A stretch of 64,000 nucleotides of DNA from Ptychodera flava (lineage: Eukaryota > Hemichordata > Enteropneusta > Ptychoderidae): the NCBI RefSeq assembly GCF_041260155.1, contig NC_091946.1, forward strand, positions 21,051,353 through 21,115,352. The letters are read 5' to 3'. The notes under the pieces were generated by a model that was given only the letters and a program-made list of their open reading frames with translations, ran no database searches and was not told the DNA's origin. A program made the position numbers and the translations under genes. Shown here one piece after another: positions 1 through 64,000 of this stretch (within the stretch, counting starts at the first letter, position 1; each line of letters begins with the position of its first letter).

Positions 1-3000
1 CCTACAGGTGGTACATCATGGGGTCAGGGGCGCCATCTTTCCAGCCTGTAGATAACCCTGCTTCATTTGCTGATGGTCTTATCGCCAGGGTAAATAAATA
101 AGTGCACAGTTAGATTTTTCTCCCCACTTATTCCCATTAATGTGATCTTTTTTTAATACCCAACAACTAATGTAACAGTATGGTACAGGTATGTGATACA
201 GGGTGTCATGAGGTGTCAAATTTCAGCTATCTTAGCTAGCGCCCTCTACAGTTTGGAATTGTACTCCACATCTGATTCACCTCACAAGGTCTTACATGCA
301 CAAACTCACAACATCTTTGTTCATTTCTCACCTCTCTTCTTCCTTTTCTTTCTCCATTTTGTTAAATTTTTTTGTGCTAATTTATTATGTAGCCTCCCTA
401 GGTAATGGAGTTTGAATAAACCCCCAAACAGGTAAAGGAAGTTCACGAATTTGATATATAAACTTCAATAGAAACCTACTCTTGCCATACTTTCAATACA
501 TTATGAAACTTAGAAAGCATAGCATGTAACTCTTAGTATACCTTATCCTTTTTCACAAAATTTTATCATAAAAGTAAAGTGTATTATGTAGTCAATATGA
601 AACCATCGACTATAAGGGTGTTGATTTACTGTTTATTTTATGCTCACTTTTACCTGTAGATAGTAAATTACAACTATGTTTATACCTTGAATGGCTGGTT
701 GTTGATTAATCCGTGGTGGTTGTGTTTTGACTGGGCGATGGGGTGTGTACCGCTCATAGAATCTATCACTGACCCCAGGCTGTTGGCCATAGTACTCTTC
801 TGGGCTGTCCTCGGAAGTTTGTTGGTGTATGGAGTGGTGTCACAAACTGGTCATGAAAAAAGGTAAGCTTTCAGAAGTTATAAATATAGTTTACCATAAT
901 AAGCTAACAATTTCATTGTACTTTTTCCCTTATGAATAATTCATTACAACATTGTCATTTGCTCATTCCAGCCAAATTTTGCAATACAAAAAGATCATGT
1001 CCGTTCCTGTTTTATTTCAGGTTATTGACAATGGCCCTGGCGTTGCTGATCATTCCGTTTCTGCCGGCAACCAACCTGTTTTTCCGAGTTGGATTCGTGA
1101 TCGCTGAACGGCAGCTCTACCTTCCGAGTCTTGGCTACAGTATGCTGGTCACACTGGGCCTGTGCAAGATATGCCACCGCAAAGAAAAGTGGAAAACGGT
1201 GAGAGAATCTTGCTTTCCTATCACATGGTCCATTAGGTTTGCTCCAGGAAAGTTCCGGAAAGTCCTATAATTTTAACACGCCAGGAAAAGTCCTAAAAAA
1301 TGAAATTAAGTTGTGGAAAGTACTGAGAAATCATTAAGCCAAGCACGATTTTCAAAAATCATGAAATGATCGAAAATGATATATAGAAATGATATATCCT
1401 TAAAATGACACTTGAAAACTGTGCATTAGACTCCAAGAAGTCCTTGAAAGTTGCTGAAAAGGCCTTGAAATCCTTAAAATATATGTGACTTTGAGAGTAC
1501 AGACCCTCCTGAACAATGATGTATTACTTGAGTGAATTTGAATTTTGATAAGGATTTATTGCCACTTGCGTATCATCCCTTTGTAGGTGCTAATATTTTT
1601 TCACCAAGTTGAAGAATTATGTCAAATATTCTCCGATATTGCACTCATGCCATCCCCCTAAATATGAGAATGTGAAGTTCAAAACCACTAAAAATAGTTT
1701 TATGAAATATTGAGTCAGACATTTTAAAGTGGATGTGCATATCCAGAATATGATGGGTATAGAAGGAATAAATTAGAATATCAAATGGAAATGTTTTTGA
1801 AATACCGGTACATATGGTTCAAGCCAGGTGGGATAAAAATACTGTTTGACTGGCATGTAGGAAAAAAGCTGGATAGGTCAAGAGGGATCAGTCAAGTGTA
1901 GTCAGTCCTAGATTGAAGCTTCAATTAATCCTAATCCTGCAAAGTTGCTGTAAATTTCACTGATTTTCAAGGGACTTAAAAGCTCACATGTAGATGCCAT
2001 TATCCTACCAATTCAGTGAGATTCAGTAATAGCCAGCCAAGTCTAGAGACAACACGGCATTGAATTTTAGTGGACTCAAAACTGCCAGCCAAACAAAGTA
2101 CTGTGGAATACTTTATTTTCACTTGGAATTTATTTTCGCTGGATTTTTTTCCACTAAAATAAAATCCAAGTGAAAATTTTGATTTTCTATACTTTGTATA
2201 CGAAGTGAAAATAAGATCACAGTGAAACATTGAAAGTCTGTTTTCGGCTAAAATAAATTCCAGTGAAAATAAAATAGTCACTTTACGTTCTTGTGACGTA
2301 TGAGACGAGTAAGTTGGCCAAATGTCACTTGCCTGGATGGATGGTAGGTGACAGACTTATCAGGAAAAAGGGTTTCAATTCGACTTTCAGTCTGTAGAAT
2401 GTAACTCTACACTGTTCACCACTTGAGCAGGCCGTGTCAAAGCAAGTTTGTAAATACAGCATACTGGTACTTCATAACATCTGCAGCAGTACTCCAAGCT
2501 TAGGCAGACCATCATATGTTGCATGACAATTATAATTCAAACCATGCGATCTGATAGTGTGGAATTTTGGATTAGGAAATCAACAGTTTAACTGCTGTAT
2601 TAAAGATGGCATGGTTATCAACCTGCAAAATGACATGTCAGCTGCTTCACATATCTATCAGATCCTTTGAAAATTACTCTTCATCAGCTTGATGCATTCA
2701 GCCAATTCACTTTTATATTCTGTCCAGTGAAAATATGCCAATCTCTCTTTGAAATGTTCACGCTTAGTTGATCAATTGAAATAACATCTGGCAGTTTTAT
2801 GAGCTCCCACTGGCACTGACAGCGTTGCATGTCACCGAAATGTTTCTGCCTATCAGTTATGTCATTTTCAAACCTCCAATGTCACAACCTTAATCACCCA
2901 TGAAGAGATTAAAATAGTGAAAAAGCAGTGTATAAATGTATTAGGTATTTAGTGACCCATTTTGTGTGGTACACTTGTTAACCCTAAACCGTGGTATTCC

Positions 3001-6000
3001 CTACTTAGCCACTGAGGGCGCACTCTTAGGTTTACACTAGATGCTTAGTGAAACTAAGCTGCAAATTTTCTTTCATCTCATGTCGTCCTTATTCATGACA
3101 AATCCTTGTGTCACATTATCACCAATATCAATGAAGGCCAAAAGAGAGAATTGTTCCTGGTCAGGGTGCGTGTCATGCAGAAGCTTTCACATCAATCCAT
3201 TTTTTGTCTGTTTCTGTAGAGCACAGATTGAGAAAATGAAGTATCAAAGTCTCAAGATGGTGTAGTTTATACAAACTTCTTCTTCTCCAAGAATTCAGAT
3301 AATCATTGTTGCCAAATTTTAGAAACAAGCCACGACCAGAAACACTGCTCTCCTTTACTGTATAATCATGAACACCATGTACATACATCAGATGATCGCC
3401 ATCAAAATTCATGTCAGCTCAATTATGTGAGGCTCTCCTTCACCAGAGAGGGCTCACTCCTAATGCCATGGACATTCTCCTGTTGCTTATTGTCAAAAAG
3501 GTACTAGTAAAATTGTTTCTTCAACTTGTTGAGAGATTTTTACATGCTCCTCCAATTTTTGTGTGATTCAGGCGGTCCAACTGCTGTTAGCAACACTGGT
3601 TGTGGTCAACATTGGAAGAAGTGTAGTGAGAAGCCATGAGTGGACGAAAGAAGAATTTTTGTACAAATCAGGTGCCAAGGTTTGCCCACTCAATGCCAAG
3701 GTAACATTTATAGATAATTATTTGGACTTTTATAGACTTTGCATTATGACTCTTTAAATGCCAGTGTCTTCAAACAGTACTTCTGATAAGATACACATAC
3801 AGAGAGTAACTACAAAGGATTTCTTCAACAGTGTTGATTTCATCGTCTGCTAAAACACAGTGCTGGTGTATTTGTCAATTCTTTCACCACCCAATATTGG
3901 TACAACATCATTGTAATCTGTGGCAAAGTCTTTAATAAAGGGAAATGGTGTGAGTAGATGTAAAGTTTTAGAGTAAAATGTACGGTGCAATGTAAAAACT
4001 TTAATATTGCTTTTCTATTTTTTTCTTGAACTCATCTTGACATGATATCAGTTCATACATATACATTGATTTTCCTATTCAACAAAAAGTAAAAAATTAT
4101 CAACATCCACAGCTGCCGTATCCGTACTTTATGATGTTCTTTTTCCGTCATTACAAAATACAGGTCCATTATAACATTGGTAAAAACATTGCTGATAAGG
4201 GAGACATCCCAGGAGCCATTGCAGAGTACAGGGAAGCCATTAGGTGAGCGGAAACCCTTCACATTCCATTCAGAGCTTCTGTAGATGTAATTTTTGAGCA
4301 TCTTATTGGGATATTTGTCCCATGTATCAACTACTATTTCATGGTCTACTACTAAAATCTTGTTGGGTACATCTGAAGAACACTGTTTGCTATTTCTTAT
4401 GAGAGTAATCAGGTTTACCTCTTAGACTTTCTATAGCTTGATGAAGTAACAGGACTCCCTAGGATTGTATCAATTTGTAAAATTGTCCAACATCAACCCA
4501 TTATTCTCAGGTCTTGTGTCTTGATGCAGTATGTAGCATACAGCGTGACAACACAATGCAATTTTATCTGGACACTGGACAAATCGAGTGCATATTCACT
4601 AATTTTGGCTGGCTGTTTTTCCCATGAAAACTTTTTCATCCACGAAGGGAGACATGACTGCTTTGAACCCTCAAAGTCCCCTAGCTACCTGTCAATGAGA
4701 ATATAACACCTGTTCAGCAAATTTTTATTAACTCCCTTTTGTTCTGTATTTTGATAATTGAGTTTCTCTGCAGACATGTTTATTTATTAATTTTTATGCA
4801 AAGTAAACAAAAAGGATGACTGAAACAGGTGTGCAATCATCTTTACAAAGCCATTTCCACCACCTAGTAGATATAGCAACTACACTCTTCTATCCCAGTA
4901 TGTAGATGGCTAGCAATGCGAGATACAAGATCAGATGTCTCCGACAATGATACTCTACTATAAACCTTGGTAACTGTAAGCTTGACTCGGATTTCTGTAC
5001 TTGTTTTTCTGAACACACTAGGCTACACCCAGAGTATGACCAAGCCATGAACAACCTTGCCAACATACTCAAAGACAGGGATGAAGAGTTAGAAGCCGAA
5101 AGCTTGCTGAGTAAGGCTGTTGAAATAAGGTGAGTGGAAATCTTTAAGCCTGGCTTTCCAGAACTGTGAGCTCCGGTGGTCTTGTTGTACTTGTTCGGAC
5201 ATTGAACATCTCACCTTGTTACGTAAAACATGGAACTTGAGGAAGAATGTAGTTTTTAAAGTGGTTAATTGATAATTTAGTTGGGGGGGGGGGGGTGCAG
5301 TACCATTATATACTGTAGAGGGAGGAAAAGATTATAGCTTATAAAGCAATTGAATGTTTTCTTAATACTTTATAACACTTTTCAGAGATTCATCTGTTAA
5401 CATATTTTTTTTTTTGCAAAAGGGTCAGCCAATATGCTGATGAAAGGAATTGCAAACGAAGAGAAAAATATGGATTTTTCAAATGAAAACGTCCTATTTT
5501 GATGGATTTTGAACAAAGTGAAAATTTGGAAGAGAAAGTAAAAGCTGCTTTGTAACTGTTCTCAGATAAAGTATTTGAAGATTTTTCCTTCGGCCAGCTA
5601 GTTCTCCCAAGTCCCAACATATCCTTTCCCCGTTATGGGGGTTCCAACTGTCTTCTACCTGCTACATTTTAACCCTCCCCTCCCCCACCCCCAGCAAACC
5701 TATGCAAACAACAACCCACCAAGCAAAAGAATAAGATTTCCTTGCCGGATAATGACGAACGCTTGCCTAACGCATACTAGAAGACATTGCCTACAGAGAG
5801 AGTGTATTAACATCTGTGATGCAAACAGGCCTGTTGATCTCTTTCCTTGAAATAGCATGGTTCAATGTTCAACTGACTGAACCTACAGAACTCAATACGT
5901 GTACAATGTGTACAGCCAATTATTACATATGTATTGCCGTTCCAAGTTGCACGTGAAAAAATAAAACTGTATTTTTACAAGCTGATATGCAAATTAGCAA

Positions 6001-9000
6001 AAATTAAAGTAATCCCTGTGTCTTTCTTTGGAAAAACGTAATTTCTAACATTTTATTCCCACGCTGTACACATATAACGGAAAAGGGATACGTCTGACAC
6101 CAAATTCATTGCAATATTTGGTCACAAAGTGATCAAAATCATAATTTGCCAAATTAATACCGCGCGCGACAAACTGGTATTTTTTATTAGGCGATATGCA
6201 AATGATATCATCCATATGCAAATTTAATAAACAACATCTTTGGGGAACTACTTTCTATTTGTAAATATTGTCGTCTGCAAACGTAAACTTAGCCCTTCAT
6301 GGAACAGCTAGAGGATAAATATTACGACTGGGTGCATTGTATGTACGTCAAACATTAGAAAGTGAATTTTATTACCCAGACGATGAGGAAAGTGTGAACA
6401 AAACGACAATGCAGGCCTTCGAAGTCGAAAACAGCAACTCAGCGATGGAGCCAGAAGTCGAACGCCCTTCAACTTCAACTTCGGCAAGCAAGAAACCGAG
6501 GTTCGTAAATTTCGGACGAAGTAGCTTCTTTTGTGGGCGACCACAAAAACAAGAATACCGTTTTGAAAACGAAGCGAGAGGTCGCCGTGTTTGAAGAATG
6601 GAAAACAGCAATGACGACAGAGAGACGTACGTTAACGGAAATACCACCGTCCGATCTTGATCCCCTCCTCGCGAAATTTTTTCTCGGCATCAGGAAGAAG
6701 AACGGCGACGACTACGAGCCGGACTCTATATCCAGCTACCAAAAATCAATCGAAAGGTGCTTGCGTGATAGTGACTACGGTGCTAGCATTATCCGTGACG
6801 AAGCGTTCGCATCAAGTCGTCGTGCTTTGGCAGCGAAACGCAAACAGCTCAAGGCAGCAGGAAAGGGGAACTTGCCAAACAAGTCCGAGGCGATAACATC
6901 TGAACATGAGAACACTTTGCTGAAAGCCGGTCAGCTCGGAGTCCACTCCGCATCGTCGTTACTTAACACCCTCTGGCTGAATAACACAAAACTATTCGGT
7001 CTTCGCGCCAGTAATGAACACCATCAGATGGAATGGGGTGACGTTTCCCTGGGGCATGATGAAAACGGGGAATATATCATCTACAACGAAAGGCTCACCA
7101 AGACTCGCCGAGGGGAACCAGGCAATACGCGAAGTTTTGCCCCAAAAGCGTACGCTACCCCGGCTTCTCCAGATACATGTCCCGTTATCGCGTACAAGAC
7201 CTACGCTTCGCGAAGACCCGATAAAATGAAATCTGCCACTTCGCCATTCTATCTAGGCATTGAATACGTTCCATGTACCATCAACAGAGGCATATGGTTC
7301 CGTAACCAGCGTATGGGAATCAACAAGCTAAACACGCTCATGAAGACGATGTCGAAAGCGGCCGGACTCACCGGTAAGCTCAGTAATCACAGCGCTCGGA
7401 AAGCTTGTGTTCAGCGACTCCTCGATGCCGGCGTTCCTCCAAACACCGCGGCACAACTTAGCGGACATAAAAACGTGTCAAGTCTCAATAGGTATGCTGT
7501 ACCTAACCAATGCCAACAACATCAGATGAGCAATATTCTAACCGGTGTACAGGAAAGCTACGACCCGCGACCGAGTAGCAGCAGTACTGCAGCCGTCGAT
7601 CGCGATTCTCATACTCCTTCGATGTTACCGTCAACAACCGCCGTCGTTCTAGAGCAATCAACCCCTTCCGTAATGACAAGCAACAACTTGAGTACGCTGC
7701 ATCACGTTCCTCAACTGCATGGTATGTTTGCCAATACCCAAATACATGGTGGAACTTTTATTTTCCACTTTAACGTTGCTGGGATGGATGGAAGTCAAAG
7801 GTCGACCGGCTCCTGTATCTCTCCGAGTAATACAAGTAAACGCCGTAGACCGTGTGTGATTTATTCTGACGATTCGGACTGAAACGATCCCCGAATTTCA
7901 AAATTTTGCCGCTTCTATTGAAAGCAAAATATGATGTGTTGTGTTCTCTGTTTGTTTAACTTTAACAAAGGTAATTTAATGACAAGTTTTCTCCGTTTTT
8001 TTGTGAAATAAAAGTTAGGATTTGTGATCTACGTGTACTGCTTCAGCGTTTTGTTTTCAGTGGGCGAGTGAATGAGCTCGAGCGAAGATGATGACCTCAT
8101 AAATTTACATATGAATGGACGTGTGTTAGCCAAGCCAATCAGAGACCTCATACAGAAACGTAATGGCGGCGAATCACTGGGATTTTTTTATGTAATATTA
8201 GTGCACTTCGCGATGCATTTTGCTGAATAGAGGAACATATGTAATAATAACAGAACCCCGTGAGCTCGCACAGCATTTTGAGGGATACTGAAGTTATTTT
8301 AACTCATGATGCGGCATATCCTGCGGCAGTACTTTTCACTCGCTTCGCTCGTGAAAAGTACTGCCGCAGGATATGCCGCATCACTCGTTAAAATAACTTC
8401 AGTATCCCTCAAAATGCTGTGCGAGCTCATGGGGTTCTGTCAGATTACCTTTTGTGTTTCCAACATTAACGTCTTCATGGTGTTTTGGTAAACAGACCAG
8501 AATTTGCAGCAGCCTGGATGAACCTTGGCATTGTGCAAGCAGGCTTGAAAAAATACACCCTGGCAGAGAAGAGTTACTTCAGTGCATTAACACACCGAAG
8601 GAACTACCCAGACTGCTATTTTAACCTTGGAAATCTGGTAATTGCTGTCTGTTTTTTCCTGTCGACCATTACTTAAATGTTGTCTTCCATTTCTTGATAA
8701 CACTTTAAAAATCCAAATGTCGTCATCAAGTGCTGTTGTCATGACAACAAATGTTCTTCTTAGCTACTCTCGTCTTCTCTGTCTGTTGTTTTTGTCATCA
8801 AATTGGAAAAAATCCTGTTTTAAAGGGTCTGCAGCTGTAGCTTTTAATTATTTTTTTCACTATTTTAATTTTGTATGCCAGTGTCAAGTTCTTATTCTGA
8901 ATTCCCCAAAGCATATTAAAATTACATATATGTAGCTTACCAACACAGCATCTATACATTTAGAATGCACTGTCATGGTTTATATTTTAATTATTTGAAT

Positions 9001-12000
9001 TCTAGTCTGGACCAGAATTCAGTCGTCAACAATAACAATGCAGTTTGCACATGTACAGGCTGAGTTGTACAAGCTGAACACTGTGTAGCTCAACATGCTT
9101 TGGAGAGCAGAACAGGAAATTGTAGTAGACATTAAAAAACAAAAATAGTGAAAAAGGTATTAAAAATTACAGCCACTGGTCGTTTAATACCAGTGTTGAA
9201 CTGACCAGTCATATTAAAGCTGATATCTTGATGTATTAAAACAGTAAATATCATTTTAGTGAATTTTTTTTTTTGGTAATAACAATGACACGGCAACACA
9301 ATGATTTCAAATATCAAAAGTCTCATTCATTACACAACAAAATGGAAGAAATGGCAGAAGAGAACTTTCTAAAAGTTGATATCCAAACAATGATATGTGT
9401 GATTGATTCATAACTTCAAAGTTGTAATGATTATTGTCTCATCCAAAGATCTTTACTCTGCTGTCTATCATTTTCATGCTAATGGCGTGTGGCAATACCA
9501 TTTATGCTGTGTAACTTTTTTGACAAAGTGAAATAAAAAAAACAAGCTATCAGAACCCAAAATGGCAAAAAATTAAACATTTTTCAGTTTTGTTGTGATT
9601 TGTCAAGACCATCAATAGAGTCAAATATACTTTGAAATTATTTTTAAATGCAGATTGTGTTGTACTTTATTTGAAATTTCAAAAAGAAATACTGCAAAAT
9701 CTGTATCACTGGAATAAGAAAAGTTTAGTTAGCAGGTAAAATTCCATTCAACATGGCTTGTGATCGTAAAATTTGTCCATAAAGACAGTTTATCCAGTGA
9801 TTATATTGTTAGATGTTCCTTACGTTGCCATGAATGTTGAGCTATTCATAACATAGACTGGCCCACAATTCTATTAGCCAACAGTGCAAATATTCCTGCA
9901 TATTTGCTGTGAATCAAACTTTGTCAAAAAGTTACATTTAGCATTATAACATAGTAAAAACTCGGCGTCATTTTTTTCCGTGGGTCTCCATGGTCTCCAT
10001 TTCAATCTGTCAGTGCATGTTGCATGTCTCTTTCATTTTCCTTTTTTTACCATTCTCCCAATCTTTCTTCATGTGTCTCCTTATTGTGTGTGCTTGTGCG
10101 TTGCCCTGTAGTACTTAGACCTGAATCGAATCCCAGAAGCACTGCGAATGTGGAACAATGCAACCCACTTGAAACAGCGCCACCTTCAGGCATGGAGCAA
10201 TATAATCCTTACATTAGACAACGAAGGTGAGAGGTCAATTTTTGCCTGGCCTGTTCGGTTTCATATTTCATACCCAGCCTTCCCTGTCTGCCTTGTGCTT
10301 CCATATAGGTCCTTGTGTCTGTAAAGTGTGTTTGTCAGAGCATACACCAGTAACTAGGCTTTCCAAAAAACATATAGGTTAACCCTTTCATCACTGTGGT
10401 TTGAACCAATCCCATTGTTTTCTATGGTGAAGTTGGACCTCTAGAGAGGGAAATAGGGATGACAGCACTAATGGATCAACAAGCGCAGTCGTTTGCAGAG
10501 AATTCATTATTTGAAAGAGTCCAATATTTATCCTAGAACCTTGAGTGAATAAAGTTAATCCGGTATAATCCTGGTCTGGTATCTGTGTATCTTCCCTGTC
10601 ACAGACTGGATCAGGAACACAAATTTTTAGTTTCATGAAATAAAAATTACTTCATGATCACAACTGCAGCTTAATGACACCATAGAAATTTATTGTATCA
10701 CTCTGACTGAGAATGTCAAATCAAGCAAACTCAACTACCAGAACTCTTTCTCTCTGACCAACACACTTTATAATACATATATAGATAGCGCTTCTTTTAA
10801 AGGCAGGCAATCTAACAGTTACTACATAGACCCTCGAGATGGTTACTACCACAATTGTAATATTCATTTGTCTGGTATTTTCTCTCTCAGTACCTGGAAC
10901 AAGAGTTACACCAGGCTGCCTTACAGGCATGGTTTAATGCCACTTCCCTTAAGCACGATCACAAAATGTCTTGGAGCAATATAATAGCACTTCTTGATAA
11001 CACTGGTAAGATACGCTTTACTAACCTACGCAATCTGATTGGTTGGTCTGCTGCTTAGCTGATGATTTGATATGCTGGTGTCATTCTGCCTCTAACTTTT
11101 CATTGGGTGAGGAATTTCATTGGGTGAGGAATTTTTGAAGCTGAATATTTTAATTGGTTGGTTTTCTGTCGTCTTTGATTTCATCTCTCTTTGAAATAAT
11201 TTCTACAATCTTTTAAAGATTACATGGTAAATGGGTAAAATCTGTTCACCAGCTATTCACAGAAGTTACCTAACACTAGTACTCATGTTTCTGTTACAGA
11301 GATCTCTGGTTAACATCACACCTCATAACTACACTTTTATCTACTTCATGAGTTCTGTTTTTAATCCTATCGTAATGCACCGTAAACTTTTTTCAATAAT
11401 CTGACCATGTAACCAAACTTAAAACAAAAACAATTAGGTCTTCAGTGTTTTTTCCAAGGTTTGGAAATATAGGAAGTTGTTTTTGAACTAATGTATTACA
11501 ACACTGTTATAGGTTAATGTGGCTGCTTTGCATAAACCAACCAAAACCATCGTAAATTTACTACATGCCTAGACTGAAACCGGTGCCAATAGAAGGAGAC
11601 CGAATACGCACAATTCATTTGGACACAGTTTTACAGAAAAAAGCCATCTGTTTTATCGTCATTTTCTGAACCACAAACAATTACAAAATGATACACTGTA
11701 ACCAAATGTGCTGTTGGTTGCTGTAACATTCTTGAAAATATTTATACCTTTTTTATATCAGTAGTGAATATGAACGTAAATTTCATACTTCCAAAAGTGC
11801 CTTCTCTCTGACTCAATAGTTTAACTGTGCATGACAAGCCCTTCTTACATACATGTAGGTGTTTGGGTCAAGTTAAGTTAGAAAATTAAATTTTATTACT
11901 CAGAATCACAGTTTTTACTTTAGCCAATTCTGAATTAATGTTGAAAATGTCAAAAAAAAACAGTTGCAACTGCTTCAGCCATATAAATTTTGATCAACAT

Positions 12001-15000
12001 TGCATCACTTCTGTCCTTCATGGGTGAGCAAACCTTGGAGTTCAAGGTCTTGGACAGCCAAATGTTTGCAAAGACCAGTGACTTTGCTATTCCATCATTT
12101 TGATGAAACACTATATAGCCTTAATAGTCTAGTGATTAGCCATGATTGACCTGTTAATAGCCACAATAGACCAGTGATTAGCCTTGATTGACCAGTCAGT
12201 AACTATGGTGGACCAGTGAGTAGCCATGTCAGTAAGTAACTACACGTAGAATAGACCAGTGATAAGCCATATGATAGACTGGTGAATAGCCACAATAGAT
12301 CAGTGACTAGCTATGATAGATCATTGATTAGGCATGATAGAATGGTGAATAGCCACGATAGACCAGTGATTAGTGATGATAGAATGGTGAAAAGCCACGA
12401 TAGACCAGTGATTAGCTATGATAGAGTGATGAATAGCCACGATAAACCAGTGATTAGCCATGATAGAATGATGAATAGCCATGATAGACCAGTGATTAGT
12501 GATGATAGAATGGTGATGATAGAATGGTGAATTGCCACGATAAACCAGTGATTAGCCATGATAGAGTGATGAATAGCCACAATAGACCAGTGATTAGTGA
12601 TGATAGAATGGTGAATTGCCACGATAAACCAGTGATTAGCCATGATAGAGTGATGAATAGCCACGATAAACCAGTGATTAGCCATGATAGAATGATGAAT
12701 AGCCATGATAGACCAGTGATTAGTGATGATAGAATGGTGATGATAGAATGGTGAATTGCCACAATAAACCAGTGATTAGCCATGATAGAGTGATGAATAG
12801 TTATGATAGACCAGTGATTAGTGATGATAGAATGGTGAAAAGCTGCGATAGACCAGTGATTAGCCATGATAGAGTGATGAATAGCCACGATAAACCAGTG
12901 ATTAGTGATGATAGAATGGTGAATTGCCACGATAAACAAGTGATTAGCCATGATAGAGTGATGAATAGCCATGATAGACCAGTGATTAGTGATGATAGAA
13001 TGGTGAATTGCCACGATAAACCAGTGATTAACCATGATAGAGTGATGAATAGCCATGATAGACCAGTGATTAGTGATGATAGAATGGTGAAAAGCCACGA
13101 TAAACCAGTGATTAGCCATGATAGAGTGATGAATAGCCATGATAGACCAGTGATTAGTGATGATAGAATGGTGAAAAGCTGCGATAGACCAGTGATTAGC
13201 CATGATAGAGTGATGAATAGCCATGATAGACCAGTGATTAGCGATGATAGAATGATGAATAGCCACGATAAACCAGTGATTAGCCATGATAGAATGATGA
13301 ATAGCCACAATAGAATGATGAATAGCCAGTGAATAGCCATGGTAGACCAGTGAGTAGCCATACGATAGACCAGAGAGTAGCCGTGTTACACCAGTGAATG
13401 CTCATGATACACCAGCAATCAGCTGTGATACACCAAATATTAGTCAAGATAGACTGGCTTGTAGCTGTTATGCCGGTAGACCAGTGATTAACCATCATAA
13501 ACTAGTCCTTACATGGCCCTATGATGGAAAAGTAAATAGCTATAACAGACCAGTGATTAGCCATAATAGATCAGTGAATGACCCTGTGATTAGCCATGAT
13601 ATGCACTTGTTTCCTAAAGAATGTAAGAAGGACACCATAGGACAACAAGAGTACTGGATTTGCTCATCCCTGGTCTTGTTGTCTCATGAACATAGATGTA
13701 GTGAATATATTTGTAGGAAACGTGCTTAGAGTTTGTCTCTCTATCATTATATGCACTTGCAGTGTGTAAGTATTCAATCTAAAAAAAAAAATTGAAATTT
13801 CCTAGTTTACAGAAGAATTAAAATGTTACTCATGATTTCTTTGGTCTGTAATACCAAGAAAATTCAATGAAAAACATTTTCCCTGTCTGCCTGCAAAATA
13901 GGAATTTGGAAGTCTGTTACTGTGCAGAATAGGAAATGCACCGCTGATGCAAAGTTTTTGTGTAAATTTTATCCGTCTTGCAATTTGCAAGTCCCACCCA
14001 GCAGGACATGCATATGTAATACAGACCTGTGATCGCCTTCATTGCCACATCTCTTTGTCATTTGCTGTCACAATAGGCCAGTATGATGCCGCTATACAGG
14101 CTGCTCAAGAAGCTCTCAAGTATCTCCCTGATGAAGATGGTCTCTTCTTTGGCATGGCAAACGTCTACGGCAAAACTGGCCAGTACCATGTAGGTGAACT
14201 CAGTCAATTTTTGTATTTTTCATTTCTTTTCAGAGTGACATTGACATTGACATTCACTTTTTTATGGGTATGTAGGTTCATGACCTGTACAAATCGCTTT
14301 TAGAAAAACAGAAGTCAGTGTTAGAATGACTGTTGAAGATAGATCATCCAAAACTGATTCTGATTGTAATTCTGATGATGACTGACTTGGATTCAATATC
14401 TCAGGTGTTTGGTGATGCAGAGTATAGTGATCAAGGGTACCAACCATCACTTCGTCATATGGTACAGATTCTTTGCTCTTGTGCATACGATAGAAATATC
14501 CTTGAAATAGTAGTTCAGGTTCAATCATAGTCAGAACCCCACTTGTCATGATTTGCAAACTTATTGTCCAGCAACAGCATAAAAATAAACACAATCAGCA
14601 TTTGAAAATGAATGTGATACTGACTCTGTCTTTTCTCTTCTGCCTATTCTCCTCTCCTTTCAAAAATTTTTCCGAAACCAAATTTTTTTTTAACATGAAA
14701 AAACTATATTCACAGCTTCCTCGGAAAGCTGTGGTTTTATTGGTCTAATGGGCTGACACCATTTCAATAATTTCATCATAATTATGAATATTTAATTAAC
14801 ATACAGTGCTGACGTGACAGCTGAGTATATTCATCCTATCACATTTCTGAATAGGAAGCAGAAAAATATTTCTTGAAGGCGGTGTCACTGAAACCTGAAT
14901 CGGCGAACTACCTTGGCAACCTGGGAGTTCTGTATCATCGTTGGGAGAAGTATGAGAAAGCTGAGAAATACTACAAGAAGTCGCTGGAAATTGAGCCGAA

Positions 15001-15070
15001 CAGTCCAACCATGGCACAGAATCTGAATAAACTCTATCGGAAGATGACCAAGAGTAACAAGAAGACATAA
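1..15070 (+). CDS. TMTC4: TMTC4 orthologue, 3' part (protein O-mannosyltransferase with TPR repeats)
   Basis: Multi-exon gene cut by the left edge. Coding exons with GT/AG borders and matching phases: 1(or 8)-89, 660-862, 1021-1198, 3572-3700, 4164-4243, 5022-5129, 8496-8637, then 10112-10226 or 10891-11005, 14077-14189, 14855-15070 (TAA). This gives about 457 codons of a protein that is about 740 residues in human. Visible landmarks: [10 protein letters not shown] and [13 protein letters not shown] before the DUF1736-type segment, the membrane segment with [13 protein letters not shown] and [11 protein letters not shown], then [19 protein letters not shown] leading into TPR repeats ([61 protein letters not shown]). 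The order and motifs match TMTC4 rather than TMTC1-3. Family knowledge: TMTC1-4 are ER membrane GT-C enzymes that O-mannosylate cadherin domains, with the TPRs in the lumen. The N-terminal catalytic half lies outside the window. Exon 8 exists in two alternative copies (see separate entries). Confidence 0.93.
2370..2440 (-). other. Decayed tRNA-like sequence
   Basis: On the minus strand, GCTCAAGTGGTGAAC resembles box A. A perfect five-base anticodon-type stem follows, GTAGA-(GTTACAT)-TCTAC, with T33 and anticodon TAC (Val). The T arm (AAAGTCGAATTGAAAC) does not pair and a T5 run follows. Probably a pseudo-tRNA or SINE remnant in a TMTC4 intron. Confidence 0.3.
6337..7882 (+). pseudogene. Crypton-type tyrosine recombinase gene (DUF3504 family), probably frameshifted near its N terminus
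   Basis: Intronless gene inside the TMTC4 intron 5130-8495, same strand. The main frame is open from 6509 to a TGA at 7880-7882. Numbered from a GTG at 6533, the 448-residue reading has the tyrosine recombinase set: Arg158 ([11 protein letters not shown]), H-x-x-R at 286-289 (NHSARK), His312 (LSGHKN) and Tyr321 (LNRYA). This arrangement is that of Crypton elements and the domesticated ZMYM2/QRICH1/KIAA1958 C-terminal domain. Upstream, a different frame (ATG at 6337) encodes an acidic, Ser/Thr-rich leader ending in KKPRFVN at about 6510, where the main frame has a TAA at 6506-6508. The natural leader therefore seems displaced by a small indel around 6510. Otherwise the first in-frame ATG is at 6611. 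The catalytic domain is intact and codon-like, so the copy is young or selected. A poly(A) signal AATAAA lies at 8007-8012. Confidence 0.8.
8251..8439. mobile_element. 189-bp near-perfect palindrome (fold-back MITE or Crypton-associated terminal structure)
   Basis: Two 89-bp arms (8251-8339 and 8351-8439) separated by an 11-nt loop. The ends read CAGAACCCC and GGGGTTCTG. Only a few mismatches are visible, around CTCATG versus CTCGTT and at CCCCG versus CATGGGG. It ends 56 bp before TMTC4 exon 7, in the region where a branch point is expected, and lies 370 bp after the recombinase stop. Whether it belongs to the Crypton or is an independent insertion cannot be told from one copy. Confidence 0.85.
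8820..9187. mobile_element. TTAA-flanked MITE, family A
   Basis: Bounded by TTAA at 8820-8823 and 9184-9187. The ends resemble inverted repeats: AAAGGGTCTGCAGCTGTA at the left and TTACAGCCACTGGTCGTTT at the right. The interior contains an imperfect palindrome around GAATTCTAGTCTGGACCAGAATTC. Related copies in this window are at 46506-46826 and 60446-60900, with an internal fragment at 32229-32350. TTAA target sites point to a piggyBac- or Kolobok-mobilised non-autonomous element (inference). Confidence 0.75.
10112..10226 (+). CDS. TMTC4: TMTC4 alternative exon 8a
   Basis: 115-nt exon with acceptor ending CCCTGTAG and donor GTGAGA. It enters at phase 0 and leaves after the first base of a Gly codon, which the exon at 14077 completes. 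It encodes 38 residues of a TPR segment, from [18 protein letters not shown] to [11 protein letters not shown]. The DLNR motif makes this the copy closer to the vertebrate sequence as I remember it. It contains an N-A-T sequon, which is also present in copy 8b and would face the ER lumen. Confidence 0.88.
10891..11005 (+). CDS. TMTC4: TMTC4 alternative exon 8b (tandem duplicate of 8a)
   Basis: 115-nt exon, 664 bp after 8a, with a strong pyrimidine-rich acceptor (TTTTCTCTCTCAG) and donor GTAAGA. Entry phase 0 and exit phase 1 are identical to 8a. The 38 encoded residues run from [20 protein letters not shown] to [11 protein letters not shown] and match 8a at 19 of 38 positions. TPR structural positions (A-L, W, NAT-LK, H, WSNII, LDN) are kept, while the first-helix surface has changed. 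No stop or broken splice site is seen. Using 8a and 8b together would add 230 nt and shift the frame, so at most one can be used per functional mRNA. Confidence 0.85.
12127..13602. repeat. 21-bp minisatellite (42-bp higher-order period) in a TMTC4 intron
   Basis: About 1.5 kb of tandem variants of GATAGACCAGTGATTAGCCAT, roughly 70 units by length. In the centre, alternate units differ (AGTGATTAGTGATGATAGAATGG against GAGTGATGAATAGCCACGATAAACC), giving a 42-bp dimer, with longer blocks repeated (12417-12540 against 12640-12760). The outer units are more diverged. Because 21 is divisible by three, long open frames appear on both strands. These are artefacts of the period, not genes. It sits in the intron between exon 8b and exon 9. 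Confidence 0.95.
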
Positions 15071-15266
15071 TATTGTGGTGAGCAATCTTTGTGGTTTCAT
15101 TCTTATTGCCTGATTGTCAATTCTGAGTGAAATGGGGTCAGGCACAGCCAGAAATATGTGAACTTCATTTATGTTCAACAGATGAAACCAGTGCAAAGCT
15201 TGCAGTCTTTCATATTGTGTCAATTAGTGTGCTTAGAAGAGGTCATGTGAGGGCAGTATGAATACT

Positions 15267-15461
15267 TTAAAGGTATACTGTCACCTGTTCCAATTTTGCC
15301 ACAGTTACCATGGAAAGAGAAAATCTAACCAATCACAGATTTTAAGCTGGTGGCCGCTTTTTTAAAAAACAGCGCCCTTACATGGGCAATTTGAATACCA
15401 AGGAATGCCCCTTTTACTGTATATGGGCATATTTAGATTACAGGTGACTGTATACCTTTAA
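15267..15461. mobile_element. TTAA-flanked MITE, family B (195 bp)
   Basis: Exact TTAA at both ends with near-perfect terminal inverted repeats: AAAGGTATACTGTCACCTGT and ACAGGTGACTGTATACCTTT. No coding capacity. It lies about 200 bp beyond the TMTC4 stop codon, so it is probably in the 3' UTR or just past it. Confidence 0.85.
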
Positions 15462-18400
15462 ACCACATAGCAGGCAGTGGTAGTACTTTCAGAAGTTTAC
15501 AGCACTACCAAAAATGACTCAGCGTAAATTTAATACTTCAATTTCACATGATTTTGAAATTCTTTCCATGATAGGAAATATAGCTCCAAGCTTAAACATA
15601 GCCTGTTGCGTTGTGGATTATTCTTTTGATTCTGAGTGTGAGCAAAGTTGTCTCATGAGGTATTTTCATCGTACAGCCACAGTCTTTGTTTCAGATTGAG
15701 TCAGGATTCAAAATGTTGATCACATCAGGTTGTGTCAATGTACTCGCGCTATCTCACTTTTCTCTGATATATGTTTGAAATACTAAGTCTGTGTTTGTTG
15801 TTACGTCTGTCATAGGCACAATAATTCTTCACTGAAGTTGCAGCTGAGATCCAAACCAAGACTCTGAAGACAGAAGAAAGAGATGCGAGGCGAAAAATCT
15901 TGAGATCGAGAAAGAGGCCAAAGGTTATTTTCGACTGTGACAATCAATGAATGGTTTTTTGTACAAATGACAATTTGAAAAAGATTGTAAAAAAAACAAA
16001 CAGTAGCTAGTATATTGATATTTCTAAGTTGTTTCAAGAGCACATTTAATTGCAATGAGGTTAAGTTCCTATGGGCCTTGAATATTAGACGATTTCCTGA
16101 GTTACAAAGCAAGTGCCTCTCCACATTTGCAATGATTAGGTGGGTTTTTTAATTCACGTCTTCATGACCAAGTATATTTTTATACTTCGTATGCTCTTTG
16201 CACGGCTGTGCATGTCCCATGAGAGGACCTTTATTCCAGGGAAGTCAACTTAATGTGACAAATTATACATGACATATCAAAAGTCACAGACCCGTTTGGC
16301 AAAGTCTTGTTTCCAACAGTGTGGTTGAGTCCATAGTCTGGGAGAGAGGGGTGGCAGGATACCCCCTGCCACATTGTGAGCATGTACAAACCTCTGCATC
16401 CCTGGACTCTTTGTCAGATCTCCATAATGCGGTCCAACAGTCATACTAGTAAAACTTTCAATGTACAGGGGCCAAAGGGTATTGCAATAAATTCATCTTG
16501 TCTAATAAAATAGCACTGATGACAATAAACTGTGTGGTAGTAAAAAGCAATTTTCATTAACATTTGATCAGGAAACTGAATATTTTCATGTGTTATTGTA
16601 AATTGTTGTATATGACAGTCATTAATTATCAAAATCCAGTCAATGCTATTTCTAAGGAACCGAGGTGGCCATGTAGGAATATTTTTATGTTTATCCCTCT
16701 CAACTTTTTGCCAGAATATCATTTGACCAGAAAAGCTTGTGAGGATATTTCCATATGCACTAGAAAGGTTCTATGTTCCACGACAAAAACAAAGATGTAT
16801 ATCTATGATGCTCCACTCAGATAAACAGTGACTTCCTGGTATGTCTTTCAAAGATATGTAAAATTCAGATGAAGTGCTCAGCTCATGATAGGAATAGTAT
16901 AAATTTGTTCACAAATTTTCTTTTTGAGGCAGGCAAAAGCTGGTCTCTGTTGAATGTATATTTGAAAAAAATGATTTCAAGTCATCCGAAATAACAGTTC
17001 AGAATCTGTAAATATTTGCAAGAATATAGAAGTGCTGTGACACATGATTATTGTGTCGGATAAACGATTGATAATTAGAATTAGAATTCAGTAAAGGCCT
17101 GACCTGTTCACTTTTATATCTTCATATGAGATAATGATATGTAAGATGATGCCTGATTGGTCGAATTCAAGAGTGCCAGCAGATTGTAAATATTTCCAGC
17201 CAATCATCAATGCTCATATGCATTAGTAATCATGTAAAGAATAAATTTTGAAGCAGAGGAGATGGACAAATCCTTATCAAAGAATTGGAATATTTGTGCC
17301 TTCTTCCAATATCACTGATGCAGACTACCATTTGTAAAACATTAAACATATATTTTATGGTGAATGTTGGAATATTATATTGATCTAAAACATTGAAAAT
17401 ATATTTTACTGTATTCTATCATTAACTAAGAATTCTCTTCTAGAAAATAGCAGACCACTTCTTGAATTTCAAAAAAGAGTAAAAAATATGTAATATTTTC
17501 CATGAAGAAAGTTTTTATAGCAAGATCATAATGATTCCATATCTCAGAATATCTAGCTTGAAAAACTTCCAAGTTTCTAGAAGAAAGGGCACATTTTATA
17601 ATCAGTTTAATAAGATGGGAAGTAAATTCAAAATATTCATACATTTGTAGTGTGGACAAAGTTGTTCTGAAGTAGATAGATTTACAAAGAATGAAATCAG
17701 TTTGTCTCACGCAGCTATAAGTGGATGAAAGCTTTGCCCTTGTGTGATTGCAAGCATCGAATTTCATTCATTGTGTATGTGCATGGTGTATAAAAGCTTC
17801 AAACAATTCTTTAGGTTTTGCCAACTGTGGGGGAAATGGTGTTCCTTTTCAGTGCGTTTGCAGCGAACCCAAGGACTGTCTGGATGGACGAAAGAATGAC
17901 TTGCCAACATGTTCTATGGGTTTTTTGACACCAGAATACAGTCACTACTGTAGGAGGGTGGTCCACACCAGTCTTGCAACGCTTTTCAGATATTTTGGGG
18001 TGTTTCTGCTGTAGGCAAATCGATAAATTTGCACAACAGGTGTGCTGATGTCGTAAAATTTTCCAACTATTGCAGACAGCCCACTCTAATGAACTGAAAT
18101 ACTCCACATAATTGCCTATGTAAAACAGTGGGCCAGCTTCAGCTCATTAATTGTAGTGGATTATCAAGAGCTCTGATACGTACCGGTATAATGTCTTGAA
18201 TATATGGAGGACCATTGTTACGTTGACATAATTTATGTCTACTTTCAGGGGTGATACCATGTCAGACATAATAAACTCTATTTTTCCAGACTGTTGAAGT
18301 AGCTCACAGATGTTGTGTGGGTATCAGAAAAAAGTAGGGCATAAAAGCTAGGGCATTTCTGTTCTGTTTATGAGGGTTTTTAGTACCCAAGCACAGCAAT

Positions 18401-20336
18401 AAGCGTATTTAAAAATTAAAGCAAATACCCTTAACCTTATACTGCAATGGGATATTCATAACAAGTTCAAAATATACATGATGTTCTAGAACTATATTTC
18501 CTGTTCTTGTACATGTATATTTTCAAATGAAGGTTAATTTTTTATCGGAAAGTATGAAATGAAAGTGCCTTCTCTTTGTTAAGAAATTTTCATAACGAAA
18601 AATTAAAAATAAATTTAGGGCAATGTGGGGTATATGTAAGTTGTTGACTGAACCGACTCACTGCCAGTCGCAAGCCATGCATGGCAGGCAACACATGTAC
18701 TGCTAAAATTTATTCATGTGTTTTCATTTTGAATTAACACTATATTAAGATCGATTACAAATTCATCAATTTTGTCCAGACTGACTGACAAATCCATCTT
18801 AAATGTATATTCAGAATCTATGGTTAACAAATTTGATATCAGTGAAATTGCGTTCATATTTATATCTGTTGTAAGAAAACCGTGGTTTTAAATTTAGTTC
18901 ACAGGGATGTGTGTTTTTGTAAATAACAGTCAATGTCAAATCTCAAAGAGAGATGGTTACTTTTTGAAAGGGGATGATGACATTGGAGGGTACTAATGCA
19001 ATCACAAGTTCATGTTTGTTTGCAAAAGTTCTGTGTAATCATGGATTTTAGATTGAATAGGTATGTTACTCTCTGAATCCTAAGAATTTCCATTTCTTGT
19101 ATGTTAGTTTGATTGATTCTTGCCAAAATTCTTGTTTTCCATTTATATGGCAACACGAAAAAACTGAAGTCTTTTAGAATAACAAGTTTCAGAATGGTTT
19201 CTTCATCATTGAGTATATTTTCCATCCTCCGGAATTTAGTGATGTCATCATCTCTTCCACATCATTAGATTAGTTTGATGCAAATGCAGGCTTGGCAGTG
19301 AAAACCAGATTTTTTTCTTCCAGTCCTTAACCTTCAGCTAAGAATAATGCCGCTATGTAGTCAATTGGAGTATTGTTGCATGGCTTTTGACAAGCCTTCA
19401 TCAAAGATTTTGAACTGTATATAATTTCTTTATGTACAAGTAGTTCTGTTTTCATGTCCTCTTTATATTGTCATTTCTGATATATTTTGCAATCATATGA
19501 AAGGTTTGTTGTTTTGCAAGTTTTCAACCGTCTTTCTCAAATTTTTTGTACTTTTGCTACCAGCCATGGCTGACGTGACCTTAGCTCAGAGAAGTACCAT
19601 ACATACAATACAAATGATGTGCAGGGATGCAATAAAGGATGTATTGATAAATAGATCACACAGGGAGTAGGTATAGAATTACACTTGCATGTGGGTGTAT
19701 TTAATCCCAGCTGATTTGCGCAAGGGTATTGAAAATTAACTGATAAAATTGAGGTATTATATGTTTCTGTAATTAGTTGGTTTGAAAAGCTTTACAGTGG
19801 TTGGTTTTCTTTGCAGCTGGTGTCTGGGAAAACAGCTATTTAAAATTTGTGTAAATATGTCAAATGGTGTAATTTATTGTAATTTGTGTAATTTATCAAT
19901 TGTCTCTTTTTTGTGGTCTTTATGTTTGCTGAAATAATTGAACTGTATGGTGCACTTTTTTTCACTGTAATAGAGACACTCTCAGACTAAATTTTGAAGT
20001 TTTTGCTAAATTGTGCAGGTCAAAGAAGAAGCAGGTTTTCGATGAAGCAAAGGCAAAGCTTTTGTATGTTAGGGTCATACATTTATGAAAGTGTGAAAGG
20101 ATTATTGTCTTAGGAAACTACAGTGAATTTTCTTCTTTGTGAAATTTGTATAAATGCAAAGAATTAAACTCTCATACAATGCTATGTGTTAACTGTGCAA
20201 TTTTGTTGTTCACAAATTAATTCTAGTGTTAGTTGCTGACTATTCACTTGTTGGTAGTAACATTGACCATTGCACACATTCAGATAATGTGAAAGAGACA
20301 ATAGCTGTAACTTAAGAAGATGTATCATATTTGTCT

Positions 20337-20700
20337 CAAGGTAGAACGTGCCTCGGGGACAGCTATTCAGACTCTCTCACTTTTACAGTTTTTTTTGTCC
20401 ACACTTATAGGGGCTCGTTTTGAAGCTCATGGAGTGAATAAATTTTTTCACCAGTTTATTTTTCATGAAAATTTAAAATTTATTTTTTCCCACAGAGTTA
20501 CATGTAACACAGGGATGGCGGCCATTTTGAATATCAAGTGTTTGGAAATATTGGGTAATTTGTTTCTCTAGTATCAAATTTTGCACAGTAACCCCTGATT
20601 TTTATTCTTGATTTCGAAAGGGAATGGTTCAACATTTCTTTACAGAAAATTTGAGCAAAAGTTGTAAGACATTCACTTTTGAGGTGCCCGCTACTTAATG
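20337..20700 (+). repeat. Dispersed repeat, family C (copy 1)
   Basis: About 360 bp shared in the same orientation with 45333-45690, with landmarks GCCTCGGGGACAG, ACAGGGATGGCGGCCATTTTG, TTTGTTTCTCTAGTA, TTTTTATTCTT and AATTTGAGCAAAAG. Shorter inverted copies are in CDC16 introns at about 33740-33930 and 35960-36150. No inverted terminal repeats, poly(A) tail or coding capacity were seen, so the class is unknown. Confidence 0.7.
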
Positions 20701-23594
20701 CAAACAGTTCATTACATCACCAGGACTGAGTTAGAAGTATAGTGAAGACAATACAAGACGCCACTGGACAGACACTTAGACCCAATAAAGAAAGTCTTGG
20801 ACGTGTTGACTCTGAAAACATTACTGTTATTTGTTATTTTGAACGACAAAGCAAAAGCCTGTAAACACAGTCTACAGGATAGTAGTAAGTTCACATGGCC
20901 TGGTTAGTGTTCGGTTGTTTTACAAACCAGAGCATTAGCATCAGCAAGATGCAAATATCTCATTACATTTTCATATTTCTGAATTTTTTGTGGAACCCAG
21001 TTCAAGATAGTTATTGGATCTTGTAAGTTGTAATATGGATTTTTTTCTGATAAATAACTGTGTTGTAGTGGGATGAATAGCTTGTGTTTGTATGGAAAAA
21101 TCAAAAATTAACATACTGGTTGTATTTTAATAACAGAGTTGTGCATATTTTCCACAGAATATTGACACATCATAGAAATGTGACATGTCAGGTTTGATAA
21201 AAATGGGATCTAAATATGTGTTTTTTAGCTTTGCTAATACCAAAATATGTGGAATTTGAATTGTTTAGGGCATTCTACCCTGTTGCTAGCTTCTTTTAGC
21301 CACTTTGAAAACAATTTCTGTAATGACTACAGTTATTTTCGATGGAGAGGAGAACGGTGTTTAAATTGTGCAATTTGAGGTCAAAATTTTAGATTGAGCA
21401 GAAGGGACTAATATATGGCTTTTGTTGTACAATCGTAGTGCCAACGATTGTAGTTATATTTTGGCACATAAATGTTCAGTGCTTAGAAAAAAACTGCACA
21501 AAATCTGATAATACAGCCTTATTGGAATTCCAAGCCTATCTTGGCACGCCATGTTGCCAACAAGAAAATTCAGTTTGTAGCTTTCATTCTCCCTAACAAT
21601 GTTGGCATCTGAAACGTGTGTGGCCGTAGTTTCACATCGCCAATTTCAACAAGCAAAATGAAAGATTGAAGGGATATCATATTTTTGTCGTTTAGCATTT
21701 TGGAAAAATGAAGCTTGCTACTTTCTGAACAAGAATGGTGGCAAGTCTGTCATATATGATGGTGAGCAACATCATAAACCAATAAAATTACGTTTATTTA
21801 TAGTGAAGATCGAATGACACAGCAAGAATGGTTCTAGTGCTCAATAAAACTGTATTTATAATTTATGACATGTATATATATATTCTCTGTTGAACATTCC
21901 CATATCCTACAAAACCTTGTGATGAATGCATTCAAAATATTGTTTCATTACAGTCCTATGTAGATCTTGTGCTTTTGCAAACTTATTTTGACATCATATG
22001 TTCATTAATCAGAAAACAACAAGTGCTTTTTGGTGTAATATTTTCTGTTTTATTGCAATAAAGAAGACGAGCAATAAATGAGTTTGTGGAAATTATTTAC
22101 AGTGACTATCTTACATATGTACAAGGAACCAAAGAAGTTAATTCTATGCAAATTCCAAGGTCTTTGTATTGGGTTAACCTTGTCCCTAGCAACTGTTGGT
22201 ATAACCCCATTGTTTGCATGGACAAGCTGGACTTCTGTATCGTGAAAACAGGGATGAAAGCTGTAACAAGTTCTGCTCCACTGTGCCGGATACACAGAGT
22301 TGTTTCTTTTATGGGACAAAGCTATCATGTTTGAGACTTGTTTGTTCTTTTTTGACATGGAAAGGAATTTGTTTTATTCTGATGGCAGAAATACGCGGAG
22401 TCAGTGGCTGACCTAGCTCTTTTTAAACCATGCATTGAAGACAAATTATAAACTCCTTTGAAATTCATAGTCGGTGATGTGTTACAGCTATTTGCAGGGA
22501 TAAATTGGGCCACTGACTACTAGACACCAAAGAAGAGATATTTCAGAAATCAGAATACAGTTTCTCGTGACACAATCACCAAAACCATATCCATACATGA
22601 CAACTTTGTCTCTGTGTGGTACGCCTTTTCAGTTTTAAATTTGGGTCCAGCAGGTTTTCTTTTCACTTTTTTATGGGCCACAGCAAAAACTGAACATCAA
22701 GACCTCTTAAGATCTAGATTTTTGTTTAGCAATGAAAACCTGAAGTAAAACTCTATTTCGAGCATGAAAAGATGATATACAAATCCAACTTGATGCAGTG
22801 GATTAATATGAATAGAATATTTCAGTCTGCAGTTTTCAACATCTATGCATTTAGCATAATTAGGAAATCATCAAAATGGATAAAATTGCATTTTATAGAG
22901 CTACTCTCAAGTGCAAGTTCAGATAGTACTACATTCAGTCAAGTTAATCCACATAGTAGATATACACAGGTATATTTACAAAAAACTGACAATAACTCAT
23001 GGGAATGATACAATATGTAGACAAGTCCATGGGTTAGTTGTGCAAATATTAATTTGTTTCACTTGTATAAAAAAATGTTAACTTACACAATGTGTGGGAA
23101 TAATTCCCAGCAATGTCTTCCACACACCAGAAGATGCTTTTGGTTCAAGAATACAGCTTCTATAAGCAGACAGTTTGCTTTACAGTCTCTGATTTGTTTC
23201 ATTTTTCCTGAGAAAGAGTTCCGCCAACAAATTTTTCTCTTTCAATTTGTGTGTCTATTCATTCTCAACCCATCATGCGATACCTTTTACACATAGTTAT
23301 AAACACATAGGCTTGTATTACACTTGTTGTCAATGGTGCATTTTCCAAACAACATATTGTAGAAAAAGTATAACAGTTTATTTCTATTGCCTTGGTTAAA
23401 AAAAAACCCTTTGCCGCTCAAACTGCTGGTATTGTACCAGGGAAACTGACAATAAGCCTTGCTATGGTTGTTGGAAAGGACCCAACTCTCAATGTACACA
23501 CAAATGTTATACCAAACATCCAAACACCTTCTGGCAGTGTGTGAAGTGTAAATAGCCCGGTGGAAAAAAAAGTTGGCATGCTTCCCTGTGTGGT

Positions 23595-26422
23595 TCAAAA
23601 TTGGACACCTTCCACCATGATGAGTTTGCTTTCTATGATGTCTTTCAGCCATGACTCCCGAAACCTTGACATTCCCGGTTTGTGGACAAGTCTGTTAGCT
23701 TCAAAGACATAGTAAACTTCAACCGGAAAATGCTGTCGTGAGAGAAAGAAACACGAAAAGAAAAGAAAAAGACATTGAGACCTTTTTTCCTACACAAAAG
23801 CCTTGGTTCTGTTTCACAAAGAATGCACTCGGATACTTTGCAAAGCTACAGGTGTAGGTATGGCATACTACGGGAACAATGCACTGTGTTGGGCCATTCA
23901 GAAATGAAAGCGATCGCCACAAGTGAGCGTTCCATTTCAAAACACTGAAAGTGAAAAAAAAAAGGTCCTTGTATCTGAAAGGGACATAATGAATTTACAA
24001 ATGGTGTTGTCATCATGGAAGCCATTGGTAGCTAGGGACTACCTTAAAAAACATAATTTGGTCTGTTAGGAGACAACTTGTTCTTTGGCGAGGAAGAGTG
24101 GAGTGCTCCAGAAAAGGACTCTGATCAAATTTTTTCACATCATGCATGAACGAGTATGTACAGTCTTGTCATGTTCATTAGGAATGAAAAATGAATAATT
24201 TAACAGTTGCTTGAAGGACTTCACATCGGACGTATTTTTCGACAAACATTTGCCGAGTTCTAAAATGCTTCAAAAGCCAGGTGTTAAGGCCTTGATAATA
24301 AATGTAAATAGAAAACCAATATTGGTTTCCTTGGAGATGACCCCCTAGTCTGTTTAATATTACCTGATCAATTCTAAAATGTATTTCATTCACTGAAATT
24401 AATTTCCTAGTGAGGAAAAAAAAATGCTTTTTATTTTGTTAGCTGTTTCTGTCCACCAAGTTTTCTATTTCTTTTGGTTTATTGTTGTAAATGAAACAAC
24501 TCGAATTGCTTAATCAACTCACCCCTGGTTTAATTTTGGAGACCTCAACAGTGAAATAGACACAGGCAGTGGCTCTAGGAATGGGTTTCCTGCGTGTCGG
24601 AATGCTCCACCGAACCTGGTAACGATAAAATTTGCTGTACTCGTCTTCCTCCTCCCGCAGGAAATCTATGCAATAGAGCCAAGCACCGATATATTCCCAT
24701 GTCGTCTGCCAAGGAAAGAATGACAACTTAAGAATTCAGGAAAACAAAAATGAGGTCATGGTGTATGCTTGCAATTTACTTTGAAGTAATCTGTATGGTT
24801 CTCAGTTATCGATTGGTGAAGCTATTAGTACATATTTACTTTATGACAAACAAATGTTGTCATGGTGACAATAACTGACAATAAAACAGCATGCTTTTAA
24901 ATATTTTATTCTGTCGGTTCTAAATATATTAGATGCTGTCATTGGGTGGGAATTACTATAATTAAAAATCTTTATTCTTCGGTCATTGAAACAGATCAAA
25001 CAATGATCATGAAGATCTCATTCAAATTTTCTGCCTGAGTGGGGGTATGAAAAAGGTCACCTTCCAACACATGTATTGATTGGTGCAAAGTGATTGGCAA
25101 GAAAAAAGTCATTGATTTTTATCGCTTTTCAACAATGCCTCCTGTTGACACGACCTTTGACCCCGAAAATTCAGAAATTTTTTGGAACCTGGCCAATGAA
25201 CGGGGCAGATTAATCTTGAGCAGGTAGCGTTGTATTTGACCGGCAGTAGGGTCTAGACGAGGTGTTTATACAATGCATCACAAAACAATGGCGGCCAGGG
25301 ACAGGACAAGGCAAGACAAATCAGCACACAAGTGAGATAATGAATTTAATGTAATTGTTTGAACACTCCATAGCAATAGGTGGACACACACAAAAAAAAG
25401 CTGTGACAGAAGACTACAAGCAGGGTAGATCAACAGTGGATTTGTTATTTGTTTATCTCTGTGTAAGGTTGCTACAAACACCAGTTACTGTTATTAGCCG
25501 ATGAATTAAATGTGTGCTTTGGAGTGAAATGCAGTTTCAATTCTGATCTAGATTTACATACACTGGTGAAGCGGTTTAAAAATGAGAGAGCATAAAAATG
25601 ACTTTTTAAAGAAAATAGGTGCAGTGTTTCTCATAAAATATTCATTGATAGCACTTGACATTTACTGAGCATAGTTGATACAACTAGTGTTTTCAGTTTA
25701 GGAGTATTCCAAAGATCGCTGTCCATTAAGATATTGGAGAGATAAGATTATTAATTCTCTTTACACATCGCACTCCAAGGATCACTGTCCATAAAAATAA
25801 AAAGATAGATAGTACAAGATCTTTCAATTTCTGTCATTTTTCTATTTCTCCCTCTTTCTCGCAGTTGCTGGTTGTTTCCAACCATTTGGTAACTTACAAA
25901 ACTGTCTGGTGAAATTGAAAGAACGACACCAGCTCAATTTGGTAAGTTATCAAATAGCAAGATGCAACAATATCCCGTTGTTTAAAAAAAAAGCATGGAT
26001 GTAAGGAATATGGTTGGAAGTCTTACAAAAAACAGACAAGTGATGCAAGAGGTGACAAATTTCTGAAGTTATACACATATACATGGGTGAACTCAACCGT
26101 AACATTGTCAAGAATTCAGACAGGCAATGCAACCCGCAAGCATACCACTCCATGTTCTGTGATTATTCACCTTGATAAATTCTTCGATTTTTGCGATCCC
26201 CTTTTCCGACGTGAATTCATCGCATCGCATCCATTTGATGTTCTTGATGTCATAGTCTGGCCATTCCGAGTACAGTAGGTTATCGTAGTCTTTGATGGTG
26301 GTCGATTCTGGCCGGCTGCCCGCCTGTTGAAGGCCCATCTCCGTGATAAGTCTCCTCCTAGCATTGCTTATAACCCTGTCGACCAGGACATGGGCTTGCT
26401 GTTCTAGATCCGGATCACCCAT
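23595..26422 (-). CDS. AKAP14: AKAP14 orthologue (A-kinase anchoring protein 14, AKAP28)
   Basis: Three coding exons on the minus strand: 26422-26171 (ATG), 24705-24523 and 23732-23595 (TGA), all joined at phase 0 with GT/AG borders, giving 190 codons against 197 in human. Residues about 8-22 (QQAHVLVDRVISNARRRL) form the amphipathic helix expected to bind PKA RII subunits. The family core follows: IKNIKWMRCDEFTSEKGIAKI, then WEYIGAWLYCIDFL, YRYQVRWSIPTRR and VYFTVEVSKIKPG. The last exon has the conserved tail YYVFEANRLVHKPGMSRFRE and ends soon after WLKDIIES, shorter than the human C terminus. Family knowledge: AKAP14 tethers PKA in ciliary axonemes. The ATG is 13 nt into an exon whose acceptor is CTTTTCTTTTAG, so an upstream non-coding exon is required; 27034-~27180 is a candidate. 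The gene is head to head with CDC16. Confidence 0.9.
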
Positions 26423-27033
26423 CCTTGCCTTGGCTCTAAAAGAAAAGTATAATGGTTCTCATGATTAGAAACAAACCAATATGTGATTTTTCTCAGCAAT
26501 ACTATCGATCACAGGTTGCAAACATTTCGAACGCGTATTCATAAAATTTAGTCACCTGTCGCAAATATTTTAACCAAATTCAAATGCAGAAGAGCATCCT
26601 GTACGGGGCTTCATATCGCTGGAGACATTCTGAAATGTTTACGAGTGGTCGCCGGTCTGACAACATCTGTACAAAATGCCGGCTTTTGCGTAGTCACGCA
26701 AGGTTCAGACATCGCTACCATGGTGCCCTTACGTCTGTCAAATGAAACGATCAATCGCCTATAGGTACAGCCGGTGAGATAATAGAAAACAGGTAGGTGC
26801 ACGCACGGTTGCTTAGTACATCCATAACATTAACACCAAACAAAAGGCTACCTTGCATACAGTTGCTAGCGACGTCGAGATCTCAGTGCGCAATGAACAA
26901 GCAGAATCGACACGTAGATGGATGAATTTGCAGTTTTCTTAGAACTCGATGAGCAAAAATTCATTATTGAATATCTTAAATGCTAGTTCTCAATATAATA
27001 GCGAGTGAGTATTTGACATGACGTGACTCTTAC

Positions 27034-27180
27034 CGGGATTTCTGTTAAAACTGCCCTGGAAACAACGAAACCTTGTGTGACGTTGACGAATACGGAAGTG
27101 GAAACCTCCTGCTCTGTTTTCAGTTGTTGCCGTTGACAACTGACTGTGTGTGTGTTCGGATTTTCTACACTCCAAACATG
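27034..27180 (-). other. AKAP14: Probable 5' UTR exon of AKAP14
   Basis: A strong minus-strand donor (CCCG/GTAAGAG) ends at 27034 and pairs logically with the acceptor before the AKAP14 coding start. The upstream limit (transcription start) is a guess from base composition. The exon includes GTTGCC-GTT-GACAAC at 27126-27140, which resembles an RFX X-box, as would suit a ciliary gene. Confidence 0.45.
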
Positions 27181-27442
27181 TTATAAACTTTTTCCAAAGT
27201 CATGGTCAAGCAAGTCTACCAAATGAGTCAAACGAGAAGCGTTTTAGATAATTTATAGATTCTGATTTCTGAATTGATACCAATTAGATTTAAATTTCCG
27301 AAAAATTTTGAGAAATTGTCAGTGATTCATATATTTTTTCACCCAATCGCAGTCCTCTTACCAAATGTTGAAACTACTCCCTGTCTTTCAAAAAGTAACA
27401 TATGATTGGTGCATATGTGTAGGTTAGAGGTCATGATTCAAA
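27181..27442. promoter_or_regulatory. Candidate bidirectional promoter of AKAP14 and CDC16
   Basis: A short gap between the proposed AKAP14 first exon and the CDC16 start codon. It holds CAAT-box-like sequence in both orientations (CCAATCG at 27343, ATTGG at 27403), a common arrangement in bidirectional promoters. No TATA box is evident for CDC16. An upstream ATG at 27433 opens a six-codon frame (MIQNGG) that stops at 27453 and overlaps the CDC16 start codon out of frame, which could reduce initiation if it is transcribed. Confidence 0.45.
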
Positions 27443-30400
27443 ATGGCGGGTGATAATAATTCCAAAGTTGATGTTTCTGCCGAATGGGACTTGCGATCCC
27501 ACATAGTAAAGAAAGTTAAACAGTATGTACACCAGGTAATGTAATAACTTATTGATATACCGTCTGTGTTATTCTTATTTTTGCAATCACGCTTCGTATG
27601 CATGAGAAAGCACTCATTCAAAGCTGCCATGCGTGTGGGATAGTACATTTACGGTTTACGATGTTTACGCATGGGATGGCATACCCCTTGCTGCGGATCC
27701 GTAGCCCTACCACTCCCTTTGCTGGTTGTGTTGGGGGAGTGGGATCTGCAGCAAGCATACACCCAGCCTGGCATTGACGCTGGGACAGTAACAGTGTGCG
27801 CCCATCAAGTCGAGTCTTCGCCGACGTTAGTCGAGTCTTTTGTTGCGCTCGATCTCCCAACCTAGTCTATGCACGGTCCCTCCACAGTGTGGAGGGACCG
27901 TGGTCTATGACAGTGGTTTTACATGTTCGCCTGTTCTAGCGGGATGGTTGATGAGCTGCTTTTACATACCGTTCCCAGACACTTCGCACCAAAACCACTT
28001 CGCACCAAAACAACCTCGTACCAAAACCTCTTCGGCCCCAAAAATCACGTCGCCCAAAACCCATTGCGCCCCCAAAACAATGCCACTTCACTCTCCAATT
28101 TATCGGTAACCGTTAAAAGCTGAAAATAACCGACACTGCCAGTGAAGTTTTAATCACCTTTCTATCATCCCAGGACTGAAATCTTGAAATTGTACACATT
28201 TCGAGAAAATGACATCGCATCGTGCAATACCGCGCACGGCACCTGAAATGTACCATTTAGTAGTTTGCGTGTTTCTTTTTTTTCTAATATACCGTATGGT
28301 TTCATGGAAGAATAAATGGTTCATGGTAGCAAGTTGTAGGTAAAAAGAACGTTATGATACATCGTGGCATCGATGTTTTAGCCTGTTTTAGGACGAGTTG
28401 ACGGAACTATACTTTAGTGAAGTGGTTTTAGTACGAGGTGGTACTTGGGGCGAAGTGGCGTTGGACGAGGTAGTACTTGGGACGAGGTGGTTTTGGTGCG
28501 AGATGGTTTTGGACGAAGTTGTGTGGGGCGAACTGGTTTTGGTGCGAAGTGTCTGGACCCCTTACATACTGCCGGGTACTCGAAAATGTTAACGTCCCGA
28601 ATGTCTATACATATGCTGAGTGACAGTGTATTTAACTCATACAATCGCATATGAAGGCCATTTGTGAAAGCTTTGAAGAGTGAAAAGCATTTATTTACAG
28701 CTGTGAACAATGCTACTCAGACGTCTTGACCAATAATCCATAACACAACAGGTAGAAGTGATATTAGCACACCCATGGTGGTGGTTTACATGTCACAGTG
28801 ATGCCCTATCATAAAAGCAATTTTGAATTCCCTTCACTGCCAGTGTTTATTATGTCTAAAACAGCTTCAGAACTTTCATTATCCACAGAGTTAACGATTA
28901 AAGTACAGCTGATTAAGATGACTGGGTTTCAAAGTCAACACATGCAATATATTAACCGACACTGCAGACATCTGTCTGACTATTTTGCTCTCTTCTGTGA
29001 AACACAGCAAAGAATCAGTGAATAAATTGTGATCAGTGAGTAGAACATGCATCAGTTTCTCTAGTTATAAAACATGGTTGGAAGAAATCTCTCAGCATTT
29101 GTTAATGATTTTATGTAGACAAAGTGAAAGCTCAAACCCCTCTGGATTGGTAGCGGACCCATAATCAGTGTTGCAGCCAGGAATTTTAAACCAGGGGATA
29201 CTGTCCCACTATCTTTTATTTTGGGGGAAATTTTGCACATTTGGGGACAACATGCGGCAGTTGTCAATCAAATTTTGTATTTTTTTGTAACAAGTTAGTT
29301 TCACACACAAATAAAGTAAAGTTATCGAGACCGCGTCGCTATGCTTGAATTTCAGGCAAGTACCGTATCTGCCGCCAATGAGAGCTCAGTCAGACTATAA
29401 GCAAGTTATGATACCAAGTGCTGCTTTCTAATTACTTCTAATCATAGCTCTGAAAGTACATAAATATAAGCCTCAAAATAATCATGCAAAACAAAGGTAA
29501 TCGTCAGTAACAAATATAACTTTCAAACTGCACCCAAGACACTTGATTCATGAGTGCACCCAAGGTAGCGCTCAGTATGCAAGAATGCGGGACAACAAGT
29601 TCCGTTTTTGGGGTCATTGTCGCAAGGGAGCGTCTTGGCTGCAACACTGCAAAATGTTGCAGAACCAAACAATATTTATTCCATGCATTACCACCAGATA
29701 CCCAAGATTTTGTAACCTTTGAAAAATATCGGAATGGGTGTACTTTATTGGACACAAGGCTCATCTTTTATGTAAATTAGTAAATAGAATAAATACTAGT
29801 CACACACATGGTGAGAAATATGTTCTTATGTTGGGGTACCTTGTCTTTATTTATTTGATTTAACTTTATTTATGCACATGCAGCATGTACAATACTGCAT
29901 TAAAATGTACTGCCATACTTGTGAAGTGTGTCAATGCACTGACATAAGTCAAAGCGTATGTCCATAGTCGGTTTAGTTATTGGCAATAAATACATGCCGT
30001 ACTACTGATGTGTATCTTTGACACAATTAAATTTTACAAAGTCCCTTTATTCATGTAGTGCAAGACTTTACATATTCGTTGTGTTGATGTAATGCTGACT
30101 TGAAGAAATTTTCTGATAATTCCAAAATCACACAAGCTTTTAAATGTAACCTGTGTAGGGCTATGCTGCCATGCCTGTCTTCTTACATGTATGTAAAAAC
30201 TTCATGCTATGAAATTGAAGCTTTTTACTAATTTTTTGTCATCTTTGGTCTCTTTTCACAGCATCAGTATGAGACTGCCCTGTTTTGGGCTGACAAAGCA
30301 GCTTCTTTATCACATGGTGAGTGTTCACTGACCTTGCATACTGTCAGCACAGACCTTAGAACTATAAACTGGCCTAAGATTACCTCCAATAGAACACAAT

Positions 30401-33400
30401 CAGTAAAGGTCAAAGAGATAAAGTCAATGAAGAACACCAGGGAGCTTTCACAACGTTGTTTAGCAACTTGAGCTCTAGGATTATAATAGTTTGTAAAATT
30501 GTCCAGTTTGGGCCAAGTGTTCGATCTTCTCACTCGTTTTCATTTGTTTGTACGTGTAGAAAACACAAGCTGAAAACCATAGATAAATAAATATGTTTAC
30601 CATGATAAATATGAATATTGCTATATTAAACTCACTACTCAGCACACAAGGTTTGTAGTTTGCTGGTATGGCATTACCATTAGCTTATTAGCATACCAGA
30701 CATACATAAGAAATTTATCACCGTTTATTTCATTTGTTCAGTCTATGAGCAGGGCTAATGTGATTCCAGAAGCTTCACCAATTTTACTTTCCTTTTCTAA
30801 CTTTGTCTAATTGAAACATGCAACCATGTAAGTTCTTTTGTTCAAGTTGTTTGGGTTGCTATCAGTGTTGCTTGCAAACTGAAAAGATAGCTTTTATTAT
30901 TTCACCAAATCAAGAATGACGAAAGGAAGGTGTGTCCAGATGTCTTGCTAAGAGGCTCACCCTAAAAGTAGATTTTCCAATCTCCTGGTTGAAAGGTTTT
31001 TTCAATTTTCATGATCCCCTAGGATTATAGAAAGGATATTCAAGCAATGAATTTTTTTTCAATGAATTATAAGTGAAATCATAGTTGGGAGAAATGAAAG
31101 GCATACTCGACCAATTTCTTCAATCTTCGAACAATCTTTTTTTATAAAACCAATTTTACTTGCCTTTATAAATAAAGATCGTTTGAAGATTGAAAAAAAA
31201 CGGTCAAGTACATCTTACTTTCATTTCTCCACACTGTGTCAAGACTTTGCTGTACGCCCGCTTCTTCCAGATGACTTCAATAGTTGCAGTTTGACTGAGT
31301 CTATTTCTTGGAATTCTGAACTCATAGTTATAGCGCCCTCTATCAGAATATTAGTATTTTGCTATGAAACCATGTGTGTTTTTCAAATTTGTTCTGTTGG
31401 TGTCTGTAGTCAAATTTTTTCTCTAATTTTAGGAGACATTGAAGAGGTATATTGGATAGCCCAGTGTTTATATCTGACAGGCCAGTACCACAGGGCTGTA
31501 CATGCCATTAAAAGTAGAAAATTTGACAAGGTAAGTTGCTTATCAGAGAGCTAGGTAAACAATATTACTCTTCTTGTCAGATTCATTGTGGGATTTATTA
31601 AAACTGGTTATCCTGAAAGTCAGACAGTGTTTTGACAGTTTCCAAGCCACCGCCATTGAAGAGAATCTTCTTAGCATTTAACTGCTATTCTCAGCTGGGT
31701 GTATTCTTTGTATGATATTCTCATAAAATTTATTCTGCGATGTCAGTCATTGAACTGCTGTGTGACATTTCATGTCCATTGATTGCAGCAGTGCCATTCC
31801 TCAAACATTATAAGTTCAAATTTGGTCATTGTGATGGTAATGGCAACCAAAATCTGAAAACAATATTTTAAGAGTTTCTTCTGTAATTATCAGAATATTT
31901 CAGCTGATGATTGAAGAATTGTGGCTTTGATCTGCAGAAAAGATCCATCGGATATAATCATGTACCAGAACAAACCTTCATGGAAGTTCGAACTAACATA
32001 TTGTTCTTTCTTAATTCCTGCCCCTGCAGAAAGACATTGCTTGTCGATACCTAGCTTCAAAGTGTCATGTAAGTTCTAGTGATGTAATTTGTCATATTAA
32101 GGCTTAGTCATTTGTATCTTCCCACACTTATAATTCTTCTGTTCTAAATATCTCTTACATTTTTCCCTACTATGTAACTTGTCATCACAGCGTGTGTATG
32201 TGTAAAATTCACTGTTTTTGTTTACATTTGAATTCTAGTCCAGACCACCAGAATCCACTCGTCAACAATAACAACACAGTCTCCAAATGTACAGGCTGAG
32301 TTGACAAGCTGAATACTGTGTATATAAACATACTCTGGAGAGTGTAAAAGAAGCGATTACATGCTTTTCGAACCATGTGGATGGAAATTTAAAAGTTTTG
32401 CAGGACCAAAGTGGCAAAGTTAAATTTTTTGTGAATTATTTGTGGGACATAAAAACTATTAATCTGTTCACCCCTAATTCCCTGTAAACAGATCCACTCA
32501 CACCATTTATAGAAATGGGTTTGGACCAAACCATGGTGGTGAAAGGGTTGTAATGATCCTTTCTCTTTACTGTTTTGTTATTTCAGTTTGAATGTAAGGA
32601 GTACCAGGAGGCATTGGATGTCCTGGACATGATCGACTTCACTGCAAAAACACCAAACAAACATAAAAAGGAAGAGAGCATGGTGTCGGAGTTTGACCAT
32701 GGAATACCTCAATCGCAGGTGAATAAGTGGTAGTGAAGTATACAGTCATGTTTTTCAGCAAACTTGGCAATGCATGCAGACTCTGTGTTAATGGAGGAAA
32801 GTCTACCATTAGTGTTGATACTTCTGTAAAACAAAAGATTGTGACCTCTTGGCCATGGTGGCAGTGTTGTCAGCTGCTTGTTTTAACTTTGTTTCTCAAT
32901 TATATCACAGTCCCTCCCTAAAGATATATTTATCAGTAATGCTACAAAAACAAACAAAAGATCATGTCCTTCCACTGGTGATGGCGCTGTTGTTATCAGT
33001 GAACACGTAATGAAATTTCTAAGCTATTTGCCAATGTCTTTTTATCAACTCTTAAAAAATTGAGATTTTATGAAATTCTTACTTTATCTTCCGATTTTCC
33101 AGTTGAAAGGCTCCATGTGTTTACTCCGAGGAAAAGTTTACGAAGCCATGAATAACAGAGCCCTGGCAGCGGAGAGTTACAAGGAAGCGCTACAAGTGGA
33201 TGTGTACTGCTGTGAGGCTTTTGATTTACTAGTACGGCATAATATGCTGACAGCAAAGGAAGGTACTCTTCCAATACTTATCATAACCTCTTCTTTTCTT
33301 TTTCAAGAGAGGTATATTGAAGTACCCAGTATTTAGCCTAGCAACTCCAGGCTATCTATGCAATGTTCATGTGTGTAACATGCAAATTGTAACTTTCTTC

Positions 33401-36400
33401 AATTTAATTTCAGTCCAGAAGTATATTCAATCATCAATAGTAGCATTGGCCATTACTTGAATGATGTCTGTACAGAAAAGTTGACTACATGTAAGAGTGT
33501 TTCAAAACACAATAGGAAGTAGACCAAGAAAGTATTGTTGATACGTGGAACAAACAAATTCTGAAAAATCATCAAAAGTTACAGTTTCAGTGATATTACC
33601 GTAAGAGCTATAATTCATGGTCATCTCTGTTGGACTGATTTAGTTTTGACAAGATTTACCCCTTCAGTAGTCTAATAGAGGGCAGTAAACTGACAAGTGT
33701 TATAAGGTTTGATTTGTCATTTTATTAGGACTCCCTGAGTATGTGCTTCAAAATGGAAAGTTTTAACCATTTTCTCAAACTTTCTTAAGCACACTTTGTA
33801 CTATTCTCTCACCAAATCAAGAATAAGGAGTCAGTTTGCAAAATTTGACACTAGAGACACAAATTACTGAAATTTTACCAAGTTTTAATATTCAAAATAG
33901 CCACTCTATCTGTGTTTTGTAACTTGAAGTGAGAAGCTAAAATTTTCGATTTTCACAAAAACTGGATTATGAAAACTGCATATGCTTCAGAATGGATCCG
34001 CACAAGATGGAGACCAGCAAGGTATTATAAAAGTTGAGTTTCCGAAAAACTGTTCCAGAGGGGCATTCTAACTCTGAGTATTAACATAGTATGCTAGGGG
34101 GCAACAGAAATGCTAACAGCGTTCCAAAACAATGTACCCTGTGTACCATAACCTTACTGAAAATCTGTCTCACAATCCAAACTGTTGTGGAAGATGACGC
34201 ATGAAAGGGCGCCCAAACTTCCCTTGCTCAATGTACAATTGACCCTGTATCATGGAGAAAATCACTGAATGTCCCAACTTTGTACTTGTAACAGAGCAAG
34301 CGTTGCTAGAGTCACTGCCATTTGAACAGCAATGCCAAGAGGGCGATCTTGATCTATTGAAATTCCTGTACAGAAATAAACTAAACAAGGTAAGCTTTGA
34401 AGTCTGTTGTACAACCAAAAACGCATTGTGTCCTCCAGGCAAAATATGTTCTCTATATAGAATGAAAAAAATTCCATGTATTACCAACAACCGTTGCAAA
34501 GATTTCTGGAAGAGGATGCATTGATACAACACTGTCACTTGGAGTGTTACAGTACAGGGAGTGTTACAGTACAGGGAGTGTTGCATTTATTGCTACAGTT
34601 CAGTCCATCTGACAAAGATCATGTCAATAAAAATATCACCCTGTGTATTCAATACAAGAGATTTGGACCACTCTGTATGAAAATGTAAGGTCATTCTCAA
34701 AAACAGGATCCAGCAAGCAAAATATAGAATTAACACAATCTTCGAAGTATAAGTTCGTTGTATTGGTGTATGCTATGGTAACTTTTGTTATAATGTAAAG
34801 TTTCAGTGACAAAGGCAAAATGTCCATGATAAATTCTTGTCAGTGTGCTTGACGGCTACATTCTGTCTTTGTGTCATTGTTTCTCATTTTTCTCACCAGT
34901 TTGACAAGCCAAATGCACCAAGCCAACAGCCAGGTGTTGACGCCCTGCACGACAATCTAGACGTGGTCACCAACCTAGCTGAAAGACACTATTACAATTG
35001 TGATTTCAGGACATGCTATAAGATCACATCTGAGTATGTATGGCCTTTACTTTTTTATACCGTAGCAAGGCTGCCTTGTTCATTATTGGCCTCCATGTGC
35101 CGAAAGCACTGTCATTACTCTTTAAGTCTGTCTGTCTGTCTGTCTTGCTCTAGAGTAAATTTGTACTGCTCATAACTCAAACAGTATTGAAGCAAATGTT
35201 ACAACTTAGGTATGCCATAATATTTCTTGATGATTTTTATAACTGAGTGGGATAATGTAGATGTTGCTGGCATAATTAATATAAGATAAATTGGAGAAAT
35301 ATGATTTTTTTCATAAACTTTCTGTAAAGATGGAGCGTTTGTTTTTGTTAGGTTTTGTGATTCACTGAATTTTTTATGCTTCCACATCCATAGCATATAT
35401 GTAAGTACAAACTATGTTCTGTTTACTAATGAAAATGAAATTATTTTTACAGAAAACAAGATCGTTTTGTGTTTCTGTAGTATTATTTGCACTTCACGCA
35501 GTAGTACAAAACACATGATCAGAACTATTTTTGATAATTGCGTTGATGTTAAAAATAATATGTGAGTTCAAACTTTGTTCAGGATCCTTGTAACAGTTAC
35601 TGTCATATTTGTACAAATGGACAAAAACATAATGAAATAGAATTTTTCCAACTTTTATTAAGCCATTGTTCCAAATATGTTCTAATAGTCCTACAGGCAT
35701 TGGCATTAAGTGTAGCATAGTATGGTAAGATGTTGAAACTTGTCATTTCAAGAGATTTTATTTCAAAGAAGAAAAGAACCAATAATCCAAAAGACTTGAT
35801 GTATATGAATATAAATGCTTAACTATGTATGTTCTAATGTGGATGTAATTTTTTATTTGATGACAGGGTTCTGAATGTAGATCCATACCACACACAATGT
35901 CTTCCAATTCATATAGCAGCTCTCATAGAACTCAAAAAATCCAACGGTAAGTCCTGTAGCTTTTTTCTCTGAAGGTAGCCAGTACCTCAAAGCTGAAATG
36001 TTTAACTTTGCTCAAATTTTCGGTAAGGAAACTTTTCCTGACCCCTTTTGAAATAAAGAATAAAAAGCAGGGGTCAGCGTGCAAAAACTGGTGCTAGAGA
36101 AATACCACAATCTTTATTGACACTTTAAATTCAAAATGGCCGTCATCCATGTATTAACTGTACGTAAAGTTTTGATTGTCACAAAAATAAGGCAGTGACA
36201 TAGAATATGAATGATTATGAAAATATGAAAATGTAATGTCTAATGTATTGCTGGAAGCACGTCATAATAATATTCATTTGTGCAAAGTATATTAAATGAC
36301 CATTGTCTTCAATTATGCAAATATAATTACAATGAAGCATTGACAATTGTGAATATTTATGTATCTTGTATTTAGCATTCCATATATGATTGATGCAACA

Positions 36401-39400
36401 ATGAAACTCTAAAATCATAGCATCACCAGTACCGATACTGTACTAAATAAATATATAGCTTACCTACTTTCATTCCTTCTTTCTTCATCATTTTATCCCA
36501 TCTCTTTGTAGCCTTGTTTTATTTAGCTCACAAGTTAGTGGATATGTACCCCAACCAAGCAGTTGCTTGGTATGCTGTGGGATGTTACTATCTCCTCATT
36601 GGAAAGTTTGAACTAGCTAGGAGGTATTTCAGGTAAGACAGACGACATCACTCAAGCAGATGAGGTTCAACGTTCTCTCCCAGACATTTCATCCACTGCT
36701 AACATCGCAAAGTTAGTGGAATATATCTCTACATTAACATATTAAGATGTCACAGATTTGCAATCATGTTTTATTTTCAAGTAAATTTGAATTTCAATAC
36801 AGAAAACCAACAAACCAATCAAAACGTGATATTTTATATGTAACTCTCTAAAATTTTCCTCAGCTTGATGCCACAGTATAGAAATAATGTTTTTGGTATT
36901 TGCCATCTATACTGAATCATACACAGAATGTGGTATACATGTACATATTATCAATTGTTAATGTATTTTGTCTTGGTATGTAACTCTTGAACATTTGGGT
37001 ACACCCCAGGAAACACCAGGCCTAATTTTCACTATGACAAGAGTTTTGTTTCCTTTGGAGGCCTTCAGTAGCTCTGCCAAGAAATTGGACCCACTAGGAT
37101 TATGTAAAATTGTTCAGGATGGGCCAAGTGTTCATCAGACTTGTCCACAATAGTGACATGTTGAAAATGTGACAATCTTTCTCACAGCAAATCAGCGACA
37201 TTAGATAGGAATTATGGACCAGCTTGGTTGGCATTTGGACACGCCTTTGCAGCTGAAGGGGAACATGACCAGGCTACTGCAGCTTACTTTTCAGCGTCTC
37301 AGATCATGAGAGGGTGAGTACATGTAGGGGCATTGATGGGTTGATGTTACTTGACACAGTCGATGCTTGTTTTGTTCATGAAGAGAATTTTGATAAGGGG
37401 AGCATACCCTGGTATGCATAATTACAACAATATGGACCATTCACACCGGCAGCAAATAATGACTGTTGTGCCATGAAAAACAGTCGCTGTCAGCTCCTCT
37501 AACCCCTCGTTTCCCAGTGCAAAAATCCCGCTTTACAACAGAAAACAACACGTTCAAACCACGGAGTGATGTTTAAGGGATTAAATAGCCTCGGGGCATT
37601 TATAACATTTATAATAAAAATGATCACATTGTACATCCATGGTATTACCAGTGTGGGCAAGTTAACACTGACATAAACCTAGAAAATCTATGAGATGGAA
37701 ATGCATTACTTACATTAGGTACCAAAAGAAAAACCCTGCTACAGTCGTGTAGTTGATAATTTTCCATTCTAGACAGCTCTCCACATCTAAGCCATTGCAT
37801 GACATAAATAAATGAATAAATGGTTCCATTTACATGCTCTAATAGTTGAAAGCCATTAATGAACGTGTGTCAAAGAATTTCTAGCCAATGTTACATGGAG
37901 AACACATTATTTGTTCAACTTCTATTGAATTAAGACACTGGTATACTGTATTAATATTCCACTGTTCTCTATTTCAGTTGTCACTTACCAATGCTGTATA
38001 TAGGGCTGGAATATGGCTTAACCAATAATCCTAAATTAGCTGAGAAATTTTTCAAGCAGGCGTTGAGTATAGCACCAGAGGATCCGTTTGTGCTTCATGA
38101 AATGGGAGTCGTGGCGTATCACAATCATGAGTAAGTGTCGTACTTTGTTTAATTGGCAGTTTTGCCCTTTAAAACTCCCTTAGCTCCAACTTTTGGTGCA
38201 TTTCTCATATTATTTTTTTCTCTTTTAAAGTACATTTTTTTGTTAAGCTCTTCTCCCCAAATCATGTCAAAAAGTCCAGTCTTCAACTTGTCAAAACACC
38301 CTGTGTGTGTTTAATGTCCATCGTTATTGTTGAAAACCAAATTTTAGACCTGAATAAAATATGTTTGTGATTGGTTATATCTCTGACGCTCAACTCCAAG
38401 TCTTCAAAGGCCTGGTGTATAGTTTTCTTATGACAAGGCCATAGTTAACGATTTTTACAAATTCATTTGAGTGGCAATGAACCATTTGAATGGCTAATTG
38501 GAGCTAGACCTTTATTGGAACTCATTTTGAAACCTGTGAAGAAAAAACAAGTTGTCATCATGTTGTGAAAATCAACAGTATATATTTTTTCCATAGAGGT
38601 AATACCCTATAGGGAATAGCAGCCATTATGAATGGCAATGATCGGTAAACGAGATAATCAATATCTGGAATCTAAAAATTGTTGCCATTACCCGTGATGT
38701 TTATCCCTGATTCCAAAAACAATGCATATGGCTGAAATTTTAAAATGGAAAAGTTTTGGGAAAAGTTTAAACTTCATTATGCCAGCTGCATATTACAGAA
38801 ATCCTATAAAAAGTATGTCCACAAATCACTACTGGTATGAGACTTTTTTAAGAAAAGTCTAGAGTTCATGACTGTAGCCAGTGAGTTCAGAATTCTTAAT
38901 ATGACTTGGTCTGAGAACAGCATAGTGGTTTCTGTGATGCTATGCAGTATTTTCTGCCCAAGCAATTCAGACTTGTTTAACTTTTGCTGTTCGCTGTGAC
39001 TTAGGTTGATATTTCTTGTTCTGTGGTCATAAATAAAAGGTGCTTCCTTTTCCTTGATATTTTCTCTCTATAGTTGGAAGACGGCATTCAGGTATTTCAG
39101 CGATGCTCTGCGCATAGTGCAAGTAATTGGGTCAGAGATTATGACTGAAAAATGGGAACCACTGCTGAACAATTTAGGCCATGTATGTCGCAAAATGGGG
39201 TAAGGTTACACAGTAAAGCTCCTCAAGAATGCCATGTAAACTTTCAAAACAGTTTGCAGTGCAACAAACGAGACCTGTAGACAATAGATTGCTTTGTGGA
39301 AAGTATATGACTGATATGTAATTTTTTCTAGGGCAGAGAGGTGGTGAAATGATGTGTCAGTAATTTTTTAATACCCGAGTTAAAAAAAAAAAAGATTGTT

Positions 39401-42182
39401 TCTGGTCACCGCACATGTCATTCCTGAATCTGCGCATCACGGCTTTTCGGCGGCGGTTACATACTCATCAGTAGAGCTATCCTTGATGTCCCTGTTTGCA
39501 TGTCCAAAAATGCTAAAAAGAAAACAGAAGTATTATGCAGCCAGTGATAAAAAACAATAACTGTTGCATCAATAGTGCCAAACCAGCATTGTTAGGAATA
39601 AAAAAAAAACAGGAAAAGAAAGAAAAATAAAAGAAAGAGAACCAGAAGCAATTTTTTTGGCTTATCACTGAATTTCATTATGGACCGAGAAAGCTATTTT
39701 TGGACTATATTTACCCATTCTTCATGCTCATATTTTCAACAAAAGCTAAAAGACTCAGTGTGTCAGTTTATTGCAACTGCTACCCAGCAAAGTAGCTTAG
39801 TCTCAACTCAGAACTGGGCATCTGTGTATAGAGTGTCTATTCATATATGGGTTAGATTCCATAGAACATATCATTCAAGCATTCATTCTCTTGCCAGTGT
39901 TTTGGAGAGAGTTTGTTTTTCACAGCAATAATCCTTTCTGTGTCCCTTTTACGCAGGAATTATGATGAGGCTCTTGAATATCACCAGCAGGCATTGGTTC
40001 TTTGTCCACAGAATCCATCCACATATTCAGCCATCGGTTTCATTCACAGTCTAAAGCTGAACTTCGCGCAGGCAGTCGACTACTTCCACAAGGTATGTAC
40101 TGAACATCGCCCTCTATAGTTCATTGGAGGGAGGCTGTTCATACCACAGAATCTCCCTACACATACACAACCATTGGTTTCATATACGGTATTTAGTCCT
40201 GTACTGAAATTTGCACATGCAGGCTATAACCACCATTAGTGTGTATGGTACTGAACATCGCCCTCTATGGTTCATCAGGGAGAATTGCAGATACATGTTT
40301 TCATGAGTATAGCAGGGCAGCTGAAAAGCTATTCAGTAATTGTATATGTCGAATGACTGTAAGGCACCAGCAGATGACATGGTACCGTATATACGGTAAT
40401 AAATATCATGGCAAAGTACATGTTATCATTAGCTTAATTTGAACTTTGGTATTTGTTTGAATACAAATTTATGCTTATTCATTGTACCAGTACAATGTTT
40501 TGATGTTCTGACATTTTGACATATTAATTAGATTAAAAAATATATATTGGTTGCAGGGAACTTCTGCAATGTCAAATGAATTTACAGCAATTTGGTCCTG
40601 TTAAGATTGGAGGTGAAATACAGACTAGATAAGTCTTGTTCAATTTCAACTTTTGAAAAGATGATAGGTTGTCTCTGACAAATGCTGTTGATGATATTGT
40701 ACCGATGCTCTGGCATCACGCTCCTTTATCAAAAATACTTGCAACTTCATCGTCAGTTTCTTTTGTTCTACTGTCTGAAAAGAATGACTGAGAAACATTT
40801 TGGTAACACATCAAATGTTTGCTTTTTACAGGCTCTTGGTGTTAAGAGGGATGATACGATCTCAGTTACGATGTTAGCCGATACTATCGTGCTGTATATC
40901 GATGACATTGAACCATGTGAAGGTAAGGCCTCTGTACCTCAGCAGCAACCCTACACAGCAATGCATTTCATTCACTGGATATGTACATCTGGACTGACGT
41001 GTACTAACCTATAATATTAAAAAAAAATTATCAGTGATAACAGAACATCGTTGTACATTGCAAAGTTTTTGTAAACATCTCAAACCATGAATGTGTTTTG
41101 AATTGTTCTGTATAAAAATGTAGTCTGTGAGAAGTCTAGAAGTATTCAAGAAACAGCACTCTCGTCCATGTGGCCATTTTTTTTTCACAATCACGCTTGA
41201 AAACGTGCATACCTTGAAGATCAGTGAAAACACTCAAACCTTTTGGCAATAGGCCTTGACGGTAACATCTGAGATGAACCTAGCCACAAGCAATCTGTGC
41301 ATCGAGGTCAGAACACAAAGAAGCCTGTTGAAGTTGAACCTTGAGTTTCGGAGTCAAACTTCTAGCAAAACAAGTCAATGCCATATGACCTGATCCTCAC
41401 CTTTCCAAGAAGTGGCACAGTAATCACGTACATAGATAACATTTCTCTCAGAGGGACAATTATCTTTTTGTAAAATATCTTTGTTTTTTTGTCAGGAACA
41501 GTACCTAGGTAATTTTACCAGGGTTCCCCATAGTACACATATATTAATGCACACATATTTGGGAACATTAGCAACAGTCCTTTGGTTCTAAGACAGTGTA
41601 CCTGTATTCATGAATCTCAGCAAAATATTGAACTATGCCCCAAAATCTCAATAACACTGAGATATTTTGCTCCAATGAAATGCCTATACAACAGACGATG
41701 CTGTCCATTTACCAGTTTTCAGAAATAATAAAAATACAAGCACAACATAAAAAATTTTATGACCAGGTTGTCAACTTCTACTTATTTGTACGTTTTGATT
41801 GAAGAGACCCCTCTACCCATTGGTGTCACGGTATTCTTGAACCTTCTGATCACCAGACTGTGGTACATCCCCATTGTTTTCAATACGATTGAAGGACCTA
41901 CATACAGGGACATAGGAGTGAATGTAGTATATTAGCTCTCACCAGCTTCCTATTGAGCCAGCTGTTTATACTTCCCTTCCTTTTGAAAGAGGTGTACATC
42001 AGCACTTGAGCTCTATTTAACAATTTACGTTGTTCATTATCTTACCAGGCGGTGATATTGCAGAGATGGAGGCAACTTTTGATATTACAAAAGCGACGAC
42101 GACAACATCAAAAGATGAAAGCCGAGACGACATCACTTCAGGCCCGGACAGTACGATAGAAGAGGTTGAAATGGAAGACTGA
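27443..42182 (+). CDS. CDC16: CDC16 / APC6 (anaphase-promoting complex TPR subunit)
   Basis: Sixteen coding exons, all with GT/AG borders and matching phases: 27443-27535, 30262-30316, 31433-31530, 32030-32068, 32587-32718, 33103-33262, 34295-34389, 34900-35033, 35867-35946, 36512-36632, 37188-37313, 37978-38130, 39074-39199, 39957-40092, 40832-40922, 42049-42182. They sum to 1773 nt, 590 codons, against 620 in human. Diagnostic stretches: YETALFWADKAASLSHG, VYWIAQCLYLTGQYHRAVHA, CLLRGKVYEAMNNRALA, VDVYCCEAFDLL, NLAERHYYNCDFRTCYKITS, HKLVDMYPNQAVAW, CHLPMLYIGLEYGLTNNP, ALSIAPEDPF, WEPLLNNLGHVCRKM, QNPSTYSAIGFIHSL. The chain is almost entirely TPR repeats; in the family CDC16 dimerises in the APC/C TPR lobe and holds CDC26. 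The C terminus after exon 15 is a short acidic Ser/Thr-rich tail. The start context is AAAATGGCGG. Introns hold several transposon remnants, but the frame is intact. Confidence 0.97.
27872..27902. repeat. Perfect 15-bp hairpin with one-base centre
   Basis: CACGGTCCCTCCACA, a single G, then its exact reverse complement. GC-rich in an AT-rich setting, 70 bp upstream of the hAT-like element and inside CDC16 intron 1. Confidence 0.9.
27962..28569. mobile_element. Non-autonomous DNA transposon with 8-bp target duplication (hAT-like), CDC16 intron 1
   Basis: Exact direct repeats TTACATAC lie at 27962-27969 and 28562-28569. Between them, inverted ends begin CCAGACACTTCGCACCAAAA (left, 27975) and are mirrored by the right end (TTTTGGTGCGAAGTGTCTGG). 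Each arm is a run of about 15-bp subrepeats of the form CTTCGCACCAAAACC, about 105 bp at the left and 150 bp at the right. The centre is unrelated and non-coding. An 8-bp duplication is typical of hAT elements. The class is inference, the boundaries are seen. Confidence 0.8.
31088..31232. mobile_element. Fold-back repeat, CDC16 intron 2
   Basis: Arms of about 65-70 bp (31088-31153 and 31160-31232) pair imperfectly. The left contains GAGAAATGAAAGGCATACTCGACC and CTTCAATCTTCGAACAATC; the right carries the complements. No TTAA or other clear target duplication. It ends 200 bp before exon 3. Confidence 0.7.
32229..32350 (+). repeat. Internal fragment of MITE family A
   Basis: Matches the interior of the 8820-9187 element: TTTGAATTCTAGTC, CGTCAACAATAACAA, AAATGTACAGGCTGAGTTG, TGGAGAG. 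The terminal repeats are absent. It lies in a CDC16 intron. Confidence 0.65.
32464..32560 (-). repeat. Dispersed repeat, family D
   Basis: The minus-strand sequence shares CCCTTTCACCACCATGGTTTGG, CCAAACCCATT, GTGGATCTGTTTACA and GAATTAGGGGTGAACAG with 43840-43960 (+). Weaker relatives are at 10381-10470 and 45115-45200. Class unknown. Confidence 0.6.
40144..40276 (+). pseudogene. Relic tandem duplicate of the 3' part of CDC16 exon 14
   Basis: The segment copies 40007-40135, covering the second half of exon 14, its donor and 30 nt of intron. Matching landmarks in order: CCACAGAATC, CACAACCATTGGTTTCAT (exon: CAGCCATCGGTTTCAT), CTGAAATTTGCACATGCAGGC (exon: CTGAACTTCGCGCAGGCAG) and TACTGAACATCGCCCTCTAT, the last nearly identical. 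The copy has an in-frame stop and small indels, so it is not a usable exon. Confidence 0.75.
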
Positions 42183-42251
42183 CAGTGTGTCTCAAACAAT
42201 GCCAAATGACATTCATAGAGATAGATAGACAGATACACAGACAGAAAGACA

Positions 42252-42289
<38 letters not shown>

Positions 42290-42996
42290 GCTCAATGACA
42301 TTAAGCGTTTACTCTTGGATGAAAGCTAGGTCTAAATGGCTTAATGCAGGTGGTCAACGGGAATAACTGTCTGAAACTTGAACTCTAGCTCAATCTATTG
42401 TAAGGAGCCATCAATATTCCAGTTGCAATTCCAAGTCGTTCATGTTAAAGAGTTGTACACATGTGATAACAAGATCACCAACGTTATAATTTGACTTGTG
42501 GTTTTCAGACTTACAGAGCTTATTTTGAACCCTGTTTTACATGCATGTACCGGCATATGCATTCTTAAATATATATTATATTTAGATGCATCAGTCAGAA
42601 ATACTGAGCCATGTGAAGATAGACTCAAACATACATTGTCTTGCACATATCGTTACATACATTACATGACACAAATAGGTCACCACACACACACACACAC
42701 ACATTTATGTACTTTACCAACAACCTGCTGGATGAATTCCAAGTTGTCAACAGTTGATCTAAGTAAGCCGTCTGCATTGGTGAAACTATTGTTCCCATAT
42801 AGTCATCTACAAGCGTGGCTGGCAGTCTCTAATGCCTTTCTGTTGACGAAATCAAAATGTAGAGTGGATGAAATGGAAGATCCCATCGCGCCAACTTGAG
42901 GTCATAGGTCACCAAACAACTCATCCAGCAGCAGATAAGAACAACTGAAATTGTGATTTAAGTGAAAAGGAATATTGTGTAGTTTAGGATGGAAAT
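42183..42996 (+). other. CDC16: Probable CDC16 3' UTR region
   Basis: Non-coding sequence after the CDC16 stop. It contains an (AC)n microsatellite at about 42252-42286 and a second short one at 42684-42702. No AATAAA was located before the inverted-repeat unit that starts at 42997. AATAAA motifs at about 43545 and 44327 lie inside that unit, so the true transcript end is uncertain. Confidence 0.45.
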
Positions 42997-44407
42997 TTAC
43001 AGTTATGCTCAACGGAAAGTAGACGATGAGATTAAATGATACCTTACTCAATTACTAATTTACATCAGACACTTTATTTCTAAACTATGCTAGTACCTCA
43101 CAATATTGCTTGCGAGCGGCAACTTCTCAAAGACAAGAATAACAAATACCAGACCTAAATGATTCCTTAACATAACAGTCGCTTGCCTGCTTCTCTGCCG
43201 ACATGAGTGCCCTATCTCTTTCCACTGGTTTATTGCCGTAATCTTATACCACGATACTAATTACACAGCGACAAAAAGACAACTGTAAGTTGGCTGAAGC
43301 ATGAAGTAACATATGTGCCTCTCAAAGAGATATATAAAAGGCAAATAATGAAACATCTTCATCATTCATGAATCAAACGTTTTGTCTGAAAAACTCTTGC
43401 AAAGATATCTTGAGACAGACAATATAATTATATGGTTCTCTGGTTTGGCGAGTAAATCTTGTAGAGGATTATACAAATCTGTAATTGACCCTCATCAATT
43501 TTGAGCCATTGAATAACAGATAGACAAAGTCTCATTTGATTGGATAAATAAACACAAAACGTTAAACATCCCAATCAAATGTACTTGGAAGAGTATGCAT
43601 GAGAATAGTTGCACCACTGTTTGACTGCTAGAAGAGATACACAGAACAGTGGACACATAGACAGTATTTCACATTAATCAAAAGTAGCTTAGGAAATTGT
43701 AAAGTTGGCGATATGGTACATAGCTAGAGACCCCCATGCGTGATAACATTGCCAAATTAAGTCAGTTTTATCCAAATGTTTTTGTCCACACTTATCTTCA
43801 CTCTAGCACAAATTACAGAGTGGCAGTTGATTGTAACATTTTCACCACCATGGTTTGGCAAAATACCCATTGTTATCAATCGTAAGTGTGGACCTGTTTT
43901 ACAAAGAATTAGGGGGGTTAGGTCGAGGCATTTTCATACAAAGAATTAGGGGTGATCTGTTTTAAGGCATTTTAGTGTCAAAAAAAATGAAAATTGGCAA
44001 AGCAGAAGTCATGATTTTAAAGATTGAAAAATCCAATCTACTTGACACTTACTGAGCAGTGTCTCAACAATGTCGGCCGGTCTACCCCGGCGATGACGTT
44101 CATTTCAGCAAGAACTACAGTTGTCTTTTTGTCGCTGTGTAATTAGTATCGTGGTATAAGATTACGGCAATAAACCAGTGGAAAGAGATAAGGCACTCAT
44201 GTCGGCAGAGAAGCAGGCAAGCGACTGTTATGTTAAGGAATCATTTAGGTCTGGTATTTGTTATTCTTGTCTTTGAGAACTTGCCGCTCGCAAGCAATAT
44301 TGTGAGGTACTAGTGTAGTTTTAGAAATAAAGTGTCTGATGTAAATTAGTAATTGAGTAAGGTATCATTTAATCTCATCGTCTACTTTCCGTTGAGCATA
44401 ACTGTAA
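42997..44407. mobile_element. 1.4-kb unit with about 290-bp inverted arms
   Basis: The left arm 42997-43287 and right arm 44116-44407 are reverse complements with very few differences (for example the first bases TTACAGTTATGCTCAACGG and their complement at the right end). The 828-bp centre is non-coding and includes a family D repeat at 43840-43960. No target duplication is evident at the outer ends. It may be a non-autonomous transposon with long inverted repeats or a local inverted duplication; high arm identity implies a recent origin or gene conversion. Confidence 0.85.
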
Positions 44408-45332
44408 CCATTTTTTTTACAATCTTTGCCAAGTTGTTGACAATGCTGCCAAAGCTAATGTTGTCTACATTTGACATTCTCAATCGGTCATACAAGCCTA
44501 CCACTGAGCACAAATCAGATCCATCTGCCCATGGCTTAGAAGGATGATCACTGTTGACGATACTGCATCTTAGATGCCAGATTCTATTTATTTACAAACA
44601 AACAAGACATAAACATAACACTTACACATGTTTGGCAGCCGATCAAAGTCTGATCATGCGATTCCCGTTGTTTCGATCATCACAAATTGTATCAACATCT
44701 CAGCCTGTCTACCACACTCCCAGGAATGGAGAGTCCATCACAGTTATCTGTGCACAAGTGTTCCATTTTGAAACAGCAGAGAGGGGTCTCTTTCATTTGA
44801 ATGCAAACGTCCTCAGTAAAGTACCACTTTCATTATTGTCGGAAGGCACTTCAAGTAGAGAATCAGCTGAACTTGAGTGTTGGATATTTTTAGTGACAGC
44901 CATGGCCAAAACATACAATTCTACACATGAATTTGACCCTATATTAACAAGCATCTGCAGACACACATTGCAGTGTTATTTACCGTATACTGTGTGGTGC
45001 TCTTCTTTTTTTGTAAAAAAAAAACAAAGTTGTATCAATTTCTTTTCTTCAGACTCTGAAGAATGTGTACTTTTTCCTTCAAAAAGATAGATTAGAAACC
45101 TTAGAATAGATTAGATCCCTTTCACCCCCATCTCTGTATACATAGGTCTGCCCAACCCTATTGAAGACAATGGGAGTGAACCAAACTCTAGCATTCGAAA
45201 GGGTAGATATTTTCCCCAATGCATAAGTGGTCCATTTTCGTTGATAATTTTAATGTGATATTTTAATTGTAACTTTAAAAATGTTTGCAGGATTTTTGCT
45301 CCACTCTAACTATGGTTAGGTTAGAGTTAAGG

Positions 45333-45690
45333 TAGAATGCACCTCGGGGACAGATATCCTGTCTCTCAAACTCTTACAATTCTCTTCTGATATACCACTT
45401 GTGGGGGTTCATTTTAAAGCTCTTGGTGTAAGAAAAATTTTCACTGGCTTAGTTTTCCGAAATTCGAAAATTTACCTTCTTCTCCATAGAGTTAACACAG
45501 GGATGGCGGCCATTTTGAATTTCAAATATCGGTAAATCTTGGATTATTTGTTTCTCTAGTACCAATATTTGCACAGTGACCCCCGATTTTTATTCTTTAT
45601 TTTGAAAGAGCATGGTTGAAAGATTCCTTAAGGAAAGTTTGAGCAAAAGTTTAAGTCTTTCACTTTTTAGGTACATACTACCTTATGATG
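45333..45690 (+). repeat. Dispersed repeat, family C (copy 2)
   Basis: Same orientation and length as the copy at 20337-20700; shares CACCTCGGGGACAG, ACACAGGGATGGCGGCCATT, TTTGTTTCTCTAGTACC and GTTTGAGCAAAAG. Substitutions and small indels throughout indicate an old family. Confidence 0.7.
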
Positions 45691-46505
45691 ATTTTTGATG
45701 TCTTGAAAAGTATCGATTGGGTCAATCCATTTTACTTTGGGTAAAAGACAGACACTGCCCCTCCTGTTCTCTCTCAGGCTCATTAAGGATGTAGATATTG
45801 CCTGAACAGTGTATGTGTGACCTTGAATGCATACAGAGGCTTTTTTATAGTCTTTATGTAAGAATGATATATGTAGTGAAAGAGCATTAATAAACTATGT
45901 GTAAACATTACCAACTGTGTTGAATGAATAACTAAACTCATTAAATGTGCATTAACATGCTCAGTTTGCGTTTTCCATACAGACAGTGTGTAATTCCTGC
46001 AGAATTTTGCCCGTTTAATGCAATCATAAACAGTATACCTAGTTATGATATACAGTCATGATATACCTAGAACATAGACCCAGTAAAGAGAAGGAATGTT
46101 GAATCTGCCTGACATAGATATGAACAATTTCTACCACATTTCCTTTAGGAGCAATCAGCAGGTAGCTGAGTGACCCAGTGACATCCAGCTCACTGAGCAC
46201 GTACGACAAATTTTATTAATCCACTTATCTTAATATTTCACCACATTTATTATTTCCAATATGAGGCTAGGCCACTCAGCCTTATTGTAGCTCAGATGTA
46301 AAAAGTAAGCCATGTTGTGTGGCTGGCAGACGTCAAGATCAGCCATTTTATCACATCTGACAAATCTCTTTTCAGTGGTTCTCATAACCCAAGATTGCAA
46401 AATCAGATACCGGTATTCCCATAGCAGCTCAAAATCACAAGATTTCACCACGATTTTGAGAGATTGAAGAAATGTTTTTGCCTCAGTGACTCAGATATGT
46501 GACTA

Positions 46506-46826
46506 TTAAAGGGCCAGTGGCTTTAAATTTTATGTTTCCACAGTTTTTATGGTGTAAACTACTGTTTGTTCTATTCCTTACGACATGTTGAGACACAGTA
46601 ATCAGCTTGTCAACTCAGCCTGTACATGTGTATACTCCATTTTTGTTTTGACAAGTGAATTCTGATCCAGACTAGAATATGTAGTCAATAACAGTGCATT
46701 TTACATGTATAGATGCCGTGGTATATACAAGCTGTGTTAACTATATCGTTGGTGAACTAGAACCTGCAAACATACAAAACAAAAATGGTGAGCAGATGAT
46801 AAAAAGTTACAGCTGCTGTCCGTTTG
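46506..46826. mobile_element. MITE family A copy
   Basis: Begins at TTAA (46506) with AAAGGGCCAGTGGCTTTAAA and ends TTACAGCTGCTGTCCGTTT. The right TTAA has decayed. The interior resembles the 8820 and 60446 copies. Confidence 0.65.
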
Positions 46827-48407
46827 GGTTGGACCATTTGATATAGGGGGTTCCTGGAAATTTCCGAAAAAAAAGATTTCTTGCAAATGTCATTTAAAAA
46901 AAGCACCCAAAGAAGGCTTGACAAAGAAACGATGGGAGAGAGGAAAAAATATAATGTACAAGCGATCAGGTAGAATATAAAATAATGCTACCCCATCAAT
47001 CTTCCAGACCCCCATGATATCAAATGGTCCACCCTTACATACAAAGTATGTCTTTTCATTTATATTGAGGTAGAGTCAATCTCTATATAAAATAAAAGAT
47101 TGAATGCCTGCGTCTCAATGGATTCATTTTCCTTTGCAAATCAAATTTTCAGTGACTGTAGCTGTTTAATCTCATTTTGTTTATGTGGATATCCATGCAA
47201 TAGAACCCGTTCAGTCATTTCCTCATTAATTTATCGCTCAGCTTTTTTTTCATTACTTAATTTTTACCAGTAGTGGTACAATACATGTCAGGTTATATTT
47301 TTCATGATTCTGCAGTAGTGAAAGATACAAAGTTGATATTCGCTTCAACAGTCTTGGGTAGCAGCATTAATTAGATGGAGGAATGGACGCCAGAGACAAA
47401 CACATGTTTTAGCCTGTTATACAATGTATTTTCACGTGCACCTTGATTAATTTCAATTTGACTCCCAACAGTGGTTGGCTTCACAATATGTTGTGTATTA
47501 ATCTGCTTAAGAGCTGTGAGGGGCTGGCCAGACATTATGGAAGGGGGGTGCACGAAAAATAGTTAGCCTGCAAAAGTGCAGGAAAAATAGCGACTGTACC
47601 CTTGCATGTCACACAGTCCATATCAATAATGTCTTAACTGACACATGATTTCCGATCTGACTTTTGACCTTTCAAGAATATTTTTCAACTTTTACATATA
47701 GCCACTTGTATGCATGGTTTCAATTAATATAATGAACAAGAAATCACATCTCAGTATAAATCTATTGAACATCTTGAAGTACATTTGCATATTCTAATTC
47801 AAAGGGAAAATAGCTGTAATGCTTACATTCATTTAAAGTTTGGCTTGCAGTTGTGAAAGTGCTATTATTTTTGGCCAAGAAACTCATTACAGCCTAAAAG
47901 TCAATTTTTAACAATAATCACATAAGGCATAGATATATAATAATATAATAATAATTTACCCCATAGACTGCCATATAGAGTAAATTGATATTTTATAGTT
48001 GGATTCCAATATCATATTTGTTGTTCATGTCTGCACTTACAGTCACTGTATTCCCGTCAAATACATTTATATCAGTAGTCAAATATCTATAAATGCACAG
48101 ATATAGCTATTTTCATATCAGAAACAACATTGTTCATAGATTGTCCCATAGACTACCATGTACAGTGAATCAACATTTTCGTTGAAATTCCAAAATCAAA
48201 TCACTCGTACACACACGCATTTCTTAACAAATTTTCTAATAAAATACACTTTATCAGTTGCCAAACATCTATAAATGCTAAAATATTGCTAGTTTTGCAT
48301 TGGAAAAAAAATTGTTCATAGTTTCTCATAGACTGCCATGTACAGTGAATCAACACTTTCAGTGAAATTCCAAAATGAAGTTTCTTTTTGTGCGTGCATG
48401 TGAATTC

Positions 48408-48408
<1 letters not shown>

Positions 48409-48481
<73 letters not shown>

Positions 48482-48485
48482 ATAT
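48409..48485. repeat. (AT)n microsatellite
   Basis: Nearly pure AT dinucleotide run followed by a short (AC)n. Long Tyr-Ile frames across it are artefacts. Confidence 0.95.
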
Positions 48486-50707
48486 ACACACACACACATC
48501 AAACACTCTTCGCTCAAGACTAGAATTATATGTTACAGTAAATACAGGAAAGCTGTCATTTTACCATATCGGCCATATTTTGCCTTCTCAGGGTATAGGT
48601 GTGCAAAAAATGATGACTCTCCCCTCAATGCATGTGCAAATTTTCATGACCTTTCAACAAAATGGTTGCACGAAAAAATGGCGATCCATCTGAGAAAAAA
48701 CACTGACCCTCCCCCTGTAATTTTGTCCAGTCCCTTAGATTAATTTTTGGACGCGCAGTAGTCTCACGTAAGTTTGCTATCGGTTGACTGAACACCGTGC
48801 AGTTTATGCGACGTACCGCCATATGACTTCGTTTGTGTTCGTCTTACTGATGAAAGGGGATAATGTTTAGTAAAAAAGCATACGAATTTAGTGGTGTAGC
48901 TTGTGTTCCACCGGGGCTACTCGTGACCGAAAACGTATGTGGCATCGCTCGTACTTCGCGTTGCTTAGTAGCGAACCACCGTGTCGCTTGGCAACGGGAT
49001 GAATAAAAACCCCGAAGAGACGTAGACGCGACTCCCACTGGCGTCGCTTAGAAACGCGAAACGGGTCACATATGAGTAGGCAATGCTCGGTGGAAAGCTG
49101 CTTGAGATTTTTTGCCAAATTTGTATTTCAAAGTCAAAGCCGACGTCCCGATTACATTCGTCGAATGCATTCGGCCTTCATCTGCGGCCTCAAGCAAAGC
49201 ATACCTGCAGTTTTAATAATTCAACACGTGCCTAATCCAAGTTTTATTTGAACGGCAACCGTAATGACGTCAAGAGACTATTTCTCCCCCGCGGCAATGG
49301 AGAGCGATAGGCCAGGAATCAGGCTTATGATCGATCTGATGTAAATTATACTGTATCTGACACAGTCGATCCCTCCACACGACGTGGTAGATGTGACGAA
49401 AAGTTTCCAATTCTGGTAGTCACTGCCTCTCCAGTTCCGCTGCTGTCTTGAACATCTGGGTTTGATCACTAAAACTATTCACACTCACATGTTTTATTTT
49501 CCTCCTGTCGAATATAACGTTACTCGGCCGCTATAACCTTTTGCATATTATCCATATTTGGCAAAAGGAGGCGTTTCAGTAAATTTTTTTCGTAGAACAC
49601 CGGCAGCTCTCTCATAACCAGTGCTGGCTTGGAAATTGTTATTGCGTGACCACCTGAGTAGGAGATCAGTGATTGGCCACCATAGATACATGCATAGGTA
49701 ACAGGATCCAAATTCAGACTGTCCTACAATTTGAGAATGTTAAATTTAAGGTGTGGCGCCCAGAATTCAATCAGGAAACAGATCAAGATACACATATGAT
49801 ACACAGAGGAAGACTCATGACAGACTTCAAAACATGTGATTGAAAAGAAAAACTGCCGGATTTTTGTTTGTTTGTTTATTAAAAACGCGTAAAGGACCTG
49901 GTTTAATTGTCGTACATGTTACCTTGATGTTTGTGTGTACTTGAGAGCGAGCGTTCGTGCGCCGCGGCCTACGTATGCTGGAGATTTCGAATAATTGTTA
50001 TTTTCAGATTACTGTCGGCACCTAGTAATTATCCGCTGTGTGCATATTTTAACAATATAGAAAAGAATTATTACCTCAGCTTTATGTTACCACCATTTTC
50101 TGTAAGATTATCAACTCTTTACGTGAAAATTTCTTGACTTTCAACATCAAAAGTCTGTTTCTACTACGACAATAGTGTGAACGCACTGTCCTTTAGTGTC
50201 CTACCTAACGAAAAGCAGAGTCAGAGAATCGGAAACGTACAGAGATACTTCTTCCTAGGGCGATTACATAACAGCCGCGGCAACCGTTGTCATGAAGCGA
50301 AAACCTACAATTACCGGAAAATTAATCATCGAACACACGGAACAGTTATTTCCACAGAGGGCAGAGTCTCTTTTTTAAATTTTGATTTCAATTCAAAGAA
50401 ACTACAGCACCCTATTATTCCAGAAAATGGTTTGTGTCTTTCATCGCTTTGAGACAGTTTGATATTTCTTCGTTTGTTCTTCTTCTTCTTGTATCTGTGT
50501 GTGTGGTTCAACAAAATCCTCATCATAGTGAATCTAAACTAAAATTAATAGATTCTATGTGCGTCACTTCATTTCCTATAGTCCAGACTCCTAAATGCTA
50601 AAAGGGGGAAAAAGAGTATTTTACAGTGAGTGAAAAATATCATATTGTTGCAGTACCCTCGTGCCGAAGTTGGGGGGGGGGGGCGTATGACGCATTTCAA
50701 ATGGAAT

Positions 50708-50833
<126 letters not shown>

Positions 50834-51461
50834 GTGTTGTGTGTTAAAAGATGGAAGATAAAAAACGTATACGATGTAGAATTTTACACAGTCATAAATT
50901 AATATGACCATGGCAGGTACCTTGGTGCACAGAGAGTAGATAGGGGGCGGGGGGGGGGGGGGGAAGCGATTCTCAGGCATCAGATATTCTTCTGTTACCA
51001 CTGTATCATTTCGCTGATAAAGTTATCAGTTACCAGTTATCTTTGCCGTCTCGTTATCCAGCTTTGACATATCGCTTACCTTTACATGATTATCTTCTCA
51101 TGCATTTATGATCGTGTTTTTGGTAATTTGATACAACGAAACAATTGTTCATCAAAATAATGGACTCCCGAGGAAGAGACGCGTTGAATAGGTACATCCC
51201 ATCGCTATCACTGTGTAATGGAAAGTGGACAGGATATTTTGGTGCAGATCAATTTATAACTGTAGGATATGAAACCCAACACCGTCGTCTTTGTGTCAAT
51301 TTTAACCACAGTCGCCCGTTTTCTAAAATTCCGCTCTATGCCAACGTGTCCCATGTGTGTATGTAGGCCCGAGAAGAACATGTTCCTCTCAGGTTCTTCC
51401 CAGGCGATATACACACTTCTACGCCATGGGGTGTGTAGACGCAGGGCGAGATTTAGAAAAC

Positions 51462-51717
51462 AGGCGACTGTGTTTGAACCACAGGGGGACCAGGGAAAAA
51501 CAAACAAACAAGCATACGAATAAACAAACAAACGAATAAATAACCCCCAAAACAAAAAGTAAACAAACACAAACAAACAAACAAACAAACAAGTGAATAA
51601 ACATACAATGAATAAACAGACAAACAAACAGAAACAGTAAAGCAAACATACGATATCATAGAATGTTGAATAAATATCAACAAACAAATAAATAATCAAA
51701 CGAATGTATACACACAC

Positions 51718-51795
<78 letters not shown>

Positions 51796-52045
51796 GCGCA
51801 TGTGTATACATTGTTATTTTATGTTTCTGATTTTGTTATTTATTCAACGTTCAACGTTCTATGATATTGTATGTTTGTTTATTTATCTAATTGTTACGGT
51901 TTGTTTATTTATTTGTTTGTATGTTTTTATATTTTTTATTTTTTGTTTTCTGGGTTATCTATTTATTATTTGTTTGTTTGTTTATTTGTATGCTTCTTTC
52001 TTAGTTTTTCCCTAGCCCCCCCCCCCCTGTGTTTGAACCAAGAAA
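51462..52045. repeat. Large imperfect inverted repeat centred on an (AT)n tract
   Basis: The left arm 51462-51719 and right arm 51793-52045 are reverse complements at low resolution. Both contain TGTGTTTGAACCA next to a G or C run, GGGAAAAAC, strings of AAACAAACAAA, and a CATACGATATCATAGAA motif near the centre. About 73 bp of (AT)n separates them. The strand asymmetry (A/C-rich left, T/G-rich right) makes many spurious frames. Confidence 0.8.
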
Positions 52046-53187
52046 AATGTTCTCGAGAAACTAGTACCCAGGAACAGCTTCCAACTCAACTATGAGGGAT
52101 GTACGTTTAATTTTAAACATGTTTCAGAACCATTATCACCCGCTAGCAGAGACTAGGCTTTTGTTGATCACGTGATAGCAAAGGCATGATCACGAATCTA
52201 CGCGTGTCCGAGCCGAAAGGAGGGTATCATCAATGTTACCGTCATGAGCACCAGCCCGAGGACAGGCAACAATTGGTGGTCCGGTCCGTGCTATCATGTG
52301 TTATTAAGGTAGCTAGATACCTTATAGACACCTCAGATTTTGATTTTGTTCTCACTTGAAGAAGTCCTAAACCCCAATAAAGTATAATTTTCTGAAAGCC
52401 ATGATATAGAGAAATCCGACGTGCGCATTACACAATCATTATTTGCATGAGATTCAAAGCGTTTTTCTGAACCTTCCAAAATCGTTTGGTTTTTTTTTTG
52501 GTTTTTTTTGTTTTTTTGTTTTTTCCTCCCTTTAGCGAACGTGCTGCAAGATTTCCGGTTGAAATTTCCTCATTGGCAAGCCTTGACAATATCCTTCAAT
52601 ATGACAATATCCTTTTTTTCTCGGCATCTCCATTCAAATTATATGGCGTGACAATTACAATTCCTTGAAAAGCACCTTAATCTTACACCTTCGAATTCAA
52701 GAGCGCACGAGAAAAAAAACAAAGGCATATAAAGGAAACCCCAGATACGGATTTTGAGTTTCCAATTGACAGTGCGAATTTCAAGCAGCTGGTGTATGTG
52801 TGAGCGAGAATTGACGAGGTGTCAAAGAAGGCTACCTCATTCACACATTGAATTCGAGAAAAACGGAAAAAAGTGTTTTTTGTTATTTCGACGCCAAGGC
52901 ATTTGTAATTAAACGCGATTACGCCGGACAAACACTTATGCATAGGATGCAGCCGAGTGTCAAGCAAGAGTTGCTGCAATGAACCAAATTATTTTCCGAT
53001 CGCTCGGCTACCTGAAGTTAATTGTCAACTTAAAATGATATCTAAAAAGAGAGACAGTGTTGGTCTAGCTGGAATTGTGTTCTTACTAATATTTAAATAA
53101 TAACACATGCTGGGAAGGCAACAAATCGTGCTCTTGCCCGTGTTGGCGTGTGTTATTAATTTTATCCACACCGAACAAATGTTGGGG

Positions 53188-53812
53188 GCCGTGGATAATT
53201 AAAACACGCGCAAGGCAAACGTAACTTCCGCGTTTTTTCTTGGGGGGGGGGGTTTGGGGGTTGGCTGTATCTCGATTACCGTGCACAAAAATCGCACTAC
53301 ATGTTTTCATATCAACATCTCCCTCCACTTTTTACTCTATCGCAAAATATCGCTTTACTGTTTGGCGTCGTACCAGGCCAGTGCGGCACCTGCGCTGCAT
53401 CATTTTTTGACATACATATGTGGTTCAGTGCACTTTGTAGAATAACGTAACATGTCAACCATTTCGGATACAATGCGTTATTGTCGAGTTGGCGCTGAAC
53501 GAAGATTGATTTTAGAGGGGTTATGCCAATGGTGGTGGGAGTGTATGCGTGATGTGTGATTTGGCCAAGAATTTCTGTCTGTTGCTTCTCAACTAGGTGA
53601 TTGGATGCTGTATGTTGTGGGTTCGAACCCGATTGAAAACACCGTATATTCATAGCCACGCAATTACCGATTGTAGTTATGATACAGAATGAGGCTGGGT
53701 TGGATTTTTGCACTTCCAAACTTCCGTTTCGGGGGGGGGGGGGGGGGTTGAGGCCAAACGCACTTAGTTTCGTTTACCGTGGGCATGCTTTAATTATCCA
53801 CGGCCCCTTAAA
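53188..53812. repeat. Short inverted repeats with G-runs flanking about 480 bp
   Basis: GGCCGTGGATAATTAAAAC at 53188 and its counterpart ending near 53812 (TTTAATTATCCACGGCC) are inverted. Each arm then carries a GTAAACG-like segment and a G-run (53242-53252 and 53731-53748). Arms are about 60-75 bp. The interval contains a tRNA-like box B at about 53620. Confidence 0.6.
53577..53636 (+). other. tRNA-like fragment (possible SINE head)
   Basis: TTGTGGGTTCGAACCCG is an exact RNA polymerase III box B. Upstream, CTTCTCAACTAGGTGATTGG resembles a box A. The T stem pairs poorly and no anticodon stem is found, so it is not a functional tRNA gene. Confidence 0.35.
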
Positions 53813-54719
53813 GACTAAACTTTCCCTATGCCTTGAATATTATTTTGCAATCCCGAAGTACGATAAGAATTTTCCTTCAGAAAAACTTCTTTTTTGTCAG
53901 GGACATTGATCGTGTTTATGTCATTATAATTACCAAGCTTGTAAAGAGTAAATTTGCGTCACTGGCACCGAAATGCCACTTGAAGACGCTGCGAAAAGTA
54001 CACACGAAAAGATAAGGCATCGTTATTAAACAATTTTATAATAGATGCATATTATGTACATTTCATATATTTGATGTCCAACGGGAGAAAATTTATTTCC
54101 AATGACAGAAAATTTGAATTATTTTTTACTAATCAGGGATTATTAGTTTTATTGGTGATTGGAGATTTAACCAAATCAATCTACATATAATGTGAGGATT
54201 CCCTTTAAAAAGAGATAAACACAGATAATTCTCAGCTGGGCATCTCTGATGTGTCACCTTACACTTTAGCAATAAATCACTATCGATATTTGTGAGTGTC
54301 TACTCTGCCCAAAATCTCGACGTACCTCTCAGCCGTGGGTGAACCTCCCAAGACCGACGAACACAGAGATAACACGAACACTTTTGTTTTCGATACTTTG
54401 CGTGGAATGTGGTCAAGCATCGAGACTCGCCAGCGTGAAATGTTCGATTTCTTGCTGGCTCGAAATGATACATGAAGTTGAAGGTCAACTTTTAATTACG
54501 CCTAAAAAGGAAACATTGTGTATTTTATAATGCACTAAATGTCTCTAATTCAAGTCGAGCTAACTTTTTGTACCTTTTCGAAGCATTGCTATAAAAAGAA
54601 TATCCAGCAAATTTACGGAAAATATGATACGCGCAGAAACGACGCGCGGTATTCCAGAACGATGAAGCGGGCAATATCATGCAGTGCACGCGACATGGTA
54701 AGGCCGAACCAAAAAAAAA

Positions 54720-55047
54720 ATGCGCTTTTCCGATAACCCGACCTACCCGATTTTTTACCTGCCGACCCTAAACTTTTTAGAGACGTATGCACGGAAGTAA
54801 AAAAAAAGAAAGAAAAAAATCATAAAATCACGCGTTCGTTACCTTGCATTTGATTGTTGCTTGAACGAGGATGTCTTTTATGTGTGTTTTTCCTTTTATA
54901 TGACATTTTTCTCGAAATGTTGTGGCCAGTCACGTGTTTGACCACCCTGAACCCCTGAAAAATGCATTATTTAAAAATAAAAATATTTTGGAAAAAAATC
55001 CTGCCGACTTACCTACCTTATTTTTGAGATCATGTTATCGGAACAGC
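54720..55047. repeat. Possible degenerate transposon with TTCCGATAAC ends
   Basis: GCTTTTCCGATAACCCGACC at the left and GTTATCGGAACAGC at the right are inverted; CCGAC/CTACC-like segments recur next to both ends. No target duplication seen. Confidence 0.35.
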
Positions 55048-55456
55048 ACAATTTATTTATTTATTTATTTATTTGCCTAATATCAGCTCACGCACCAGGG
55101 CCATATGACCTATATAAGCCTTGTTTTTAGCACTTTTTGTTCTACATCACGTGAGTAAGGCTCAGTCAATCACGATAACTGAATATAAGCCCTCAAACCG
55201 TATAGCATCACACATGTCCCTAGGGGTGGGGGTGGGGAAGAGGTGTCTTGGTCTCAGCACAGGTTTCTCTTCTTGCTATGCTTATTATGTTGTAATACGT
55301 TTAACTGTATGTATTCCTTATAAAGATATTTCTTGGGAGACGGTTTAAAAAATTATGCATGAAAATTCTATAAAGCACAAAATATATATCAATGCGCTAT
55401 TTGATGATGAACTCGATCGTTCTATTTCAATTGATTTTCGTCTACCATGAAGATAA

Positions 55457-55552
55457 GTCAACAACGAACGAACACACCAGCAATGGTATAACCACAGCAT
55501 AGAGGGACTGCGGTATAACAGAGGATACCCTTTCTGGTGCGTTCGTTGTTGA
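55457..55552. repeat. 96-bp hairpin
   Basis: AGTCAACAACGAACGAACAC at the left and GTGCGTTCGTTGTTGACT at the right form about 20 paired bases, with GGTATAACC/GGTATAAC segments inside. Class unknown. Confidence 0.6.
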
Positions 55553-58500
55553 CTAATCCGGTGATAATCCGGTGACAGCATTCATAGATTAGTAACTTAG
55601 CCTTGCTTGCTTTGGCGTATTAGGCAATTAAACGCACCATAGACGCAACATAGCGACAAAATTTTTGTCAAAGGACAAATACCTGATACGATGAAGGAGA
55701 AGAAATCTTTGCAAAACTAGTGCAAACAAAAAACCAAGACACCAAAGGTTGGTAGTGTAAATCTTTATGAGCAATTTCTATCATGTTGAATCGTATTATA
55801 ATAAAATAAACAATAGCAAGAAGAAACCTGTGCTGACACCAAGACACCTCTACCCCACCCCTTGGGACGGACATTTGAACAACCCACTAAGGTTGCATCG
55901 TTGGCGGAAAGCGGCAGTCATCTTGTTTGTTTACTTTGTGTGTTTATTTTAAATTTGCAAATGTAGCTGGAACACTCTAGGTTTCTCTCACAAGGGGGGA
56001 TGTCCCCCTCTACTTGAAATGCTTTTGAGGGGGTTTAGTTCTGATTGAGGAGACCATAACAAATTATGCAAAGTTACGTTGCGCAAATTAAGTATTTTGT
56101 AAGGTAAGCTTATCATATGCAGCAATCGTCGAGCGGAATTCCACTACAATACTCTGTGTATATCAATATCTCAAGATCTAATTGTAGAGGAGGACATGGC
56201 GCGCGTTAACTTTGTCTATATTTTAAGGGGGACTTTGTTTAAATCGGGGGATTCGCTCACTCTGGTGAAAACACTGCCAAAGCATATGTCCTATACTGAT
56301 GGCTAAGAGATCACATTACATGCCACCAAAAGTTTATTAAGCTTATTGCCAATATACTGACTTAAAACAAAATATTCCATGGGAAATATATTCAAAGAAG
56401 AAAACATTTTATTTGCATCAATATTTTTTCTCCTTTTTTGAGTTTTTCCGTGCAGAGTGTTTGATGTGAAAATTAGTCTGTGTTGTGTGACTTATTCAAA
56501 CATGCTGAACTACTTGTCAACTGCGCACAACCTCATCTCTGCTTACAGTCAGACAAGATTAGACATTTAGTGAAGCATTTTACGGTCTTTACCAACGAAT
56601 CAATGTTAAAAATATAAAGTGTACAACTCTCACCACGCATGGCTGAACATACACTGTAAACAGTTACATAAAGTGTGGCCTCATGCAAGCTTTTGTAATG
56701 AAATATTCATCGGCAGTGCCTTGTGGATGACAGCTCTCCCCCCACAATTTGACAGTTTATTTGTCATAGGAAAGCAAGTCGGAATAGGAAAAATCCATTC
56801 TGTCTGGAGGTCACAAACGAAATCATCTGTTTGCATTGAGCAAAGGGGTAATTTTTGACACTTCTGAAAATAATATGTATCTTCACCATTTTGTACACTG
56901 AGTGACTCTGAGCAAAGGTCAAAATAGAGCGACTTTGTCTCTTTAAACAGTCCGTTCATTGAGGAAGCATGAAGCATGCAAGGTTATGAAATTATTTTCT
57001 CTGTATTTTCTCGTCTCTCAAAAGTCCCCAGGTGTATCGCGGTTTCCTTCGCTGATTCACGCGTGTGAACACAATCTTCACGTTGCCATGTGACGAACAA
57101 AAGTGAGATACTTCAAAGGCCATTCATTATTCGCTCTGAAACTTCCCTAGAGACACTCGATAGTTCAAAAAATTCATCTTGAATGCGTTATACTCAAATT
57201 GTAACTTGTTTACAACGATGGACAGCTGATTTTAACTGGTTTTGATATTTCAGGCCACCTTAATATACAATTGCTTGAAATATGTAAAATAGGTACGATG
57301 GAATATTCCAAAGGAATATTGGTAAAAAGGCTGTCAATCGTAAGATATAATTAAATTAAGTTAAAACGCCACCATATCTCTCTGAGCTCCCGAGGTACTT
57401 AATTCATGGGCATGAAATACACCGTTTATCCACAAAAATTGTCAGCATGACGTTGTGCCAGCCAATGTCAGAGTGCATCAGATGTGATGGCCTTCGGCGA
57501 CAACCTACACGATCAAAATTGCGGAAGAATCTATCTTTGTTGAACACACGTCACCATCTGAATATGCTTCAGCAATTGTGCTCGGTCAGAAAAATGTATT
57601 CACTCACAATCGGGTGTTTTGTTACATGTTCCATATGACGTCAGATGTCATGAGAGATACTGGGTCACTCAGTTTTGCAACTCACACGGGCATGTTGTTT
57701 GGTCAAATAAACAAAACTGTTTTCCGTAAGTCCCATTATAAAAGACGTTCTGTGTTTAAGTAAATTGTCCATGTCCAATAAAAAGCGTAACTTCGTCACA
57801 GGGCACAAAATTTGTAGGCCACTTTGCTTTATACGCGCATAGATACGCCTCAGAATGTCAATATCTCTTCGACATATTTAAACTCTTTACAAATTCCTTA
57901 ACTGCTTTCAAACTGTAGTTCCTAATTTGGTAAAGTAATAAAATTTTTAATATTACCAATATCAATCTTGCAACAATAGACTTTCATCTTCGATTGTCAT
58001 GCTGGCGTTGATGCCATAAAATATATTGTAATTCGCTTTTCATCTTCATATTTACGACGTCACGCAATCATTGTCGACTGGCAACCACCACCCACTCATA
58101 TGATACGATACCGCAAAATATAGAGAATTTCAAGCGTCAAGTATATTCTTCCGAAAAACATTAAAACAGGATATCGTAAAAAATATGTAATCTGCATTCC
58201 AGCGTAGCTCAGAAATTTTTGAAACTTGTTTTCGTCTTTTTGGTTTTATTTAGATTTGCTATCGCCCATTCAGCTCTAATTTTAAAATTTGTGTGGAATT
58301 TTTGAGAGCTATGTCCGCAAGGTATAGGAACCGAACCGTTGCATTACATAAAGTTATCACAGGTAATCTTGAAATAATTTACCCTATGCGGCAAGTCCCG
58401 AGTACACAATCTTTGGTCTGTAGATCTCATGTTCCGTATATCATCGCATGCTTATGAGAGGTGAAAACTCTAGTTTCTCGAGTGGCGAGGACAACTATTT

Positions 58501-60445
58501 ATGACTAGCCTTGTAACCTTTCTGAACTCATACTGGAATCACATGAAGTTAGCGGGCCTCATGCAATTGCTTCAACTGGAAAAGTGTTTTCAGCTATCCA
58601 GCATGTGGATTTGACATGCTGGTTCCGAGCATTCAGGATACATGTAGAATGTCACCTGAAAAAAGGAGGACGAGAGGAAAAAAGAGACGCGTAGTCTATT
58701 GTATCTAATGGAAGCCGCGAGCGAACGTACTTGGGCATTCTGCAAGGATTCTTTGATTTTCGAAAGCCACTGTCGTAGGCCTTGTATCGCTTTTCAACAC
58801 GAGACAGTGGTAGGATGTAAAAAGGGTCGCAAATGGCGTCAGCACCCACGTGACAGTTAGAGCTGAAGGGGTTGCATTATGAATAGCTCGTCTGAAACTT
58901 CGATTTTGAATATATTCAAAACAGAAAAAAATATCAAAAGATGCCGTATGTTTCATCGTGAGTGTCTGGATATGCATTTACTCTTTGTAACTTTTTTAAC
59001 ATGTCAACAACATGCTAGTCAGTATTATTAAGGTCGTAGGACACTCATGATGATATCAAACGTAGCGAGCAAACAGGCGCACGGAGGATGTCCAACTAGA
59101 AAGTTTTTATAAATGTTTTAGAGAGTCCGGTAGTTCAGTCCTTGAGGCTGTAAATCCGGTTTAGGGCGGAATGAGAGTGAAAAAAATGTATTGAAACAGG
59201 GACTCGATAATATTTACCGTCAGCAAAGATTGATTGACGCATAACTGTAAGGCACAGACTGTTTACAATACCTTGGCATTTGGAAAGAAACGGACATCCC
59301 CACGAAGAAATTGAACAACTTGAATTTCAAGTGTATTGATACTGGTTTGATATAGGAGTAGGCCTACAGCATTGCAGAGTCCGTGACGTATTTGAAAATA
59401 GTCGCATCCGAAAGAACACAATTTTGAGAAATGAGTAGGGACAAGAGGTGATCAACAACATGAAATAATTTTCGCCACCGAAAAAGAACACACGAAGTAC
59501 ACCCGAGACTTTTTCAAATCGCTTGCACGATTTTATTATCAAGTGTTGTGTTGGACAAAACATTACACTAGAAGTGGAAACTTTGAAGCGACGTTTACAA
59601 GGCAGCAGATTCGAAAGTTCCATTAAAAAAAGAATGGTTGAGTAGAAATGTCCATGTTAACAAAATATCAGTTAGTCCAGATACTTACTTTGAAAAACCT
59701 CGAACCCATCAAAATAAGGTAACCTTCAAATATCTCTATTGTAATCACTTATGATCATCTGACACATATTTTCAAAACAATATTACCTTCATTTGAGATT
59801 TTATTTCTGGTAAATGTGAAACTTGTCGTGACCAAAGGGTCACGGGAATTTTCGCAGTTCAAAGACTGATCCTCTAAAAATATCCCAGTAAATCCCAGTA
59901 GGCTTGTATTTTTTCTTGACTTTTGCACCGAAATCTTTTAATCAGCATAACAACTCTCATGGCATTATTATACAAACTTAAAGAGATTTTCCACAAGTGC
60001 AAGATGTTTTCTTTTCTTTAATAGCAGCTTAGAAAAATATATATTTATTTACAAAACGTTCCGCAATGCGGTCGGCATTAATTGCTAGAAAAAGCCTTTG
60101 CTTTACCACCTATATTACTTTGTGTTTGGCTCGCTGTATTTCGTACTGGATGGGTGCGCTTTGGTTTCAGGGAGAGGAAAACTCTTTGAAAATTTTAAAG
60201 CTTGTAGGCCAAAATCCATACAAAGTTAAGTACAAAATATGATAGCCTCAAAATTTTTGTGAACTATATTGACAATGTCGATCAAAACAAGAGAAGACAC
60301 CAGCATATAATTAGCATGCAATTGTCAATGGTATACAAACTGGCGAGTGTTAGATGATGAATACTCCCATGACACGCGAGTCAAATGAAAGAGAAACACA
60401 AATAACATTGAGTCGCATCGCTGTTCTGACGAAAAGTTCACCACA

Positions 60446-60900
60446 TTAAAGGACCAATTGCTGTAAACTTTTGAGTTTTCCCCTGGTTTGTTTTTTAAGG
60501 TTAACTACAGTTCTACTCCCCAAAGCATGATGAGATACACAATATTCAGCGTATCAACTCAGCATGTTCAAGTTTAAACTGCATTGTTATTGTTGATCAG
60601 TGAATTCCTCGCCTCGAATTCCTCCTCAAATGTAAACCATAAAAGTGCCTGTTATTACCATCATCGTAAACCACACACCCTTTTACGGCAACAGCTTGGC
60701 GCTACCCGTTTTGCGTAGGTCCTCGAGGGGAAATCATGCTCTGGCTCGAGAGAATGGTTATTACACGCATAGACGTTGTTGTTATTCATAGTCGGTGTTT
60801 CAACATGCTCTGGAGAGTAGAACAAGAACTTGCAATAGACATACGAAACAAAATTAGTGAAAACAGAAATCATCAAATGTTACAGCTACTGGCCTTTTAA
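60446..60900. mobile_element. MITE family A, longest copy (455 bp)
   Basis: Exact TTAA at both ends; termini AAAGGACCAATTGCTGTAA and TTACAGCTACTGGCCTTT. The interior keeps the GTATCAACTCAGCATGTTC and CAACATGCTCTGGAGAGTAGAACA segments shared with other copies. Confidence 0.75.
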
Positions 60901-61831
60901 GGAATCTCCCCGGGCAACAGCCCTCGATAGAACACGCCACAATATAATGTTAAACACTAAATATTTGTTTTCATCAAGACATAACGCACATGAAAACACT
61001 TTCATGGTAGAAAACTTAACTGGTGCTGTGAATGTGGGTACCAAGTATCGAGATGCTGCAGAAACCACCTAAATGAAAAAATATGAGTTTGAGGAGATAA
61101 ATTTAAAATAGAAAATTTTTGTTTGTTACAAAAAAAGCTCGTGTTGATTTTCACAATTTCATAAAAGTAAGCAACGCGGATATCAGCTTTATCAGGTTAC
61201 TGAAGTTGCACATCCAACTATGGGATCGTTGTCCATATATACTAATGTGTCACAGGAATTCCAATATTGCACAAGCTCCACATTGCTCCCTGTGTTATAC
61301 TCTCTCATAAAGTAACTTACAGGCACTGATTATTCAATACTTTTAATTGCCAGCCATTTATATTTTGTTTTTTGATACTGCTGTAGCTTCATACACTACA
61401 TAAAACCGCCGGAAAACAGTCATGGAATATAAAAAACACCTACCGGTCTCATTTTGGGTACTAATGTTGCCAACACAATATCAACAGGAATTTATATAAA
61501 ATATGCTGTATGAAAATACGTATTTCGTGATTGTTAATTGGTTCGCAAATTTCCAAACAGTTGAATCTTATTCCGTGTCCAATGAATCACATAACAGGAC
61601 TGATGCAATCCATTCTTTTAAAACCCCGCATGAAATGTGACCAAAAACATTCATGTTACGACACACATCTATTGCTGCAGTATAAAAATTCATCTGACGA
61701 CGGTTTAGGAGATATTTGTACCAGATGTTACTTTGTAATTTGGTATAGGTCGTGTACAATATTGCCGTATGTTGGTAGGGACAAATGTTTTACGAATTGT
61801 ATGAACTAGTCTTTACTGCCACAGGCGCCTT

Positions 61832-62255
61832 TTAAAGGGACACAGTCGTCGGAACTGCGCATGTGCGAGTTTCTTGTTTACAAACAATGTATTTCGTGCA
61901 CGATATCTAGATGCACCTCATCATCATAGCTGCAACATTTCAATTATACGATGTAGATTATGACAGACATGTTTTGACTTTCATCAATCACCATCGTACC
62001 TTGGATACAGTGTTTAAATTGGTCTTATGAGTCCCATACGGCCTTTGAGCACGGTTAATTATGGCAAAATTGGATCTTGGCTCTGTAAAAATGCATTACA
62101 CAAAAGCCTCTTCTTAACCATTACAACACTTTCTGAACTTGAAATCAAGCAATTCGTGTCCACATCAAAATAGCGCCAAAATTTTCATAGATATTGCTCA
62201 GGCGGCGAGGTATACGCCATCTTCAAAGAAAAATAAACGAATCATGTCTCTTTAA
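61832..62255. mobile_element. TTAA-flanked MITE, family E (424 bp)
   Basis: TTAA at 61832 and 62252. The imperfect inverted ends read AAAGGGACACAGTCGTC and ACGAATCATGTCTCTTT. Non-coding. A similar terminus (GACTTTGTCTCTTTAA) occurs at 56931-56946. Confidence 0.6.
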
Positions 62256-63704
62256 ATATTTTTGACCTTTTAAAATTTAAGGAATGTTAAAACACAGCCG
62301 ATATTTGTACATGAAGAAACACGCAAATAATTCAGCATGACATGGCGGTTAACGAGACTTTGCTTCAGAATACAGAAACCACACCGAATAAAGACGTTAA
62401 ATAAACTTTTTATGAGCTGATGATATGTTTTGTGACTTTTCACATAACCCCCTTCGTTTAATCACAAGCCGGAAACTCAGCAAGAAGCGTCCTTTCTTCC
62501 TTTCTGGCCTTCCAGCTCCTAAAAATAACGTCGTTATAAATTGACGAATCCGTCCATACTTGTTGAAATAGAAACACCTCTGAATTTTGTAGAAATTATT
62601 GCCATACTGCCGATAGTCTGTATTCTCCGACAATGTTTGGCCCGCTGATACTTACAGAACTAGTTATACAAAATACGGACTCGAAAGGAACCTTTATAAC
62701 AAAAAACCCTACAATGCATCGACGTTGTCATAGCCATACATATTCTTTGTGCATCAACAGTAAAACTTATTTAAGATTGTTGGTGTAGCGTGACTAGCGC
62801 TACCCTGTAATACTGCTTCTCTTGTATAATCTGTGTGTTATAATATCGCTCCATAGCAAGGGTTTGAAACCCATTTTGTTCACTCTCGTCACACGGGAGG
62901 CTTCGGAGTGTTTCTTGCAAGTATTCCGCATTGCTGCAAGGATAGTTGACAGACACTGGAGAGACTTCACCACACGCCTGCCACTTGTCGCTTGACTTTG
63001 TGTCAAAACGAAGAGTTAAATTCTTCCCTCTGTTGTGAGAAGCATTACCGTCTGACAGAGAGAACTGGCCATGAATCTCATCTACTTGCATCGGCTACAG
63101 ATGAACCGAAAAGTCAGCGTCGGCGACGGGAGTCAGAACCTTGTATACTGGAAGGGCAATGCACTCCAATCATTACTGAATGTGAACACCCGAAGAGAGC
63201 CGAAGTACCGAACCACCCACGAAGCTAAATATTGCCAAAATTACAATGGGAAAATATCACAGGTCGCCGGTCGGTCGGGATCCTTTGCAAGTACGGCGGA
63301 GGGAATATACAGTCTTTTAAACTGGAAACTTGAATAAAGTTGTTCCAGCTCAAAGGGAGCATTTCATTTCTAGTCTAAGCGGGTGGCAGCAATTAATGGA
63401 TCTCCGTGTAAATGATAAAATTCTCTGAGGTTTGTGGTATTCACATACATATCAACCTATATGCTCAGTCCTGCCCCCATCTCATAGAAGTAACAGCGTC
63501 CATCGAATAATCATATATAATGATCGGCAATACACATGCAGTAACAAACCTTGCAAATCGGTAAACGGAACGCCATACACTCGCCAAGACACATTTGGCG
63601 CACACCCGAAATCTGAACTCGATGTTGTTAAAATTTGATTGACGTTTTTTATCACTGGCGGGTAATCAGTAGTAAGCTAAGCCAAGCTGATGGCGTGCTT
63701 TTCA

Positions 63705-63892
63705 CTCCCTGCTCAACGAGAGTGCAGTCTCGGTCGCTTCGGTGAGCAAGGACTCGTCGTTTATTTTATCAAAGTCGTTCAGTTCCACGTTGACTCCCCG
63801 GATTTCGCTTTTTTCTTTCGATTTTCTGCGTCTGCCCGCTGCTAGCGACGGCACCTCCAGCGATGAATGTTTGGTGTAATCAATCGCCATTT
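63705..63892 (-). CDS. Probable first coding exon of an unidentified minus-strand gene
   Basis: An ATG at 63890 lies 2 nt after a strong acceptor (CTCTTTTTTTCAG), so a 5' non-coding exon upstream, beyond the window, is expected. The 62 codons (MAIDYTKHSSLEVPSLAAGR onward) encode a hydrophilic cytosolic-type stretch: a basic cluster (GRRRKSKEKS), then an acidic Ser/Thr-rich part (ELNDFDKINDESLLTEATE). The base composition is richer in C and G than its surroundings. The frame stops at 63702; a donor GTGAAA at the end (phase 2) would let it splice on. No family recognised. It could also be a complete small protein or a chance frame. Confidence 0.4.
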
Positions 63893-64000
63893 CTGAAAAA
63901 AAGAGTGAGAATTTGAGAAAAGCCTGGGCAAACAAAAAATGAGTTTCATAAAAATATATTAGTGACATTCATAAATATAATACAATTCCAAGCTGTCATG

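Follow-up and report, generated by a model that had tools for sequence, protein, structure and literature searches.

Tandem alternative exons are known from FGFR2, where the IIIb and IIIc exons are accompanied by RBFOX-type motifs and by a stem in the intervening intron. TMTC4 belongs to a family of ER-membrane O-mannosyltransferases with a lumenal TPR arm; to our knowledge, the target recognised by the TMTC TPR arm is not settled. Human TMTC proteins carry their TPRs in the ER lumen (sections of PMC7801869), TMTC enzymes have been linked to cadherin O-mannosylation (sections of PMC11292533), and for TMTC4 links with hearing loss and with the unfolded protein response have been described (sections of PMC10807715). 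In the human atlas of mutually exclusive exons (MXEs; Hatje et al., 2017; sections of PMC5740500), 20 genes, 71% of those with validated MXEs in the cross-species comparison, had incompatible frames, joint inclusion leading to NMD. Words beginning with TMTC are absent from the main texts of PMC5740500 and of PMC4465641. A separate observation in sections of PMC7801869 concerns TMTC1: two human records differ at residues 245-312, with similar length, and its authors suspect a sequence error; alternative exons would be another reading of that difference.

Here a pair of exons, A and B, is described in the TMTC4 gene of the hemichordate Ptychodera flava. The window (the whole stretch of DNA that was analysed) comprised 64,000 nucleotides of contig NC_091946.1, positions 21,051,353 to 21,115,352. 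From the genomic sequence we consider it likely that A and B arose by an old tandem exon duplication in TMTC4 and that the copies are spliced one-or-other, in which case the animal can probably produce the enzyme with either of two lumenal arms. An earlier, sequence-only reading of this DNA had proposed the pair and knew of no TMTC4 isoforms of this kind; likewise, no report of such isoforms was found in the open-licence literature searched. The gene was modelled as follows.

Window, + strand: 3' part of the TMTC4 gene, its 5' end lying beyond the window
1..89, + strand: portion of another TMTC4 exon farther upstream, open up to a GT and resembling the crinoid protein; placed by eye, outside the spliced model
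660..862, + strand: TMTC4 membrane-region exon, in the spliced model
1021..1198, + strand: TMTC4 membrane-region exon, in the spliced model
3572..3700, + strand: TMTC4 exon from the membrane region to the start of the TPRs, in the spliced model
4164..4243, + strand: TMTC4 TPR exon, in the spliced model
5022..5129, + strand: TMTC4 TPR exon, in the spliced model
8496..8637, + strand: upstream TMTC4 TPR exon with the donor common to A and B, placed by splice model, open frame and TMTC4 homology
10112..10226, + strand: exon A, the first copy (YLDLNR...LDNE), 115 nt, phase 0 to 1
10227..10890, + strand: intron between A and B, 664 nt, U2-type GT-AG
10891..11005, + strand: exon B, the second copy (YLEQEL...LDNT), 115 nt, phase 0 to 1
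14077..14189, + strand: downstream TMTC4 TPR exon with the acceptor common to A and B, in the spliced model
14855..15070, + strand: last coding exon, including the stop codon, in the spliced model

The spliced model reads open with either A or B, giving 427 residues to the stop codon. A protein search was done with the A form, and 942 of 7334 candidates passed E<=1e-20. The best-matching homologues are TMTC4, as the sequence-only reading had named the gene. Among the best 120 of the 942, the names were TMTC4, the generic dolichyl-phosphate-mannose--protein mannosyltransferase, and hypothetical or unnamed proteins; the best listed match was a TMTC4-like protein of the crinoid Anneissia japonica (59%) and the second a TMTC4-like protein of Branchiostoma (57%). 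The spliced query aligned over its whole length to TMTC4 proteins having a membrane GT-C region followed by TPRs, and TPR families were matched in Pfam. Exons A and B and the stretch 14077-14190 (in a non-coding frame), scanned singly against Pfam, gave no match, because single repeats are too short. An ER-lumenal TPR arm and a role in O-mannosylation are putative for this protein, by analogy with its family and the human topology. A tree was built from 18 rows with the exon masked; 17 of these were hand-picked for spread from the 120 listed proteins, with the crinoid as the sole ambulacrarian among the 17. In it the window protein groups with the crinoid (bootstrap 88, SH-aLRT 93), in line with an ambulacrarian source.

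The coordinates proposed for the two exons, 10112-10226 and 10891-11005, are correct: both are 115 nt long, preceded by AG and followed by GT, and run from phase 0 to phase 1. The flanking junction positions 8637 and 14077 are likewise right, and the count of 19 identical residues out of 38 between A and B was reproduced. The two are adjoining internal exons of equal length and the same frame, of GT-AG type and homologous, which are the criteria for MXEs. Donor scores, computed with assumed base percentages, were 83 for A and 79 for B, compared with 65-92 for seven other donors of the model. Pyrimidines occupied 13/20 positions at -24..-5 before A and 16/20 before B (12-16 in eight other acceptors). 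Neither U12-type sites nor a too-short intron was found at the pair; since the sites are ordinary GT-AG and the intron is 664 nt long, steric exclusion and U2/U12 incompatibility were rejected as mechanisms.

Reading frames were followed through each splicing outcome. Use of exactly one copy keeps the frame and gives the full-length protein. Joint inclusion of A and B shifts the frame, as had been stated earlier, and brings a stop codon 181 nt upstream of the last junction. Skipping both copies also shifts the frame, with a stop 22 nt past the last junction, in the last exon. A stop 50-55 nt or more upstream of the last junction invites NMD. From these stop positions the A+B product is predicted to be NMD-prone, whereas the double-skip product is expected to escape; the predicted filter is thus asymmetric, acting only on A+B, and an mRNA lacking both copies might persist and yield a truncated protein. 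The claim that the frame enforces one-or-other use therefore needs dividing: wrong products would be disposed of, but the splicing choice itself is not enforced by the frame.

We propose an old tandem duplication of one internal TMTC4 exon, after which both copies were retained as alternatives. The donor at 8637 would be spliced to the acceptor of A (10112) or of B (10891), and the donor of the chosen exon (10226 or 11005) to 14077, with A+B products cleared by NMD. The choice of exon may be made by splicing regulators or by RNA structure in the intron. Choosing one copy over the other would replace helix B of one TPR, the turn before it and helix A of the following repeat, leaving the framework and the sequon unchanged. 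The isoforms would then share a fold and differ in their surfaces, which might adjust the arm's geometry or its binding to a partner.

To place the swap within the TPR arm, the register was taken from the consensus TPR structure 2fo7, in which positions 2-134 match query residues 39-171 at equal length. The exon begins at TPR position 11 and ends at position 14 of the following repeat, and so holds the end of helix A, the A-B turn and helix B, followed by helix A of the next repeat. The sequence-only reading had the first helix as the part that differs. The densest differences lie instead around the A-B turn, at TPR positions 13-19, where 7/7 residues differ. Its statement that the TPR framework and the N-A-T sequon are kept agrees with our count, eight framework sites being the same in A and B, and with these kept the two isoforms are expected to fold in the same way. 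Neither copy retains the canonical Pro of TPR position 32, a site outside our framework count; A has Gln there and B has His. The groove and framework positions are those customary in the TPR literature and are assumed here. With these lists, no enrichment of differences in the groove was found: 4/9 groove positions differ versus 15/21 other non-framework positions, and so there is no sign of the groove as the target of the swap. A swapped binding groove is unsupported on these counts, and an altered outer surface or arm geometry would fit as well as a groove change. Different cadherin or partner specificity of the two variants, as suggested in the earlier reading, would be a guess.

The homology of A and B was assessed over all 18,172 open windows of 38 codons on both strands. 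Against A, exon B scored 90 and the next best window 18, and no window other than B shared more than 10 identities with A. AG and GT at the right spacing flanked 57 of the 18,172 windows, A and B included. Segments were then scored against 43 distinct orthologue segments from the 120 proteins; mean scores were 109 for B and 104 for A, and the third-ranked score was 9, among six windows retained by a pre-filter (more than 15 against either copy). By these comparisons A and B are diverged copies of one TMTC4 exon. Since TPRs resemble one another, the two might be different repeats alike only as TPRs, with B belonging to another transcript. This is very improbable: on the + strand of bases 1-20000 the other exons of the gene showed no equal-length ungapped copy beyond TPR-to-TPR likeness, and the best between-repeat score in the TMTC4 gene reached 61 across 47 residues, whereas the pair scores 90 across 38; A and B moreover match the same TMTC4 segment, with the next pre-filtered window at 9. 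We give hardly any credence to an assembly or haplotype artefact, or to chance similarity. A protein identity of 50%, together with intron flanks showing no clear similarity (21/60 and 20/60 bases identical), makes the copies too diverged for alleles, and chance is excluded because B alone among the 18,172 windows matches A strongly.

Constraint was estimated with a pairwise codon model of A versus B, which gave an omega of 0.077 from a single pair of 38 codons at a near-saturated distance; omega 1 was worse by 9.27 lnL and omega 0.5 by 4.45. Codon positions agreed at 21/38 first, 23/38 second and 13/38 third sites. The outcome points to purifying selection on both copies, as far as one 38-codon pair can tell. 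Sites differing between A and B are also more variable among 17 orthologues (mean entropy 1.34 vs 0.47, p 0.0013). All 10 residues invariant in these orthologues are present in B and 9 of them in A, which has Met where 17/17 show Ala. The motif W-x-N-A-[ST] is present in 120/120 listed proteins and in both A and B. Rates were tested on a tree fixed from the remaining TPR region (225 columns) with a coarse grid of multipliers. The window branch was about threefold too long for A (2 delta lnL 5.95) and for B (4.78), corresponding to p of about 0.015 and 0.03 by our own chi-square conversion with 1 d.f., uncorrected. Nine of the 17 other terminal branches gave at most 2.70 in the same test, and the maximum over ten half-overlapping control blocks from the TPR region of the window was 3.11. 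This acceleration fits divergence of both copies after the duplication, for which it gives modest support. Exon-level protein searches were limited to proteins of up to 1.75 times the partial query (about 723 residues) with at least 3 shared 5-residue words, excluding full-length TMTC4. So restricted, they yielded 2 B-like candidates, none at E<=10, and 0 A-like candidates.

The same data bear on whether only one copy is in real use, the other being a duplication relic that is spliced rarely or never. A and B are slightly less conserved than the neighbouring TPRs, with mean identities to 14 chosen orthologues of 19.5/38 (A) and 20.0/38 (B) compared with 22.6/38 for 38-residue blocks elsewhere in the TPR region; both evolve faster than those neighbours, and A has Met at the otherwise invariant Ala. 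However, the means of the two copies are so close that the less conserved one cannot be named, and both have good splice sites. Had one copy been unconstrained over most of its history, omega would by our own estimate reach about 0.5 or higher, a value disfavoured by the codon model as given above. A relic is on balance doubtful. Partial relaxation of both A and B is possible, because they fall below the conservation of the TPR region, A carries the Met and both have lost the Pro. It is less probable still that the pair is mainly an expression switch, in which regulated A+B inclusion feeds NMD and the protein difference is minor. The stop 181 nt before the last junction suits such a switch, but a pure poison exon would need neither constraint at the protein level nor a kept framework and sequon. 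One-or-other splicing of an old exon pair is our preferred reading, and two functional enzymes would be a tentative further step.

The age of the duplication was considered from the crinoid protein. Identity between A and B (50%) is lower than that between the window protein and the crinoid (59-60%). By-eye counting showed that the crinoid segment has 7 A-only and 6 B-only residues in common with the pair. Like A and B, it is without the Arg of W-R-N-A-T, which 12/14 orthologues keep, and the Pro of L-K-P, which 13/14 keep. A tree of the 38 exon columns joins A to the crinoid rather than to B (support 74/77); three other groupings were not rejected (p-AU 0.467 each). On this basis we raise, tentatively and as less likely than not, the idea that the duplication came before the split from crinoids. 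Ambulacrarians generally might then make two TMTC4 forms, with TPR arms unlike at one repeat junction and switched by cell type, perhaps via RBFOX-type sites and an intron hairpin, which would place cadherin O-mannosylation or the handling of ER stress under splicing control. The Anneissia TMTC4 record is labelled isoform X1, and a second version may exist.

Two candidate regulatory features were found around the exons.

10014..10026, + strand: two TGCATG motifs, the second ending 86 nt upstream of the start of exon A
10285..10809, + strand: putative long-range RNA hairpin within the A-B intron, with arms at 10285-10340 and 10752-10809

TGCATG, which we take to be an RBFOX-type motif, occurs as a pair within 20 nt only once in the window, and 1 of 2000 simulated 150-nt pieces (0.0005) held such a pair. 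TCTCT was seen 5 times near the exons (0.9 expected), partly in B's own pyrimidine tract. Neither statistic is corrected for having scanned 7 motif classes in 4 flanks. The hairpin consists of a 19-nt inverted-repeat core and a longer nested stem. Its core score was reached by 0/300 shuffles and by 19/191 window tiles of the same size, and folding of the whole A-B intron was ordinary (z -1.77; 2/20 shuffles as good). The count of G-U to A-C changes, 4 to 1, is too small to separate RNA selection from a decaying transposon, and the hairpin could be a transposon remnant. As evidence for regulation it was rejected, since 19 tiles reach its score and the intron folds ordinarily; it is kept as a lead. 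A search of Rfam at 8400-14300 gave no match at the gathering threshold. The TGCATG pair and the hairpin would accordingly count as regulatory leads only.

Other features of the window were recorded alongside the gene. The TMTC4 intron 5130-8495 holds a 457-codon stop-to-stop frame (6509-7882, + strand) matching DUF3504 (E 2.1e-25) and a phage-integrase-type recombinase (E 6.8e-12), which we take to be a Crypton-like tyrosine recombinase transposon. Downstream of this frame, at 8250-8440, lies a 90-nt inverted repeat with arms 96% complementary and 11 nt apart, perhaps a foldback element. A 57-nt repeat, 88% identical, is present at 9011-9067 in the intron before exon A and again at 32247-32303, and is perhaps a dispersed repeat. 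The intron after exon B contains a minisatellite at 12115-13415 (42-nt units of two 21-nt halves, about 31 copies); read on the minus strand, the array stays open for 301 codons at 12496-13401. Neighbouring TMTC4, a stretch at 31066-31551 (+ strand) matches ANAPC3 (E 4.3e-7) and is presumably CDC16/APC6-like.

Isoforms that differ at a single TPR junction and nowhere else would offer a ready-made natural experiment on the role of the TPR arm. Among solved structures, the highest-ranked natural relatives of the TPR region were OGT TPR superhelices (PDB 1w3b, 7yeh and others), for 7yeh with a gap-free alignment over 171 residues and for 1w3b over equal lengths; OGT is an O-GlcNAc enzyme, unlike TMTC. 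No TMTC was named among the best 60 of 145 solved structural relatives, nor among a further 8 and 6. Other TMTC4 proteins, of vertebrates and invertebrates, are the same gene with the same TPR segment and carry W-x-N-A-[ST] throughout those listed. Each is listed with one version of the segment, in a database clustered at 90%, in which isoforms would merge. Compared with FGFR2 IIIb/IIIc, the RBFOX-type motifs and the intron stem are possible parallels to the leads at A and B, whereas ESRP-type GGTGG is absent from the four 150-nt intron flanks of the pair (0.3 expected). The MXEs in the sections of PMC5740500 and PMC4465641 (Abascal et al., 2015) considered here were validated by RNA-seq or proteomics, while A and B are known from genomic sequence alone. 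The exon pair is of an ordinary type of exon duplication, and the part for which no earlier report was found is TMTC4 as the gene concerned. Like the MXEs that arose by tandem duplication in those two sources, A and B agree in length, frame, homology and GT-AG sites, and have incompatible frames.
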